Position numbers and translations under genes: made by a program. From Pseudomonas wenzhouensis (GTDB taxonomy: Bacteria > Pseudomonadota > Gammaproteobacteria > Pseudomonadales > Pseudomonadaceae): a stretch of 64,000 nt of DNA. Of this stretch, positions 1 to 64,000 are shown piece after piece. Positions within the stretch are counted from its first letter, which is position 1; each line of letters begins with the position of its first letter. The notes under the pieces were generated by a model, which was not told the DNA's origin, made no database searches, and saw only the letters and a list, made by a program, of their open reading frames with translations. Location: assembly GCF_021029445.1 (NCBI RefSeq), contig NZ_CP072610.1, positions 1,550,001-1,614,000 on the forward strand, given 5' to 3'.

Positions 1-1
1 G

Positions 2-256
2 ACGCTGCCGAGCCTGCGTGCCGAGGTCGAGGTGGTCGAGCCCACCGGCCCGGACACCCTGGTGTTCGTCAGCCTCAACCAGACCAAGGTGTGCTGCCGC
101 CTGGCCCCGGACGCCGCGCCGCAGGCTGGCAGCAGCCTCGACCTGCAGTTCGATCCGGCGCGCGTGCTGCTGTTCGACGCCACCAGCGGCGAGCGCCTGC
201 GCCCGGGAAAGCGCCAGGCCACTGACAACAAGGTGGCCCAGTTCAAGCTCGGTTAG
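2..256 (+). CDS. Sugar ABC transporter ATP-binding protein, C-terminal part
   Basis: The reading frame is open from the window edge to the stop at 254-256, so only the last 84 residues are visible. They look like the C-terminal TOBE-type regulatory domain of MalK/UgpC-class import ATPases: beta-rich, with a VEPTGPDTLVF segment and a terminal region around ARVLLFDATSGERL. The nucleotide-binding domain lies outside the window. The next gene is a maltoporin, which fits a sugar uptake operon: ATPase at the inner membrane, porin at the outer membrane. The exact sugar cannot be told from this fragment. The family call is an inference from the tail and the context. Confidence 0.75.
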   Translation, partial: TLPSLRAEVEVVEPTGPDTLVFVSLNQTKVCCRLAPDAAPQAGSSLDLQFDPARVLLFDATSGERLRPGKRQATDNKVAQFKLG

Positions 257-260
257 CCAT

Positions 261-320
261 GTAGCCCGGATGAAATCCGGGGTCTGCCCAACCAACCTCC
301 CCGGATTGCATCCGGGCTAC
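261..320. repeat. REP pair, family A
   Basis: Two inverted arms built on GTAGCCCGGATGMAATCCGG are separated by about 16 bases. The same arms recur at 1678, 3376, 12197, 33465 and 41894. The pair sits just after the stop of the ABC ATPase gene and before lamB. Confidence 0.9.
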
Positions 321-383
321 AGGGTGCATCAAGGCAACGAAAAAACCGTCGCTGCGGCGGTGATCCGCAGCATCGCTCAATAA

Positions 384-1640
<1,257 letters not shown>

Positions 1641-1677
1641 TCTGAAGGTAGGGTGCGTCGCCGTGCGCACCAAGACC

Positions 1678-1736
1678 GTAGCCCGGATGCAATCCGGGGC
1701 GATTGCTGCACCTGCCCCGGATTTCATCCGGGCTAC
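1678..1736. repeat. REP pair, family A
   Basis: Inverted GTAGCCCGGATG arms lie 38 bases after the lamB stop. The gap to the convergent regulator gene also holds imperfect GTAGGGTGCG/GGTGCGC repeats at about 1648-1760. I saw no clear T-tract terminator. Confidence 0.85.
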
Positions 1737-1770
1737 AACAGCGCGTAAGGTGCGCTGTGCGCACCGGGCG

Positions 1771-3183
1771 TCAGAGCAATCCCGCAACCAGGCGCCCGAA
1801 CACTTCCATGGCCTGCTCGCTGCGCGGGTTCCACGGATGGCCGTAGTTCAGTCGCGCGCAGTGGCGAAAGCCTTGGCTGGCGGAGAAGATCGGCCCCGGC
1901 GCCAGGCTTATGCCCTGGGCCAGCGCCAGGCGCAGCAGTTGCAGCGAATCCAGACGCTCGGGAAATTCGAACCAGAGGAAGTAGCCACCCGAAGGTCGCG
2001 TGACCCGCGTGCTGGCGGGGAAGTGTCGGGCGGCGGAGGCGAGCATGGCGCTCTGCTGCATCTCCAGGGCATGGCGCAGCTTGCGCAGGTGACGGTCGTA
2101 GCCGCCGTGCTGCAGGTAGTCGGCCAGCGCTGCCTGGGCTGGCACCGACGGCGAGATGGTGGTCATCAGCTTGAGCCGGGCGATCTGCTCGGCATAGCGC
2201 CCGCCTGCCACCCAGCCGATGCGATAGCCCGGCGCCAGGCTCTTGGAGAAGGAGCTGCAATGCATCACCAGCCCCTCACGGTCGAAGCTCTTCACCGGCT
2301 TGGGCGGGTGGCTGCCGAAGTACAGCTCGGCGTACACGTCGTCTTCGATCAGCGGTACCTGGTGTTCGACCAGCAACTCATACAGCGCCTGCTTCTTCTC
2401 CTCGCTCATGCTCGCGCCCAGCGGGTTCTGCAGGCTGCTCATGAACCAGCAGGCCTTGATCGGCAGTTGCTTCAGACTCTCCGACAGGGCGCCCAGGTCG
2501 ATGCCTTCGCGCGGGTGCACGGGGATTTCCACGGCCTTGAGCTGCAGGCGCTCCAGCACCTGCAGGCAGGCGTAGAAGGTCGGCGACTCGATGGCCACCA
2601 GGTCACCTGGTTGAGTCACGCACTGCAGGCAGAGGTTGAGCGCCTCCATGGCGCCGTTGCTGATCACAAGTTCCTCCATCGGCAGCATCACGCCGCTGAC
2701 CATGTAGCGCAGGGCAATCTGCCGGCGCAGGTCGGCGTTACCGGCGGTCATGTCGGCGATGATCTCGTGCGGCGAGAGCATGCGCAGCGCGTGCGCCATG
2801 CTCTTGGCCAGACGCGGCAGCGGGAACAGGTCGGGGCTGGGGAACGCCGAGCCGAAGGGCACGGTGTGCGGGTCCTTCAGCGAGGCGAGTACCGAGAACA
2901 CCAGCTCGCTGACGTCGACCTCGGTGGTCTGCGCGGCGTGGGCGGTCAGCTCAGGCTCGTGCAGCGGGCGTTTGGCGTGTTCGCGCACGAAGTAGCCGGA
3001 ACGCGCGCGTGCCTGGATCAGGCCGCGATCTTCCAGCAGGTAGTAGGCCTGGAACACGGTGGAGGGGCTGACGCCATAGGTGCGGCTGGCATGGCGCACC
3101 GAGGGCACCTTCTCGCCGGGGCCGAGCACGCCGGTACGGATCAGCTCGGCGATCTCGTCGGCAAATTTTTCGTAGCGTTTCAT
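1771..3183 (-). CDS. MocR-type regulator: GntR DNA-binding domain fused to a PLP aminotransferase-like domain
   Basis: This is a 470-residue transcription regulator. Residues 1-70 form a GntR winged helix-turn-helix (KYGVSPSTV-like segment RTYGVSPSTVFQAYY). The rest is a fold-type I aminotransferase domain with SNGAMEAL, ESPTFYACL, SLQNPLG and the PLP lysine in SFSKSLAPGYRIGW. MocR proteins usually sense a PLP-linked amine or amino acid, but the ligand cannot be read here. I chose the ATG at 3183 over one 21 codons upstream because it has an AGGACAGG box directly before it and the protein then starts at the helix-turn-helix. It is convergent with lamB. The target genes are unknown. Confidence 0.88.
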   Translation of the reverse strand: MKRYEKFADEIAELIRTGVLGPGEKVPSVRHASRTYGVSPSTVFQAYYLLEDRGLIQARARSGYFVREHAKRPLHEPELTAHAAQTTEVDVSELVFSVLASLKDPHTVPFGSAFPSPDLFPLPRLAKSMAHALRMLSPHEIIADMTAGNADLRRQIALRYMVSGVMLPMEELVISNGAMEALNLCLQCVTQPGDLVAIESPTFYACLQVLERLQLKAVEIPVHPREGIDLGALSESLKQLPIKACWFMSSLQNPLGASMSEEKKQALYELLVEHQVPLIEDDVYAELYFGSHPPKPVKSFDREGLVMHCSSFSKSLAPGYRIGWVAGGRYAEQIARLKLMTTISPSVPAQAALADYLQHGGYDRHLRKLRHALEMQQSAMLASAARHFPASTRVTRPSGGYFLWFEFPERLDSLQLLRLALAQGISLAPGPIFSASQGFRHCARLNYGHPWNPRSEQAMEVFGRLVAGLL

Positions 3184-3281
3184 CCTGTCCTGGTTCACCG
3201 CCGCAAAGGGTACGGGTGAACACTTTACGGGGTGAGCGGCAGACATGGCAGTGCCTCGTTAATAGTGGGCAGGCTTCGGAT

Positions 3282-3359
3282 GTAGGAGCGGATTTATCCG
3301 CGATCGATGCAGTGCGGTGGTTTCGCGGCTGAAACGGAATGCCGCCCAGCCGCTCCTAC
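3282..3359. repeat. REP pair, GTAGGAGC family
   Basis: The left arm starts GTAGGAGCGGATTTATCCGC at 3282. The right arm ends GCCGCTCCTAC at 3359. The second hairpin half is partly degraded. Confidence 0.7.
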
Positions 3360-3375
3360 AAGGCTCGTGGAGCCC

Positions 3376-3434
3376 GTAGCCCGGATGCAATCCGGGGAAG
3401 GACCTCGAACCGCCCCGGATTGCATCCGGGCTAC
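3376..3434. repeat. REP pair, family A
   Basis: GTAGCCCGGATGCAATCCGG and its inverted copy face each other across about 17 bases. Confidence 0.9.
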
Positions 3435-3450
3435 GGCTCTGGTGGCCCAT

Positions 3451-3514
3451 TCGCCGCGGGGCGCGGCTCCTACACGGATTTGAGAGCAACTGTAGGAGCC
3501 CCGCCTCGGGGCGA
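3451..3514. repeat. REP pair, GTAGGAGC family
   Basis: The left arm runs TCGCCGCGGGGCGCGGCTCC to 3470 and on to 3473. The right arm is GTAGGAGCCCCGCCTCGGGG from 3492, ending GCGA at 3514. It ends a few bases before the ccoG stop codon. Confidence 0.75.
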
Positions 3515-3518
3515 AGCG

Positions 3519-4931
3519 CTAGCGCAGCGGCGCGAGGAAGGTGCTCTTGGTGCTCACATGGCTCTGCGAATCGGCCTGGTCGCGTACCTCGAAATGCAGG
3601 GTTTGCGGGCCGGCAGCGTTGTGCGTGGCCGTTAGCGCGACGCTGACCGGCAGATCACGAATCTCACCCGGCGCCAGGTTCAGCGTGCGTGGGCCATGCA
3701 GCTCGAAGTCGCCGGGCTCGACCAGGCTGATGGCATAGCTGCGCGGCTGCTGGGTCTTGTTGATGATCTTCAGGCTGTAGATGTTCTCGATCTGGCCCAG
3801 AGCGTTCTCGCGGAACAGGCCGCGGTCGCGGGTCACGTCCAGCGAGATCAGCGGGCGCTCGGCCAGCGCCCAGACAAAGGCGCCGATCATCACTGCGAGC
3901 ATCGCCGCATAGCCAACCAGACGCGGGCGCAGCCAGTGGGTCTTGCCGCCGGCCAGCTCGTTTTCCGAGCTGTAGCGCACCAGGCCGCGGGCATAGCCGA
4001 GCTTGTCCATCACGCTGTCGCAGGCGTCGATGCAGGCGCCGCAGCCGATGCATTCCAGTTGCAGGCCATCGCGGATGTCGATCCCCGTGGGGCAGACCTG
4101 TACGCACATGGTGCAGTCGATGCAATCGCCCAGGCCCTCGGCCTTATAGTCGGCGTCCTTGCGCCGCGGGCCACGGGTTTCGCCACGGGCGGCGTCGTAG
4201 GAGATGACCAGGGTATCGCTGTCGAACATCACGCTCTGGAAGCGCGAGTAGGGACACATGTCGCGGCACACCTTCTCGCGCAGCCAGCCGGCGTTGATAT
4301 AGGTGGCGGCAGTGAAGAACAGCACCCAGAACGCGGTGGTGGCGCCGACTTCAAAGGTCGCCAGGTCCACCGTCAACTGGCGCACCGGGGTGAAGTAGCC
4401 GACGAAGGCCAGTGCGGTGACCAGGCTCACCGCCAGCCAAAGGCCGTGCTTGGCGCTGCGCCGGGCCAGTTTCTGCAGCGACCATGGCGCGGCGTCGAGT
4501 TTGATGCGCTGGCCGCGGTCGCCTTCGGTGATCTGCTCGACACGCATGAACACCCAGGTCCACACGCTCTGCGGGCAGGCGTAGCCGCACCAGACGCGAC
4601 CGGCCAGCACGGTGATGAAGAACAGGCCGAAGGCGGCGATGATCAGGATCGCCGAGAGCAGGATGAAATCCTGTGGCCAGAAGGTCGCGCCGAAGATATG
4701 GAACTGGCGATTCTCCAGGTCCCAAAGCACCGCCTGGCGGCCGTTCCAATCGATCCAGGCGGTGCCGAAGAACAGCAGGAACAGCAGGCCGGCACCGAGC
4801 AGGCGCAGGTTACGAAAGCGCCCGGTGAAGCTGCGTGTGTGGATCGGGCCGCCGGCCTGGGCCGGGGTCAGGCGAATGGGCTTGGCCGGGTCGATGCTCT
4901 CGACGGCGCGCAAGGGGATCAGATCGGTCAT
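3519..4931 (-). CDS. ccoG: Cytochrome c oxidase accessory protein CcoG (FixG/RdxA family)
   Basis: This is a 470-residue inner-membrane iron-sulfur protein of the CcoG family. Established work links the family to copper handling during assembly of cbb3-type cytochrome oxidase. The N-terminal half has membrane segments near residues 40-60, 85-110, 160-180 and 200-215, with the polyferredoxin motif CGYACPQ. Two 4Fe-4S clusters follow: CIDCTMCVQVCP and CIGCGACIDACD. A further membrane segment lies near 340-360, then an immunoglobulin-like periplasmic tail. A GAGG box precedes the ATG. The ccoNOQP and ccoS genes are not in the window, so this copy stands apart from its oxidase operon. I saw no TTGAT-N4-ATCAA Anr box upstream. 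Confidence 0.92.
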   Translation of the reverse strand: MTDLIPLRAVESIDPAKPIRLTPAQAGGPIHTRSFTGRFRNLRLLGAGLLFLLFFGTAWIDWNGRQAVLWDLENRQFHIFGATFWPQDFILLSAILIIAAFGLFFITVLAGRVWCGYACPQSVWTWVFMRVEQITEGDRGQRIKLDAAPWSLQKLARRSAKHGLWLAVSLVTALAFVGYFTPVRQLTVDLATFEVGATTAFWVLFFTAATYINAGWLREKVCRDMCPYSRFQSVMFDSDTLVISYDAARGETRGPRRKDADYKAEGLGDCIDCTMCVQVCPTGIDIRDGLQLECIGCGACIDACDSVMDKLGYARGLVRYSSENELAGGKTHWLRPRLVGYAAMLAVMIGAFVWALAERPLISLDVTRDRGLFRENALGQIENIYSLKIINKTQQPRSYAISLVEPGDFELHGPRTLNLAPGEIRDLPVSVALTATHNAAGPQTLHFEVRDQADSQSHVSTKSTFLAPLR

Positions 4932-5273
4932 GTCGTTGCCCTCATCAGGCGTTTATTCAGGCTGGCGCCATGATCCGAGTGGGGCTGTTTACAAAACAGA
5001 CTCAGGTTTTCGATAAAAAAGCGGATCAGATGATTACGTCGAACGCAGGGAAAAATGCCACGCAGGCCGCCAGGCCGCGCCATTTCTGAGGTCATGAGCC
5101 TTCATGTCGAGCGATCCAGATACCGCCCTGCGACATCGCGCCACGCCAATCAGTGTCCTGTGCAGGACACTGTCGTACCTATCTGATCCGGTTTTTTAAG
5201 GCTTTTCTGGCGCTGTTTTCGGTGCACGCCCGGCAGGCATAGTCGACGCCCCGTGATCAGGAGGCCTGCCGGC
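4932..5273. other. Divergent promoter region between ccoG and cysI
   Basis: This 342-base non-coding stretch separates divergent genes. It has an AT-rich part around 4984-5030 with CTGTTT-ACA-AAACAG at 4985-4999. It also has a perfect 10-base inverted repeat at 5151-5172 close to cysI. No sequence looks like a gene. Confidence 0.7.
5151..5172. promoter_or_regulatory. Perfect palindrome, candidate operator for cysI
   Basis: CAGTGTCCTG and CAGGACACTG are separated by two bases, a perfect 22-base dyad about 100 bases upstream of the cysI start. It has no T-tract, so it is more like a protein-binding site than a terminator. I do not recognise the motif as a CysB, Fnr, Crp or LexA site. Confidence 0.5.
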
Positions 5274-6941
5274 ATGTACCAATACGACGATTATGACCGC
5301 GCGCTGGTGCGCGAGCGCGTGGCCCAGTTCCGCGACCAGGTACAGCGGCGCCTGGCCGACGAGCTGAGCGAAGAGGAGTTCCTGCCGCTGCGCCTGCAGA
5401 ACGGCCTGTACCTGCAGAAGCACGCCTACATGCTGCGCGTGGCGATCCCCTACGGCACCCTGTCGGCCAAGCAGATGCGCGCACTGGCGCATATCGCCCG
5501 CGAGTACGACCGCGGTTACGGGCACTTCACCACGCGGCAGAACATCCAGTTCAACTGGGTCGAGCTCGAACGCGTGCCGGACATCCTCGACTGGCTGGCC
5601 GACCACGACATGCATGCTATCCAGACTTCGGGCAATTGCGTGCGCAACATCACCACCGAGGCTTTCGCCGGTGTCGCCGCCGACGAGTACCTCGATCCGC
5701 GTCCGCTGGCCGAGATCCTCCGTCAGTGGTCGACGGTCAACCCGGAATTCCTCTTCCTGCCGCGCAAGTTCAAAATCGCCCTGTGCGCCGCCGAGCAGGA
5801 TCGCGCTGCGGTGCAGGTGCATGACATCGGCCTGCAGCTGTACCGTGACGAAGCAGGCGAGTTGCGCCTGCGTGTGCTGGTCGGCGGCGGCCTGGGGCGC
5901 ACGCCGATCATCGCCCAGACCCTGCGCGAGGGCCTGCACTGGCAGGACTGCCTGTCCTACGTCGAGGCCATCCTGCGCGTGTACAACCGCCATGGCCGGC
6001 GCGACAACAAGTACAAGGCGCGCATCAAGATACTGGTCAAGGCCCTCGGCATCGACGCCTTCGCGGCCGAGGTGGAGCGCGAGTGGCAGCCGATCAAGGA
6101 TGGCCCGGCGCGCCTGACCGAGGACGAGTACCAGCGCGTCGCCGCCTCCTTCCACAAACCGGCCTACGTGCCGCAGGACGCCCTCGACCTCGACTTCGGC
6201 ACCCACCTGGCGCGCGACGAGGCCTTCGCCCGCTGGGTGTCGCGCAACGTCATGGCGCATCAGGTGCCTGGCTACCTCAGCGTAGTGCTGTCGACCAAGC
6301 CGGGCATCAGTGCACCGCCCGGCGACGTCACCGCCGAGCAGATGGAGATGCTGGCGGACTGGAGCGAGCGCTACGGCTTCGGCGAGATTCGCGTCGCTCA
6401 CGAACAGAACCTGGTGCTACCCGATGTACGCAAGGCCGACCTCTTCGCGCTATGGCGGGAAGCCGAAGCGGCGGGGTTGGGCACGGCCAACGCCGGTTTG
6501 CTCACCGACATCATCGCCTGCCCCGGTGGTGATTTCTGCTCGTTGGCCAACGCCAAGTCGATCCCCATCGCCCAGGCCATCCAGCAGCGTTTCGACGACC
6601 TCGACTATCTGCATGATCTGGGCGAGCTGAGCCTGAACATCTCTGGCTGCATGAACGCCTGCGGCCACCACCATATCGGCAACATCGGCATCCTCGGCGT
6701 CGACAAGAACGGCAGTGAGTGGTACCAGCTCACCCTCGGCGGCAGCCAGGGCCAACAGGCGGCGCTGGGCAAGGTGATCGGCCCGTCGTTCGCTGCCGAG
6801 CAGGTGCCCGAGGTGATCGAGCGCATCGTGCGCACCTATGTCGATCAGCGGGAGGTCAATGAAGGCTTTCTCGACACCTTTCAGCGCATCGGCCTGGAGC
6901 CATTCAAGGCGAGCGTGTACAGCCGCGAGGAGGTGGCATGA
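5274..6941 (+). CDS. cysI: Assimilatory sulfite (nitrite/sulfite) reductase, hemoprotein
   Basis: This is a 555-residue siroheme/4Fe-4S enzyme that reduces sulfite to sulfide in cysteine synthesis. It has the two pseudo-repeats of the family. TTRQNIQFNWVELE lies in the first half, and the cluster cysteines are in IACPGGDFCSLANAKS and SGCMNACGHHHIGN. Pseudomonas proteins start MYxYDxYD, as here. I chose the ATG at 5274 because a perfect AGGAGG box lies at 5259-5264; a GTG seven codons earlier lacks one. The stop overlaps the next start by four bases (ATGA), so translation is probably coupled to the DUF934 gene. The perfect palindrome upstream may regulate the run. Confidence 0.94.
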   Translation: MYQYDDYDRALVRERVAQFRDQVQRRLADELSEEEFLPLRLQNGLYLQKHAYMLRVAIPYGTLSAKQMRALAHIAREYDRGYGHFTTRQNIQFNWVELERVPDILDWLADHDMHAIQTSGNCVRNITTEAFAGVAADEYLDPRPLAEILRQWSTVNPEFLFLPRKFKIALCAAEQDRAAVQVHDIGLQLYRDEAGELRLRVLVGGGLGRTPIIAQTLREGLHWQDCLSYVEAILRVYNRHGRRDNKYKARIKILVKALGIDAFAAEVEREWQPIKDGPARLTEDEYQRVAASFHKPAYVPQDALDLDFGTHLARDEAFARWVSRNVMAHQVPGYLSVVLSTKPGISAPPGDVTAEQMEMLADWSERYGFGEIRVAHEQNLVLPDVRKADLFALWREAEAAGLGTANAGLLTDIIACPGGDFCSLANAKSIPIAQAIQQRFDDLDYLHDLGELSLNISGCMNACGHHHIGNIGILGVDKNGSEWYQLTLGGSQGQQAALGKVIGPSFAAEQVPEVIERIVRTYVDQREVNEGFLDTFQRIGLEPFKASVYSREEVA

Positions 6942-7456
6942 ACAACCTGATTCGCCTGGTCGAGGGCCAGGCCTGCATCGTCAGTGATGATCCCTGGCAG
7001 CTCGACGCTGAAGGGGACGCGCCACTGATCCTGCCACTGACGGCCTGGCGCGAGCGGCAGCCTGCTGCGGTGCTGGAGGGCAGGGCGATGAGTGCCGACG
7101 GCCTGCTGTTGCAGGTGGATGACGAGCCGGAGGCGCTGCAGCCGTTTCTCGCCAGCCTGCCGCTGATCGCCATCGACTTCCCCAGCTTTCGCGATGGCCG
7201 TGGCTACAGCCAGGCCTACCTGCTGCGTACCCGACTGGGCTGGCGCGGTGAGTTGCGTGCGGTGGGCGATGTGCTGCGCGACCAGTTGGCGCACATGCGC
7301 CAGTGCGGCTTCGATGCCTTCGCCGTGCGCGCTGACAAATCGCTGGAAGATGCACTCAAGGGCCTGCAAGGGCTCAGTGTGTTGTATGGTCGCTCGGTTA
7401 TCGAGCCGCGTCCGCTGTTTCGTCGGGGGCGCCATAAGGAGGAGTCGAGATCATGA
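6938..7456 (+). CDS. DUF934 protein, sulfite reductase partner
   Basis: This 172-residue soluble protein belongs to the DUF934 family, which almost always follows cysI in Pseudomonas and relatives. It has been suggested to help electron delivery or assembly of sulfite reductase, but its biochemical role is not settled. Visible landmarks are the start MNNLIRLVEGQACIVSDDPW, the core LIAIDFPSFRDGRGYSQAYL and LRAVGDVLRDQLAHMRQCGF. No cofactor-binding cysteine cluster is visible. The start overlaps the cysI stop and the stop overlaps the next start, so it sits inside one coupled operon. Confidence 0.88.
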   Translation: MNNLIRLVEGQACIVSDDPWQLDAEGDAPLILPLTAWRERQPAAVLEGRAMSADGLLLQVDDEPEALQPFLASLPLIAIDFPSFRDGRGYSQAYLLRTRLGWRGELRAVGDVLRDQLAHMRQCGFDAFAVRADKSLEDALKGLQGLSVLYGRSVIEPRPLFRRGRHKEESRS

Positions 7457-7806
7457 TGGTGCGTGGCCTGTTCTGGCTGGTATTACTGCAGTTGTTCGGC
7501 GTGGCGCTCAATCACTGGCTGTTGCCGATGCTGCCAGCCTCGATCATTGGCCTGCTGCTGCTCTCGGTCTGGCTGATGTGGCGCGGCGCGGTGCCCGAGC
7601 CGCTGCAGCAGGCTGCCGGTGGTTTGCTGCCGTATCTGCCGCTGCTGCTGGCCGTGCCGGCCTCGGGGATCATGACCAGCAGCGATCTGCTGCTCGGTGA
7701 ACTGCCGGTGATCGCCACCGCGCTGGTGCTGTCGCTGCTGGTCACCGTGCCGTTTTGCGGCTGGCTGTTGCAGACGCTGATCCGCCGTCAGGAGCGCAAG
7801 GGATGA
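7453..7806 (+). CDS. CidA/LrgA family membrane protein
   Basis: This 117-residue protein has four predicted membrane helices (about residues 4-20, 27-45, 58-78 and 86-108). It belongs to the CidA/LrgA holin-like family. Members pair with CidB/LrgB proteins; they were first linked to murein hydrolase control and later to export or uptake of small carboxylates such as pyruvate or glycolate. It starts within the DUF934 stop (ATGATG; the start could be 7453 or 7456). Its own stop overlaps the start of the lrgB gene. The link to sulfite reductase through overlapping frames is unusual. Confidence 0.88.
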   Translation: MMVRGLFWLVLLQLFGVALNHWLLPMLPASIIGLLLLSVWLMWRGAVPEPLQQAAGGLLPYLPLLLAVPASGIMTSSDLLLGELPVIATALVLSLLVTVPFCGWLLQTLIRRQERKG

Positions 7807-8486
7807 CGCTGCTGACTCACCACCCACTGTTCGCCATCGCCCTGACCCTGGCTGCCTTTCTGATCGCCGCCTGGCTCTATCGCCGCAGCGGCTGGCTGCT
7901 GCTGCAGCCGGTGCTGGTATCGGTGACGCTGATCGTCACCACCTTGCTGCTGTGCGGCGTGGACTACGCCACCTACCGCGCTGGCGCCGAGCCCGTCGCC
8001 TGGCTGCTGGGGCCGGCCACCGTGGCGCTGGCGGTGCCGCTGCAGCACAACATCAAGCGCATCCGCCAGTTGTTCTGGCCGGTGATGATCACCCTGACGG
8101 CCGGCGGCGTCCTGTCGGTGGCGCTGACCCTGGCCATCGGCTGGGTGCTGGGCGCCGACTGGAGCGTGGTGATGAGCCTGGCGCCGAAGTTCGTGACCAT
8201 GCCGATTGCCATGCCGGTGGCCGAGCAGATCGGCGGCGTGGCGTCGCTGGCTGCGGTGATGGTGATGCTCACCGGCGTGATCGGCACGGCCATGGGGCCG
8301 GCGCTGCTGCGCTGGGCCGGGGTGGATCACCCGGCGGCCCGTGGCCTGAGCTATGGCATCAATGCGCACGCCATTGGCACCGCGCATGCCTTGCAGGAGG
8401 GCGAGGAGTGCGGTGCCTTCGCCGCTCTGGCCATGAGCCTGCTGGGTATTGCCACTGCCTTGCTGTTGCCATTGCTGCTGGGGTGA
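7803..8486 (+). CDS. CidB/LrgB family membrane protein
   Basis: This 227-residue membrane protein is the partner of the gene before it. Family landmarks are FGVDYxTY-like CGVDYATYRAGAEPVAWLLG, TVALAVPLQHNIK, VTMPIAMPVAEQIGG and the C-terminal GLSYGINAHAIGTAHAL. Six to seven membrane helices are likely. I chose the ATG at 7803, which overlaps the previous stop, rather than a start 16 codons upstream inside the neighbour. It probably forms a two-part transporter with the LrgA-like protein. The substrate is unknown; a carboxylate is the usual guess for this family. Confidence 0.9.
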   Translation: MTLLTHHPLFAIALTLAAFLIAAWLYRRSGWLLLQPVLVSVTLIVTTLLLCGVDYATYRAGAEPVAWLLGPATVALAVPLQHNIKRIRQLFWPVMITLTAGGVLSVALTLAIGWVLGADWSVVMSLAPKFVTMPIAMPVAEQIGGVASLAAVMVMLTGVIGTAMGPALLRWAGVDHPAARGLSYGINAHAIGTAHALQEGEECGAFAALAMSLLGIATALLLPLLLG

Positions 8487-8783
8487 TTCGGGCGGAATCC
8501 CGCCACCCTGGCGGGCTTGCCTGAGAGCATCTGGCGAGTTCCCGCCAGCCCCGTGCCGGCTGTGTGGCAGAAAGCCGCACAGGGACTGCTGAATCCTTTC
8601 AGCGGCACGCATATTGCTCCATAACGCGGCGCGATCGGAATACGCCCGCCAAGAGGCCTGGAAACACCCTTCCTCCCGCCGCGCCGCAGATCTGCGGCTA
8701 TCGCCCATGTGCGGCCCAAACGGCCGCTGCCCGAAACCTTGCCTGCACGGCTGTTGTCGTCGTGCGATGAACTGGACTGTCCC

Positions 8784-10391
8784 ATGAAGAAAATCCTGCT
8801 GACGCTGCTTTGTCTCAGCGTGATCGGTTGCTCCAAGCCCCGCGAGCCCGAGAAAACCGTCGACGTGCTGCTGATCGGCGCTGGCGTGATGAGCGCCACC
8901 CTCGGCACTTACCTCCACGAGCTGCAGCCGGACTGGAGCATCGAAATCTACGAGCGCCTCGACCAGGTAGCCGCCGAAAGCTCCAACGGCTGGAACAATG
9001 CCGGCACCGGCCACTCGGCCTTCTGCGAGCTGAACTACACCCCGGAAACCGCCGACGGTGGCATCGACATCAGCAAGGCCATCGCCATCAACGAGTCGTT
9101 CGAGATCTCCAAGCAATTCTGGGCCACCCAGGTCGAGCGCGAGGTGCTGAGCAAGCCCAAGAGCTTCATCAACATCACCCCGCACATGAGCTTCGTCTGG
9201 GGCGACGACAACGTCGAATACCTGCGCAAGCGCCATGCTGCGCTGCAGCACAGCAACCTGTTCCGTGGCATGGAGTTCACCGAAGATCACGCGCAGATCG
9301 CCCAGTGGGTACCGCTGGTCATGCAAGGTCGCGATCCGCAGCAGAAGGTCGCCGCCACCCGTATGGCCATCGGCACCGACGTCAATTTCGGCGAGATCAC
9401 CCGTCAACTGATCGACTCGCTGATCGGCAAGGAGCAGGCCAGCCTGCACCTGGAGCACGAAGTCCGTGACCTCAAGCGCAACGATGACGGCACCTGGCAG
9501 GTGATCGTCGCCGACCTGGCCAAGGACGGCGCCGAGCAGGCCATCAATGCCCGCTTCGTCTTCATCGGCGCCGGTGGTGGCGCGCTCAAGCTGTTGCAGA
9601 AATCCGGTATCGAAGAAGCCAAGGGCTACGCCGGTTTCCCGGTCGGCGGCCAGTTCCTGATGACGCGTAATCAGGACGTGGTTGCCCAGCACCTGGCCAA
9701 GGTCTACGGCAAGGCTTCGGTCGGCTCGCCGCCCATGTCCGTGCCGCACCTGGACACTCGCGTGATCGATGGCGAGAACGTGCTGCTGTTCGGCCCGTTC
9801 GCCACCTTCTCCACCAAGTACCTGAAGAACGGCTCGCTGCTCGATATGTTCAGCAGCATGACCACAGACAACTTCATGCCGATGGTCAACGCCGGCATGG
9901 ACAACTGGTCGCTAAGCACCTACCTGATGGGCCAGCTGATGCTCAGCCAGGAAGACCGCATGGCCTCGCTGCGCGAGTACTTCCCGGAGGCGCAGGACGC
10001 CGATTGGGAGCTGATCAATGCCGGCCAGCGCGTGCAGATCATCAAGAAGGATGCCGAGAAGGGCGGCGTGCTGCAGTTCGGCACCGAAGTGGTGACCTCG
10101 GCCGACGGCAGCATCAGCGCACTGCTGGGCGCCTCGCCGGGTGCTTCCACCGCTGCACCGATCATGCTGCACCTGATCGAGAAGGCCTTCGCCGACAAGG
10201 TCGCCACCCCTGAGTGGCAGGAGCGCCTGAAGGAGATCATCCCGTCCTATGGCCAGAAGCTGAACGACGACCTGGCACTGACCAACCGCATCCGCCAGTG
10301 GAGCAGCGAGCGTCTCGAGCTGCAGCACATCGAAGTCGCCCCGGACGTGGAAATGGCCGCCGAGCCCGAGCCGGCTGCTGTGGCTCTGTAA
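8784..10391 (+). CDS. mqo: Malate:quinone oxidoreductase, lipoprotein type
   Basis: This is a 535-residue FAD enzyme that oxidises malate to oxaloacetate and passes electrons to quinone at the membrane. The FAD-binding start is [19 protein letters not shown]. Other landmarks are [31 protein letters not shown] and [16 protein letters not shown]. Residues 1-20 form a lipoprotein signal with a lipobox ending VIGC (Cys18), so the protein is probably exported and lipid-anchored. That differs from the cytoplasmic-face Mqo of many bacteria. The ATG at 8784 is the start of this signal. A strong terminator follows. The 297-base upstream gap holds small hairpins (for example CCCGCCA/TGGCGGG near 8500) but no gene. 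Confidence 0.93.
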
Positions 10392-10411
10392 GGCTTTAAC
10401 CGCTGTAAAAG

Positions 10412-10446
10412 AACCCGCTCTGCGTGATGCGCAGGGCGGGTTTTTT
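10412..10446 (+). terminator. Rho-independent terminator of mqo
   Basis: A GC-rich stem ACCCGCTCTGCG / CGCAGGGCGGGT with a short loop is followed by six Ts, 20 bases after the mqo stop. Confidence 0.9.
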
Positions 10447-10478
10447 CTTGGGCCCGGATTACACCCGGCTACTGGCCA

Positions 10479-10499
10479 TCGCCCGCAAGCGGGCTCCTA
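10479..10499. repeat. Left arm of a REP pair split by the IS110-family element
   Basis: TCGCCCGCAAGCGGGCTCCT plus A matches the left arm of the intact pair at 12353. Its partner arm is at 11957-11978 on the other side of the insertion. A decayed family A arm (GCCCGGATTACACCCGG) lies just to its left. Confidence 0.8.
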
Positions 10500-10514
10500 T
10501 GTATGGACTCGCCC

Positions 10515-10752
10515 CCACTGTCAAACCTGCTTTTCAACACTGCTACCCGGCTGCATCTATGTATCAGGCCTATTCGAGGAAGCTGTCATCAGCTTCTGGC
10601 CAACATTGTGTGAGCTTGCGGTATGCCTATTACATTCAGACCTCGAAGGCCAGTAGGAGCCAAGGCATCAATCCGCAACGGTCTTACCTGGGGTCAATGT
10701 TTTCTAGCAGAGGTTGGAGCGACTTCGCGCCCCGGTGGCAGAACTCGGTGGA
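10515..10752 (-). ncRNA. Candidate guide (bridge/seek) RNA of the IS1111-type element
   Basis: This non-coding end follows the transposase stop. IS110/IS1111 elements are known to make a structured RNA from a non-coding end that pairs with target and donor DNA. On the minus strand I see a stem GGCCTTCGAGG / CCTCGAATAGGCC (10567-10579 with 10641-10651) and an internal hairpin GAAGCTG-ATGA-CAGCTTC (10580-10597). A 9-base segment GGCTCCTAC (10653-10661) is identical to REP sequence at the insertion point. CTATGTAT at 10557-10564 repeats the left junction (10497-10504), and TGTAAT at 10630-10635 (minus) matches the right tip. The RNA boundaries are not known. Confidence 0.5.
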
Positions 10753-11856
10753 TCAGTGACTCATTTCCGCCTGCCTGTCATTAACTGGCTGGCGTTGATA
10801 AGTCTGTTCATTCTGTAGCAGCACCCAGGCGATCCGTAGGTTGCGGTTGGCTAACCTCACCGCCGCCTCTTTGCGCCCCAGGCGACTCAGCCAGCCCAGC
10901 AAGCGGCGATCATCCGGTTGCTGCGAATCAGGCCGTAGTTGTCGGAGGACCGCATGCGCGCCCTGGATCATCAGGCTGCGCATGTAGCCATCGCCTCGCT
11001 TGCTCATCTTGCCCAGGCGGATCTTTTCTCCGCTGCTGTGCTGATCAGGCACCATGCCGAAGTAAGCCGCATATAAGCGGGCATTGGCGAAACGTTCAGG
11101 TTCGGTTTGCTTGGCCAGCAGCGCGGTGGCGATGATCGGGCCGACTCCGCGCACCGTCATCAGTCGTTTCGCGGTCTTGTCCGCGTTCGCAGCAGCTTCC
11201 AAGCGCCCGCTCAAGACATTGATGCGTTCGCCCAATTGCCGCCATTCACCCAGCAATTCGTCGATCAACTCCCGCAGTATCTCCGGCAGTGGCTGCGTTG
11301 CATCTTCCAGCACCCTCGGTATCACGTGGCTGATAGCCGCATCGCCTTGCGCCAGAGCCACGCCGTGCTCCAGCAGCAAACCGCGCATCTGATTACTCAT
11401 CGCCGTACGCCGACGCACATAACCCTGCCGAGCGCGATGCAGCGCCTGCATGGCCAGCGAGGCAGCGCTTTTGATGGGCACGGCTGAAATCTTGCTATCG
11501 CGACCGGCGCGCAAGATCGACAGGGCATCGTTACGATCATTCTTCGCACCGCTGCGGTGACCCTCGACGAGACGAGCCGGAAGAATCCGCGCCAGGTTGC
11601 CTTGCCCCTGTAGCTGCCGTGCCCACGCCTGAGCACCTGGGCCAGTTTCAACCAGCACGACGACACTCGGCGGCAACTTGCACAGAAACTCGTAGAATGC
11701 CTCACGCGACTTGATCCGCGCCTCGTAACGCACCTGACCAAGAACGTCTTCTCCCGCCACCTGAAAGACCCGCTTGGCAAGATCGACTGCCACTGTCGTG
11801 CAGGCCGATAGATCGTTTAAGGCCTGGGATTGATTAGTTGCTGTATGCTTTTTCAT
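10753..11856 (-). CDS. IS110-family transposase
   Basis: This is a 367-residue recombinase. The N-terminal RuvC-like DEDD domain shows VAVDLAK, VVLVETGPGA and KNDRNDALSIL with the expected acidic residues. The C-terminal domain has the helix-hairpin-helix MTVRGVGPIIATALL and the conserved serine region MVPDQHSSGEKIRLG. Length is normal for the family and I see no break, so the element may be active. The ATG at 11854-11856 has a GAGGG box that also lies in the right arm of a possible hairpin (see findings). Base use resembles the host, as expected for a Pseudomonas IS. Confidence 0.93.
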   Translation of the reverse strand: MKKHTATNQSQALNDLSACTTVAVDLAKRVFQVAGEDVLGQVRYEARIKSREAFYEFLCKLPPSVVVLVETGPGAQAWARQLQGQGNLARILPARLVEGHRSGAKNDRNDALSILRAGRDSKISAVPIKSAASLAMQALHRARQGYVRRRTAMSNQMRGLLLEHGVALAQGDAAISHVIPRVLEDATQPLPEILRELIDELLGEWRQLGERINVLSGRLEAAANADKTAKRLMTVRGVGPIIATALLAKQTEPERFANARLYAAYFGMVPDQHSSGEKIRLGKMSKRGDGYMRSLMIQGAHAVLRQLRPDSQQPDDRRLLGWLSRLGRKEAAVRLANRNLRIAWVLLQNEQTYQRQPVNDRQAEMSH

Positions 11857-11956
11857 TGACTCGCCCTCGCTGCCGTTGGCTTCTTAGACTGCCACCGTGG
11901 CGCATTGACGCCTCGGCGTGGGCGAGTCCATGTAATTACGGGAAGGGTGAATACCT

Positions 11957-11978
11957 GTAGGAGCGGCTTCAGCCGCGA
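11957..11978. repeat. Right arm of the REP pair split by the IS
   Basis: GTAGGAGCGGCTTCAGCCGC followed by GA. It faces the arm at 10479-10499 in the same head-to-head order as intact pairs of this family. Confidence 0.8.
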
Positions 11979-12196
11979 TGTTCTGGTCCGCCCCTGCATC
12001 CACGTTTCGTAGCGAGTAGGGCGTACCGGGACGCCGGCCGCTCGGAAGCAGTACGCCGTTGGCGTTCCGATGATGAGCCGTGGTGTCGAACGAGGGCATG
12101 GCCCGGCGGACTGTTCGCTTCGCTCCTGAGTCCGCCCTACGCCGGCTTTCCCGGGTTGCATCCGGTTACGTTCACTCCGTCAGCGTCATCAGTTTC

Positions 12197-12342
12197 GTAG
12201 CCCGGATGAAATCCGGGGGCAGTTCGCGCACCAGAAAAAGCTGTCGCGGCTAAAGCCCCTCCCACCGGTACGATGCGTTCTGTGGGAGGGGCTTTAGCCG
12301 CGACTGGACATTGAGTGGTTCCCCGGATTTCATCCGGGCTAC
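12197..12342. repeat. Family A REP pair with another REP pair nested inside
   Basis: The outer arms (12197-12218 and 12321-12342) are a perfect 22-base inverted repeat starting GTAGCCCGGATGAAATCC. Between them lies the pair at 12244-12303. Other family A pairs in the window have spacers of only about 15-20 bases. Confidence 0.92.
12244..12303. repeat. Inner REP pair (GTGGGAGGGGCTTTAGCCGC family)
   Basis: The arms at 12244-12265 and 12282-12303 are perfect 22-base inverted copies separated by 16 bases. A related single arm lies near 31793-31815. Confidence 0.92.
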
Positions 12343-12353
12343 TCATTGATTAT

Positions 12354-12413
12354 CGCCCGCAAGCGGGCTCCTACGGGGCGTGGTTTGTTCTGTAGGAGCC
12401 GGCTTGCCGGCGA
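12354..12413. repeat. REP pair, GTAGGAGC family, intact
   Basis: CGCCCGCAAGCGGGCTCCTAC and GTAGGAGCCGGCTTGCCGGC face each other across 17 bases. It serves as a reference for the pair broken by the IS110-family element. Confidence 0.85.
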
Positions 12414-12448
12414 GCCTGGCAGTCATCTCTGGCGATGACGCCGGGCGA

Positions 12449-13162
12449 TTATTCGGTCAGCGTCATCAATATATCGGCATACCAGGTGCAGTTCAGACCC
12501 AGGGCCTCGTCCTGATCCTCGTCGCGATTGCCCAACAGGCGCGTGGAATGGATGCCGAGCAGATGCCAGGGCAGTTCACCCTCGACGCTGGCGCGTTTGA
12601 CCACTGGCGCGCCGCTCAGGCCGCGATGGGTGCGCCCGTCGGTGAGAAAGTAGCCCAGCCCGTGGAAACGCAGACCGAAGGACGATGCCAGCCCGGCATG
12701 GCGCGCCACCGGCATGCGGTGCAGGGTGTCCTGAAAACCCAGCGGGAAGCCCACCACCAGCAGTGTCGAGCCGATTTCCACATGCTCGTCGGCTTGCAGC
12801 AGGTGCTGCGGGGTGAAGGCCTGGTAAGCGCCGTTGTCGGGCAGGGCAGTCTGATCCAGCTCGATCACCGCTACGTCGATCTCGCCCGCGCCATCCATGC
12901 CTTGCCGCCACAGGTGCTGGTCGCCGTCATACAGCGGAATGGAAAAGCTGACGGTACTGGCCAGGTTGTCTGCGTCGGTATGCAGCTCGATCTGCAGGCT
13001 GTCCGGCTGATGGCCGCTCGGCTCGTCGAGCATCACGTGACGGCTGGTGACGAGGAACAGCCGTTGATCCCGGCGGAAGAAGAAGCCACTGGCATTGGTC
13101 AGTATCTGCCCAGTCGCCAGCGTGGTGATGCGTGCAGCACTCAACATCAGGGAATCGATCAT
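12449..13162 (-). CDS. Trypsin-like serine protease family protein
   Basis: This 237-residue protein has a chymotrypsin fold of the trypsin-like peptidase type. The probable triad is His42 (SRHVM), Asp96 (EIDVAVIEL) and Ser183 (HRGLSGAPV). The segment after His42 and the GFPLGF and LGIHSTR motifs fit the family. No signal peptide or PDZ domain is visible, so it looks cytoplasmic and differs from DegP/DegQ proteases. Neither neighbour gives a pathway; plsB upstream points the same way but 155 bases and repeats separate them. The substrate is unknown. Confidence 0.82.
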   Translation of the reverse strand: MIDSLMLSAARITTLATGQILTNASGFFFRRDQRLFLVTSRHVMLDEPSGHQPDSLQIELHTDADNLASTVSFSIPLYDGDQHLWRQGMDGAGEIDVAVIELDQTALPDNGAYQAFTPQHLLQADEHVEIGSTLLVVGFPLGFQDTLHRMPVARHAGLASSFGLRFHGLGYFLTDGRTHRGLSGAPVVKRASVEGELPWHLLGIHSTRLLGNRDEDQDEALGLNCTWYADILMTLTE

Positions 13163-13317
13163 TGCCAGGGCCTCCTGCCGGTGTGTGGCTTATCGACTGA
13201 CTGCCAAAACCGTGACAGGTTCGTCTGGTTGCATCGAGCCTGCGCCACGGTGGATGTAAAAAGCGACAGCTACGCGCCCCGATCCACCCTACGAGGCCGT
13301 CACCTTGCGCATGCACG

Positions 13318-15801
13318 TCATGGGCTTGCCGGCTCGTCCTCATTGCGATCCAGCGCCACCTGACGAATCGACAGGCGAATCTCGGCCGGCAACACGCGCT
13401 TGGCGGCGCCTTCCGCCAGTTCGCTGAGCAGCGGATGATGGCTGAGCTTGCCGGCCTCGTCCTGGCGCAGCACGCCCTGGTCCAGCAGGCTCTGGATGAA
13501 GTGACGGAACAGGCTCTTGTCGAAGAACTCCGGCGCATTCAGACCATGCAGGATCGACAGGCGCTGGGCCATCACTGTGCACAGGTCTTCCAGCTCTTCG
13601 GCGCTGATCGCGTTCTGCCCGGCGTTGAGCAGCAGGGCGATGGCCATGTAGAAGCGTTGCAGGGTCTGCGCCACCGAACGCGACAGCAGCGTCAGCAGCA
13701 CGAACTGGCGCGAGCTGGGCGCCGGGCGTACGTACACGTCGCCTTCGGTCTTCAGCAGGCCCTGCTCGACGAAGGCCGTCAGCCACTGGTCGATCACGCC
13801 CTCCAGCTCGCTCTGCTCCCAGCGGATGAACAGCTCGGATTGCAGATACGGATACAGCGCGCCGGCGTAGCGCAGGATCTGCTCGCGGCTGATCCGCGCA
13901 CTGCTCTGGAAGAAACTGGCCAGCAGCGCCGGCAAGGCGAAGATGTGCAGCACGTTGTTACGGTAGTAGGTCATCAGGACGGCGTTCTGCTCGTCCAGAT
14001 AGAGAATCTTGCCCAGTGCATCCTTCTGCTCGGCCAGCAGGTCCATGCCCTTGACGTGCTCGATCAGCGCCGCGCCGTCACCCTCAGGCAGGGTGGTGTG
14101 CGGCGAGTAGGGCACCGCGCGCAGCAGGGCCAGGTACAGGTCGAGCACGCGGGCCAGGGCGCGGTCATCCAGGGCCAGCTTGCTGGTGGACAACAGTGCC
14201 AGCGCCACCAGGTTGACCGGATTGATCGACGCCGCCTCGTTGAGGTGGCGCGCCACGCGCTCGCCGAGGCGGTTGGTGGTGTCGTTGAGCCAGGCCGGGC
14301 GGTACTGCGGGCCCAGCTCCTGCTCACGCCAGCCGGGCTGCTGCTGGTCGAGGAACTCGGCCAGCTTGATCGGCTCGCCGAAGTTCACCGAGACCTGGCC
14401 GAAACGCTGCTTGAGCGCGCCGAGCACCTTGAACAGGTCGAAGATCGACTCCTTCTTCTTGCTCGCGCCACGCAGTTCGCCCAGGTAGGTGCGGCCTTCC
14501 AGCACGCGCTCGTAGCCGATGTACACCGGCACGAAGACGATCGGCAGGCGATTGCTGCGCAGGAAGCTGCGCAGGGTGATGGCCAGCATGCCGGTCTTCG
14601 GCCGCAGCATGCGTCCGGTGCGCGAGCGGCCGCCCTCGACGAAGTATTCGACCGGGAAACCCTTGCTGAACAGGGTGTGCAGGTATTCGTTGAACACCGC
14701 CGTATACAGCGGGTTGCCCTTGAAGGTGCGGCGCATGAAGAAGGCGCCGCCACGGCGCAGCAGGCCGCCGATCACCGGCATGTTGAGGTTGATGCCGGCG
14801 GCGATGTGCGGCGGCGTCAGGCCATTGCGGAACAGCAGGTAGGACAGTAGCAGGTAGTCGATGTGGCTGCGGTGGCAGGGCACGTAGATCACCTCGTGGC
14901 CCTGGGCGATGTCGCGCACGCCTTCGACGTTGTGCACCTTGATACCGTCGTAGATCTTGTTCCAGAACCAGGAAAGCACCAGTTCGAGGAAGCGGATCAC
15001 CGTGTAGGTGTAGTCCGAGGCGATCTCGTTGCCGTAGCGCAGCGCCTGAGCTTCGGCCTTTTCCAGGCTGATCTTCTCGCGTTCGGCTTCCTCGGCAATC
15101 GCCTGGCGCACCATCGGGTCGTGCGCCAGGCCCTTGACCAGGTTGCGTCGGTGCGACACGTCCGGGCCGATCACCGCGGCCTTCTGGTTGCGGAAGTGCA
15201 CACGCAGGATGCGGTGCACCATGCGCAGGGTGCGCTCCTTGCCCTTGTCCTGCTCAACCAGCTCGCGCAGGTGAATCGGCGTGGAGAACTGCACGCGGGT
15301 CTTGCGCCCGAGAATCAGGATGCTGACCAGCCGGCGCAAGCGCCCGGTCACCGCCCAGCTGTCGGCGAACAGCAGTTTCCATGGGCTGGTTTCGCGGTCC
15401 GGCGACTGCCCCCAGAACACGCTGACCGGGACGATCTGTGCGTCGTCCACGGCATGCTGGCTGAGGGCGGTGACCACGCGATCCAGGGTCGGCGAGATGC
15501 CGCGCTTGTCCTGGCGACCGAACCAGTCCGGCTCCGGTGTCAGGTAAAAGAAGGCGGCGGGCTCGATGTGTTCCCCGACCGCTACCGGCAACACCGGGCG
15601 CGGCAGGCCGGCCTTGGTGCACTCGCGGTCGACCACCGCCAGGTCGCTCACCGACGGCTGCTGCAGCACGTAGAACACCGGCTTGCTGCGGTCTAGCTTG
15701 AGGGTGAAGGCGGACTGGTTGATGGTTTCCGAGCGTACCCAGAGGTACAGCAGGCGGCGCAACGATCCGAAGACGAGGCGGCGGAAGGGGGAACGGGTCA
15801 T
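13318..15801 (-). CDS. plsB: Glycerol-3-phosphate 1-O-acyltransferase
   Basis: This 827-residue membrane enzyme puts the first acyl chain on glycerol-3-phosphate in phospholipid synthesis. The acyltransferase block has [13 protein letters not shown] (the HX4D catalytic motif), [28 protein letters not shown] and [15 protein letters not shown], in the order seen in PlsB. I chose the ATG at 15801, since Pseudomonas PlsB starts [12 protein letters not shown]. The open frame runs 51 codons further upstream, but that part has no protein character. An AT-rich hairpin followed by Ts lies about 80 bases before the start on the coding strand. Length is normal. Confidence 0.95.
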
Positions 15802-15878
15802 ACGGACTCTGCTTGTATGGCAAAACGAGCGGTGGCTCGGGAAGGGCGCTAGTGTGCCGCAAGCCCGCCTGGCCGGCA

Positions 15879-15901
15879 AAAAACTTCCGGGAGAAGTTTT
15901 T
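15879..15901 (-). terminator. Terminator-like hairpin upstream of plsB
   Basis: AAAAACTTC and GAAGTTTTT form a perfect 9-base stem with a 5-base loop. Read on the plsB strand it is followed by Ts. It could end an upstream transcript or attenuate plsB. Confidence 0.45.
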
Positions 15902-16144
15902 GACGTCGCTCCGCTACGGCCCTTGAGGTGGCCGCCATGGATGGCAGGACACAAAAAACTCGTGCGTCCAGGCAGTCAGCCCGGCCAGCATGCAGGCAGC
16001 GTATGACGAAAAAACGGTCGATGACTCAGCACCCGTTGATCAACAGAACTGCAAAGCGGGTCTCGGGTTCCCGATCAGAATGCTGAGTCAGCTCGACCCG
16101 ATGGTGCGGCTCGCCTCCTGACGCTGGTTGCGCCCGGGTCCTGG

Positions 16145-16209
16145 GTAGGAGCGAGCTCTGCTCGCGAAGCTTTTGTGCTTGAGGATTCGCGAGCAGAGCT
16201 CGCTCCTAC
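16145..16209. repeat. REP pair, GTAGGAGC family, perfect arms
   Basis: Two perfect 23-base inverted arms start GTAGGAGCGAGCTCTGCTCG, with a spacer of 19 bases. Confidence 0.9.
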
Positions 16210-16316
16210 AGATGTCCTTGTAGGGTGGCCGGGCGGCGATCCGCTTCAGCGTTGTAGGGTGGGCTTCAGCCCACCAAGTTGTGATTTTGCAATCCACTTG
16301 CTGCACCGCGAACCCC

Positions 16317-17159
16317 CTACGCCAGCTTCATCACCACCACGCCAGCCGCGATCACCGCGCACGCCAGCAGACGAATCGGTCGCAACCTTTCCTTGAGCAA
16401 CACCACTCCCAGCAGCACGGCGAACACCACGCTGGTCTCACGCAGGGCCGAAACCAATGCTACCGGCGCCTGGGTCATGGCCCAGATGACGATGGTGTAG
16501 GCCGCCATCGACATCGCCCCGCCAGCCAGCCCGCCACGCCAGTGCGGGCCCAACTGCAGGAAGGCGCGCGGCCCGCGGCTGATGGCCAATACCGCCGCCA
16601 TCACCACGCCGTTGACGGTGAACAGCCACAGCGAATAACTCAGCGCATCGCCATTGCTACGCGCACCAATGGCATCGCTGAGGGTGTAGCCGGCGATGAA
16701 CAGCGCCGTCATCAATGCACAGCCCAGCATCGCCCCCTGTGGCGCCTTGTGATGGCCGCCGCGCAGCGCCATCAGCCAGATGCCCAGTACCAGAACCAGC
16801 AAACCCAGCAACTGCAGGGCACCGAGCCCGTCATGCAACAGCAGCAGCGAGAGCAGGGCGACCATCAGCGGCGAGCTGCCCCGCGCAATGGGGTAGACCT
16901 GGCCCAGGTCGCCGTACTGGTAGGCGCGGGCGAGGAAAAAGTTGTAGCCAATATGCAGCAACGCCGACAACGCGATCCACGGCCAGGCCGAGGCTTGTGG
17001 TAGCGCCACCAGCGGCAGGGCGCAAAGCGCTACCAGGCCGGCACCAATCTGGATCAGCGTGGCGGTAAGGAAGCGATCCAGACCAATCTTGAGCAGGGCG
17101 TTCCAGCCGGCATGCAGGGCAGCGGCGGCGATGACGGCGAGAAAGACCGTGGTTTCCAA
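16317..17159 (-). CDS. EamA/DMT superfamily transporter
   Basis: This 280-residue inner-membrane protein is built from two EamA repeats, each with about five membrane helices. Landmarks are AAALHAGWNALLKIG at the start, ARGSSPLMVALLS at the end of the first repeat and ALRETSVVFAVLLGVVLLKERL near the C-terminus, the typical DMT signature. Most such proteins export metabolites or amino acids; the substrate cannot be told. The 289-base gap to the divergent diguanylate cyclase gene holds no gene and should carry both promoters. Confidence 0.87.
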   Translation of the reverse strand: METTVFLAVIAAAALHAGWNALLKIGLDRFLTATLIQIGAGLVALCALPLVALPQASAWPWIALSALLHIGYNFFLARAYQYGDLGQVYPIARGSSPLMVALLSLLLLHDGLGALQLLGLLVLVLGIWLMALRGGHHKAPQGAMLGCALMTALFIAGYTLSDAIGARSNGDALSYSLWLFTVNGVVMAAVLAISRGPRAFLQLGPHWRGGLAGGAMSMAAYTIVIWAMTQAPVALVSALRETSVVFAVLLGVVLLKERLRPIRLLACAVIAAGVVVMKLA

Positions 17160-17448
17160 GGCAGGCCTCGAAGGCAGGCGGTTGTCGAAGAAATTGAGCA
17201 GGAGCAGTGCAGGTACCGCTCGGCTCGAAGTGATGTGGCTGAGGTGCAGCGTCGGTCGTCAGTCTGCCGCAAGCTCGATTTTCGGGCAAAACCCATTACC
17301 GCATGATGGCAGCACAGTGGCGCAACAATGCCTATGATTCAACGCAAGGCGATGGATCACGCCCCGCGACGCTGAACCCAAGGGCAACAGACCCTGGCCC
17401 CAACAGCTAGAAAACAGCCCGCCCGTGAAAGGCTTGGAGAACAAGGCG

Positions 17449-19329
17449 ATGACCCCGCCCAGCACGCCGATTGACGCGCATGACGCCGTCGCTCGACGCC
17501 CTCGAATCGCAACACCCTTGAACCTGCTGATCGTTCTGGCGAGCGTGTTCGTTGCCATTGTCTGGCTGATCACCCTGCAACGCATCGCCTTCGAACGTGA
17601 GCAGGCGCTGGCTGCGGAAATGGAAGCCAACTCCAGCCTGGCCATCGCTTTCGAGCAGCAGGTGTTCCGCGCGCTGAAGGCGGCCGAGCAGGTGGCGGCT
17701 TTCGTGCGCGAGCAGTACCGCCGGCAGGGCAAGGCCATCGACCTGCGCCGCTGGGTCGAGGAGGGCGTGATCCGCGAGGAGATGTTCACCATCGTCAGCG
17801 TGGTGGACGAGCAGGGCGATATCGTCAGCAGCAGCCAGAACACCGGCCCGGTCAACTACGCCGACCGCGAGTTCTTCACGGCGCAGCGCGATGCCCGTAT
17901 CGATCACCTGTTCATCAATCAGCCGGTACTCGGGCGGGTTTCCGGGCGTTGGCTGATCCCCATGTCGCTGCGTATCGAGCGCGATGATGGTAGCTTCGCC
18001 GGCGTCGTGGTGATGGCCGTGCGTCCAGAGGACGTCACGCGTTTCTTCCAGCAGGTCGATCTGGGCCCACAGGGGCTATTGGAGCTCGCCGGCCTCGACG
18101 GCGTGATACGTGCGCGCAAGATCGGCGCACGCAGCGAATTTGGCCTGGGTGCCGAGTCGCTGGCCTGGTTCCAGCGGCAAAAGCTGCATGACGCCGATGA
18201 TTTCCACGACAGTGGCGAGGGGCTCGATGGCGTCGCCCGTATCGTCAGTTACCGCACCATGAGCGGTTATCCCCTGATGATTACCGTGGCCACCGCCTAC
18301 GACGAGGAGATGGCGACGACCTTGCAGCGGCGCTCTACCTACCTGATGGCCGCAGTCGGCGTCACCCTGGTGGTCATGCTGTTCGTTGGCCTGCTGGCGC
18401 TGATGCTGGTTCGCCAACGTGCGGCCACCGATGCCCTGCAAGGCAGCGAAGCGCTGTTTCGCGCCACCTTTCACCAGGCGGCCATGGGTATCGCCCACAT
18501 CAGCCCCGAGGGTCGGATACTGCGGGTCAACGAGAAGTTCGCGCGCATGCTGGGGCGCCCGCCCGAGGCGCTGCAAGGCGCCAACATTTTCGACCTGAGC
18601 GACGCTGAAGTAGCTGCCGCCGCCCGCAGCTTCCTGAGCGAGCAACTGCTCAGCGAGGCACGTGCGCTTTCCCCGGAAATCGAGAAAACCTATCGGCGTG
18701 AGGATGGCTCGCTGATCTGGGTATGCGAGGCCTCGAGCGTCGTCCGCAATCGCCATGGTCACCCGGAGTTTCTGGTGCTGGTTACGCAGGACATCACCGA
18801 GCGCAAGCACCTGGAAGCGCGCCTTTGTCATGACGCCGAGCATGACGCCCTCACCGGGCTGGCCAACCGCGTCAGGTTCCACCAGCGCCTCGACCAGGCG
18901 CTGGAGTCCGTGCGCGACCAGCAACAGCTGTGCGCCGTGCTCTATATCGACCTGGATGGATTCAAGGAAATCAACGACCGCCACGGCCATACGGCTGGCG
19001 ATAGCCTGCTGCAGATGGCCGCCAGGCGGCTGGAAGGATGTGTGCGCAGCACGGACACGGTCGCACGCTTCGGCGGTGATGAGTTCGGCATCGTCCTCGG
19101 CAATCTGCACGGCAGTCAGGATTGCGAGACGGTGGCGCTCAAGGTGCTGGATGTGCTGGCCAAGCCGTTCGATCTGGACGGCTGCATGGTGCGGATATCG
19201 GCGAGCGTGGGCGCCGCTCTGTTTCCGCTGCACGCTGAAGGCGGCCAGGACCTGCTGAAACGTGCGGACCAGGCCATGTACGCGGCCAAGCACGCGGGCA
19301 AGAACCGTTTTCACCGCGCTGACGGATAG
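17449..19329 (+). CDS. Membrane diguanylate cyclase with extracellular sensor, PAS and GGDEF domains
   Basis: This 626-residue protein should make the second messenger c-di-GMP. Order: a membrane helix near residues 22-42, a periplasmic Cache-like sensor (about 45-285), a second helix (about 300-325), a PAS domain (about 340-460, ending TQDITERKHLE) and a GGDEF domain. The active site is RFGGDEF, and RSTD five residues before it is an inhibitory I-site, so it looks active and product-controlled. I prefer the ATG at 17449, with GGAG ten bases upstream, to a GTG eight codons earlier. No EAL domain is present. The signal sensed is unknown; it stands alone. Confidence 0.92.
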   Translation: MTPPSTPIDAHDAVARRPRIATPLNLLIVLASVFVAIVWLITLQRIAFEREQALAAEMEANSSLAIAFEQQVFRALKAAEQVAAFVREQYRRQGKAIDLRRWVEEGVIREEMFTIVSVVDEQGDIVSSSQNTGPVNYADREFFTAQRDARIDHLFINQPVLGRVSGRWLIPMSLRIERDDGSFAGVVVMAVRPEDVTRFFQQVDLGPQGLLELAGLDGVIRARKIGARSEFGLGAESLAWFQRQKLHDADDFHDSGEGLDGVARIVSYRTMSGYPLMITVATAYDEEMATTLQRRSTYLMAAVGVTLVVMLFVGLLALMLVRQRAATDALQGSEALFRATFHQAAMGIAHISPEGRILRVNEKFARMLGRPPEALQGANIFDLSDAEVAAAARSFLSEQLLSEARALSPEIEKTYRREDGSLIWVCEASSVVRNRHGHPEFLVLVTQDITERKHLEARLCHDAEHDALTGLANRVRFHQRLDQALESVRDQQQLCAVLYIDLDGFKEINDRHGHTAGDSLLQMAARRLEGCVRSTDTVARFGGDEFGIVLGNLHGSQDCETVALKVLDVLAKPFDLDGCMVRISASVGAALFPLHAEGGQDLLKRADQAMYAAKHAGKNRFHRADG

Positions 19330-19385
19330 GGCTGATGATGGCCTGAGCAGCCATCGCCGGATCTTCGCCTGAATACCTGTGACGG

Positions 19386-19802
19386 CTACTGGTCCGCGAC
19401 AGGCTGAGTCGAAACGCCCTGTTCGCCAGCCACCAGCAGCTGCCTGCGCCATTTCCACTCCAGCATGCCCAGACCTCCCACGAACGCAGCCTCGCCGAGC
19501 ACATGGCAAAGCCCCGGTAGCGTCATCACCGGGGCAAAGGTCGCAGCGATACCAAGGCATGCCAGCGCCCAGAATCCGTTGGCCACTGCCAGCAGCTTGA
19601 TCAGCGCTTCGGCGCGCCGCACACGAATCGCCAGCGAAAAGGAGAAGCAGGCATAGGCGATATTGACCGCGCCGATGAAGCTCAGCAGCTCGCGGGGCAG
19701 GGCATACCAGCCGCTCAACCAGGGGGCCAGCAACAGAACCACAACGCCCGCGCTCGCAGCGGCCATGCAGTCCAGCCAGAGGATATGCCTGATCATTCCC
19801 AT
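19386..19802 (-). CDS. Small four-helix membrane protein, unknown function
   Basis: This 138-residue protein has four likely membrane helices (about residues 8-28, 38-58, 66-86 and 92-112) and a short charged tail. I recognise no family motif. It lies 10 bases after the stop of a second small four-helix membrane protein on the same strand, so the two are probably one operon. Codon use resembles that of the neighbours, which supports a real gene. Confidence 0.65.
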   Translation of the reverse strand: MGMIRHILWLDCMAAASAGVVVLLLAPWLSGWYALPRELLSFIGAVNIAYACFSFSLAIRVRRAEALIKLLAVANGFWALACLGIAATFAPVMTLPGLCHVLGEAAFVGGLGMLEWKWRRQLLVAGEQGVSTQPVADQ

Positions 19803-19812
19803 GAGTTTCGCC

Positions 19813-20205
19813 TCAAGCGCTACGCCGCTTTTGCACGGCCAGCAGGAACAGCAGGGTAAAGGCGATCACCAGCAGATCCAGGGCGATGGCGGGCGCGGCC
19901 TTGCTCAGGTAATCCTGGCCATGGATCAGCAGCAGCGACACGAAGATGGCCTTGCTCAGCGCGGCAATGACGGCGCAGAGAACCCGATGCCTCGGGCTCA
20001 ACGCGCCATAGATCAGCAGCACGCCCATCAACCCGACCAGCGCCGACCAACTGCGCACGACCAAGGATTGCAACTGCCCATCGAAGGATGCGCCAAACAT
20101 CGACTGCAGCGCCTCCTGCGGGGCGAACAGGCCGTAGAACATGGTCGCCGTGAGAACGCCGGATAGCAGCATCAGCCATCTGAAATTGCGTGCAATGAAG
20201 TCCAT
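19813..20205 (-). CDS. Small four-helix membrane protein, unknown function
   Basis: This 130-residue protein has helices at about residues 10-28, 48-68, 76-95 and 102-123 and the motif LFAPQEALQSMFG in the first loop. It has no recognised family motif; it resembles small uncharacterised membrane proteins of proteobacteria. I chose the ATG at 20205; a TTG one codon upstream is also possible. It is the first gene of the pair with the gene ending at 19386. Base use drops in GC soon after its start, where the foreign region begins. Confidence 0.65.
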   Translation of the reverse strand: MDFIARNFRWLMLLSGVLTATMFYGLFAPQEALQSMFGASFDGQLQSLVVRSWSALVGLMGVLLIYGALSPRHRVLCAVIAALSKAIFVSLLLIHGQDYLSKAAPAIALDLLVIAFTLLFLLAVQKRRSA

Positions 20206-20748
20206 CAATGTTTACGTCCTTGTTGATATGAGCGGGGGAGAGCATAGCGTCAAAGCGAAGGCGTCGGGCGTAGTCAAGATTGGGAATTCATGGCTACCCA
20301 GTAACCATGTCGGTAGCCAGCGCAGCCCTTTGCGAATCGGGAAGCGCTACTTAACTATCCACCAGCCCAAGACTCGTCTGACGGCGTGGGTAATCAGCAA
20401 GGCGTGATGGTTTTCTTGTGGTTGTGGTGAGCAGCAGCGCTGTCGGAACAGGCGAGTCCTGCAGCGGAGCAAGGCCGATAACAATGATGATCCCCGTGAT
20501 CGATTGAACGCTTGGCCCCCGCTGCGCGAACTACAGAATGGCCAGGGCCAAGCGCCCATCACAGGCCGGATATACGAATGCAACCGCGCTGACGACAGGT
20601 GCAAAAGCAAAGCTTTACTCACTACTTGTGGGGAGAGTCCATATACATTTGTTAGGCCATAACGCAGAGGCCAGGGTTGAAAAAATATGGCTGCTTTTTA
20701 TTAAGGCCATTTCTTTTTTCTAAGTACATATTGGCGGTCATTCCAAAG
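20206..20748. other. Gene-poor, lower-GC region next to an integron relic
   Basis: No convincing gene is present; a 91-codon frame on the minus strand at 20347-20622 has arginine- and serine-rich filler composition. Structure seen: inverted GCTTGGCCC/GGGCCAAGC (about 20509-20550) and, at 20651-20657, GTTAGGC, which on the minus strand is the GCCTAAC consensus of an attC site. GC content falls sharply towards 20748. Confidence 0.5.
20499..20657 (-). other. Possible decayed attC recombination site
   Basis: On the minus strand, downstream of the gene ending at 20749, GCCTAACAAAT fits the RYYYAAC start of attC. About 150 bases on, CCAAGCGTTCAAT nearly fits the GTTRRRY end (one mismatch). The inner GGCGCTTGGCCC and GGGCCAAGC can pair. 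It is longer than most attC sites, so this is tentative. Confidence 0.25.
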
Positions 20749-21342
20749 CTACTCTAGAAATTCTTGCATTTGCGGAAATGGCGGGGCTGATAACCCGAGG
20801 TGATAAGCCTCGTGGCTGATGAGGGAGATTAATTCCCGAATTGGGCTAAGTATATTAACAATGCGAAGAACTGCGAATTTAACAGCTTGATCATGAAGCC
20901 CAGGCAAAGAAAGGGCTTCGAGTGTGGTTAATGGGCGCTGATCTAGGCCGTGCATTAGCGTGATAGTAATGTCATCAATTGCAGAAGCTACAATGTTTGC
21001 CCGAGTGAATATTTTTTGCTTCTGGCTAGGGCTTACATCTTTGGCGAGAATGGAAATTATAATTTGCCCCCAATGGGTTAGGGGGTCATTGCCACTTTGC
21101 GATGAGCTCAATGTGTCAAGATTGTGGTATCGCGTTGAGCGAGCGAAATCACTGAGTAGAGATATTAACTCTTGATCTATTTCACCTAACTGTAAACGAC
21201 TCGGTAGTGTGGCTCCCCTTTTGATGGCAATTTTCTCGCAGCTATCATAAAGCTCTGAAATGTTGTGGCCGTAATTTTGCAACTGCTTTTTGGTTGGCAC
21301 GGAAAGATTATTGCAAAGGGCGGCGGCAAAAACTGAGTGCAA
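20749..21342 (-). pseudogene. Unknown low-GC gene, 5' end cut by IS30 element
   Basis: The frame of about 197 codons continues into the IS30 end at 21333-21345, so its first codons are IS sequence and the true start has been lost or moved. A GTG within the remaining sequence (SVPTKKQL) might still start it. I recognise no family. The protein is mixed alpha-helical, with a conserved-looking tail (LISLISHEAYHLGLSAPPFPQM). GC content is far below the neighbours, a sign of transfer. It points away from the integrase fragment on the other side of the IS, which is the layout of an integron gene cassette. Confidence 0.55.
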
Positions 21343-22417
21343 CACCTGACCTTTCCGGTACGGTGCTGCCCCTATGTCTTATTCCGAACTCAGCGTTGAA
21401 GAACGTGCCACCATTCAAATCGGCCGTGCCCAAGGGCTCAGCCTGCGCAAGATTGCTTGCTTGATCACCCGATCCCCTTCGACCATCAGCCGGGAGCTGC
21501 GCCGCAATCGAGCTGCCAGTGGTGGCTACTCGGCCCGCATGGCCCAGCAGCAGATGCAGGCCCGCCGCCAACGCTGTCGACCGAAACGAAAGCTGTTGCC
21601 AGGTAGTGAGCGCTTCCAGCTGGTGGTCCATATGCTGCGCGAGCGTTTGTCTCCCGAGCAGATTGCCGGCAAGCTGCGCAGCATGAACATTCCAAGCCTC
21701 AGAGATGCCTACGTCTGTCGCGAGACGATCTATAACGCGATCTATGCCTTGCCGGTCGGCGAGCTGCGTAAGGAGCTGATCATCTGCCTGCGCCAAAGCA
21801 AGACGACACGCAGACCGCGTTCTGGCGGCGTGGATCGACGCGGACAGATCCCCGAGATGGTCAGCATTCATGTGCGCCCACCGGAGATCGAAGACCGGCT
21901 GATGCCAGGGCATTGGGAAGGCGATCTGATCAAGGGCAAGGCCAACGCCTCGTCTGTAGGCACGCTGGTGGAGCGCACCAGTGGCTACCTGATGCTGGTA
22001 AGGATGAACGACGCGACGGCGACCTCGGCGATGGAAGGCTTCAGTGCAGCGCTCAATGGCATGCCGCTGGCGATGCGCAAGAGCATGACCTACGACCAGG
22101 GCCGAGAAATGGCGCGGCATGCTGAAATCACCCAGCAGACCGGGGTGGCAATTTACTTTTGCGACCCGCATAGCCCTTGGCAACGCGGCAGCAACGAAAA
22201 CATAAATGGCCTGATCCGCCAGTATCTGCCCAAGGGCACGGACTTGTCGGTATATAGCCAAGAAGAACTCGACGCCATTGCGCTGCAACTGAATATGCGA
22301 CCGCGTAAGCGCTTCGACTTCAAGTGCCCCATCGAAGTTATGGGTGAGGTGATGCAGAAGGCCATGGCTATGCGGCATGATGCTCCAGCTTCAATTCAAT
22401 GACCGTGTTGCACTCAG
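21333..22417 (+). mobile_element. IS30-family insertion sequence
   Basis: This is a 1085-base element with perfect 13-base terminal inverted repeats CTGAGTGCAACAC (21333-21345) and GTGTTGCACTCAG (22405-22417). It holds one transposase gene. I see no duplicated target bases next to the ends, although IS30 elements usually make a 2-3 base duplication. The left flank is the low-GC gene and the right flank is the integrase fragment. Confidence 0.88.
21374..22402 (+). CDS. IS30-family transposase
   Basis: This 342-residue DDE transposase has an N-terminal helix-turn-helix (LSLRKIACLITRSPSTISRE). The catalytic acids are Asp in HWEGDLIKG, Asp in TYDQGREM and Glu in RGSNENINGLIRQY, with the 33-residue D-E spacing of the family. 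It ends in the usual RPRKRFDFKCPIEV. The frame is intact, so the element may be active. Confidence 0.95.
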   Translation: MSYSELSVEERATIQIGRAQGLSLRKIACLITRSPSTISRELRRNRAASGGYSARMAQQQMQARRQRCRPKRKLLPGSERFQLVVHMLRERLSPEQIAGKLRSMNIPSLRDAYVCRETIYNAIYALPVGELRKELIICLRQSKTTRRPRSGGVDRRGQIPEMVSIHVRPPEIEDRLMPGHWEGDLIKGKANASSVGTLVERTSGYLMLVRMNDATATSAMEGFSAALNGMPLAMRKSMTYDQGREMARHAEITQQTGVAIYFCDPHSPWQRGSNENINGLIRQYLPKGTDLSVYSQEELDAIALQLNMRPRKRFDFKCPIEVMGEVMQKAMAMRHDAPASIQ

Positions 22418-22422
22418 CTCCT

Positions 22423-22632
22423 GCAACCGCCCTTTATAAGGAGGTGCTCAAGCTGAACCTGCCCTAGTTGCAGGGCATCGTGAGGGCGAAGAAACCCGGG
22501 CTTTTGGTGTTGAGCCGTGACGAGGTGGCGGAGCTGCTGACGCATCTGCAGGGTGTGCAGTGGGTCGTCGCCAATCTGCTGTATGGCTCGGGCTTGCGTT
22601 TGCTGGAGGCGTTCAGGTCGAGGACGAAGGCT
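22423..22632 (+). pseudogene. Integron integrase (IntI) fragment
   Basis: Translation gives ALYKEVLKLNLP, a TAG stop at 22465-22467, then LQGIVRAKKPG, VLSRDEVAELLTHLQG and ANLLYGSGLRLLEA. These follow the IntI family closely: the core starts LYKEVL-DLPWL, so the stop replaces the usual Trp, and LLYGSGLRL precedes the first catalytic Arg region. The N-terminal third is missing at the IS30 end, and the sequence decays after LLEA, before the remaining catalytic residues. It is therefore dead. A XerC/D origin is less likely, given the GIVRAKKP stretch. Confidence 0.72.
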
Positions 22633-22690
22633 TGTCCAAGTGGTCGGTCGAAAGGCGCCGGTAGCCGCTTCTATCATGGTGCCGCGACCG

Positions 22691-23563
22691 TCAGGCTTGG
22701 CCCAGCCACCGTTCAATCGCCTGGTTTACCGTCTCGCGCGCCTCGTGCTGGGGAAAGTGCCCCACGCCTGGCAACTCCAGGCGCTCCACGCCGCCGGTGA
22801 AGGCGTGCAGGTCGTGGAAGCCTTCGGCCAGGTTACAGCGGTCGGCCTGGCCGTGGATGATCAGGCAGGGCACTTTCACCTGCGGCGAGGCGGCGAGCCG
22901 CGTTTCCAGCTCGGCGCAGCCCGGGTCGGCCTCGGCATTGCCCCAGCGCTGGGTATAGGAGTGCAGGGTGACCTGCGCCCAGTCCGGATTGTCCATGGCC
23001 GCCAGAGCCGGGGCGAAGTCTTCGTCGGCAAACGCCCATTGCGGCGACCAGCGCCGCCACAGTTCCCGGCAGAAAACCTCGCGCTGGGCTTCCACGGCCT
23101 GACGCCCTTGGCGCGTACTCATGTACCACTGGTACCAGTACGCCTGCGTCTGCTCCCAGCTCAAGGGCACGCCCGGTGCATAGGGCGCCGACATGGCCAC
23201 GGCGCGCACCACGCGCTGCGGGTACAGGGCGCTGAGGATGTAGGCGCAGCGCGCGCCCCAGTCGTGGCCGACTACCGAGAAGCGCTCAAGCCCCAGGTGG
23301 TCGGCCAACTGGCGGATGTCATCGGCGATGGCGCTCAGTTGCCCGCTGCGCCGTGCCGGGTCGTGAAAACGGTTGGGGCCGAAGCCGCGCAGGTAAGGGG
23401 TGATTACCCGGTAACCGGCTGCGCGCAGCGCCGGCAGCAGGTGCCGCCAGGTCTGCGGCGCATCGGGCCAGCCGTGCAGGGCAATGACCGCCGGCTGCCC
23501 GGCATGGCCTTCATCGAGGTAATGCAGGCGCAGCTCGCGGGCGTCGAAACGGCTCCAGGTCAT
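22691..23563 (-). CDS. Alpha/beta hydrolase, epoxide hydrolase/dehalogenase-like
   Basis: This 290-residue soluble enzyme has an alpha/beta hydrolase fold. HGWPD at residues 30-34 forms the oxyanion-hole loop. The nucleophile is probably Asp101 in VVGHDWGA, as in epoxide hydrolases and haloalkane dehalogenases, not a serine. The catalytic His is His269 in GVGHFPQHE. Its start overlaps the stop of the TauD-family gene by four bases, so it is the last gene of a coupled run with that oxygenase and an ABC importer. The real substrate is unknown; context suggests an organic sulfur compound or one of its oxidation products. Confidence 0.85.
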   Translation of the reverse strand: MTWSRFDARELRLHYLDEGHAGQPAVIALHGWPDAPQTWRHLLPALRAAGYRVITPYLRGFGPNRFHDPARRSGQLSAIADDIRQLADHLGLERFSVVGHDWGARCAYILSALYPQRVVRAVAMSAPYAPGVPLSWEQTQAYWYQWYMSTRQGRQAVEAQREVFCRELWRRWSPQWAFADEDFAPALAAMDNPDWAQVTLHSYTQRWGNAEADPGCAELETRLAASPQVKVPCLIIHGQADRCNLAEGFHDLHAFTGGVERLELPGVGHFPQHEARETVNQAIERWLGQA

Positions 23564-24516
23564 AGTCCGTAAGCTACTTTCGAGGTGCGACCCAGGGCGC
23601 CTACGGCGTCCAGGGTATTGGCTTGCGCGCTTTGCGTGCCACGGGCGTTGAAGGTCACGCGCTGGTTGACCCGGCGCCGCGGCCAGTAATCGGCCAGGGC
23701 ATAGTGCTGGGTGCTGCGGTTATCCCACACGGCCAGGCCGTTCTTCTGCCATTTGTGGCTGTAGGTGAATTCCGGCTGCTTGATCCAGTTGGCCAGCAGT
23801 TGCAGCACCTGGCGGCTTTCAAAGCCGGAAACGCCTTCGATGTTGCGGGTGAAGGTCTCGTTGACGAAGAGGATCTCCTTGCCCGATTCCGGGTGGGTGA
23901 GCACGACCGGGTGTTGCACCGGTTTGTACTGCCTGATCGAGTTGATCAGCACGTCTTCGCCCAGATTGGCCAGGTAGTTGCGCCACTGGCTGACTTCCCA
24001 GGTATGGCTGGCGGTCAGGCCGCGCAGGTATTCCTGCAGGCCTGGCGACAGCGCCTTGAAGGCCTTGGACAGGCTCATCCAGGCGGTATTGCCGCCGACC
24101 TCCGGCAGTTCGGTGATCTGGATCACGGTACCGGTCGGCGGCGTTTCCAGCCAGGACAGGTCGGTGTGCCAATGGTCGACCGAGGCCGGCCGCGCTTCGT
24201 CGTTGGCCAGCACTTCGATCTGCGGGTGGCCGTCCTTGCGCGGGAAATAGGCACCCTGCGCCACTTCACCAAAGGCGCTGGCCAGGGCCAGATGCTGCTC
24301 TTCGCTGATCTGCTGCGGTTCGAAGAACAGCACTTCGAAATCCAGCAGGGCGCGGTACAGCTCTTCCTGCACGGCCGAGGAGATCGGCTTGGTCAGGTCG
24401 ACGCCGTCGATCACCGCGGCGAAGTCCGGCATCTGCGGGCGCGGGCGGATGTGCTGGTAACGCGATTCGATGTCGATGGCCTGGGCCACCGATTTAGCCT
24501 TTTTGTAGTCGCTCAT
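23560..24516 (-). CDS. TauD/TfdA-family 2-oxoglutarate-dependent dioxygenase
   Basis: This 318-residue Fe(II)/2-oxoglutarate oxygenase carries the iron ligands His117-x-Asp119 (HWHTDLSW) and His271 (STQHYALADYWPRRR), with arginines after it for 2-oxoglutarate. TauD relatives hydroxylate the carbon next to a sulfonate or sulfate ester so that sulfite or sulfate is released. I chose the ATG at 24516, which has an AAGGA box upstream; the frame stays open further up but runs into the next gene. It lies 11 bases after the binding-protein gene. The substrate (taurine, alkyl sulfonate or sulfate ester) cannot be told apart by eye. Confidence 0.88.
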   Translation of the reverse strand: MSDYKKAKSVAQAIDIESRYQHIRPRPQMPDFAAVIDGVDLTKPISSAVQEELYRALLDFEVLFFEPQQISEEQHLALASAFGEVAQGAYFPRKDGHPQIEVLANDEARPASVDHWHTDLSWLETPPTGTVIQITELPEVGGNTAWMSLSKAFKALSPGLQEYLRGLTASHTWEVSQWRNYLANLGEDVLINSIRQYKPVQHPVVLTHPESGKEILFVNETFTRNIEGVSGFESRQVLQLLANWIKQPEFTYSHKWQKNGLAVWDNRSTQHYALADYWPRRRVNQRVTFNARGTQSAQANTLDAVGALGRTSKVAYGL

Positions 24517-24527
24517 GGGAAGAGTCC

Positions 24528-25520
24528 TTAGCCGAAGGTTTTGATGTACAGGCTGGGGTCGAAGTAGTCGTCTGCCCAGATGGGGTTGTCGAGCGCGCCG
24601 ACTTCCTGGTTGAAACGGGTGATGGCGTTGAGGTACTCGGTGACCTTGCCGCTCTGGTAGTCGGGCAGCCAGCCTTGTGGCGTGTCCCAGCGCACCACTT
24701 CGTACTGTTCTCTGAGTTCGTCGACGCTGAACTGCTTGTAAGGGCCGGCGGCCAGCAGTGCCAGGGCATCGCTGGTGTGGTTGAGCAACTGGTCGTTGGC
24801 CACTTCCCAGCCTTTGATGAAGCGTTGCAGCAGTTCCGGATTGCCGGCATGCAATTCGTTGCGCGCCGACCAGCCATCCACCACCACCGCGTTGGGGTGA
24901 TCGGCCGCGGAGGTCAGGCGTACGGCGCTGGCGCGGTGTTGCCGCACGATGCTGTCGAACGGCGTCCACAGCGCCACCACCGGCACCGAGCCGGCGACGA
25001 AGCTGGTCACCGCCTGATCCATGCGCTGGTGGATGATTTCGACGTCGCGGCTGCTGTCCAGGCCGACGCTTTTCAGGGCCTCGTGCAGCAGGTAGTGGGC
25101 GCTGGTGCCGCGGGTGGTGGCGATGCGCTGGCCTTTGAGGTCGGCCAGGGTTTTGATGCCCGATTCGGCGCTGACATAGATCTGCGTCATAGCGGTTTCC
25201 AGCGCATTGACCAGAAATACCTTGCCCTGGCCCCGCGCCGGGAAGTTGGCGATCACCGCGCCGGTGCTGACCAGGTCGATGCTGCCGCCGGCCAGGGCCT
25301 GATAGGCCTCGAGGCCGGTGATGAACTTGGTCGGCTTGATGTCGATGCCCTGGGCTTCCCAGGCCTTGTGCTCAAGGCCGAGCCACAGGTGGCTATCGCA
25401 GGACAGCGTCGGCAGGTAACCCACGCGCAGGGTCTCGCGCTTGCTGGCAAACACGCTGCCGGGAAGGGCGGCGACGGCGCCGAAGAGGGCGGCCGATTTC
25501 AAGAAGTCACGACGTTGCAT
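24528..25520 (-). CDS. ABC transporter substrate-binding protein (SsuA/TauA-like)
   Basis: This 330-residue periplasmic protein starts QRRDFLKSAALFGAVAALPG, a twin-arginine-like signal cut near VFA. The mature part is of the nitrate/sulfonate/taurine binding type: VGYLPTLSCDSHLWLGLEHK, IKPTKFITGLEAYQALAGG, LADLKGQRIATTRGTSAHYL and VALWTPFDSIV. It sits between the permease/ATPase pair and a TauD-type oxygenase, so the ligand is probably an organic sulfur compound; that is inference from context. Confidence 0.87.
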   Translation of the reverse strand: MQRRDFLKSAALFGAVAALPGSVFASKRETLRVGYLPTLSCDSHLWLGLEHKAWEAQGIDIKPTKFITGLEAYQALAGGSIDLVSTGAVIANFPARGQGKVFLVNALETAMTQIYVSAESGIKTLADLKGQRIATTRGTSAHYLLHEALKSVGLDSSRDVEIIHQRMDQAVTSFVAGSVPVVALWTPFDSIVRQHRASAVRLTSAADHPNAVVVDGWSARNELHAGNPELLQRFIKGWEVANDQLLNHTSDALALLAAGPYKQFSVDELREQYEVVRWDTPQGWLPDYQSGKVTEYLNAITRFNQEVGALDNPIWADDYFDPSLYIKTFG

Positions 25521-25532
25521 GTTCGATCCTCG

Positions 25533-26339
25533 TCAGGCCGTGGCACGGCTGATTTGTTGTTGCTGTTGGTAGGCTTGCATCACTTTCTCGCGCAGGTAGG
25601 CGCGCAGTTCGACGAAATCCGGGCGCGACATCAGCGCCTGGTTACGTGGGTAGCCGAAGGGCACTTCGATCACTTCGGTAATGCGCGCCGGGCGCGCGCT
25701 GACCAGCACGATCTTGTTCGACAGGTACAGCGCCTCTTCCACCGAGTGGGTGATCAGCAGGGCGGTCTTGGCTTCTTCCTGTTGCAGCTTGAGCAGCAGG
25801 TCGTGCATCACCTGGCGGGTCTGCGCATCGAGGGCGGCGAACGGCTCATCCATCAGCAGGCAGGCCGGATCCACCGCATAGGCGCGGGCCAGGGCCAGGC
25901 GCTGGCGCATGCCGCCGGACAGCACCGACGGCAGGCTGCCGGCAAAGTCGCTCAGGCCCATGATCTGCAGGTAACGCTCGGCGATTTCATGGCGCTGCGC
26001 CGCCAGAGCCTTGTTGGCATTGAGGGTCAGGCCGAACTCGACGTTCTCGCGCACGCTCAGCCACGGGAACACGCCGTATTCCTGAAACACCACGCCGCGC
26101 TCCCGATCCGGGCCGGTGATCGGCGCGCCGCCGAACAGCACCTCGCCACGGGTCGGCCTGGACATGCCGGCGGCCAGTTTCAGCAGGGTGGTTTTGCCGC
26201 AGCCGGAAGGGCCGACCAGCGAGACGAAGTCGCCGGCCTCGATCTTCAGCGAAGCGTCCCTGACCACCCAGCCATCGCCGGGAGCGTTGGCGTAGTGCAC
26301 CGAGACGTTGTTGAATTCCAGTTCGCGTGCCGTGCTCAT
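25533..26339 (-). CDS. ABC transporter ATP-binding protein (SsuB/TauB-like)
   Basis: This 268-residue ATPase energises the importer. Walker A is GPSGCGKTT, the Q-loop region is VVFQEYGVFPWLSVREN, the signature is LSGGMRQRLALARA and Walker B is CLLMDEPFAALD, with the His switch in ALLITHSVEEAL. These features match the nitrate/sulfonate/taurine subfamily. Its start overlaps the permease stop by four bases, so the two are coupled. Confidence 0.92.
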   Translation of the reverse strand: MSTARELEFNNVSVHYANAPGDGWVVRDASLKIEAGDFVSLVGPSGCGKTTLLKLAAGMSRPTRGEVLFGGAPITGPDRERGVVFQEYGVFPWLSVRENVEFGLTLNANKALAAQRHEIAERYLQIMGLSDFAGSLPSVLSGGMRQRLALARAYAVDPACLLMDEPFAALDAQTRQVMHDLLLKLQQEEAKTALLITHSVEEALYLSNKIVLVSARPARITEVIEVPFGYPRNQALMSRPDFVELRAYLREKVMQAYQQQQQISRATA

Positions 26340-27166
26340 GCTTTTACCTTCTCCTGCCAGCCCACCAGGCGACCGCTCAGGGTCACCAGAAGAAAATCCA
26401 TCAGCATGGCGGTGGCGCCGATGCAGATCAGACCGAGATAGATCACGTCCAGCTGGAAATACGAGGAGGCGATCTGGATCATCGAGCCCAGGCCGTTTTC
26501 CGCCGAGATCAGCTCCGAGGCCACCAGGGTCATCCAGCCCACGCCCAGGGCCACGCGGGTGGCGGTCAGGGCGTGCGGCAGCGCCAGCGGCAGGATCACC
26601 TTGCGAAACAGCTCGACTTCGCTGGCGCCCAGGGTGCGGGCGACCTGGATGTAGATCGGCGGGGTGCGCGAGATGCCTTCGTACATCACCACCACGGCGG
26701 TGAAGAAAGAGGCGTACACCAGCACCAGCAGCTTGGCCGGATCGCCAATGCCGACGTAGATGATCATCAGCGGAATCAGGGCAATCGGCGGCAGGGCGCG
26801 GAAGAAATTGAGCACCGGGGTCAGGGTTTTGCGCGCGGCGGCGAACCAGCCCAGGGCAAAGCCCACCGGAATGGCCAGCGCCACGCCAATCAGCACGCCG
26901 AGGCTGACGCGCAGGGTGGAGGCCAGCCAGTGCGCCGGCAGGCTGCCGTCGAGCATCAGCGCCTGCGCCTGCGCCAGAACCGCCGAGGGCGCCGGCACCA
27001 GGCTTGCGTACTTGTCGCTGAGCAGGCGCACGCCGCTCCAGATCGTCAGTAGCAGCAGCCAGGGCAGTACGCGCCAGAGCAGTGGTTTGAGCCAGGGCAC
27101 GCCGGCACCTGGGCGGCGCGCCGCTGCCGCGGGGGCGACGACTGGTTGCTCGTGGGCTTGGGACAT
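26336..27166 (-). CDS. ABC transporter permease (SsuC/TauC-like)
   Basis: This 276-residue inner-membrane permease has about six helices. A proline- and alanine-rich cytoplasmic start precedes the first helix (WLLLLTIWSGVRLLS). The coupling motif region is EGISRTPPIYIQVARTLGASEVELFRKVILPLALP (residues about 175-210), with the EAA-G pattern. It is the first gene of the five-gene minus-strand run. Its upstream region is shared with the divergent Crp/Fnr regulator gene. Confidence 0.9.
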   Translation of the reverse strand: MSQAHEQPVVAPAAAARRPGAGVPWLKPLLWRVLPWLLLLTIWSGVRLLSDKYASLVPAPSAVLAQAQALMLDGSLPAHWLASTLRVSLGVLIGVALAIPVGFALGWFAAARKTLTPVLNFFRALPPIALIPLMIIYVGIGDPAKLLVLVYASFFTAVVVMYEGISRTPPIYIQVARTLGASEVELFRKVILPLALPHALTATRVALGVGWMTLVASELISAENGLGSMIQIASSYFQLDVIYLGLICIGATAMLMDFLLVTLSGRLVGWQEKVKA

Positions 27167-27409
27167 GGAAGGCTCTCTAATTGTTAAAAGTTATATAAAT
27201 ATTACGTTTGACGTTTTTGGGTAATAAGCGTATCCAGGCGTAACGCTGCCTTCGCATACAGGACGCGGTCTGGAGCAGGTCAGGGGCTGGAACGGATTAC
27301 CGAGCAGGTCACCGGGCTGGGGGGCATTGTGCGGTGGCCGCGAGCCACACTTCTGTCGCGGTGGCGACACTTTTTAGATTTTTATAACTCAATGGCCTAA
27401 CAAAGCGTT
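27167..27409. promoter_or_regulatory. Divergent control region of the organosulfur-type cluster and its regulator
   Basis: The 243-base AT-rich gap lies between the permease gene and a Crp/Fnr regulator gene. On the minus strand AAACGTC-AAACGTA is a tandem near-repeat at about 27202-27216, followed by AT-rich TATATAAC near 27190, a possible -10 area. A partial dyad TTATAAC...GTTATGA spans about 27384-27413, over the regulator start. I see no TGTGA-N6-TCACA site. Confidence 0.4.
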
Positions 27410-28096
27410 ATGACTAATCAACCCTGGTATTGGCAGCGCTTGACCCTGTTCGACAATTGCGAGGCGGCGGCGCGCCAGGCGCTGCTGGCCATCGCCGAGC
27501 AGCAGGTGCTGCATGCCAAGCAGATGGTGTTTCGCGCCGACGACCCGCCGGAGCGCGTGTATCTGGTGGAGCAGGGGCTGATCAAGGTGTTCAGCCTGAC
27601 CCCGCAGGGGGAAATGGTGACCCTGTGGTTTTGCGGGGCGCAGGAGCCGTTCGGTGCCGGTGGGATCGCCGGGGTCGGGCCGCAGTCGGTCTTCGCCCAG
27701 GCCGTGGGGCACTGCGTCATCTGGTCGATGAAACGCAGCGATTTCGAACAGGTTCTCAAGGCGTACCCGGAGCTGGCACTGAACACCATCCGCCTGGTCA
27801 GTGGACGTATGCGCCTGGCAACCGACGCGCTGGTGGAAAGCATTTCCTGCAACCCCGAGCAGCGCCTGGCGCGCATGCTGCTGCGCCTGGCCTGTCAGTG
27901 CGCCACGCAGAAGCCGGAAGGACTGGCGTTCGAGCTGCGCCTGACGCATCAGGAGCTGGCACAGATGGTCGGCTCGTCGCGGCAAACGGTGAACCGCGTG
28001 CTCAATCGGTATGCCGCCGAAGGCGTGCTCAGCGTGGTACAGCGCCGGCTGGTGATCCATCAGCCGGAGACCCTGGCGCGGCGGGCGTCGGCCTGA
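27410..28096 (+). CDS. Crp/Fnr-family transcription regulator
   Basis: This 228-residue protein has an N-terminal cyclic-nucleotide-binding-type beta barrel (about residues 15-130) with FRADDPPERVYLVEQGLIKVF. A dimer helix follows, then a C-terminal winged helix with LTHQELAQMVGSSRQTVNRVL (about 185-210). The N-terminal cysteine set of iron-sulfur Fnr proteins is absent, so it is not an oxygen sensor of that kind. The divergent position suggests it controls the transport/oxygenase run next to it. The start has only a weak ribosome site. Confidence 0.87.
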   Translation: MTNQPWYWQRLTLFDNCEAAARQALLAIAEQQVLHAKQMVFRADDPPERVYLVEQGLIKVFSLTPQGEMVTLWFCGAQEPFGAGGIAGVGPQSVFAQAVGHCVIWSMKRSDFEQVLKAYPELALNTIRLVSGRMRLATDALVESISCNPEQRLARMLLRLACQCATQKPEGLAFELRLTHQELAQMVGSSRQTVNRVLNRYAAEGVLSVVQRRLVIHQPETLARRASA

Positions 28097-28266
28097 GCGT
28101 CAAGGCGGCACCTGCAAGCGGCCGATTTACGTCTGGTTACCCTTGTTCGGCCTGGGGACGATTGCATTCGTTGGGGCGCTGTTCTTATAGTTCCGTCGGC
28201 ATTTTTGCAGGCTTGGCTCGTGCCCACGAGCGGCGCGCCAGGCTTTGACCGCACTGGTGAGAGGCC

Positions 28267-29190
28267 ATGATCGAAATAAGAAACCTGACCAAGCGTTTTG
28301 CACAGCACACGGCAGTCGATGACTTGTCGTTCCAGGTCCAGCCGGGGGAAGTGCTGGGCTTTCTCGGTCCCAACGGGGCCGGTAAATCCACCACCATGAA
28401 GATGCTCACCGGCTTTCTTGCGCCGACTTCCGGTACGGCGAGCATCCTCGGTTTCGATATCCAGACCCAGACGCTCAAGGCCCAGCGGCAGATCGGTTAT
28501 CTGCCCGAAGGCGCGCCGTGCTACGGCGACATGACGGTGCGTGGTTTTCTCGAATTTATCGCCGAGGTGCGTGGCTTTCGCGGTACCGAGAAGAAGCAGC
28601 GCGTGCAGCGCGCTGTGGAGCAGGTGGAGCTGGAAAAGGTGCTGGAGCAGAGCATCGAGACGCTCTCCAAGGGCTTCAAGCGCCGCGTTGGTCTGGCCCA
28701 GGCGATTTTGCATGATCCGCGTGTGCTGATCCTCGACGAGCCCACCGACGGCCTCGACCCCAACCAGAAACATCAGGTGCGTCAGCTCATTCAGGGGCTG
28801 GCGCGCGACAAGATCGTGATCATTTCTACCCATATCCTCGAAGAGGTCACGGCGCTGTGTACTCGTGCGGTGGTGATCGCCCAGGGCCGGCTGCTGGCCG
28901 ATGGCACGCCGCTGGAGCTGGAAAGCCGCTCGCGCTATCACCAGGCGGTGACGCTGCTGGCTGATGAGGCGTTGGATCAGGCGGCCCTCGCGGCGCTGCC
29001 GGGTGTTGCCGGTGTCGAGGAAAACGCCCGTGAGCACAGCCTGAGCGTGCTGGCGCAGCCGGGCGAGGTGATCTTCCCGCAGGTCAATGCACTGATCGCC
29101 GAGCGCGGCTGGAAGGTGCGCGAACTCAACGTGGAACGCGGTCGGCTCGATGAAGTGTTCCGCACGCTGACCCGGGGAGAGCAGCCATGA
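28267..29190 (+). CDS. ABC transporter ATP-binding protein, GldA-like
   Basis: This 307-residue ATPase has Walker A GPNGAGKSTT, signature LSKGFKRRVGLAQ, Walker B VLILDEPTDGLDP and a His switch (ISTHILEEV). The C-terminal extension, about 80 residues, is typical of exporter ATPases of the GldA/CcmA kind. It overlaps the next gene by four bases. Together with the permease and the GldG-like protein it forms a Gld-type ABC set; in Bacteroidota that set serves gliding, but Pseudomonas does not glide that way, so the cargo is unknown. Confidence 0.9.
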   Translation: MIEIRNLTKRFAQHTAVDDLSFQVQPGEVLGFLGPNGAGKSTTMKMLTGFLAPTSGTASILGFDIQTQTLKAQRQIGYLPEGAPCYGDMTVRGFLEFIAEVRGFRGTEKKQRVQRAVEQVELEKVLEQSIETLSKGFKRRVGLAQAILHDPRVLILDEPTDGLDPNQKHQVRQLIQGLARDKIVIISTHILEEVTALCTRAVVIAQGRLLADGTPLELESRSRYHQAVTLLADEALDQAALAALPGVAGVEENAREHSLSVLAQPGEVIFPQVNALIAERGWKVRELNVERGRLDEVFRTLTRGEQP

Positions 29191-29918
29191 TCCAGTTGCC
29201 CGTGATCTTCAAACGCGAGCTGGCGAGCTATTTCGCCACGCCGCTGGCTTATGTGTTCATCGTCATCTTTCTGGTGCTGTCCGGGGTGTTCACCTTCTAC
29301 CTGGGCGGCTTCTTCGAAGGCGGCCAGGCCAATCTCTCGGCCTTTTTCAATTTCCACCCCTGGCTCTATCTGTTCCTGGTGCCGGCGATTGCCATGCGAC
29401 TGTGGGCGGAGGAGCGCAAGTCCGGTTCCATCGAGCTGCTGATGACCCTGCCGATCACCCGCTTCGAAGCGGTCACCGGCAAGTTCCTGGCGGCCTGGGT
29501 GTTCGCCGGCATCGCGCTGCTGCTGACCTTCCCGATGATCATCACCGTCAACTACCTGGGCGAGCCGGACAACGGCGCCATCGTCACCGGCTATATCGGC
29601 AGCTGGCTGCTGGCGGGTGCTTATCTGGCCATCGGCTCGTGCATGTCGGCTCTGAGCAAGAATCAGGTGATCGCCTTCATCCTCGCGGTCAGCGCCTGCT
29701 TTTTGTTTATCGTCAGCGGCTTTCCGATGGTGCTCGACGCCTTCGCCTGGGCGCCGCAGTGGCTGGTGGACGCCATCGCCTCGCTGAGCTTTCTGGTGCG
29801 CTTCGATGCCATCAGTAAGGGCGTGATCGATCTGCGCGACCTGCTGTATTTCCTCTCGCTGATCGCCGCCTGGCTGACCGCCACCGCCGTGGTCATCGAC
29901 CTGAAGAAAGCCGACTGA
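29187..29918 (+). CDS. ABC transporter permease, GldF-like
   Basis: This 243-residue ABC-2 type permease has six likely helices. The start VIFKRELASYFATPLAYVFI is typical of the family, followed by FFNFHPWLYLFLVPAIAMRLWAEERKSG, where E-ERKSGSIELL marks the coupling region. It overlaps the ATPase gene and is followed after 12 bases by the GldG-like gene. Confidence 0.9.
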   Translation: MIQLPVIFKRELASYFATPLAYVFIVIFLVLSGVFTFYLGGFFEGGQANLSAFFNFHPWLYLFLVPAIAMRLWAEERKSGSIELLMTLPITRFEAVTGKFLAAWVFAGIALLLTFPMIITVNYLGEPDNGAIVTGYIGSWLLAGAYLAIGSCMSALSKNQVIAFILAVSACFLFIVSGFPMVLDAFAWAPQWLVDAIASLSFLVRFDAISKGVIDLRDLLYFLSLIAAWLTATAVVIDLKKAD

Positions 29919-29930
29919 AGGAATGCGCCC

Positions 29931-31757
29931 ATGAAAAAGCTGATTTATTCCGGCGCCGGGCTGCTGCTGATTGCGGTGGCCTTTCTCGCCTTCAACCTGC
30001 TGGCTGGCCTGGGCCTGGGCGGTGCGCGCCTGGATCTGACCGAGCAGAAGCTCTACACCATCTCCGACGGCACCAAGCAGATCCTTTCTGAGCTGGACGA
30101 GCCGATCAACCTGTACTTCTTCTACTCGGACAAGGTGGCCAAGGACTTGCCGGCGTTGCGCACCTACGCCCAGCGCGTGGAGGAGATGCTCAAGGCCTAC
30201 CAGGCGCAGGCGAACGATAAGATCCGCCTGCACATCATCGACCCCGAGCCGTTCTCCGAGGACGAGGACAAGGCCGCCGAGTTTGGCCTGCAGGGCATCC
30301 CGCTGCAGCAGGGCGGCGACGCGATCTACTTCGGCCTGGCCGGCACCAATGGCCTGGATGACACCCAGGTGATCCCGTTCTTCGCCCTGGATCAGGAGGA
30401 GCACCTGGAATACGAGCTGAGCCGCCTGGTGCAGACCCTGGCCAAGCCGGAGCTGCCCGTGGTTGGCGTGCTCTCCGGGCTGTCGATGACCGGCGGTTTC
30501 GACATGATGGCGCGGCAGCCGACACCGCCGTGGATGGTGCTGGAGCAGGTGCGCCAGTTGTTCCAGATCAAGCAGCTCAAGGCCGATGTCGACCAGATTC
30601 CCGATAGCGTCTCGGTGCTCTGGCTGGTGCATCCGAAGAATCTGCCCGAGCAGACTCTGTACGCCATCGACCAGTTCGTGCTGCGCGGCGGCAAGCTGAT
30701 GGTGTTCGTCGATCCCTATGCCGAGGCCGATACCGGTGATATGCCGGGTGAAGTGGCGGTGGACAAGGCCTCGAACATCGAGTCGCTGTTCAAGGCCTGG
30801 GGGCTGCGCCTGGTGCCGGACAAGGTGCTGGGCGATGGCTCCTACGCCATGTCGGTGAACATGGGGCAGGGCCAGCGTCCGGTCCGCCACGCCGCCTGGC
30901 TGAGCTTGCCGCGCAAGGCGCTGGATCAGACCGATATCGCCACCACCGGGCTGGAGAGCGTCACCGTCGCCACCGCCGGCATCCTCGAGCCGCTGGAAGG
31001 CGCGAAAACGCGCTTCACGCCGCTGATGCAGAGTTCCGAATACGCCATGCCCTTCGACGCCCAGCGTTTCGCCATGCTCAGCAATCCCGAAGAGCTGATC
31101 CGTGAACTGGAGCCGACCGGCGAGCGCTACACCATCGCTGCACGCATCGACGGCCCGGCGCAGACGGCCTTCCCCGACGGTATCGAAGGGCGCAAGGACG
31201 GCCTCAAGCAGGCGGACACCATTAACGTCATCGCCGTGGCCGATACCGACATGCTCACCGACCGCATGTGGGTGCAGGTGCAGGAGTTTTTCGGCCAGCG
31301 CATGCCACAGCCCTGGGCCGACAACGGCAGCTTCACTATCAACGCGCTGGACAACCTGACCGGCTCCGAGGCGCTGATTAGCGTGCGTTCGCGTGGCCGC
31401 TTCAGCCGCCCGTTCGTGGTGGTCGAGGAACTGCAACGTGCTGCCGAACAGCGCTTCCGTGACAAGGAGCAGGCCTTGCAGGCACGGCTGGCCGAGACCG
31501 AGCAGCAACTGGCGGCGCTGCAGCAAAGCGACGATCCGAATCTTGAGCTGACGCCGGAGCAGCAGGGCGCGCTGCAGCGCTTCATCCAGCAGAAGCTGGA
31601 GATTCGCAAGGAGCTGCGCGACGTGCGTTACCAGCTCAACGCGGAAATCGAGGCGTTGGGTCGCACGCTGAAGGTGATCAACATTGCCCTGATGCCGGCG
31701 TTGCTGACCCTGGGCGTATTGGCGTTGTGGCTGTGGCGGCGCCGTCGCCGCGGGTGA
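29931..31757 (+). CDS. GldG-like ABC transport auxiliary protein
   Basis: This 608-residue protein has a membrane helix at residues 5-27, a large periplasmic domain of the GldG/ABC-type uncharacterised transport family (LDLTEQKLYTISDGTKQIL near residues 40-60, then DFxGxE-like blocks), a coiled coil at about 500-565 rich in Gln/Glu/Leu, and a C-terminal helix at about 580-602 ending in arginines. It is thought to work with the ABC-2 permease. The cargo is unknown. Confidence 0.88.
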   Translation: MKKLIYSGAGLLLIAVAFLAFNLLAGLGLGGARLDLTEQKLYTISDGTKQILSELDEPINLYFFYSDKVAKDLPALRTYAQRVEEMLKAYQAQANDKIRLHIIDPEPFSEDEDKAAEFGLQGIPLQQGGDAIYFGLAGTNGLDDTQVIPFFALDQEEHLEYELSRLVQTLAKPELPVVGVLSGLSMTGGFDMMARQPTPPWMVLEQVRQLFQIKQLKADVDQIPDSVSVLWLVHPKNLPEQTLYAIDQFVLRGGKLMVFVDPYAEADTGDMPGEVAVDKASNIESLFKAWGLRLVPDKVLGDGSYAMSVNMGQGQRPVRHAAWLSLPRKALDQTDIATTGLESVTVATAGILEPLEGAKTRFTPLMQSSEYAMPFDAQRFAMLSNPEELIRELEPTGERYTIAARIDGPAQTAFPDGIEGRKDGLKQADTINVIAVADTDMLTDRMWVQVQEFFGQRMPQPWADNGSFTINALDNLTGSEALISVRSRGRFSRPFVVVEELQRAAEQRFRDKEQALQARLAETEQQLAALQQSDDPNLELTPEQQGALQRFIQQKLEIRKELRDVRYQLNAEIEALGRTLKVINIALMPALLTLGVLALWLWRRRRRG

Positions 31758-31951
31758 CGTTTATCAGCTGTGGAAGGCGCGTCAGCGGCGACAGTCGCGG
31801 CTAAAGCGTCTCCCACGAACCGGGCGTAGGGTGGCTGTCGCTTTTGTACCCACCGCAACGCTGGATCGCTGAAGCGTGATCCACCCTGCGCCGCGGCAGT
31901 GGATGTAAAGCGACATCCACGAGGTTAGTCATTCTCAATAGTGAGGAGATC
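31758..31951. repeat. Intergenic repeats inside the Gld-like cluster
   Basis: This gap interrupts an otherwise tight run. It holds one REP arm of the GCGGCTAAAGC type (about 31795-31815) and paired GTAGGGTGG / CCACCCTG repeats (31826-31893). A GAGGAG box before 31952 serves the next gene. Confidence 0.6.
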
Positions 31952-32944
31952 ATGGGGCGTAAAGGTCTGATCGCATTGATCGTCATCGTGCTGCTGTGCG
32001 TGCTGGGCTACTTGGCCGTGCAGCGCGGCCAGCAGCAGAGCACGGCGCAAATCGAGTCAGCGCCCTGGCTGGCAGCCGAGCAGGGCTATCTGAATACGCT
32101 GCAGGCAATGGAGATCGAGCAGGCAGGGCAGCCGCCGGTGCGTATCGAGCGACGTGGGGACACCTGGGTGGTGCCGGCCAAGGCGGATTATCCGGCTGCG
32201 CCGCAAGCGCTGGCCGAGTTGCTGCGGGCCTTGCGTGAGGCGCGCACGCTGGAGGCCAAAACCGCCAACCCGCAATGGCATGCCCGTCTGGGGTTGGCCG
32301 AGGAGGGCGCGCCTGATGAGCAGGCGCTGCGTCTGAAGCTGCACTTCGACGGCCATCCCGAGCTGGGCCTGCGCCTGGGTAATCTCTCTCAGCAAGGCCG
32401 CGGGCAACTGGTGCGCCGTGCCGGTGAAGATCAGGTGTGGCTGATCGATCGGCAACTGCAGGTACCGACGCGTGAGCTGGACTGGCTGGATCGACGTGTC
32501 AGCGATATTCCCTTCACCAGCATCGCGCGTCTACAGTTGCGCTATGCCGACGGCGAGGTACTTACGCTGACGCGAGACGATGCCCAGCAATACAACTTTG
32601 CTATCGCCGAACTGCGCAAGGAGCAGACGCTCAGCTTCGAGGGCGCGGCCAACAGTGTTGCCCTGGTGTTCTCCAACCTGCAGTTCGCCGATGCCGCTCC
32701 GCTTGCGCAGATCAGCTTCAAGCAGGCGCCGGTGCTGCAATTCAGCCTCACCGGTTTCAACGAACAGAGGCTTGAGGGTGCGTTATACAAACAAGCCGAG
32801 CACTATTGGCTGGTGCTTGGCGAAGCTGAAGGTTTCGAGGCCGCAGAGGTGACAGCGCGCAGTGACTGGGCCTATCGGCTGGAGTCTGAACAGGTTCAGC
32901 GGCTGGCGAAGAAGTTACGCGATCTATTGGCCAAAAACCCATAA
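31952..32944 (+). CDS. DUF4340-domain protein
   Basis: This 330-residue protein has one N-terminal membrane helix (residues 5-22) and a periplasmic DUF4340 domain. Landmarks are [17 protein letters not shown] near residue 65 and a repeat of the same fold later in the chain. Proteins of this family usually follow Gld-like ABC genes, as here, and are probably part of the same envelope machine. The function is not known. The start at 31952 has GAGGAG upstream. Confidence 0.85.
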
Positions 32945-32997
32945 AAAAAGCTGTAAGCCGCATATCTTCCGAGTTCTCTGCGGTTTTTAAAAAGTGC

Positions 32998-33025
32998 TTT
33001 TCAGTCACAATTCATGCTTTATACT
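32998..33025 (+). promoter_or_regulatory. Probable promoter of the cold-shock gene
   Basis: TTTTCA (32998-33003) and TATACT (33020-33025) are spaced by 16 bases. The start codon is 147 bases after the -10 box, leaving a long leader, as in many cold-shock genes. Confidence 0.5.
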
Positions 33026-33171
33026 CGCCCTTCGGCTGCAGCAAGAACGCGAACTGCTTGCCTGTTCCCGGCGCGGTTGCCGGGGTAGACGAGCACTGGG
33101 AAGAACGTTTTTACCGAGCCGTAATGTGCCTTCGTGACAATAAAAACACAGCGAGTTTGGAGAAGTGGGTA

Positions 33172-33381
33172 ATGGCAGATCGTGAGACCGGAACCGTCAA
33201 ATGGTTCAATGATTCCAAGGGCTACGGGTTTATCCAGCGCGAAAGCGGCCCGGATGTGTTCGTTCACTTTCGCGCCATCCGTGGCGAAGGGCACCGCACC
33301 CTGGTCGAAGGCCAGAAGGTCGAGTTCGGCGTGACCCAGGGCCAGAAAGGCCTGCAGGCGGAAGACGTCTCCGCGTTCTGA
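33172..33381 (+). CDS. Cold-shock domain protein
   Basis: This 69-residue protein is a single cold-shock domain that binds single-stranded RNA or DNA. RNP1 is KGYGFIQ and RNP2 is VFVHF, with the aromatic NDSKGYGF core. I chose the ATG at 33172, since TVKWF then lies near the N-terminus as usual; the frame is open upstream only by chance. It has a long leader and a terminator. Confidence 0.95.
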
Positions 33382-33399
33382 CCGCCACGCTCGTAATGC

Positions 33400-33433
33400 C
33401 ACAAGGCCCGTCGATGACGGGCCTTGTTGTTTC
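33400..33433 (+). terminator. Terminator of the cold-shock gene
   Basis: ACAAGGCCCGT and ACGGGCCTTGT form a perfect 11-base stem with a 5-base loop, followed by TGTTTC. It starts about 20 bases after the stop codon. Confidence 0.8.
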
Positions 33434-33464
33434 TGGCGTTTGGGCCGTGAAGGTGAAGAACACT

Positions 33465-33519
33465 GTAGCGCGGATGAAATCCGGAACATGCGCTGATCCC
33501 CGGATTTCATCCGGGCTAC
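33465..33519. repeat. REP pair, family A
   Basis: The left arm has one changed base (GTAGCGCGGATG); the right arm is normal. Confidence 0.85.
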
Positions 33520-33550
33520 GGGCGAAGGTAATGACCCCACGCAGCTTGGC

Positions 33551-33623
33551 GTAGGAGCCCCGCCTCGGGGCGAAGCTTTGTAAGGCGGTGCCGTCCTGAT
33601 TCGCGGCGGAGCGCCGCTCCTAC
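33551..33623. repeat. REP pair, GTAGGAGC family
   Basis: GTAGGAGCCCCGCCTCGGGG on the left and TCGCGGCGGAGCGCCGCTCC with TAC on the right, with a longer spacer. Confidence 0.75.
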
Positions 33624-33653
33624 AGATTTGGCGCTTGCGCCAAGCGGCCGCTT

Positions 33654-34025
33654 TTATTCTGTACGCCAGATGATCTCGGTTTCGCCATCGGCATCGACCT
33701 TGATCCAGCGGTCGGCTTCTTCATCGCTCTCGTCTTCTACCCAGGTACCCGGTGCGCAGCGTACCTGCACGCCGAGCGCGGCATAGGCGGCGCGGGCGCA
33801 GGCGAGGTCGTCGGCCCAGGGCGTGGTGTCGCTTTCCAGATACAGGCTGTGCCATTTGCCCACGGCTTTCGGCAGCCAGGTCACCGGCACGTCGCCGGCC
33901 CTGCACTTGAAGGTCTGGCCTTTCTGTTGCCAGTCGCTGCACGGGCCGAGTGCCTCACCCAGCCACTGCGCCACGGCGTCGCGTTCGGCGTCTTTGAGGT
34001 AGATTTCGATGTCGGGTTGGCGCAT
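33654..34025 (-). CDS. Small acidic protein of unknown function
   Basis: This 123-residue protein starts MRQPDIEIYLKDAERDAV. I chose this ATG because an AGGA box lies eight bases before it; earlier TTG and ATG codons are less well placed. It is rich in Trp and Asp/Glu, ends with WVEDESDEEADRWIKVDADG and has no membrane part. It follows rlmA by five bases, so it is probably co-transcribed, but I recognise no family. Confidence 0.7.
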   Translation of the reverse strand: MRQPDIEIYLKDAERDAVAQWLGEALGPCSDWQQKGQTFKCRAGDVPVTWLPKAVGKWHSLYLESDTTPWADDLACARAAYAALGVQVRCAPGTWVEDESDEEADRWIKVDADGETEIIWRTE

Positions 34026-34030
34026 TGGGT

Positions 34031-34846
34031 TCATTCCTGAGTGTTGACGATCCAATCGTAGCGGATGGAAACGGTGACATCGAAGGGCGCGGCGATCACC
34101 GCTTCACGGCGTTCGGCACTGGCGCGCCAGCCGTGTGGGGTCATGGCCAGCAGGTCGGCGCGGGCCTGGGCGTCGGCCAGATGCAGGGTGAACTCCAGGG
34201 TTTCACTGTGCGCCAGGTGCATGCCGGTTGGGATCAGCGCCAGGTGCTTTTCGTCGTCATAGTCGCGTACTTCGTCGTACAGCTTCTGCCGCAGTTCCAT
34301 CAGGTGCACGCGAGTCGGGCCCATGCGCAGCAGGCCGCCGCCGGGGGCAAGCAGGCGCTTGGCCTCGGCCCAGTCGAGCGGGCTGAAGACGCTGGCCAGC
34401 AGATTACAACTGGCATCGGCCAGGGGCACACGGGCCATGCTCGCCACTAGCCAGCTCAGCTGTGGCGCGCGCTTGCACGCACGCTTGACTGCTTCGCGGG
34501 AGATGTCCAGGGCGTAGCCGTCAGCGTGCGGCAGGGCACGGGCGATTTGTTCGGTGTAATAGCCCTCGCCGCAGCCGATATCCAGCCAGCGTGCGGGTGC
34601 GTACTCGGCCGCCAGTGCGGCCAGGCGTGCGGCCAGGGGGGCGTAATGGCCACCGTCGAGAAAGCGCCGCCGTGCCTCGACCATGGCGGCGTTGTCGCCA
34701 GGGTCGCGGCTGTTCTTGTGCTGTACCGGCAGCAGGTTGTAGTAACCCTGCCGCGCGCGGTCGAAGCTGTGGCGGTTTTCGCAGGCCAGGCCGCTGTCAC
34801 TGGGCTCAAGCGGCGTCTGGCAGATGGGGCAGATCAGCATGGGCAT
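34031..34846 (-). CDS. rlmA: 23S rRNA (guanine-N1)-methyltransferase
   Basis: This 271-residue enzyme methylates a guanine in helix 35 of 23S rRNA (position 745 in E. coli). A zinc finger is formed by Cys6, Cys9, Cys22 and His26 (ICPIC...ACENRH). The SAM-binding motif is LDIGCGEGYYTEQI near residue 90. A start two codons later is also possible. Length is normal for the family. Confidence 0.9.
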   Translation of the reverse strand: MPMLICPICQTPLEPSDSGLACENRHSFDRARQGYYNLLPVQHKNSRDPGDNAAMVEARRRFLDGGHYAPLAARLAALAAEYAPARWLDIGCGEGYYTEQIARALPHADGYALDISREAVKRACKRAPQLSWLVASMARVPLADASCNLLASVFSPLDWAEAKRLLAPGGGLLRMGPTRVHLMELRQKLYDEVRDYDDEKHLALIPTGMHLAHSETLEFTLHLADAQARADLLAMTPHGWRASAERREAVIAAPFDVTVSIRYDWIVNTQE

Positions 34847-34875
34847 GCACGTCGCTCAGCGACGTTCTCCCTGAG

Positions 34876-34920
34876 CCCTTCTCCCTCGGGGAGAAGGTGG
34901 CGCGCAGCGGCGGATGAGGG
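34876..34920. repeat. Short palindromic repeat, copy 1
   Basis: CCCTTCTCCC and GGGAGAAGG form a small hairpin, followed by GTGGCGCG and CGGATGAGGG. A near-identical copy lies at 36179 on the other side of dapE. Confidence 0.75.
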
Positions 34921-34958
34921 CAATGGGCGGATCGCTGACATTGGATATGCTTCGCCCA

Positions 34959-36101
34959 TCATGCGAGTAGCTTGACCATGGTCTGGTAATACACCTCGGT
35001 GAGCAGGTCCAGATCGCTGGCCAGTACGCGCTCGTTGATCTGGTGGATGGTGGCGTTGACCGGGCCGAGTTCGACTACCTGAGTACCCAGCGTGGCGATA
35101 AAGCGCCCGTCCGAGGTGCCGCCGCTGGTCGACGGTGTGGTGTCGCGACCGGTGACGTTTTTGATGCTGGCGGCCACGGCGTCGAGCAGGTCGCCCGGCT
35201 GGGTGAGGAAGGGCAGACCGGACAGCGCCCACTCCAGGTGATAGTCCAGGCCGTGTTTGTCGAGGATGGCGGTGACGCGCTGCTGCAGGCCCTCGACGGT
35301 GGATTCGGTGGAGAAGCGGAAGTTGAACACCGCCTTCAGCTCACCGGGGATGACGTTGGTGGCGCCGGTGCCGGAGTTGAGGTTGGACACCTGGAAGCTG
35401 GTCGGCGGGAAGTAGTCGTTGCCGTGATCCCAATGCTCGGCGGCCAGCTCGGCCAGCGCCGGGGCCGCGAGATGAATCGGGTTCTTCGCCAGGTGCGGGT
35501 AGGCGACGTGGCCCTGCTTGCCGTACACGGTCAGGGTGCAGCCGAGCGAGCCACGACGGCCGTTCTTGACTACGTCGCCGAGCAGGGTGGTGCTCGACGG
35601 TTCGCCGACGATGCACCAGTCCAGGCGCTCGTTGCGCTCGCGCAGGCGCTCGACCACTGCCTTGGTACCGTGCTGGGCCGGGCCTTCCTCGTCGCTGGTG
35701 ATGAGGAAGCTGATGGCGCCCTTGTGCTGCGGGTAATCGGCGACGAAGCGCTCCACGGCGATGATCATGCTCGCCAGGCTGCCCTTCATGTCCGCTGCGC
35801 CACGGCCGCAGAGCATGCCGTCTTCATCGACGCGCACGTCGAATGGCTGGTATTGCCAGGCGTCCAACGGGCCGGTGGGCACCACGTCGGTGTGGCCGGC
35901 GAAGCACAGCACGGGGCCGTCGCCACCGCGTTTGGCCCAGAAGTTCTCCACCTCTTCGATGCGCATGCGTTCGATCTCGAAGCCGCAGGCAGCCAGGCGA
36001 CGCATCATCAGTTCCTGGCAACCTTCGTCCACCGGGGTCACGGACGGGCGGCGAATCAGGTCGAAGGCGAGTTCCAGGGTCGGGGTGAGGGGGACGGTCA
36101 T
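34959..36101 (-). CDS. dapE: Succinyl-diaminopimelate desuccinylase
   Basis: This 380-residue metal-dependent amidase removes succinate from N-succinyl-L,L-diaminopimelate in lysine and cell-wall synthesis. The two-zinc centre is marked by [23 protein letters not shown] and the catalytic [22 protein letters not shown] near the C-terminus is typical. I chose the ATG at 36101; the frame is open for almost 290 codons upstream, but that part overlaps tcdA on the other strand. dapD and dapC lie within 7 kb. Confidence 0.95.
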
Positions 36102-36178
36102 GGCGGCTCCGGTACAGCGGCTGGCGTGAAAGCTGGCCATATTACCGTGAAAGTCGCGTGGCGACGCCATCCTTGATG

Positions 36179-36223
36179 CCCTTCTCCCTCTGGGAGAAGG
36201 TGGCGCGAAGCGCCGGATGAGGG
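36179..36223. repeat. Short palindromic repeat, copy 2
   Basis: It is a near copy of 34876-34920, with CCCTTCTCCCTCTGGGAGAA and CGGATGAGGG, in the same orientation. Confidence 0.75.
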
Positions 36224-36347
36224 ACGGCCGCACGGCGTATCCGCGGTCAATGCCGCGTGACAGGGCAGGCCGACGGCTGACCTGCACGGCGGGCTTGGGT
36301 GGGCGGGGCGCTGTCCCTATAATGCGCGCCTTCCTGAAGGTGGTTAG

Positions 36348-37157
36348 ATGAACACAGACGATCAGCGTTTCGGCGGCATTGCCCGGCTCTACGGCCAGGA
36401 GGGCTATCAGCACCTGGCGGCTGCGCATGTGGCGGTGGTCGGTATCGGCGGTGTCGGTTCCTGGGTGGCCGAGGCGCTGGCGCGTTCCGGGGTTGGCGAG
36501 ATTTCCATGTTCGACCTCGATGACGTCTGCATCACCAACACCAACCGGCAGATCCAGGCGCTCGACGGCGCCGTGGGCAAGGCCAAGGTCGAGGTCATGG
36601 CCGAACGTATCCGCGCCATCAACCCGGCCTGCGTGGTGCATGCGGTGGCCGATTTCGTCACCCGCGAGACCATGGCCGAGTACATCACCGAACAGCTCGA
36701 CGGGGTGATCGACTGCATCGACAGCGTGCCGGCCAAGGCGGCGCTGATCGCCTGGTGCAAGCGGCGCAAGATCCAGATCGTCACCACCGGCGGTGCAGGT
36801 GGGCAGATCGATCCGACCCAGGTGCAGGTCGCCGATCTGAACAAGACCGTCAACGACCCATTGGCCGCCAAGGTACGCTCCCTGCTGCGCCGCGACTATG
36901 GTTTTTCCCGCACGCCGGGGCGCAACTACAGCGTGCCCTGCGTGTTTTCCACCGAGCAATTGCGTTACCCCAAGCCCGATGGCAGCGTGTGCCAGGCCAA
37001 GGGCTTCGTCGGTGAGGGGGTACGTCTCGATTGTGCCGGTGGTTTCGGTGCGGTGATGATGGTCACCGCCACCTTCGCCATGGCTGCCACCGCCAAGATG
37101 GTGGACAAGCTGGTGGCCGGAGCACGCCGGCCTGCCGAACGTCAGCGCGGTGAGTGA
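36348..37157 (+). CDS. tcdA: tRNA threonylcarbamoyladenosine dehydratase
   Basis: This 269-residue E1-like enzyme (also CsdL) cyclises t6A at position 37 of tRNA to ct6A. The nucleotide-binding motif is [18 protein letters not shown], followed by [13 protein letters not shown] and [14 protein letters not shown]-terminal PCVFSTE and a hydrophobic end fit the membrane-associated family. In E. coli csdL acts with csdA and csdE, which here lie about 1.5-3 kb away on the other strand. Confidence 0.94.
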
Positions 37158-37257
37158 GTCACGGCTGGCGGCAATGCCAGCCGGTTCAGTGCAACGGTAT
37201 GCACTGATGTATCGATGGTCTGGAGAAGATCGACCATTGCACGCGTCGAGGTGAGCG

Positions 37258-38094
37258 GTGCCGTACTGTTTGTTGCGTTCTGGCCGGGCCCGTCATGCCA
37301 GGGGACTATGCAGCGCTGTTGTTGCGCTGTTTCTGGCCTTGTGTTGGCCGCCTGCGCAGGCCGAGCTCAAAACGCTGCGTATCGGTACGGGGGACTGGGC
37401 GCCTTACGTCGAACAGGGGCGTACTGATGGCGGGGCGTTGGCGCGTCTGGTGCGCGCGGTGTTCGCCGAATCAGGTTATGCGGTCGAGTTCGTTTTCTAC
37501 CCCTGGGATCGCAATGTGCTGATGCTGCAGCGCGGCGCTCTGCACGCGATCATGCCGTACAACTGTAGCCCCAGCCGGCTCGACTATGGGGTGTGCAGCG
37601 ACCCGCTGGTACGCGGTGAGGTGGTGTTTTTCCATCACCGTGACCTGGCCTTCGACTGGCAGGACATCGATGACCTGCAGCCGTACCGAATCGGTACGAC
37701 GCTGGGCTATTCCTACGGCTCGGTGTTCGATGAAGCCATGCAGTTGGAGCGTTTGCAGGTCGAGCAAAGCAGCCGGGAGGACGTCAGCTTCCGCCTGCTG
37801 GAGTTGAAACGAATCGATCTGCACCCGCAGGATCGTGCCGTCGGTTATGCCATGCTGCGTCGCCAGTTTCCCGGTGGCGAGATCACTCATCACCCTCGCC
37901 GCCTAAACCGGGAGCCGCTGCGTTTGCTGTTTCGCAAGGATGATCGGCAAAACGCGCAGCTGTTACGTCAGTTCAATGCGGGGCTGCGCCGCTTCGTCGA
38001 GAACGGCGACCTTGAGCGCCTGCAGCAGGCGCTCAATACCGGCAATGCCGATGACTGGCAGCCCACTATCCCTTCTCAGGCGCTGCGTGATTGA
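37258..38094 (+). CDS. Periplasmic solute-binding-type protein (SBP_bac_3 fold)
   Basis: This 278-residue protein begins with a GTG and an N-terminal signal (residues about 15-36, ending PPAQA). The mature part has the type-II periplasmic binding fold: [38 protein letters not shown] and [18 protein letters not shown]. No ABC transporter gene is adjacent, so it may be an orphan receptor component or a substrate-binding partner. The ligand is unknown; amino-acid-like molecules are usual for this fold. Confidence 0.75.
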
Positions 38095-38118
38095 GCTGCC
38101 TAAGCCTTATCTGGAGTC

Positions 38119-38595
38119 ATGAACATGCTCAATAACGATGTACTGCGCAGCCTGCGCTATCTGCTGGATGTCAGCGACGCCAAGCTGGAGGCACTCTGCC
38201 AGTTGGCGGATTACCCGGTGGAGCCGGGGCTGATTTCGGCCTGCCTGCTGCGTGAGGACGAGCCCGGTTATCGCGCCTGCAGCGATGTACTGCTGGCTCA
38301 CGTGCTCGAAGGCCTGGTGTTTCACAAGCGCGGCAAGGATGACAGCCGCGCCCCTCTGCCGGTGCCCAAACGGCTGACCAACAACATCGTGCTGAAGAAG
38401 CTGCGTGTGGCCTTCGAACTGCGCGATGACGACCTCCAGGCGATCCTGCAGGCGGCTGACCTGCCGATGACCAAGAGCGAGCTCAGTGCATTGTTCCGCG
38501 CGCCGGAGCACAAGCACTACCGTGAGTGTGGTGATCAGGTGCTGCGCAATTTCCTGCGTGGGCTGACGATTCGCGAGCGGGGCAAGAGCGACTGA
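38119..38595 (+). CDS. yehS: DUF1456 protein, YehS-like
   Basis: This 158-residue protein has two similar halves, NDVLRSLRYLLDVSDAKL and NNIVLKKLRVAFELRDDDL, each an all-helical DUF1456 unit. It matches E. coli YehS. Its function is not known. It starts 24 bases after the periplasmic protein gene. Confidence 0.9.
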   Translation: MNMLNNDVLRSLRYLLDVSDAKLEALCQLADYPVEPGLISACLLREDEPGYRACSDVLLAHVLEGLVFHKRGKDDSRAPLPVPKRLTNNIVLKKLRVAFELRDDDLQAILQAADLPMTKSELSALFRAPEHKHYRECGDQVLRNFLRGLTIRERGKSD

Positions 38596-38663
38596 AAGCT
38601 TCGCCCCAGGGGGGGGGCTCCTACGCGATGGAGTGGCGGCAAGCGCCCTGCGACGAATGGTTT

Positions 38664-39083
38664 TTAGGTGGAGCGCCCCGCCAACTCGCGCATACGCTGC
38701 AGCACCGCGTTGAGACCATTGCTGCGCGAGGGCGATAGCTGCCGCTGCAGCCCCAACTGGTTGAACCAGTCGACCAGATCGACACGGGCCAGCTCGGCGC
38801 GAGACAGGCCTTCGACCCGTGCCAGCAACACAGCCAGCAAGCCGCGCAGCAGACGAGCGTCGCTGCTGGCGCGAAAGTGCAGATGTTCGCCGTGGTGTTC
38901 GGCGATCAGCCAGACCAGGCTCTCACAGCCATGCACGCGGTGCGCGTCGACGCGTTCGGCATCGCTTAGTGGCTGCAGGCGTTCGCCCCATTGCATCAGC
39001 AGGCGCGCGCGTTGTTCCCAGCCAGGGCAGGCACTGAATGCGCTCAGAGCCTCTTCAGCGGAGGTGGGCAGGCACATCGTCAT
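38664..39083 (-). CDS. csdE: SufE/CsdE-family sulfur acceptor
   Basis: This 139-residue protein takes persulfide sulfur from its cysteine desulfurase partner. The active cysteine is in VHGCESLVWL. It overlaps the desulfurase gene by four bases, so translation is coupled. The start may be 39083 or the ATG two codons later. The short gap to yehS holds one REP-like arm with a run of nine Gs at 38609-38617. Confidence 0.9.
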   Translation of the reverse strand: MTMCLPTSAEEALSAFSACPGWEQRARLLMQWGERLQPLSDAERVDAHRVHGCESLVWLIAEHHGEHLHFRASSDARLLRGLLAVLLARVEGLSRAELARVDLVDWFNQLGLQRQLSPSRSNGLNAVLQRMRELAGRST

Positions 39084-40285
39084 CGCAACAGTTCCAGGGC
39101 GTTATCCAGGGCGGCGAAGAAGCGCTGCAGGTCTGCGCCGTTATTGTAGAGGCCGAGCGAAACACGAGTCGCGCCACTGAGGCCCAGGCTTTTCATCAGC
39201 GGCATGGCGCAGTGGTGTCCGGCACGCACGGCGATGCCCTGTTCGCTGAGCAGGTGGGCCAGGTCGGCGTTGTGCACAGCTTCGACATGAAAACAGGCCA
39301 GCGCCAGTTGTGGTTCGCCGAGCAGGCGCACGCCCTTGCGGCTTTGCAGGCCTGCCAGCAATTCGGCATGCAGCGCTGCTTCATGGCGTGCCACTGCGGC
39401 TTGATCCAGCCCGCTTAGCCAATCCAGCGCCGCGCCCAGCCCGATAACCGCAGAAACAGCCGGTGTGCCGGCCTCGAAACCCAGCGGTGCAGGGCGAAAA
39501 CGCGCCTCGTGGTAGTCGGCATCGAGCACCATCTCGCCGCCGAATTGCCAGTGCTGCAATTGGCTCAGTGCTTCGCGGCGGCCATACAGCAGACCGACAC
39601 CATCCGGGCCGTAGAGCTTGTGCGCTGAGCAGACGTAGAAGTCGCAGCCCAGCGCCTGCAGATCAGGGCGTGCATGCACCGCGCCCTGCGCCCCGTCGAT
39701 CACGCTGATGGCGCCGTGCACGCGGGCCATGGCCAGCAGCTCGGCGAGCGGCTGCCAGCGGCCGAGGACATTGGACAGCTGCGACAGCGCCAGCAGGCGC
39801 GTGCGCGGGCCGATCAGGCGGGTGGCGGCATCCAGATCGATGCTGCCGCTGCTATCCAGTGGCACTACCCGCAACTCGAGATTGCGCCGTTTGGCCAGTT
39901 GCTGCCAGGGCAGCAGGTTGGCGTGGTGCTCCAGCGCACTGATGACGATCTGCTCGCCCGGCTGCAGCAAGTGCTCCAGGCCATAGGCCAGCAGGTTGAG
40001 CGATTCGGTACTGCCACGGGTGAAGATGATCTCTTCGCTGCTGGCTGCATTGAGCCATTGCGCGGCCTTGCTGCGTGTCGCCTCGAAGGCGCGGGTGGCG
40101 CGCTCGCCCGGCAGGTGCTGGGCGCGGTGCACATTGGCTACGCCGCCGCTGAGGTAGCCGAGCAGGGCATCGAGCACCGCCTGCGGTTTCTGTGCGGTGG
40201 CGGCGCTGTCCAGATAGGTCTGGCCTTCGGCTTCGAGAGCGAGCATGCCGGGGAAATCGGCGCGCCAGGGGGAAGTCAGTGACAT
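39080..40285 (-). CDS. csdA: Cysteine desulfurase, CsdA/SufS group
   Basis: This 401-residue PLP enzyme takes sulfur from cysteine. The PLP lysine is in SAHKLYGPDGVG and the catalytic Cys in RAGHHCAMPLM, the group II (SufS/CsdA) arrangement. FTRGSTESLNLLA and ALEHHANLLPWQ are also typical. With csdE it can feed Fe-S assembly and the nearby tcdA reaction (as CSD in E. coli). No sufBCD genes are in the window. Confidence 0.93.
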   Translation of the reverse strand: MSLTSPWRADFPGMLALEAEGQTYLDSAATAQKPQAVLDALLGYLSGGVANVHRAQHLPGERATRAFEATRSKAAQWLNAASSEEIIFTRGSTESLNLLAYGLEHLLQPGEQIVISALEHHANLLPWQQLAKRRNLELRVVPLDSSGSIDLDAATRLIGPRTRLLALSQLSNVLGRWQPLAELLAMARVHGAISVIDGAQGAVHARPDLQALGCDFYVCSAHKLYGPDGVGLLYGRREALSQLQHWQFGGEMVLDADYHEARFRPAPLGFEAGTPAVSAVIGLGAALDWLSGLDQAAVARHEAALHAELLAGLQSRKGVRLLGEPQLALACFHVEAVHNADLAHLLSEQGIAVRAGHHCAMPLMKSLGLSGATRVSLGLYNNGADLQRFFAALDNALELLR

Positions 40286-40357
40286 GCTGTGTCAGATCCG
40301 CGTGGGTTTGCCCTCACCCCCGACCCCTCTCCCGGAGGGAGAGGGGAGGCATGACGA

Positions 40358-41392
40358 TCAATTGTGGGCGTGCAGGGCTTCGTTCAGCTCAATCGCCGAC
40401 TTGTGGGTCTTGCACTCCACGGCGCCGGTCAGCGAGTTGCGACGGAACAGCAGGTCAGGCTGGCCGGCCAGTTCGCGCGCCTTGATCACCTTAACCAGGG
40501 CACCCTTTTCGTCGAGCAGGTTCACCTTGGTACCGGCGGTGATGTACAGGCCGGCTTCGACGGTGTTGCGGTCGCCCAGCGGGATGCCGATACCGGCGTT
40601 GGCGCCGATCAGGCAGCCTTCACCGACGCTGATGATGATGTTGCCGCCACCGGACAGGGTGCCCATGGTCGAGCAGCCGCCGCCCAGGTCCGAACCCTTG
40701 CCGACGAATACGCCAGCGGAAACGCGGCCTTCGATCATGCCCGGGCCTTCGGTGCCGCCGTTGAAGTTGACGAAACCTTCGTGCATCACCGTGGTGCCTT
40801 CGCCGATATAGGCACCCAGGCGCACACGGGCGCTGTCGGCGATACGCACGCCGGCCGGCACCACGTAGTCGGTCATTTTCGGGAACTTGTCCACCGAGAA
40901 TACTTCCAGCAGCTCGCCCTTCAGGCGCGCTTCCAGCTGGCGCTCGGCCAGTTCGCCGAGGTCGACGGCGCCCTGGCTGGTCCAGGCCACGTTGGGTAGC
41001 AGCGGGAAGATGCCAGCCAGGCTCAGACCATGCGGTTTGACCAGGCGGTGCGACAGCAGGTGCAGCTTGAGGTAGGCCTCGGGGGTGCTGGTCAGCGCGG
41101 CATCCTCAGCGAGGAAGGTGGCGACCAGCGGGTTGTGGCTTTCGGCCAGACGGGTCAGCAGCGCGGCTTGCGCGGCGTCCACGCCTTTCAGGGCTTCGGC
41201 CAGGTCACCTGCTTGCGCGGTGGTGAAGGCGATGGCCTGGTTGCCACCCTGATAACCGAGGATGTCGGCAGCCTTGGCCACCAGCTCGGCGGCAGGGTTG
41301 AGCAGCGGTTGGGCGTAGAAGACTTCCAGCCAGTTGCCCTGGCGGTTCTGGGTGCCGACGCCAAAGGCGATGCTGAAGAGGGAGGTGCTCAT
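40358..41392 (-). CDS. dapD: Tetrahydrodipicolinate N-succinyltransferase
   Basis: This 344-residue enzyme adds succinate to tetrahydrodipicolinate in the succinylase route to diaminopimelate. It ends in a left-handed beta helix with hexapeptide repeats (GVRIADSARVRLGAYIGEGT, GKGSDLGGGCS, IGANAGIGIPLGD). The long form is typical of Pseudomonas DapD. It sits beside yffB and dapC on the same strand. Confidence 0.95.
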   Translation of the reverse strand: MSTSLFSIAFGVGTQNRQGNWLEVFYAQPLLNPAAELVAKAADILGYQGGNQAIAFTTAQAGDLAEALKGVDAAQAALLTRLAESHNPLVATFLAEDAALTSTPEAYLKLHLLSHRLVKPHGLSLAGIFPLLPNVAWTSQGAVDLGELAERQLEARLKGELLEVFSVDKFPKMTDYVVPAGVRIADSARVRLGAYIGEGTTVMHEGFVNFNGGTEGPGMIEGRVSAGVFVGKGSDLGGGCSTMGTLSGGGNIIISVGEGCLIGANAGIGIPLGDRNTVEAGLYITAGTKVNLLDEKGALVKVIKARELAGQPDLLFRRNSLTGAVECKTHKSAIELNEALHAHN

Positions 41393-41428
41393 AACAGGGT
41401 TCCTTGCAACGAAATCGGAGGAGAGTGA

Positions 41429-41776
41429 TCAGGCCAGCGCGGCTTGGTAATTGTCCGGTTTGAAGCCGACCAGGGTCTTGTCGCCCAGGTCGAGTACCGG
41501 GCGCTTGATCATCGACGGTTGGGCCAGCATCAGGTCGATGGCCTTGGCCTGGTCGAGATCGGCTTTCTGCGCATCATCGAGCTTGCGGAAGGTGGTGCCG
41601 GCGCGATTCAGGATGGTCTGCCAGCCATGCTCGTTGCACCACTTTTCCAGGTTTGCCCGGTCGATTCCGACGCTCTTGTAGTCGTGAAAGGCATAGTCGA
41701 CCTGGTGTTCATCGAGCCAGGTTCTGGCCTTTTTCATGGTGTCACAGGCCTTGATGCCATACAGGACGTAACTCAT
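41429..41776 (-). CDS. yffB: ArsC/Spx-like protein YffB
   Basis: This 115-residue protein has a thioredoxin-like fold with one conserved cysteine in YGIKACDTMKKAR and the RPVLDLG segment of ArsC relatives. It is a Spx/ArsC family member without known arsenate role, commonly found near dapC/dapD. I chose the ATG at 41776, which gives the usual YVLYGI start. Confidence 0.9.
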   Translation of the reverse strand: MSYVLYGIKACDTMKKARTWLDEHQVDYAFHDYKSVGIDRANLEKWCNEHGWQTILNRAGTTFRKLDDAQKADLDQAKAIDLMLAQPSMIKRPVLDLGDKTLVGFKPDNYQAALA

Positions 41777-41893
41777 TGATCTTCCTCTGATGAGTGGCGT
41801 GCCGGAAGGTCCGGGAAACACAGCGGGCCATTATGCCACGTCGTATCCCGAGGTGGCGGCGGCTGTCGCTGCTATGTGTTACAGCGCCGGCGT

Positions 41894-41953
41894 GTAGCCC
41901 GGATGCAATCCGGGACGCCATGAACGGCTATCCCCGGGTTGCATCCGGGCTAC
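41894..41953. repeat. REP pair, family A
   Basis: GTAGCCCGGATGCAATCCGG faces an inverted copy, between yffB and dapC. Confidence 0.9.
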
Positions 41954-41992
41954 GGTGAGCTGGTGGCCAAAGCCTCCAGCCCGGGTCGGGCT

Positions 41993-43189
41993 TCAGGCGC
42001 TGCGGATGAAGCGGGCAATGCGCTCTGCGGCTTCGATGCATTCGGCAAGGGGTGCTACCAGCGCCATGCGCACGCGCCCGGCGCCCGGATTGACGCCATT
42101 GACCTCACGCGACAGGTACGAGCCCGGTACCACGGTTACGTGCTCGGCGGTGAACAGTTCGCGGGTGAAGACGGTGTCGTCACCGGGCGTGCGTGCCCAC
42201 AGGTAAAAGCCGCCGTCTGGGCGTTGCACGTCCATCACCGGGGCGAGGATTTTCAGTACCGCGTCGAATTTCTCGCGATACAGGTCGCGGTTGGTGCGGA
42301 CGTGCGTTTCGTCGTTCCAGGCGGCGACGCTGGCCAGCTGGGTTTGTACCGGCATGGCGCAGCCGTGGTAGGTGCGATAGAGCAGAAAGTGCTTGAGGAT
42401 TTCGGCGTCGCCGGCGACGAAGCCCGAACGCAGGCCCGGCAGGTTGGAGCGCTTGGACAGGCTGTGGAACACCACGCAGCGTTTGAAATCGTTGCGCCCC
42501 AGCTCGGCGCAGGCGCTGAGCAGGCCCGGCGGCGGTGCGTTTTCGTCGAAGTACAGCTCGCTGTAGCACTCGTCGGCGGCGATGACGAAGTCATGCTCGT
42601 CAGCCAGGGCGATCAGCTTCTTCAGGGTGTCCAGCGGGATCAGCGCGCCGGTGGGGTTGCCTGGCGAGCAGAGGAAGAGAATCTGGCAGCGCTGCCAGAT
42701 TTCGCTCGGCACTGCGTCGAAGTCCGGGTTGAAGCCATGGGCTTCCAGGCACGGCAGATAGTGCGGCTCGGCGCCGGCGAGAAAGGCCGCGCCTTCGTAG
42801 ATCTGATAGAAGGGGTTAGGGCTGACCACCAGGCCCTTGGCGTTGCGATCCACCACCGCCTGGGTGAAGGCGAACAGCGCTTCGCGCGTGCCATTGACCG
42901 GTAGTACATGGCGTGCGGCATCCAGCCAGCCATTCGGTACGCCAAAGCGGCGTTCGCACCAGTTGACGATGCTCTGGCGCAGCTCCGGCAGGCCGAGCGT
43001 CGTCGGATACACCGCCAGCTTGTCGAGATTGGCGGTCAGCGCCTGGCCGACGAAGTCTGGCGAGCGGTGCTTGGGTTCACCAATGGACAGGGCGATGTGC
43101 GAGCGGTCGGCAGCTGGCTGGGCACCTGCGAGCAGAGCGCGGAGTTTCTCGAACGGGTAGGGCTGCAACTGGGCGAGGGCGTGGTTCAT
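41993..43189 (-). CDS. dapC: N-succinyldiaminopimelate aminotransferase
   Basis: This 398-residue PLP aminotransferase makes N-succinyl-diaminopimelate. Landmarks are SIGEPKHRSPDFVGQAL, CSPGNPTGALIPL, AADECYSELYFDE, and the PLP lysine in HSLSKRSNLPGLRSGF. The ATG at 43189 gives the Pseudomonas-type start MNHALAQLQPYPFEKLRALL. With dapD and dapE it completes three steps of the succinylase pathway in this region. Confidence 0.93.
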   Translation of the reverse strand: MNHALAQLQPYPFEKLRALLAGAQPAADRSHIALSIGEPKHRSPDFVGQALTANLDKLAVYPTTLGLPELRQSIVNWCERRFGVPNGWLDAARHVLPVNGTREALFAFTQAVVDRNAKGLVVSPNPFYQIYEGAAFLAGAEPHYLPCLEAHGFNPDFDAVPSEIWQRCQILFLCSPGNPTGALIPLDTLKKLIALADEHDFVIAADECYSELYFDENAPPPGLLSACAELGRNDFKRCVVFHSLSKRSNLPGLRSGFVAGDAEILKHFLLYRTYHGCAMPVQTQLASVAAWNDETHVRTNRDLYREKFDAVLKILAPVMDVQRPDGGFYLWARTPGDDTVFTRELFTAEHVTVVPGSYLSREVNGVNPGAGRVRMALVAPLAECIEAAERIARFIRSA

Positions 43190-43380
43190 CGTGATCCGAC
43201 GGGTCCTTTGTAGGGCGGCGACAAAGCTGCCGACACTAGCATGTGACGGGCGTGGAGGAAAATTCCCGAGGCTGTCCGTTTTCCATTTATTAAGGTCGCA
43301 CTCCTGACCCAAATGGGGCTCAAGGGGCCTGTCAGGAGGCCAATAGACTGAGAGTAATCCTTCGAAGAGATTCCCTTTCT

Positions 43381-45273
43381 ATGCGTACGCTCAAGTTCAG
43401 CCACAAGATCATGTTGGCTGCATCTCTGGTGGTCATTGCGGCGTTTGCCTCATTTTCGCTGTTCAACGACTACCTGCAGCGCACCTCGATTCGTAACAGC
43501 CTGGCCAACTACCTGCTGGATGTTGGCCTGGTTTCCACCGGCAACATCCAGCATTGGCTCGATGGGCGCATGCAGTTGCTGGATAACCTTGCCGAGTCGG
43601 TGCAGGACGACAGCTCGCCCGAACCGTTGGCGCGCAATCTGCAGCATCGCAGCATTGCTTCGGCCTTCCTCTATGCCTATTACGGCCAGGCTGATGGCAC
43701 GTTCACCCAGTTTCCGCCGAGCGAGCTGCCGGCGGGCTATGACCCACGCCAGCGTCCCTGGTACAAGAGTGCCGTGGGCAGCAGCGGGCCGGGTCTGACC
43801 GCGCCTTATCTGGCGGCAGACCCGCGTGATGGCCTGCTGATCACCATTACCCGTCCGGTCAGTGTCGGCGGCACCTTGCGTGGGGTGGTCGGTGGCGACC
43901 TCAAGTTGCAGACGGTCGACGATATTCTCAATTCCTTCGATCTGGGAGGCATGGGCTACGCCTTCCTGGTCGATGATCAGGGTTCGGTGCTGGTGCACCC
44001 GGACAAGAGCCTGGTGCTGAAGACGCTGGCGGATCTCTACCCCGGCTCAACTCCGCGCCTGGAGTCTGACCTGCAGAATGCCATGGCTGTCGATGGCAGC
44101 GCCCGCATCGTCACCTTCCTGCCCGTTCAGGGGTTGGCCGGGGTGCGCTGGTATGTCGGCCTGTCGGTGGACGAGAGCAAGGCGTTCGCGGCGCTGCGTG
44201 AGACACGCCTTTCCGCGTTGATGGCGACCACCATCGGGGTCGTGACCACTCTCTTGTTGCTGGGCGTGCTGATTCGCATCCTGCTGCGCCCGCTGCATGT
44301 CATGGGACATGCCATGAGCGGTATCGCCGATGGCGAGGGGGATTTGACCCAGCGCCTGAACATCGCTTCCGGCGACGAGTTCGGTCAGTTGGCCGGGGCG
44401 TTCAACCGCTTCGTCGAGCGCATTCATGAGTCGATCCGTGAGGTGGCTTCGGCAACCCGCGAGGTGCATGCGCGGGTCAGCACCGTGGTGCAGGCGTCCA
44501 ATGCCTCGATGGGTAATTCCAGCGAGCAGGCGGCGCGTACCGACAGTGTCGCGGCGGCCATCAACGAGCTGGGCGCTGCGGCTCAGGAGATTGCGCGCAA
44601 TGCTGCCGATGCCTCGCAACAGGCCAGCGAGGCGCGGCGCAATGCCGAGCAAGGGCAGAGTATGGTCGAGCGTACGCTGGGTTCGATGGGCGAGCTGTCG
44701 GAGAAGATTCAGGCCTCCGGTAGCCATATCGAACTGCTCAGCGACAAGAGCAACGATATCGGCCAGATTCTCGATGTGATCAAGGGCATTTCCGAGCAGA
44801 CCAACCTGCTGGCACTCAATGCCGCGATCGAGGCCGCGCGTGCGGGCGAGGCTGGGCGTGGTTTCGCCGTGGTGGCGGATGAGGTGCGTAACCTGGCGCA
44901 GCGCACGCAGAGTTCGGCGCAGGAAATCCAGCAGATGATCGAGCAACTGCAAAGTGGTGCCCGTGACGCGGTCGAGACCATGGGCGAAAGCCGTCGTTTC
45001 AGCGATGACAGCGTACGCATCGGTGGTCAGGCCGGAGAAAACCTGCGTGATGTGACGCGGCGCATCGGTGAGATCGATGGCATGAACCAGTCCGTGGCGA
45101 CCGCGACCGAGGAGCAGACCTCGGTGATCGAAAGCCTGAACATGGACATCACCGAGATCAACACGCTGAACCAGGATGGCGTGCGCAACCTGCAGGCCAG
45201 CTTGAGCGCCTGTACCGAGCTGGATCAGCAGGTTGGGCGACTCAAGCAGCTGGTGGACAGCTTCAGGATCTGA
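43381..45273 (+). CDS. Methyl-accepting chemotaxis protein
   Basis: This 630-residue chemoreceptor has a membrane helix at residues about 8-28, a double-Cache type sensor (about 35-275, with [21 protein letters not shown]), a second helix (about 280-300), a HAMP domain (about 302-355) and a methyl-accepting signalling domain. The hairpin tip is [20 protein letters not shown]. No C-terminal CheR pentapeptide is visible. The ligand is unknown; this sensor type often binds amino acids. No che genes are near. Confidence 0.94.
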
Positions 45274-45315
45274 AGGAAATGAGCCGGCCAGTGGGCCGGC
45301 TCATCGGCTGTGGCC

Positions 45316-48012
45316 TCAGATGGTGATGCTCTGCGGCGGTGGCGTGCTCGGCTCGGACAGCTTGCTGATGATGGCTTGCTGCAGGCGCATGCAGAACTCC
45401 GGGTCCGACAGCGGCTGGTTGTTGGCGTCGGTGATGAAGAACACGTCCTCGACCCGCTCGCCAAGGGTGGCGATCTTGGCGTTCTGCAGCGACAGGTCGT
45501 ATTCGAGGAAAATGCGTCCGATCCGCGCCAGCAGGCCGGGGCGGTCCGGTGCGGTCAGTTCGAGGATGGTCACCGGGCGCTGCGCGTCGTTGTGGATGGT
45601 CACCTGCGGGGCGAAGGCGAAGTGCTTGAGCTGGCGCGGTACCCGGCGCTGGATGATGGTCGGGTAGTCGTCCGGGTTCTTCAGGGCTTCGATCAGGCCT
45701 TGGCGAATCTGTTTGATACGCGCCGGGTTATCGCCGATCGAGCCGCCATCGGCATCCAGCACCACGTAGGTGTCGAGGGTGAACTGGCTGGTGGAGGTGA
45801 TGATCCGCGCGTCGTGAATGTTCAGGTTGAGCTGGCTCATCGCCGCTACGGTCACGGCGAAGAAGTCATGCTGATCCGGTGCGTAGATGAAGATCTGCGT
45901 GCCACCCTCGAATTCGCGCTGGGTGGTTTCCTTCACCAGTACCAGCGGGCCGCCATCGTCCGGGTGCTGGAGAATGGCGTCGGTATGCCAGGCCACGTCG
46001 GTGGCCGTGTGGCGCAGGAAGTAGTCGTCGCCCAGTTGGCTCCATAGCTGTTCGGCATCGTCCGGGTCGGTGCCGCCGCGTACCAGGGTGTCCAGGGCGG
46101 CACTCTGCGTCTGCCGAATCTGCTCTTCGCGGTCCAGCGGATTTTCCAGGCCACGACGCAGGGCACGCTTGGTCTCGGTGTAGAGCTGGCGCAGCAGGCT
46201 GGCGCGCCAGGAGTTCCACAGGCTGGGGTTGGTGGCGTTGATATCGGCCACGGTCAGCACGTAGAGGTAGTCCAGGTGGGTCTGGTCACCGACGAACTGG
46301 GCGAAATCGTGAATCACCTGCGGGTCGGAAAGATCCTTGCGCTGCGCGGTGGTGGACATCACCAGGTGGTGCTGTACCAGCCAGACGATCAGCGCGCTGT
46401 CCCAGGCCGGCAGATGATGACGGCGGGCGAAGGCGTCGGCGTCCACCGCGCCCAGCTCCGAGTGATCGCCGCCACGGCCCTTACCGATATCGTGATACAG
46501 GCCGGCGAGGTAGATCAGCTCCGGTTTGGGCAGCTTGTCGATCAGCTTGCTGGCCAGCGGGAATTTCTCCGCCAGCTCCGGCCAGCGAAACTTGCGCAGG
46601 TGCTTGATCAGGTTGAGCGTGTGCGCATCGACCGTATAGATGTGGAACAGGTCATGCTGCATCTGCCCGACGATATGGCCGAACTCCGGGAGGTAGCGGC
46701 CGAGAATGCCGTAACGGTTCATCCGCCGCAGGTTGCGGTGAATGCCCTCCTTGCACTTGAACAGCTCGATGAACAGGCTGGTGTTGCGAATGTCCTTGCG
46801 GAACTCATCGTCGATCAGGTGGCGGTTTTCCCGCAGCAGGCGAATGCTGTCGGCGCGCACGCCCTTGATTTCGGGGTTCTGCGCCATCAGCACGAACACC
46901 TCGATGATGGCGAAGGGCGTACGCTTGAAGACGTTCGGGTGGGTCACTTCGATGTAGCCGTCACGCATCTGGAAGCGGCTGTTGAGCGGTGTCGCCGGGC
47001 CACTCTCGCCAGCGCGCAGGATCACTTCCTCGAAGTGCTGGTTGATCAGGTCCGACAGCTCGGAAATCCCCATCACCACGCGGTAGTACTTCTGCATGAA
47101 GTGTTCGATGCTGCGTTTGCCGTCGCCATCCTTGTAACCGAACAGGGCGGCGATCCTGGCCTGGTGATCGAACAGCAGGCGGTCTTCGGCGCGGCCGGCG
47201 AGCATGTGCAGGGCGTAGCGCACCTTCCACAGGAATTCCTGGCTGGAGGAGAGCAGGGCGTATTCACTTTCCAGCAAAAAGCCCTGGCCGACCAGCGCCT
47301 GCAGATTGAGCGTGCCGAACTGGCGGCGGGCGACCCAGAGCACGGTCTGGATGTCACGCAGCCCACCTGGCGAGCCCTTGACGTTGGGTTCGAGGTTGTA
47401 CTCGGTGTCGTTGTACTTGCCGTGGCGCGCCTTGCGCTCCTCGCGCTTGGCCAGATAGAAGTGCTTGCTCGGCCACATGACGTCGGTGCTGGTCACCTGC
47501 TGCATGCGCTGGCGCAGGTGCTCCGGGCCGGCGATGGTGCGGCTTTCCATCAGGTTGGTGATGACCGTCAGATCGGCGCGGGCTTCTTCCGCGCACTCAT
47601 TCACCGAGCGCACGCTCTGGCCGACTTCCAGGCCGATATCCCAGAGCAGGGTGAGAAAACCTTCGATGGGTTCGCGGAAGGTTTCGTGGTCATTGCTACC
47701 CAGCAGGATCAGCAGGTCGATGTCCGAGTAGGGGTGCAGCTCGCCGCGGCCGTAGCCGCCTACGGCGAGCAGGGCGATATCGCCTCCCGCGTTCCAGGTG
47801 AAGCGCTTCCAGGCTTCCTGCAGGATCTGATCGACGAACCAGGCGCGATCTTCGACCAGGCGGCGAATGTCGCGTCCGTCGCGAAAGCGTGAGTCCAGTA
47901 CCTCATGCGCGTGGCGAATGGCCTTCTTGAATGCGGCGATGGGGCTGGATTTAAGGGCCAGCTCGGCCTGGAACTGACCACGGTCAAACAGTTCGGGGTC
48001 CATCTGCGGCAT
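45316..48012 (-). CDS. glnD: Bifunctional uridylyltransferase/uridylyl-removing enzyme GlnD
   Basis: This 898-residue enzyme adds or removes UMP on PII protein in response to glutamine, and so controls nitrogen assimilation. Order: nucleotidyltransferase ([20 protein letters not shown]), HD domain ([18 protein letters not shown]), and two C-terminal ACT domains ([17 protein letters not shown] and [16 protein letters not shown]). I chose the ATG at 48012 because the Pseudomonas protein starts [15 protein letters not shown]. Only 73 bases separate it from map upstream. Confidence 0.96.
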
Positions 48013-48085
48013 GCGGTCGCCTTCCTTATATGAAGTGGAGCGTGTGCTGCGCTGCGCACGTTTCAATGCCGTGCACGGATCGCAC

Positions 48086-48868
48086 TCAGGCTGATGTGCG
48101 CGGCAAGGTATCGTCGCTGCGCAGGGTGAGGATCTCGTAGCCGTCAGCGGTGACCAGCACGGTGTGCTCCCATTGCGCGGAAAGCTTGCGGTCCTTGGTG
48201 ATCGCGGTCCAGCCATCGCCGAGCAGGCGGGTTTCCGGGCGACCCTGGTTGATCATCGGTTCGATGGTGAAGGTCATGCCTTCCTTGAGCTCCATGCCGG
48301 TGCCGGCCTTACCGTAGTGCAGCACCTGCGGCTCTTCATGGAATACGGCGCCGATGCCGTGCCCACAGTATTCGCGCACCACGGAGAAACCGTTCTTCTC
48401 GGCATGCTTCTGGATCACCTCGCCAATATCGCCCAGGCGCGTGCCAGGTTTGACCAGCTCGATACCTTTGTACATGCATTCCTGGGTGACCTTGGCCAGG
48501 CGCTCGGCCCACTCGGCCACCTTGCCGACCATGAACATCTTGCTGGTGTCGCCGTGGTAGCCGTCCTTGATCACGGTCACGTCGATATTCAGCACGTCGC
48601 CGTCTTTCAGTGGCTTGTCATTGGGGATGCCGTGGCAGACCACATGGTTGATCGAGGTGCAGATCGACTTGGGAAAGCCCTTGTAGTTGAGCGGGGCTGG
48701 AATGGCCTGCTGCACATTGACGATATAGTCATGGCAGATGCGATCCAGTTCATCGGTGGTGACCCCGGGCTTGACGTGTTCGCCGATCATCTCCAGCACT
48801 TCGGCGGCCAGGCGGCCGGCGACGCGCATTTTCTCGATTTCTTCGGCGGATTTGATGGTGACGGTCAT
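48086..48868 (-). CDS. map: Methionine aminopeptidase, type I
   Basis: This 260-residue enzyme removes the first methionine from new proteins. Metal ligands lie in [19 protein letters not shown] (two Asp), [14 protein letters not shown] (His), TFTIEPMIN (Glu) and the C-terminal [11 protein letters not shown] (Glu). The ATG at 48868 gives the usual [19 protein letters not shown] start. It is divergent from rpsB. Confidence 0.96.
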
Positions 48869-49193
48869 ATCGGGCTCTCGGATGCACGCGGAAAAGGCGC
48901 CTATATTAACAGCTGCGCGGCGCAAGCCCCAAAGGTAGCTGCGAGCCTCAAGCTACAAGCCGCAAGATGAAGCGCATGTGCCTGGGCGCGGTTGGCTTTG
49001 CCTCCGCTTGCAGCTCGGGGGCTGTAGCGTGTGGCCGCTTTGTGTGGTATAAAATGCGCCGCTTTACGGGTACTGCGCCCGAAAGCCTAAACCCACACAC
49101 GTATCGACACGGTTTCCTGGGTGCCTTACGACAAGTTCGAGGGTTGGAAGCTGGGATACGTGGAGGCCTAACCCGACTTATCAAGGAACTATC
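48869..49193 (+). promoter_or_regulatory. Promoter and leader region of rpsB
   Basis: The stretch between the divergent map and rpsB genes has repeats of AGCCTCAAGCTACAAGC type at 48935-48965. A TATAAA -10-like box lies at 49048-49053; the -35 is unclear. That leaves a leader of about 135 bases before rpsB. Long leaders upstream of rpsB are used for S2 autoregulation in related bacteria; here that is an inference. Confidence 0.5.
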
Positions 49194-49934
49194 ATGTCCC
49201 AAGTCAATATGCGCGATATGCTGAAGGCCGGTGTGCACTTCGGCCACCAGACTCGTTACTGGAACCCAAAAATGAAACCGTTCATTTTCGGCGCGCGTAA
49301 TAAAGTTCATATCATCAACCTGGAAAAAACCCTGCCGATGTTCAACGACGCCCTGTCGTTCGTTGAAAAGCTGGCTGCTGGCAAGAACAAGATCCTGTTC
49401 GTCGGCACCAAGCGTTCCGCTGGCAAGATCGTTCGCGAAGAAGCGGCTCGTTGCGGCTCGCCGTTCGTCGATCATCGCTGGTTGGGCGGCATGCTGACCA
49501 ACTTCAAAACCATCCGTGCTTCGATCAAGCGCCTGCGCGAGCTGGAAACCCAGTCCCAGGACGGTACTTTCGACAAACTGACCAAGAAAGAAGCGCTGAT
49601 GCGTACTCGTGATCTGGAAAAACTGGATCGCAGCCTGGGTGGTATCAAGGACATGGGCGGTCTGCCGGACGCGCTGTTCGTGATCGACGTTGATCATGAG
49701 CGCATTGCTATCACCGAAGCCAACAAGCTGGGTATCCCGGTCATCGGCATCGTCGATACCAACAGCAGCCCGGAAGGCGTTGACTACATCATCCCGGGTA
49801 ACGATGACGCCATCCGTGCCATCCAGCTGTACATGGGTGCCATGGCTGATGCCGTGATCCGTGGTCGCAGCAACGCTGGCGGCGCCACCGAAGAGTTCGT
49901 CGAAGAAGTCGCGGCCGAGAGCGCTGCAGGCTAA
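49194..49934 (+). CDS. rpsB: 30S ribosomal protein S2
   Basis: This 246-residue ribosomal protein has the S2 signatures [20 protein letters not shown] and [19 protein letters not shown]. An AAGGA box precedes the ATG. The codon use is that of highly expressed genes. Confidence 0.98.
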
Positions 49935-49970
49935 GCGGTAACGCCAAGCATTTAGCGTTATGCGCTGTGC

Positions 49971-49994
49971 AAAAGGGGGCTAGGCCCCCTTTTT
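49971..49994 (+). terminator. Terminator/attenuator between rpsB and tsf
   Basis: AAAAGGGGGC and GCCCCCTTTTT form a stem with a two-base turn, followed by Ts. It probably reduces but does not stop reading into tsf, which lies about 50 bases on. Confidence 0.85.
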
Positions 49995-50045
49995 GCCACT
50001 CACAGATTTTGATTTGGTTGAAGACCTACCGAGAGGATTTTCAAG

Positions 50046-50909
50046 ATGGCAGAGATTACTGCAGCCCTGGTTAAAGAACTGCGCGAGCGTACCGGCCAAG
50101 GCATGATGGAATGCAAGAAGGCACTGGTTGCCGCCGGTGGCGACATCGAGAAAGCCATTGATGACATGCGTGCTTCCGGCGCCATCAAGGCTGCCAAGAA
50201 GGCTGGCAACATCGCCGCCGAAGGTTCCATCGCCGTTCGCGTCGAAGGCGGCCGTGGTCTGATCATCGAAGTCAACTCGCAGACCGACTTCCTGGCTCTG
50301 CAGGACGACTTCAAGGCCTTCGTCAAGGAAAGCCTCGACGAAGCCTTCGAACAGAACCTGACCGAAGCCGCTCCGCTGATCGCCTCGCGCGAATCCGCCC
50401 GTGAAGCCCTGGTGGCCAAGTGTGGCGAGAACGTCAACATCCGTCGCCTGACCGCTGTTTCCGGTGACACCGTAGGTGCTTACCTGCACGGTCACCGCAT
50501 CGGTGTTCTGGTCGTCCTGAAAGGCGGTAACGACGAGCTGGCCAAGCACGTTGCCATGCACGTTGCTGCTTCGAACCCGGCCGTGGTTTCCCCGGATCAG
50601 GTTTCCGAAGAGCTGGTTGCCAAGGAAAAGGAAATCTTCCTGCAGCTGAACGCCGAGAAGATCGCCGGCAAGCCGGAAAATATCGTCGAGAACATGGTCA
50701 AGGGCCGTATCGCCAAGTTCCTGGCCGAAGCCAGCCTGGTCGAGCAAGCCTTCATCATGGATCCGGAAGTCAAGGTCGGTGACCTGGTGAAGAAAGCCGG
50801 TGCCGAAGTCGTGTCCTTCGTGCGTTACGAAGTGGGCGAAGGCATCGAGAAGGCCGAGACCGACTTCGCTGCCGAAGTGGCTGCCCAGGTTGCTGCCAGC
50901 AAGCAGTAA
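50046..50909 (+). CDS. tsf: Elongation factor Ts
   Basis: This 287-residue protein exchanges GDP for GTP on EF-Tu. Signature LRERTGQGMMECKKALVAAG is at the start and VNSQTDFLA in the middle. An AGAGGA box lies before the ATG. Confidence 0.98.
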   Translation: MAEITAALVKELRERTGQGMMECKKALVAAGGDIEKAIDDMRASGAIKAAKKAGNIAAEGSIAVRVEGGRGLIIEVNSQTDFLALQDDFKAFVKESLDEAFEQNLTEAAPLIASRESAREALVAKCGENVNIRRLTAVSGDTVGAYLHGHRIGVLVVLKGGNDELAKHVAMHVAASNPAVVSPDQVSEELVAKEKEIFLQLNAEKIAGKPENIVENMVKGRIAKFLAEASLVEQAFIMDPEVKVGDLVKKAGAEVVSFVRYEVGEGIEKAETDFAAEVAAQVAASKQ

Positions 50910-50933
50910 TCGGCAGTTAGGCCAGTTGTCCCG

Positions 50934-50966
50934 AGAGGCTGCCCGCTTGCGCGTGCAGCCTCTTTG
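50934..50966 (+). terminator. Possible terminator after tsf
   Basis: AGAGGCTGC and GCAGCCTCT form a perfect 9-base stem with a 12-base loop, followed by only three Ts. Confidence 0.6.
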
Positions 50967-51094
50967 CCGAATAAGGGGCGACAAATATTCAAGCGGCCTT
51001 GCAACCCGAGGTCGTCGGTGCGTTCGAAGTGCCGGATAATTGCAGCGCTTAAGCGTTGCTAAAGAATTTCAAATCGCCGCAGGAGAGACTTGCC

Positions 51095-51838
51095 ATGGCT
51101 CAGCAGACTACGGGTCGCCAACCTCGTTACAAACGCATTCTGCTCAAACTCAGCGGCGAGGCCCTGATGGGCTCGGAAGATTTCGGTATCGATCCCAAGG
51201 TGCTCGATCGCATGGCGCTGGAAGTCGGCCAGTTGGTCGGCATCGGCGTGCAGGTCGGTCTGGTGATCGGTGGTGGCAACCTGTTCCGTGGCGCGGCGCT
51301 GTCCGCAGCGGGCATGGATCGTGTAACCGGCGACCATATGGGGATGCTGGCCACGGTGATGAACGCGCTGGCCATGCGTGATGCGCTGGAGCGCTCGAAC
51401 ATCCCGGCCATCGTCATGTCGGCGATTTCCATGGTCGGTGTGACCGATCACTACGACCGCCGCAAGGCCATGCGTCACCTCAAGACCGGTGAGGTGGTGA
51501 TTTTCGCTGCCGGCACTGGCAACCCCTTCTTCACCACGGATTCGGCTGCCTGCCTGCGCGCCATCGAGATCGATGCCGACGTGGTTCTGAAGGCGACCAA
51601 GGTCGATGGCGTGTACACTGCCGACCCGTTCAAGGATCCGCATGCCGAGAAATTCGAGCGCCTGACCTATGACGAGGTGCTTGATCGCAAGCTGGGTGTG
51701 ATGGATCTGACGGCCATCTGCCTGTGCCGCGATCACAACATGCCGCTGCGGGTCTTCAACATGAACAAGCCCGGTGCCCTGCTGAACGTTGTAGTAGGTG
51801 GCGCCGAAGGAACTCTGATCGAGGAGGATGCACAATGA
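51095..51838 (+). CDS. pyrH: UMP kinase
   Basis: This 247-residue kinase makes UDP. Landmarks are [24 protein letters not shown] and [13 protein letters not shown]. The ATG at 51095 has an AGGAGA box at 51081-51086. Its stop overlaps the frr start (ATGA). Confidence 0.97.
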
Positions 51839-52392
51839 TCAACGACATCAAGAAAGACGCCCAGGAGCGCATGAGCAAGTCCCTGGAAGCGCTGGGCCGC
51901 AACCTGGCTGCCATTCGTACCGGTCGTGCCCACCCGAGTATTCTCGATAGCGTCAAGGTGCCGGCCTGGGGCAGTGACATGCCGCTCAATCAGGTGGCTG
52001 CGGTGTCTGTCGAAGATGCCCGTACTCTGAAGATCGTTGCGCACGACAAGAACCTCAGTGCTGCCATCGAGAAGGCCATCATGACGTCCGACCTGGGCCT
52101 CAACCCGAGCAGCGCCGGTACCACCATTCGTGTACCGATGCCGGCGCTGACCGAGGAAACCCGCAAGGGCTATACCAAGCAGGCGCGTGGCGTGGCCGAA
52201 GATGCCAAGGTGGCCGTGCGCAACGTGCGTCGTGATGCCCTGGCCGAGCTGAAGAAACTGTCCAAGGCCAAGGAAATCAGTGAAGACGAAGAGCGTCGTG
52301 CCGCAGACGAGCTGCAGAAGATCACCGACAAGTTCATCGCTGATGTCGACAAGGCGCTCGAGGTGAAAGAAGCGGATCTGATGGCCGTTTGA
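51835..52392 (+). CDS. frr: Ribosome recycling factor
   Basis: This 185-residue protein frees ribosomes after termination. It has [20 protein letters not shown] and the conserved C-terminal [12 protein letters not shown]. It starts inside the pyrH stop with GAGGAGG upstream. Confidence 0.97.
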
Positions 52393-52409
52393 CGGCTGGA
52401 CGCCCATAC

Positions 52410-53156
52410 ATGGACAAGAACAAGCAGGGGGCGGTGCCACGGCATGTCGCCATCATCATGGATGGCAACAACCGCTGGGCGAAGAAACGCCTGTTGCCGG
52501 GTGTGGCAGGGCACAAGGCTGGAGTCAGCGCGGTTCGCGCGGTGATCGAGGTCTGTGCCGAGTCGGGCGTCGAGGTGCTGACCCTGTTCGCGTTCTCCAG
52601 TGAGAACTGGCAGCGCCCCGCCGAAGAGGTCGGTGCGCTGATGGAGCTGTTCCTGGGTGCGCTGCGGCGCGAAGCCAGGCGGCTGCTGGACAACGACATC
52701 AGCCTGCGCATCATCGGTGATCGTTCGCGCTTTCATCCCGAGCTGCAGGCGGCCATGCGCGAAGCCGAGCAGCTGACTGCCGGCAACCGGCGTTTCACCT
52801 TGCAGATCGCGGCCAACTACGGCGGGCAGTGGGATATCGCCCAGGCTGCTCAGCGCCTGGCGCGTGAGGTACAGGCAGGTCATCTGCAGCCTGAGGACAT
52901 CAGTCCGCAGCTGCTGCAGGGCTGTCTGGCCACTGGCGATCTGCCTTTGCCCGACCTGTGCATTCGCACGGGTGGCGAGCATCGCATCAGCAATTTCCTG
53001 CTGTGGCAGCTCGCGTACAGCGAGCTGTACTTTTCCGACCTCTATTGGCCGGACTTCAAGCACGAGGCCATGCGCAAGGCGCTGGCCGATTTCGCTACCC
53101 GCCAGCGTCGCTTCGGCAAGACCAGCGAGCAGGTGGAAGCTGAGGCGCGCTCTTAA
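52410..53156 (+). CDS. uppS: Undecaprenyl diphosphate synthase
   Basis: This 248-residue cis-prenyltransferase makes the lipid carrier for cell-wall and O-antigen units. Motifs are AIIMDGNNRWAKKR, FAFSSENWQRP and the C-terminal CIRTGGEHRISNFLLWQ. The ATG at 52410 is preferred to a TTG seven codons before. Confidence 0.97.
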   Translation: MDKNKQGAVPRHVAIIMDGNNRWAKKRLLPGVAGHKAGVSAVRAVIEVCAESGVEVLTLFAFSSENWQRPAEEVGALMELFLGALRREARRLLDNDISLRIIGDRSRFHPELQAAMREAEQLTAGNRRFTLQIAANYGGQWDIAQAAQRLAREVQAGHLQPEDISPQLLQGCLATGDLPLPDLCIRTGGEHRISNFLLWQLAYSELYFSDLYWPDFKHEAMRKALADFATRQRRFGKTSEQVEAEARS

Positions 53157-53971
53157 TGTTGAAACAACGAATCATCACGGCGCTGGTATTGCTGCCTATC
53201 GCTCTGGGCGGCTTTTTCCTGCTCGATGGCGCTGCCTTTGCCTGGTTCATTGGTCTGGTGGTAACGCTGGGCGCCTGGGAGTGGGCGCGTTTGGCGGGGC
53301 TCCAGGCGCAGCCGCTGCGGGTGGCCTATGCCGTTGCAGTGGTCGTGTTGCTCGCGGCGCTGTACATGTTTCCGCTGTTCGCGCCCGTGCTGTTGGCGGT
53401 GGCGGTGCTGTGGTGGCTGGCGGCGACCTTCCTGGTGCTGACCTATCCAGATAGCAGCCGCTACTGGGGGGCAATGCCGGGGCGCTTGCTGATCGGCTTG
53501 CTGATTCTGTTGCCGGCCTGGCAGGGGCTGGTGCTGCTGAAGCAATGGCCTCAGGCCAATGCGCTGATCATTGCGGTGATGGTGCTGGTCTGGGGGGCGG
53601 ATATTGGTGCCTACTTCTCCGGCAAGGCCTTCGGCAAGCGCAAGCTGGCACCCAGGGTCAGCCCGGGCAAGAGCTGGGAAGGCGTGTATGGTGGTCTGGC
53701 TGCCAGTCTGTCGATCACCTTGGTGGTCGGCCTGCAGCAGGGTTGGTCGGCCTCCGGGTTGGTGCTGGCCCTGCTTGGCGCGGCTGTAGTGGTGCTGATC
53801 TCCGTCGTGGGCGACCTGACCGAGAGCATGTTCAAGCGTCAGTCGGGCATCAAGGACAGCAGTAATCTGCTGCCGGGCCATGGTGGTGTGCTGGACCGAA
53901 TTGACAGCCTTACCGCCGCCATTCCGGTATTCGCCGCACTGCTCTGGCTGGCTGGCTGGGGCTCGCTGTGA
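53156..53971 (+). CDS. cdsA: Phosphatidate cytidylyltransferase
   Basis: This 271-residue membrane enzyme makes CDP-diacylglycerol. The family signature is near the C-terminus: [19 protein letters not shown], then [14 protein letters not shown]. About seven helices. Its start overlaps the uppS stop by one base. Confidence 0.96.
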
Positions 53972-55152
53972 GCGCCGTGCAGCAGGTCACGGTGCTGGGG
54001 GCGACCGGCTCCATCGGCCTCAGCACGCTGGATGTGATCGCACGTCATCCCGGGCGTTATCAGGTGTTCGCCCTGAGCGGTTTTTCCCGGCTGGCGCAAC
54101 TGCAGGCGCTGTGTGTGCAACATCGCCCGCGCTATGCCGTGGTGCCTGATGCTGAGGCGGCGCGTGAACTGCAGGGCGCTCTGCGTGCTGCCGGTCTGGT
54201 GACCGAAGTGCTGGCGGGGGAGGCAGGGCTGTGCGCCGTGTCCGCTGATCCCGCCGTCGACTGCGTGATGGCTGCCATTGTTGGCGCTGCCGGGCTCAGG
54301 CCGACGCTGGCTGCGGTGCAGACCGGCAAGAAAGTGCTGCTGGCCAACAAGGAAGCGTTGGTGATGTCTGGCGCCCTGTTCATGCAGGCCGTCAGGCAGA
54401 GCGGGGCGGTGCTGCTGCCCATCGACAGCGAGCACAACGCCATTTTCCAGTGTCTGCCCGGCGACTATGCACGCGGTTTGCAGGCAGTCGGCGTGCGCCG
54501 TGTGCTGTTGACGGCTTCCGGCGGGCCATTCCGCGAGACGCCTCTGGCCGAGCTGGAGCATGTCACGCCGGAACAGGCCTGCGCACATCCCAACTGGTCG
54601 ATGGGGCGCAAGATTTCGGTCGATTCGGCCAGCATGATGAACAAGGGGCTGGAGATGATCGAGGCCTGCTGGCTGTTCGATGCCCGCCCCGAGCAGATCG
54701 AGGTGGTCATCCACCGGCAGAGCGTGATTCACTCGCTGGTCGATTACGTCGACGGTTCGGTGCTGGCCCAGCTGGGCAATCCGGATATGCGCACGCCGAT
54801 TGCCCACGCCTTGGCCTGGCCGGAGCGTATCGACTCAGGCGTATCGCCGCTGGATCTGTTCACCGTCGGTCGCCTGGATTTCGAGCGTCCCGACGAGCAG
54901 CGCTTCCCCTGCCTGCGCCTGGCGCGCGAGGCGGCGCAGGCTGGCGGCAGTGCACCGGCGATGCTCAATGCGGCCAATGAGGTGGCAGTCGAGGCGTTCC
55001 TGCAGCGGCGCATCCGTTTCAGCGATATCGCGGGTATGATCGAGTCCGTACTGAACGCGCAGCCTGTCCAGGCTGTCGAAGCGCTCGACGCTGTTTTCGA
55101 CGCTGACCGGCGTGCGCGTGAGTTGGCCGGGCAGTGGCTCGCGCGCCGTTGA
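53968..55152 (+). CDS. dxr: 1-deoxy-D-xylulose 5-phosphate reductoisomerase
   Basis: This 394-residue NADPH enzyme is the second step of the non-mevalonate isoprenoid pathway. [20 protein letters not shown] is the NADPH motif; [15 protein letters not shown] and [19 protein letters not shown] form the active site. It starts with GTG, overlapping the cdsA stop. Confidence 0.97.
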
Positions 55153-55206
55153 TCGCGGCTATGCAGGGCCGTTGCGTATCGGTGCCTGAGCATCTGGAGA
55201 AGTGAA

Positions 55207-56559
55207 ATGAGTGGGTTGTACATGCTGGTTGGCACCCTGATTGCCTTGGGTGTCCTGGTGACCTTTCACGAGTACGGGCACTTCTGGGTAGCCCGCCGCT
55301 GCGGCGTCAAGGTACTGCGTTTCTCCGTTGGCTTCGGTACGCCACTGGTGCGTTGGCATGACCGCCAGGGTACCGAGTTCGTCATAGCGGCCATTCCTCT
55401 GGGCGGCTACGTGAAGATGCTCGATGAGCGCGAGGGCGATGTGCCGGCCGAGCTCGCCGAGCAATCGTTCAATCGCAAGAGCGTGCGCCAGCGCATCGCT
55501 ATCGTCGCTGCCGGCCCGCTGGCCAATTTCCTGTTGGCGCTGCTGTTCTTCTGGTTCGTCGCCATGCTCGGCAGTCAGCAGGTGCGCCCCGTCATTGGTG
55601 CAGTGCAGGCGGACAGCCTGGCCGAGATGGCCGGCTTGCGTGCCGGGCAGGAGATCGTCGCGGTCAATGGTGAGGCCACCAGTGGTTGGGCGGCGGTCAA
55701 TCTGCAGCTGGTCAGGCGCCTGGGCGAGAGTGGTGCGCTCGACCTGCGTGTGCTCGAGCCCGGCTCGACGGTTGAGACGGCCAAGCAGGTGCAACTGGAC
55801 AACTGGTTGCGCGGCGTCGATGAGCCGGATCCGATTGGCTCGTTGGGTATTCGTCCCTGGCGTCCCGTGCTGGAGCCGGTGTTGGCTGAAGTCGATTCCA
55901 AGGGGCCGGCCCATGCGGCAGGTTTGCGCGAGGGCGACCGTCTGCTCGCGCTTGACGATGAGCCACTGGCCGACTGGCAGGAACTGGTCGACCGCGTGCG
56001 GGCCATGCCGGGCGAGGCGATTACCTTGCGTGTCGAGCGCGACGGGCAGGCGCAGGACGTGCAGCTGACCCTGGCCTCGCGCGGTGACGGCGAGGCGCGC
56101 ACAGGTTATCTGGGGGCGGGGGTACAGGGTGTCGAATGGCCGCCGCAGATGCTTCGCGAGGTGCGTTACGGCCCACTTGAGGGTGTGGTCGAAGGTATGC
56201 GCCAGACCTGGGCGATGAGCGTGCTGACCCTCGATTCGCTGAAGAAAATGCTGTTCGGTGAGCTCTCGGTAAAAAACTTGAGTGGGCCGATAACCATTGC
56301 TAAAGTGGCTGGCGCTTCAGCTGAGTCAGGGCTGGGGGATTTCCTGAAATTCCTTGCCTATCTGAGTATTAGCCTGGGGGTTCTCAATCTGCTGCCAATT
56401 CCTGTACTGGATGGTGGGCATCTGCTGTTTTATCTGGTCGAGTGGGTGCGTGGTCGCCCCTTGTCTGAGCGGGTTCAGGGTTGGGGGATGCAGATCGGCA
56501 TCAGTCTGGTCATCGGGGTCATGCTACTGGCCCTGGTCAACGACCTCAGCCGCCTGTGA
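55207..56559 (+). CDS. rseP: RseP site-2 membrane protease
   Basis: This 450-residue intramembrane metalloprotease cleaves anti-sigma factors in the envelope stress response (RseA/MucA type). HEYGH at the first helix and NLLPIPVLDGGHL near the end bind zinc. Two PDZ domains lie at about residues 120-200 and 220-300. Confidence 0.96.
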   Translation: MSGLYMLVGTLIALGVLVTFHEYGHFWVARRCGVKVLRFSVGFGTPLVRWHDRQGTEFVIAAIPLGGYVKMLDEREGDVPAELAEQSFNRKSVRQRIAIVAAGPLANFLLALLFFWFVAMLGSQQVRPVIGAVQADSLAEMAGLRAGQEIVAVNGEATSGWAAVNLQLVRRLGESGALDLRVLEPGSTVETAKQVQLDNWLRGVDEPDPIGSLGIRPWRPVLEPVLAEVDSKGPAHAAGLREGDRLLALDDEPLADWQELVDRVRAMPGEAITLRVERDGQAQDVQLTLASRGDGEARTGYLGAGVQGVEWPPQMLREVRYGPLEGVVEGMRQTWAMSVLTLDSLKKMLFGELSVKNLSGPITIAKVAGASAESGLGDFLKFLAYLSISLGVLNLLPIPVLDGGHLLFYLVEWVRGRPLSERVQGWGMQIGISLVIGVMLLALVNDLSRL

Positions 56560-56645
56560 GCATTGCTGAATCACGTTCTTGAGTTTTAAAAGAAGTGTCG
56601 CCTAAGCGGCAGTTTTTATCGTCAGTTGGAATAAGAAAGGACTTC

Positions 56646-59006
56646 ATGAAACGTCTGCTGCTACCTGCGGTACTGTCCGCATTGATGATCGCCGAAGTTC
56701 ACGCCGAGTCCTTCACCATCTCCGATATACGCGTCAATGGCCTGCAGCGGGTTTCCGCCGGCAGCGTATTCGGCGCGCTGCCGCTCAATGTCGGCGAGCA
56801 GGTCGATGATCGCCAGTTGGTCGACGCTACTCGCTCGCTGTTCCGCACCGGCTTCTTCCAGGACATTCAGCTCGGGCGCGATGGCGACGTGCTGGTGGTT
56901 ACCGTGGTCGAGCGTCCCTCCATCTCCGGTATCGAGATCGAAGGCAACAAGGCCATCAGTACCGAAGATCTGCTCAAGGGGCTGAACCAGTCCGGCCTGG
57001 CCGAAGGCGAGATCTTCCAGCGCGCCACCCTCGAAGGTGTGCGTAACGAACTGCAGCGCCAATACGTGGCTCAGGGCCGCTATTCGGCCGAGATCGAAGC
57101 CGAAGTGATTCCGCAGCCGCGTAACCGCGTTGCGCTGAAGATCACCATCAACGAAGGCACCGTCGCCGCTATCTCTCACATCAACGTGGTCGGCAACACG
57201 GTTTTCACGGATGAAGAACTCTCCGATCTGTTCGAGTTGAAGACCACCAACTGGCTGTCCTTCTTCCGCAACGACGACAAGTACGCCCGCGAAAAGCTGT
57301 CCGGTGACCTTGAGCGTCTGCGTTCCTACTACCTGGATCGCGGCTACATCAACATGGATATCAGTTCCACCCAGGTATCCATCACCCCGGACAAGAAGCA
57401 CGTCTATATCACCGTCAACGTCGAAGAGGGTGAGAAATACAGCGTGCGCGAAGTGAAACTGTCCGGTGACCTCAAGGTGCCGGAAGAAGACGTGCGTGCA
57501 CTGCTGCTGGTTCAGGAAGGGCAGGTGTTCTCGCGCAAGATCATGACCACCACCAGCGAGCTGATCACCCGTCGTCTGGGTAATGAGGGTTACACCTTCG
57601 CCAACGTCAACGGCGTGCCGGAAGCGCACGACGAGGACAACACCGTTTCGATCACCTTCTTCGTCGATCCGGGCAAGCGTGCCTACGTCAACCGCATCAA
57701 CTTCCGTGGCAATACCAAATCCGAAGACGAAGTGCTGCGCCGCGAAATGCGCCAGATGGAAGGTGGCTGGGCCTCGACCTACCTGATCGATCAGTCCAAG
57801 ACCCGCCTCGAGCGTCTGGGCTTCTTCAAGGAAGTCAACGTCGAAACCCCGCAGGTGCCGGGCACCGATGACCAGATCGACGTCAACTACAGCGTCGAAG
57901 AGCAGCCGTCAGGCTCCATCACTGCCAGCGTCGGTTTCGCCCAGAACGCCGGTCTGATTCTCGGTGGTTCGATCAGCCAGAACAACTTCCTGGGTACCGG
58001 TAACCGCGTCAGCATCGGTCTGACCCGCAGTGAATACCAGACCCGCTACAGTTTCGGCTTCGTTGACCCCTACTGGACCGTCGACGGCGTCAGCCTGGGT
58101 TACAACGCCTTCTACCGCACCACCGACTACGACGAGCTCGATGTCGATGTGTCCAGCTACTCGGTAGACAGTCTGGGCGCAGGCGTCAATATCGGTTATC
58201 CGATCAGCGAGACTTCGCGCCTGACCTATGGCCTGACCGTGCAGCAGGATACGATCGATACAGGTCGTTACACCGTCGACGAAATCTTCGACTTCATCGA
58301 AGCCGAAGGCGACAGCTACCTGAACTTCAAGGGTTCCATCGGCTGGTCCGAATCGACCCTGAACCGTGGCGTGCTGGCCAATCGTGGTCATTCGCAGAGC
58401 CTGGTGCTGGAAACCACCATTCCAGGTAGTGACCTGTCGTTCTACAAGCTCGACTACCGTGGTCAGGTCTTCACCCCGCTCAGTGACAACTACACCCTGC
58501 GCTTCCATACCCAGCTGGGTTATGGCGACAGCTACGGCAGCACCGCCGAGCTGCCGTTCTACGAGCACTACTATGCCGGTGGTTTCAACTCGGTACGTGG
58601 CTTCGAGGACAGCAGCCTGGGCCCGCGTAGTACGCCGAGCTCCGGTAACAAACCCGGCACGCTCCGCGATCCGGATCAGGATGCGCTGCCGTTCGGTGGT
58701 AACGTGCTGGTGCAGGGTGGCGTCGAGATGCTCTTCCCGCTGCCGTTCGTCAAGGATCAGCGTTCGCTGCGTACCGCATTGTTCTGGGACGTGGGTAACG
58801 TCTTCGACACCAATTGCTCGTCCAGCCAGAAGAGACTCAGTGACAGCTGCGACATCGATTTCAGCAACCTGGCCAGCTCCGTGGGTGTTGGTCTGACCTG
58901 GATCACCGCGCTGGGCCCACTGAGTTTCAGCCTGGCCATGCCGATCAAGAAGCCGGATGAAGCCGATACTCAGGTCTTCCAGTTCTCCCTGGGTCAAACC
59001 TTCTAA
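56646..59006 (+). CDS. bamA: Outer-membrane protein assembly factor BamA
   Basis: This 786-residue protein inserts beta-barrel proteins in the outer membrane. A signal peptide (ending VHA, residues 1-20) is followed by five POTRA domains (to about 420) and a 16-strand barrel. VRGF (in FNSVRGFEDSSLGPR) is the conserved barrel-loop motif; the chain ends FSLGQTF. The ATG at 56646 gives the signal peptide. Confidence 0.98.
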   Translation: MKRLLLPAVLSALMIAEVHAESFTISDIRVNGLQRVSAGSVFGALPLNVGEQVDDRQLVDATRSLFRTGFFQDIQLGRDGDVLVVTVVERPSISGIEIEGNKAISTEDLLKGLNQSGLAEGEIFQRATLEGVRNELQRQYVAQGRYSAEIEAEVIPQPRNRVALKITINEGTVAAISHINVVGNTVFTDEELSDLFELKTTNWLSFFRNDDKYAREKLSGDLERLRSYYLDRGYINMDISSTQVSITPDKKHVYITVNVEEGEKYSVREVKLSGDLKVPEEDVRALLLVQEGQVFSRKIMTTTSELITRRLGNEGYTFANVNGVPEAHDEDNTVSITFFVDPGKRAYVNRINFRGNTKSEDEVLRREMRQMEGGWASTYLIDQSKTRLERLGFFKEVNVETPQVPGTDDQIDVNYSVEEQPSGSITASVGFAQNAGLILGGSISQNNFLGTGNRVSIGLTRSEYQTRYSFGFVDPYWTVDGVSLGYNAFYRTTDYDELDVDVSSYSVDSLGAGVNIGYPISETSRLTYGLTVQQDTIDTGRYTVDEIFDFIEAEGDSYLNFKGSIGWSESTLNRGVLANRGHSQSLVLETTIPGSDLSFYKLDYRGQVFTPLSDNYTLRFHTQLGYGDSYGSTAELPFYEHYYAGGFNSVRGFEDSSLGPRSTPSSGNKPGTLRDPDQDALPFGGNVLVQGGVEMLFPLPFVKDQRSLRTALFWDVGNVFDTNCSSSQKRLSDSCDIDFSNLASSVGVGLTWITALGPLSFSLAMPIKKPDEADTQVFQFSLGQTF

Positions 59007-59050
59007 TTTCGTTTCATAGCAAGCCAACAGTTTTGTTGCAGGAGTGCATT

Positions 59051-59554
59051 GTGCGTAAGTTGACTCAACTGGTTCTGTTCACCGCCGCCCTGATCGCCAC
59101 TCCGGCGTTCGCCGAGATGAAGGTGGCCGTGCTGAACTATCAGATGGCGCTGCTCGAATCCGATGCCGCCAAGCGTTACGCCGTGGATGCCGAGAAAAAG
59201 TTCGGCCCGCAGCTGAACAAGCTCAAGACCCTTGAAAGCGACGCCAAGCGCATTCAGGATCGTATGGTCAAGGATGGCGAGAAGATGCAGCAGGCCGAGC
59301 GCGAGCGCCTCGAACTCGAATTCAAGCAGAAAGCCCGTGATTTCCAGTTCCAGTCCAAGGAGCTGAACGAAGCCAAGGCCATCGCTGATCGTGAGATGCT
59401 CGCCAAGCTCAAGCCGAACCTGGACAAGGCCGTTGAAGAAGTGATCAAGAACGGTAACTTCGACCTGGTGCTCGAGCGCGGTGCGGTGATTGATGTCAAA
59501 CCTCAGTACGACATCACTCGCCAGGTCATCGAGCGCATGAATCAGATGCGCTGA
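59051..59554 (+). CDS. skp: Periplasmic chaperone Skp (OmpH)
   Basis: This 167-residue chaperone holds outer-membrane proteins on their way to BamA. Signal peptide residues 1-21 end PAFA. The mature chain has a long helical tentacle region (Lys/Glu/Gln-rich, about 50-125). I chose a GTG start at 59051, with AGGAG upstream; it gives [16 protein letters not shown]. Confidence 0.94.
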
Positions 59555-59556
59555 GC

Positions 59557-60612
59557 ATGACGCTGACAGTTACCCTCGGCCAGTTGGCCGAGCGCCTCGG
59601 CGCTACCCTGCGTGGCGCCGAAGGCAAGGTCATCACGGGCCTGGCCACCTTGCAGGAGGCCAGGCCCGAACAGTTGAGCTTCCTGGCCAATGCCCAGTAC
59701 CGCAAGTACCTGGCGCAGACTCAGGCTGGTGCCGTGTTGCTGACTGCCGACGATGCCGAAGGCTACGCCGGTGATGCCCTGATCGTGGCCAATCCCTATC
59801 TGGCTTACGCCCAGCTTTCGCACCTGTTCGATCCCAAGCCCAGGGCTGCTGCCGGCATCCATGCGACCGCTCAGGTCGCCGGTGATGCTCAGGTCGATCC
59901 GAGTGCCAGTATCGGCCCTTATGCAGTGATCGAGAGCGGTGCCCGTATCGCTGCCGATGTCAGTATCGGCGCCCATTGCGTGGTCGGTGCGCGTAGCGAG
60001 ATCGGTGAGGGCGGCTGGCTGGCGCCACGTGTGACGCTGTATCACGACGTAAAAATCGGCAAGCGTGTGGTGATCCAGTCCGGTGCCGTGATTGGTGGCG
60101 AGGGCTTCGGTTTCGCCAACGAGAAGGGCGTCTGGCAGAAGATCGCCCAGATTGGCGGCGTAACCATCGGCGATGACGTCGAGATCGGCGCCAACACCAC
60201 GGTGGATCGCGGTGCGTTGTCCGATACGCTGATCGGCAATGGCGTGAAGCTGGATAACCAGATCATGATCGCGCACAACGTGCAGATCGGTGATAACACC
60301 GCCATGGCTGGCTGCTGCGGTATTTCCGGCAGCACCAAGATCGGCAAGAACTGCATGATCGCCGGTGGCGTCGGCATGGTTGGCCATATCGAGGTGTGCG
60401 ACAACGTGTTCGTCACCGGGATGACCATGGTGACCCGTTCGATCACCGAGCCGGGCGCCTATTCTTCGGGTACTGCCATGCAACCGGCGGGCGAGTGGAA
60501 GAAGAGCGCGGCCCGTATTCGTCAGTTGGACGAGATGGCCAAGCGCCTGCGCGAGCTGGAAAAACAGCTGGCCGCCGTGACCCAGACGGCGAACGTCTCA
60601 TCTGATGCCTGA
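59557..60612 (+). CDS. lpxD: UDP-3-O-acylglucosamine N-acyltransferase
   Basis: This 351-residue enzyme adds the second acyl chain in lipid A synthesis. N-terminal uridine-binding part, then a left-handed beta helix of hexapeptide repeats (about residues 100-290) and a C-terminal helix. The active-site His lies in the [12 protein letters not shown] segment. It starts two bases after skp stops. Confidence 0.97.
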
Positions 60613-60640
60613 GCACGGCATGACCGTGCTCTTTTCTTTT
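60611..60640 (+). terminator. Terminator-like hairpin between lpxD and fabZ
   Basis: GAGCACGG-CATGA-CCGTGCTC is a perfect 8-base stem overlapping the lpxD stop codon, followed by TTTTCTTTT. fabZ starts 20 bases later. Confidence 0.7.
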
Positions 60641-60659
60641 CTTACAGGCTTAACCGGAC

Positions 60660-61100
60660 ATGATGGACATCAACGAAATTCGTGAATATTTGCCGCACCG
60701 CTATCCGTTCCTGCTGGTGGATCGCGTCGTGGACCTGGACGTCGAAGGCAAGACTGTTCGCGCCTACAAGAATGTCAGCATCAACGAGCCGTTCTTCAAT
60801 GGCCATTTTCCCGAGCATCCGATCATGCCGGGCGTGTTGATCATCGAAGCCATGGCTCAGGCCGCCGGGATTCTCGGCTTCAAGATGATGGGCGTTAAAC
60901 CCGCCGATGGCACCCTGTACTACTTCGTCGGCTCTGACAAGCTGCGCTTCCGCTCTCCCGTTACGCCTGGTGATCAGCTTGTACTGGAGGCGAAGTACCT
61001 GAGCGACCGCCGCAGCATCTGGAAATTCGAGTGCCGTGCCACTGTCGATGGCAAAGAGGTCTGCTCCGCTGAAATCATCTGTGCGGAACGCAAACTATGA
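60660..61100 (+). CDS. fabZ: 3-hydroxyacyl-ACP dehydratase FabZ
   Basis: This 146-residue enzyme removes water from 3-hydroxyacyl-ACP in fatty acid synthesis. The catalytic His and Glu lie in [20 protein letters not shown]. The start may be 60660 or 60663 (ATGATG). It overlaps lpxA by four bases. Confidence 0.97.
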
Positions 61101-61873
61101 GTTCGATTGACCCTCGCGCCATCATCGACCCCAGTGCCAGACTGGCCGACGACGTCGTCGTCGGCCCGTGGAGCATTGTCGGGCCCGATGTGGAAATCGG
61201 CGAGGGTACAGTCATCGGCCCGCACGTTGTACTCAAGGGGCCGACCGTAATTGGCAAGCACAACCGCATCTACCAGTTTTCCTCTGTGGGTGAAGATACG
61301 CCCGACCTGAAGTACAAGGGTGAGCCGACGCGCCTGGTGATCGGCGATCACAACACTATCCGCGAAGGCGTCACCATTCACCGTGGCACGGTGCAGGATC
61401 GCAGTGAAACGACCATCGGTGACCATAACCTGATCATGGCCTATGCCCACATCGGCCATGACAGTGTGATCGGCAATCATTGCATTCTGGTCAACAACAC
61501 CGCCCTGGCTGGCCATGTCTGGGTCGATGACTGGGCGATCTTGTCCGGTTACACCCTGGTGCATCAGTTCTGCCGCATCGGTGCGCACAGCTTTTCCGGC
61601 ATGGGCACCGCCATTGGCAAGGATGTTCCAGCTTTCGTTACCGTGTTCGGTAATCCGGCCGAGGCACGCAGCATGAACTTCGAGGGCATGCGTCGGCGGG
61701 GTTTCTCTACCGAGGCCATCGCCGCGCTGCGCAAGGGCTACAAGCTTGTTTATCGCCAGGGTCTGACCGTCGAGCAGGCACTGGCCGAGCTGGCCGAGTC
61801 TGCTGCGCAGTTCCCGGAAGTGGCGATCTTCCGCGATTCGATTCAAGCCTCCACGCGCGGCATCACGCGCTGA
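61097..61873 (+). CDS. lpxA: UDP-N-acetylglucosamine acyltransferase
   Basis: This 258-residue enzyme does the first step of lipid A synthesis. Left-handed beta helix with repeats ([20 protein letters not shown]) and the catalytic His in [15 protein letters not shown]. The C-terminal part is helical. Confidence 0.97.
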
Positions 61874-61878
61874 TACCT

Positions 61879-63012
61879 ATGAGCAGACCTCTTCGCGTCG
61901 CACTGGTCGCCGGTGAGGCGTCCGGTGACATCCTCGGCTGCGGCTTGATGCAGGCCATCAAGCAGCGCCACCCGAATGCCGAATTCATTGGCGTCGGTGG
62001 CGCGCGCATGGAAGCCGAAGGCCTGAACTCCTATTTCCCCATGGAGCGCCTGGCCGTGATGGGCCTGGTCGAGGTGCTCGGCCGGCTGTTCGAGCTGCTT
62101 GGGCGTCGTCGGCAATTGGCGCGTGACCTGATCGCCGCACAGCCGGATGTGTTCATCGGCATCGATGCGCCTGATTTCAACCTTGGCCTCGAGCTCAAGC
62201 TGCGCCGCGCCGGAATCAAGACCGTGCACTATGTTAGCCCGTCCGTATGGGCCTGGCGGCAGAAGCGCGTGCTGAAAATTCGCGAAGCCTGCGACCTGAT
62301 GCTGACCCTGTTCCCGTTCGAGGCGCAGTTCTACGACGAACATCAGGTGCCGGTGCATTTCGTCGGTCATCCGCTGGCCGATGCGATTCCGTTGCAGGCC
62401 GATCGTGCTGCTGCGCGGGCGACGCTGGACCTGCCGCTGGACGAGCCGGTGGTGGCCTTGATGCCGGGGAGCCGTGGCGGTGAGGTTGCGCGCCTCGGTG
62501 AGCTGTTTCTTGATGCCGCGATTCGCCTGCGTGCGCTGCGTCCGGGGATTCATTTCCTGCTGCCTTGCGCCACGCTCGAGCGCCGCGAGCAGCTGGAACA
62601 GATGCTGGCTGGGCGCGATTTGCCGCTGACACTGCTCAACGGCCGTTCCCACGAAGCCCTGGCTGCCTGTGATGCGGTGTTGATTGCTTCGGGCACCGCC
62701 ACTCTGGAGGCATTGCTGTACAAGCGTCCGATGGTGGTGGCCTACCGTGTGGCGCCGCTGACCTACCGGATTCTCAAGCGCCTGGTCAAAAGCCCCTATA
62801 TCTCGCTGCCCAATTTGCTGGCCGAGCGTCTGCTGGTGCCCGAGCTGATTCAGGATGCGGCCACGCCCGAGGCGCTGGCTCAGGCCGTGGCGCCGCTGAT
62901 CGATGGTGGTCAGGTGCAGACCGAGGGCTTTGATCTGATCCACCGTGCGCTGCGCCGTGATGCCTCGTTATCGGCGGCTGACGCGGTGCTCAAGCTGGCC
63001 GGGCGCGACTGA
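61879..63012 (+). CDS. lpxB: Lipid-A-disaccharide synthase
   Basis: This 377-residue glycosyltransferase joins UDP-2,3-diacylglucosamine and lipid X. Motifs are [44 protein letters not shown] and [11 protein letters not shown]. Its stop overlaps the rnhB start. Confidence 0.97.
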
Positions 63013-63608
63013 TGCAGCTGGGGCTCGATTTCACCCTGGTTGAGGAACTGGTCGCCGGCGTTGATGAAGTCGGGCGTGGCCCGCTCTGTGGGGCGGTGGT
63101 CACGGCGGCGGTGATCCTCGACCCGGCGCGGCCGATTCTTGGCCTGAACGATTCGAAGAAGCTCACCGAGGCGCGTCGCACGGTGTTGTTCGATGAGATT
63201 CGCGAGAAGGCTCTGGCCTGGTGCATCGCCCGCGCCGAGGTCGAGGAGATCGACCGCCTGAATATCCTGCACGCCACCATGCTGGCGATGCAACGTGCCG
63301 TCGAAGGCTTGAGCGTCACGCCGAAACTGGCACTGATCGACGGCAACCGTTGCCCGAAACTGGCAGTGCCCAGCGCCCCGGTGGTCAAGGGCGACAGTCG
63401 CGTGCCGGCCATCGCAGCGGCCTCGATCCTGGCCAAGGTCAGCCGTGACCGCGAGATGGTGGAGATGGATCGCCTCTATCCCGGTTACGGCATTGCCGGC
63501 CACAAGGGCTACCCCACACCAGTTCATCTCGAAGCGCTCAAGCGCCTGGGGCCGACGCCGATTCATCGGCGTTCGTTCGGCCCGGTGCGCGCACTGCTCG
63601 AAGTCTGA
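63012..63608 (+). CDS. rnhB: Ribonuclease HII
   Basis: This 198-residue enzyme removes ribonucleotides from DNA. Active-site acids are in [13 protein letters not shown] and [10 protein letters not shown]; the tail has [12 protein letters not shown]. It starts in the lpxB stop (TGATG). Confidence 0.96.
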
Positions 63609-63680
63609 GCCACTGGCCCTCAGCCAGACCCGCTTAGGCTACAATTCGCGCTTTGTCGTTTTCACTTGCAAGGCCGCCTC

Positions 63681-64000
63681 ATGACCCAAGCGTTCGTCCA
63701 TCTGCGTCTGCACACCGAATACTCCCTGGTCGATGGCCTGGTGCGGGTCAAGCCGCTGATCAAGGCCGTTGCCGGGGCCGGCATGCCGGCGGTGGCGGTC
63801 ACCGACATGAGCAACATGTGCTCACTGGTGAAGTTCTACAAGACGGCCATGGGCGCCGGGGTCAAGCCGATCTGCGGCGCCGATATCTGGATGGCCAGCG
63901 CCGAGGAAGACGGCCCGCTGACGCGCCTGACCCTGTTGGCGATGAACGCCAAGGGCTACCGCAACCTTACCGAACTGATCTCTCGTGGCTGGGCCGAAGG
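63681..64000 (+). CDS. dnaE: DNA polymerase III alpha subunit, N-terminal part
   Basis: The frame starts at 63681 and runs off the window end. The visible 106 residues are the start of the PHP domain: FVHLRLHTEYSLVDGLVRVK, then MPAVAVTDMSNMCSLVKFYK. It follows rnhB, as in most gamma-proteobacteria. The catalytic polymerase part is outside the window. Confidence 0.95.
   Translation, partial: MTQAFVHLRLHTEYSLVDGLVRVKPLIKAVAGAGMPAVAVTDMSNMCSLVKFYKTAMGAGVKPICGADIWMASAEEDGPLTRLTLLAMNAKGYRNLTELISRGWAE

Follow-up and report, generated by a model that had tools for sequence, protein, structure and literature searches.

The window (the whole 64,000-nucleotide stretch of Pseudomonas wenzhouensis DNA analysed here) carries an insertion sequence lodged in a REP, and the question it raises is how the element finds such sites. 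A preliminary description, made from the letters alone, proposed that the non-coding end after the transposase gene specifies a bridge/seek RNA with a target guide and a donor guide, and that a guide programmed with REP sequence accounts for the REP targeting. Comparison with relatives supports both proposals, through a two-loop fold, guides that covary with target and donor, and an exact fit of the target guide at most insertion sites. The non-coding end very probably encodes an RNA of the IS1111 seek/bridge type, whose target loop and donor loop would guide the transposase.

The element has the features of the IS1111 group. Its subterminal inverted repeats are 12 bp long, with 3 and 5 outer bases beyond them. 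At the level of domain matches its transposase is a DEDD enzyme with a C-terminal Transposase_20 domain, and it scores 268 bits (cut-off 140) with the NCBIfam model NF033542, "IS110 family RNA-guided transposase". Non-coding DNA amounts to 253 bp downstream of the gene (10500-10752) against 80 bp upstream (11857-11936). A longer non-coding region downstream of the transposase gene is the IS1111 layout given in PMC11187229 (this and the other papers are cited from parts of their text), and the inset inverted repeats together with the 253 and 80 bp assign the window element to that layout. Seven near-identical copies occur in the genome itself (G000; a single contig of 4.45 Mb), and they share one specific target, all seven lying in GTAGGAGCC. 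In gene direction every copy reads GTA/ATTACATGGACTCGCCC...GGGCGAGTCCATACA/TAGGAGCC, with slashes at the element boundaries; the right-hand flank is the foot of a REP, in several REP versions, and the left flanks have little in common beyond GTA. Coordinates are collected in Table 1.

Table 1. Features of the insertion sequence and its candidate guide RNA (window positions).
Feature	Position	Strand	Remarks
IS1111-type (IS110 family) insertion sequence, 1437 bp	10500..11936	-	7 near-identical copies, identical end bases, differing flanks
Core TA flanking the element externally	10498-10499 and 11937-11938		
Transposase, 367 aa, DEDD_Tnp_IS110 and Transposase_20	10753..11856	-	Pfam PF01548 and PF02371
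Subterminal inverted repeat ATGGACTCGCCC, guide-RNA-side end	10503..10514	+	
Subterminal inverted repeat ATGGACTCGCCC, end upstream of transposase	11920..11931	-	
REP half adjoining guide-RNA end (GCCCGCAAGCGGGCTCCTA)	10481..10499		intact copy of the same REP from 12355
Candidate bridge/seek RNA domain, extent of covariance model R1	10540..10683	-	alignment A1, 18 sequences, 26 pairs, 99.1% of cells paired
Predicted target domain	10617..10677	-	stem A 10677-10673/10621-10617; stem B 10668-10664/10627-10623; apical stem C 10651-10648/10642-10639
Right-target guide GGCUCCUAC, 5' side of target loop	10653..10661	-	pairs with top-strand target GTAGGAGCC
UGUAAU, 3' side of target loop, probable left-target/core guide	10629..10634	-	GUAAU invariant; role putative
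Predicted donor domain	10553..10615	-	closing pairs 10615-10614/10554-10553; stem D 10601-10598/10570-10567; stem E 10596-10591/10584-10579
Left-donor guide AUACAUA, 3' side of donor loop	10558..10564	-	7/7 bases in 14/15 lineages, 6/7 in the other
Right-donor guide ACAAU, 5' side of donor loop	10605..10609	-	covaries with the tip upstream of the transposase gene

The short matches on which the preliminary description was built are all present, and two of them are guides. The nine-base REP match stands where it had been placed (GTAGGAGCC at 10653-10661, giving GGCTCCTAC on the minus strand), and so does CTATGTAT (RNA AUACAUAG), which contains the left-donor guide and whose sole two plus-strand occurrences in the window are at 10557-10564 and at the left junction, 10497-10504. 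Dinucleotide shuffles of 10515-10752 share at least nine bases with the REP in 142 of 5000 cases and at least eight in 542 of 5000; CTATGTAT or its complement appears in 11 of 5000. On their own these matches are weak to moderate evidence, suggestive and not decisive. The other two had been misread. GCTTGCGG (RNA CCGCAAGC), found at 10614-10621 and likened to the REP hairpin, is no guide: it is the 3' strand of the target-loop stem and the start of the donor-loop stem. Relatives have CCACG, CCGCG, TCGCG or GCGCG at its position, with the opposite strand matching, so that its resemblance to the REP hairpin is a coincidence. TGTAAT (11931-11936; complement ATTACA at 10629-10634) was rejected as a donor guide, since the RNA segment GUAAU is invariant in 18/18 sequences while the tips vary, relatives also having ATTGGAT, ATCAGAT, ATCGGAT, ATTGAAT or ATTGTAT. 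It resembles the right tip only because the window element's tip is ATTACAT.

Single-sequence folding carried no signal, its energy being no better than that of shuffles (z +0.77 for 10499-10752 and +0.55 for 10540-10680), and comparison across relatives was therefore used. It is the compensatory structural changes and the guide-target covariation among those relatives that raise the finding above chance. Relatives came from four sources: one scan of genome contigs (33 loci); two genus draws, which yielded 11 of 199 genomes at E 1e-60 and 12 of 398 at 1e-100, G000 being counted in both; a class draw with 8 of 369, the seven besides G000 being 38-42% identical; and a DNA search of three genomes. 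Both ends were found at 96 of the 126 loci, own genome included, and 30 loci were without recognisable ends. The 96 loci reduce to 69 distinct flank pairs; some loci duplicate one another, and identical short flanks merged a few that lie apart. The full-length relatives used have transposases 66-99% identical. The end patterns demanded the inverted repeats, AT near the left tip and a right-hand TA, and the guide pattern demanded a final AC; bases so demanded carry no weight because the search required them, and target positions T+1 to T+6 were unconstrained. For tests by lineage, each of 15 clusters was represented by its commonest guide and target (in one cluster L011 is grouped with five TH41 copies whose guide type differs); these lineages are not independent, as the elements are related. 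Truncated copies, for example in G097 and G181, were left out of the counts.

One locus needed separate treatment. L086, in G622, had appeared as a four-mismatch exception and was rejected as such: the last 73 bp of this element occur twice, and its outer junction is at TAGGAGCC, where it counts as exact among the 69 sites. The lineage analyses do not include it. The same element (L086/L097, G622:C1:1791868-1793377) lies in a tandem REP array, and at its inner junction, CATACA/TAGGCCTGATACATAG, the TAGG within its own guide RNA may have served as the joining site.

Comparison of these sequences establishes, as far as sequences can, the ends of the element, the structure of its non-coding end and the covariation of guides with target and donor. 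RNAalifold on alignment A1, made of the window element and 17 relatives, gave 26 pairs in six helices, with two stem-bounded internal loops holding the guides. This is nearly the fold drawn by hand, less one outer pair of stem A and with a two-pair stem closing the second loop; the conserved two-loop structure of seekRNAs and bridge RNAs is present. In A1, 99.1% of cells are paired, against 22.9-44.8% when partners are slid by 1-3 columns. Double-sided changes occur at 6 pairs, compared with 2.4 in shuffles (1 of 500 shuffles reaching it), and 18 cells are changed on both sides, compared with 3.3, bearing in mind that related sequences can exceed such shuffles without any structure. Further pair types, one of five pair measures, were not exceptional (11 compared with 9.4; 65 of 500 shuffles reach it). 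In stem A, all cells are paired (100%) and 3/5 pairs have double-sided changes, C-G becoming U-A at two pairs and a third occurring as G-C, A-U and C-G. Stem E has double-sided changes at 2/6 pairs; the closing pairs and stem D are invariant and so provide no covariation evidence. The slid control and the compensatory changes of stem A argue for a real fold. With E up to 0.1, covariance model R1 found ten matches in its own genome, of which seven, at 167.3 bits, are the seven copies and three score 25-33 bits; among distant relatives it gave 11 weak or moderate matches besides two strong ones. No curated Rfam model matched 10450-10800 at E up to 1.

The 5' side of the first loop holds a variable stretch with a UAC end, reading GGCUCCUAC in the window element, and it is here that the guide changes with the target, as the preliminary description had said it should if real. 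At 65 of the 69 distinct sites guide and target are exact reverse complements, and at the other four (L047, L063, L087, L111) there is one mismatch. Eight guide types spell GTAGGAGCC, GTAGGAGCT, GTAGGAGCG, GTAGCAGCT, GTAGGGTGG, GTAGGCTGG, GTAGGTTGG and GTAAGAGCG; for each of them its own target is the commonest, three types being represented by a single site each. Counted by lineage, 14/15 agree exactly, against a permuted mean of 2.33, and none of 100000 permutations reached this. T+1, T+3, T+4, T+5 and T+6 agree in 15/15 lineages and T+2 in 14/15. A scan of all variable columns against all target positions, with none chosen beforehand, put 10658:T+3, 10661:T+6, 10656:T+1, 10660:T+5 and 10659:T+4 within its top seven rows, at 15/15 each; 10657:T+2, at 14/15, is absent from that list, and some unrelated column pairs rank in between because the lineages are few and related. 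A tenth base matches at 1/69 sites (L007), so the guide seems to be nine bases long. Among the exceptions, L111 (G642) sits at GTAGGAGCC with the guide for GTAGGAGCT, and L047 at GTAGGAGCT with the guide for GTAGCAGCT.

The top-strand match is thus clear, and the bottom-strand segment GUAAU (10633-10629) is short. As it is invariant, covariation has no say in its role, and we infer that it serves as core or left guide. The base preceding GTA is T at 57/67 sites, and in several lineages the base preceding the left-target segment disagrees with the target.

Might the transposase protein itself recognise the REP hairpin, the guide-like matches being captured REP sequence or chance? The targets are mostly palindromic repeats, and the shuffle frequency of the nine-base match given above would also fit. 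The choice of repeat within single genomes bears on this, since hosts hold many GTAGGAGC sites of several kinds, which a REP-general protein reader should use roughly in proportion. Counts of GTAGGAGCC and of its G and T versions are 141/90/16 in G000, where insertions use the C class (7/7); 291/717/16 in G181 (C, 5/5); 671/487/15 in G103 (G, 3/3); 14/28/136 in G097 (T, 5/5); and 38/309/15 in G138 (G, 5/6). All five insertions of G181 are therefore in GTAGGAGCC despite the commoner GTAGGAGCG, and all three of G103 in GTAGGAGCG despite the commoner GTAGGAGCC; G128 has 6/6 in GTAGCAGCT although GTAGCAGC makes up 355 of 2301 GTAGSAGC sites. In all six genomes the class used is the class that the guide spells. 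If sites were chosen in proportion to their numbers, the six probabilities would multiply to about 10 to the minus 11.5, a rough figure because site contexts differ and the odd G138 site (GTAGGAACG, 1/6) was left out, and one to which G097 and G138 contribute little. The REP counts include guide copies inside the elements, of which one per copy was subtracted for the product, except for G128.

Insertions thus discriminate single bases between REP classes within one genome, and transposases 66-99% identical use eight targets, each spelled in the guide loop. Moreover, in G631, where the guide is CGCUCUUAC, 10/11 distinct sites are at GTAAGAGCG and one at GTAAAAGCG; these lie inside a dispersed repeat unlike a REP (11 flanks), and none of the 1088 occurrences of GTAGGAGC in that genome is used. 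Recognition of the hairpin by the protein is already disfavoured on these grounds, and we consider it highly improbable.

The retargeted relatives of G631 (L079, L084, L087, L098, L101, L104, L107, L110, L117, L119 and L121) occupy a repeat that is long and dispersed, not a short REP, and whose left side, ...TCGCTGTA/TAAGAGCGAAACC..., is conserved in 10/11 sites. Two elements from Burkholderiaceae MAGs (L023, L025) and one from Stutzerimonas chloritidismutans AW-1 (L018), with one site each, lie at the palindrome feet TAGGCTGGGATGAAG..., TAGGTTGGGGTAAGCC... and TAGGGTGGGCTTCAGCCCACC; palindromic repeats may accordingly be a preferred niche of the lineage.

The second loop holds segments that match the element's own joined ends, as the donor guides of seekRNAs and bridge RNAs do. 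The segment AUACAUA (10564-10558) is identical to the element's right tip plus core. Where one of the Burkholderiaceae elements has ATATATA instead, the segment has changed with it; the other has one mismatch. The right-donor guide agrees at 5/5 bases in 9/15 lineages and at 4/5 or more in 13/15, a total reached in 39 of 20000 permutations; elsewhere the pairs are CCAAU/ATTGG, CUGAU/ATCAG and CCGAU/ATCGG, while against its own tip the window element has 3/5 bases only, as in P. helleri. Joining the ends creates TTGACA-17-CATAAT. A perfect -35 lies 16-18 bases from that -10 in 3 of 10000 end shuffles, and the 15 lineages retain 4 to 6 of six bases. The inserted element has no promoter or terminator pattern, which says little, as 0.4 and 1.3 are expected by chance.

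A main role as a regulatory sRNA of the transposase, with the guide matches secondary, has a precedent in Ssr9 of ISPpu9, a sense sRNA of about 180 nt downstream of the transposase gene reported to anneal to the antisense Asr9 (PMC8450116, in part). Such a role does not predict that one loop covaries with the insertion site and the other with the element tips, and as the main function of this RNA we find it scarcely credible; regulatory and guide roles are not exclusive.

Taking the RNA as a guide, the following course of events may be proposed. The element would excise as a circle, by analogy with IS1111 and IS110 elements (parts of PMC11187229 and PMC11208160), and excision would build the junction promoter, able to transcribe the transposase and the RNA. 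In the target loop the 9-nt right-target guide would read GTAGGAGCC at the foot of the REP hairpin, with the short GUAAU segment facing the core and left side; the donor loop would pair with the circle's joined ends, through AUACAUA at the right end and ACAAU at the left. Guided by both loops, the transposase would then exchange strands at the TA core, joining circle to target. It is from published relatives that the element is credited with transcription, with binding and strand exchange, and with a working junction promoter.

The copies could also be fossils of RNA targeting that once worked, and no longer move. A TAG stop in one of the seven transposase frames and the imperfect right-donor guide of the window element would agree with this, which we nevertheless hold to be unlikely: six of the seven frames are open, and recent movement is indicated by the seven almost identical copies at different sites and by five G622 copies with 99% identical transposases.

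On a tree of 36 transposases the eight guides require nine changes, the minimum possible being seven. We lean towards the reading that one IS1111 lineage keeps re-aiming, the 9-nt right-target guide alone setting the site (the left side fixed at GUAAU) and having changed at least seven times from one repeat class to another, with a jump that led away from REPs to a dispersed repeat unrelated to them; each element would thus ride whichever abundant repeat its guide names. If true, this lineage offers a ready natural series in which to measure how RNA-guided transposons change targets. Base pairing would explain both the element's REP sites and the choice of other repeats by its relatives; natural variation separates RNA-guided from protein-guided choice; and the guides with their cognate sites are ready material on natural target switching, on guide length and on the tolerance of mismatches.

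Two further features of the window are recorded here. A right-end remnant of a different IS1111-type element lies at 20375-20645, with the end GGGGAGAGTCCATATA present and a guide-RNA fold found by covariance model at 20456-20594 (23.1 bits); its likeness to the complete element begins only about where the transposase gene ends, and its flank ATTTGTTAGGC is one that we take to resemble an integron attC site. G000 contains a copy whose transposase is 325 aa long (L134), along with other right-end pieces truncated at different points (L135 and two in L136). A t44 RNA (Rfam RF00127, 76.3 bits) is at 49076-49172.

Among known systems, as described in parts of the papers cited, ISPa11 is alike in its IS1111 layout, the non-coding region downstream of the transposase gene, the REP target and, with GUAAU taken as the probable bottom-strand segment, a top-strand match that precedes the bottom-strand one; it targets P. 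aeruginosa REPs, and a 96-nt seekRNA was found with its transposase (PMC11187229). The window element differs in that its lineage has a guide series covering eight targets. REP insertion is described for ISPa11, ISPpu9 and ISPpu10 in PMC1525189, and by that description ISPpu10 and ISPpu9 of P. putida KT2440 resemble the window element in using one insertion position in REPs, with 2-bp repeats; the repeat of ISPpu9 is AG (PMC8450116), whereas the shared core here is TA. The IS621 bridge RNA likewise has target and donor internal loops with two guide segments each, and a junction promoter (PMC11208160). It lies upstream of the transposase gene, whereas the RNA of the window element lies downstream, with the top-strand guide first, as published for IS1111 and unlike IS621. 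Likeness of the window transposase to the IS621 and ISCro4 chains in the PDB is confined to residues 228-300. ISPa25, from a plasmid record, belongs to the same transposase family and is 38.6% identical to it; none of the 586 plasmid records matched reached 60% transposase identity. Natural re-direction through changed target-matching bases has been described for ISEc11/ISXne4 (PMC11187229), one pair there against eight guide types on one tree here, and no listed title dealt with guide switching within a REP-targeting lineage in a literature search that took in a minority of subscription journals. The kind of RNA is already known, since REP-targeting IS1111 elements with such RNAs have been published (ISPa11 and ISPpu10, both among six elements with target and donor guides in a figure of PMC11208160). 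What the window element appears to add is an unusually clear natural series of guide switches within one lineage, which extends the biology of bridge/seek RNAs and founds no new class.
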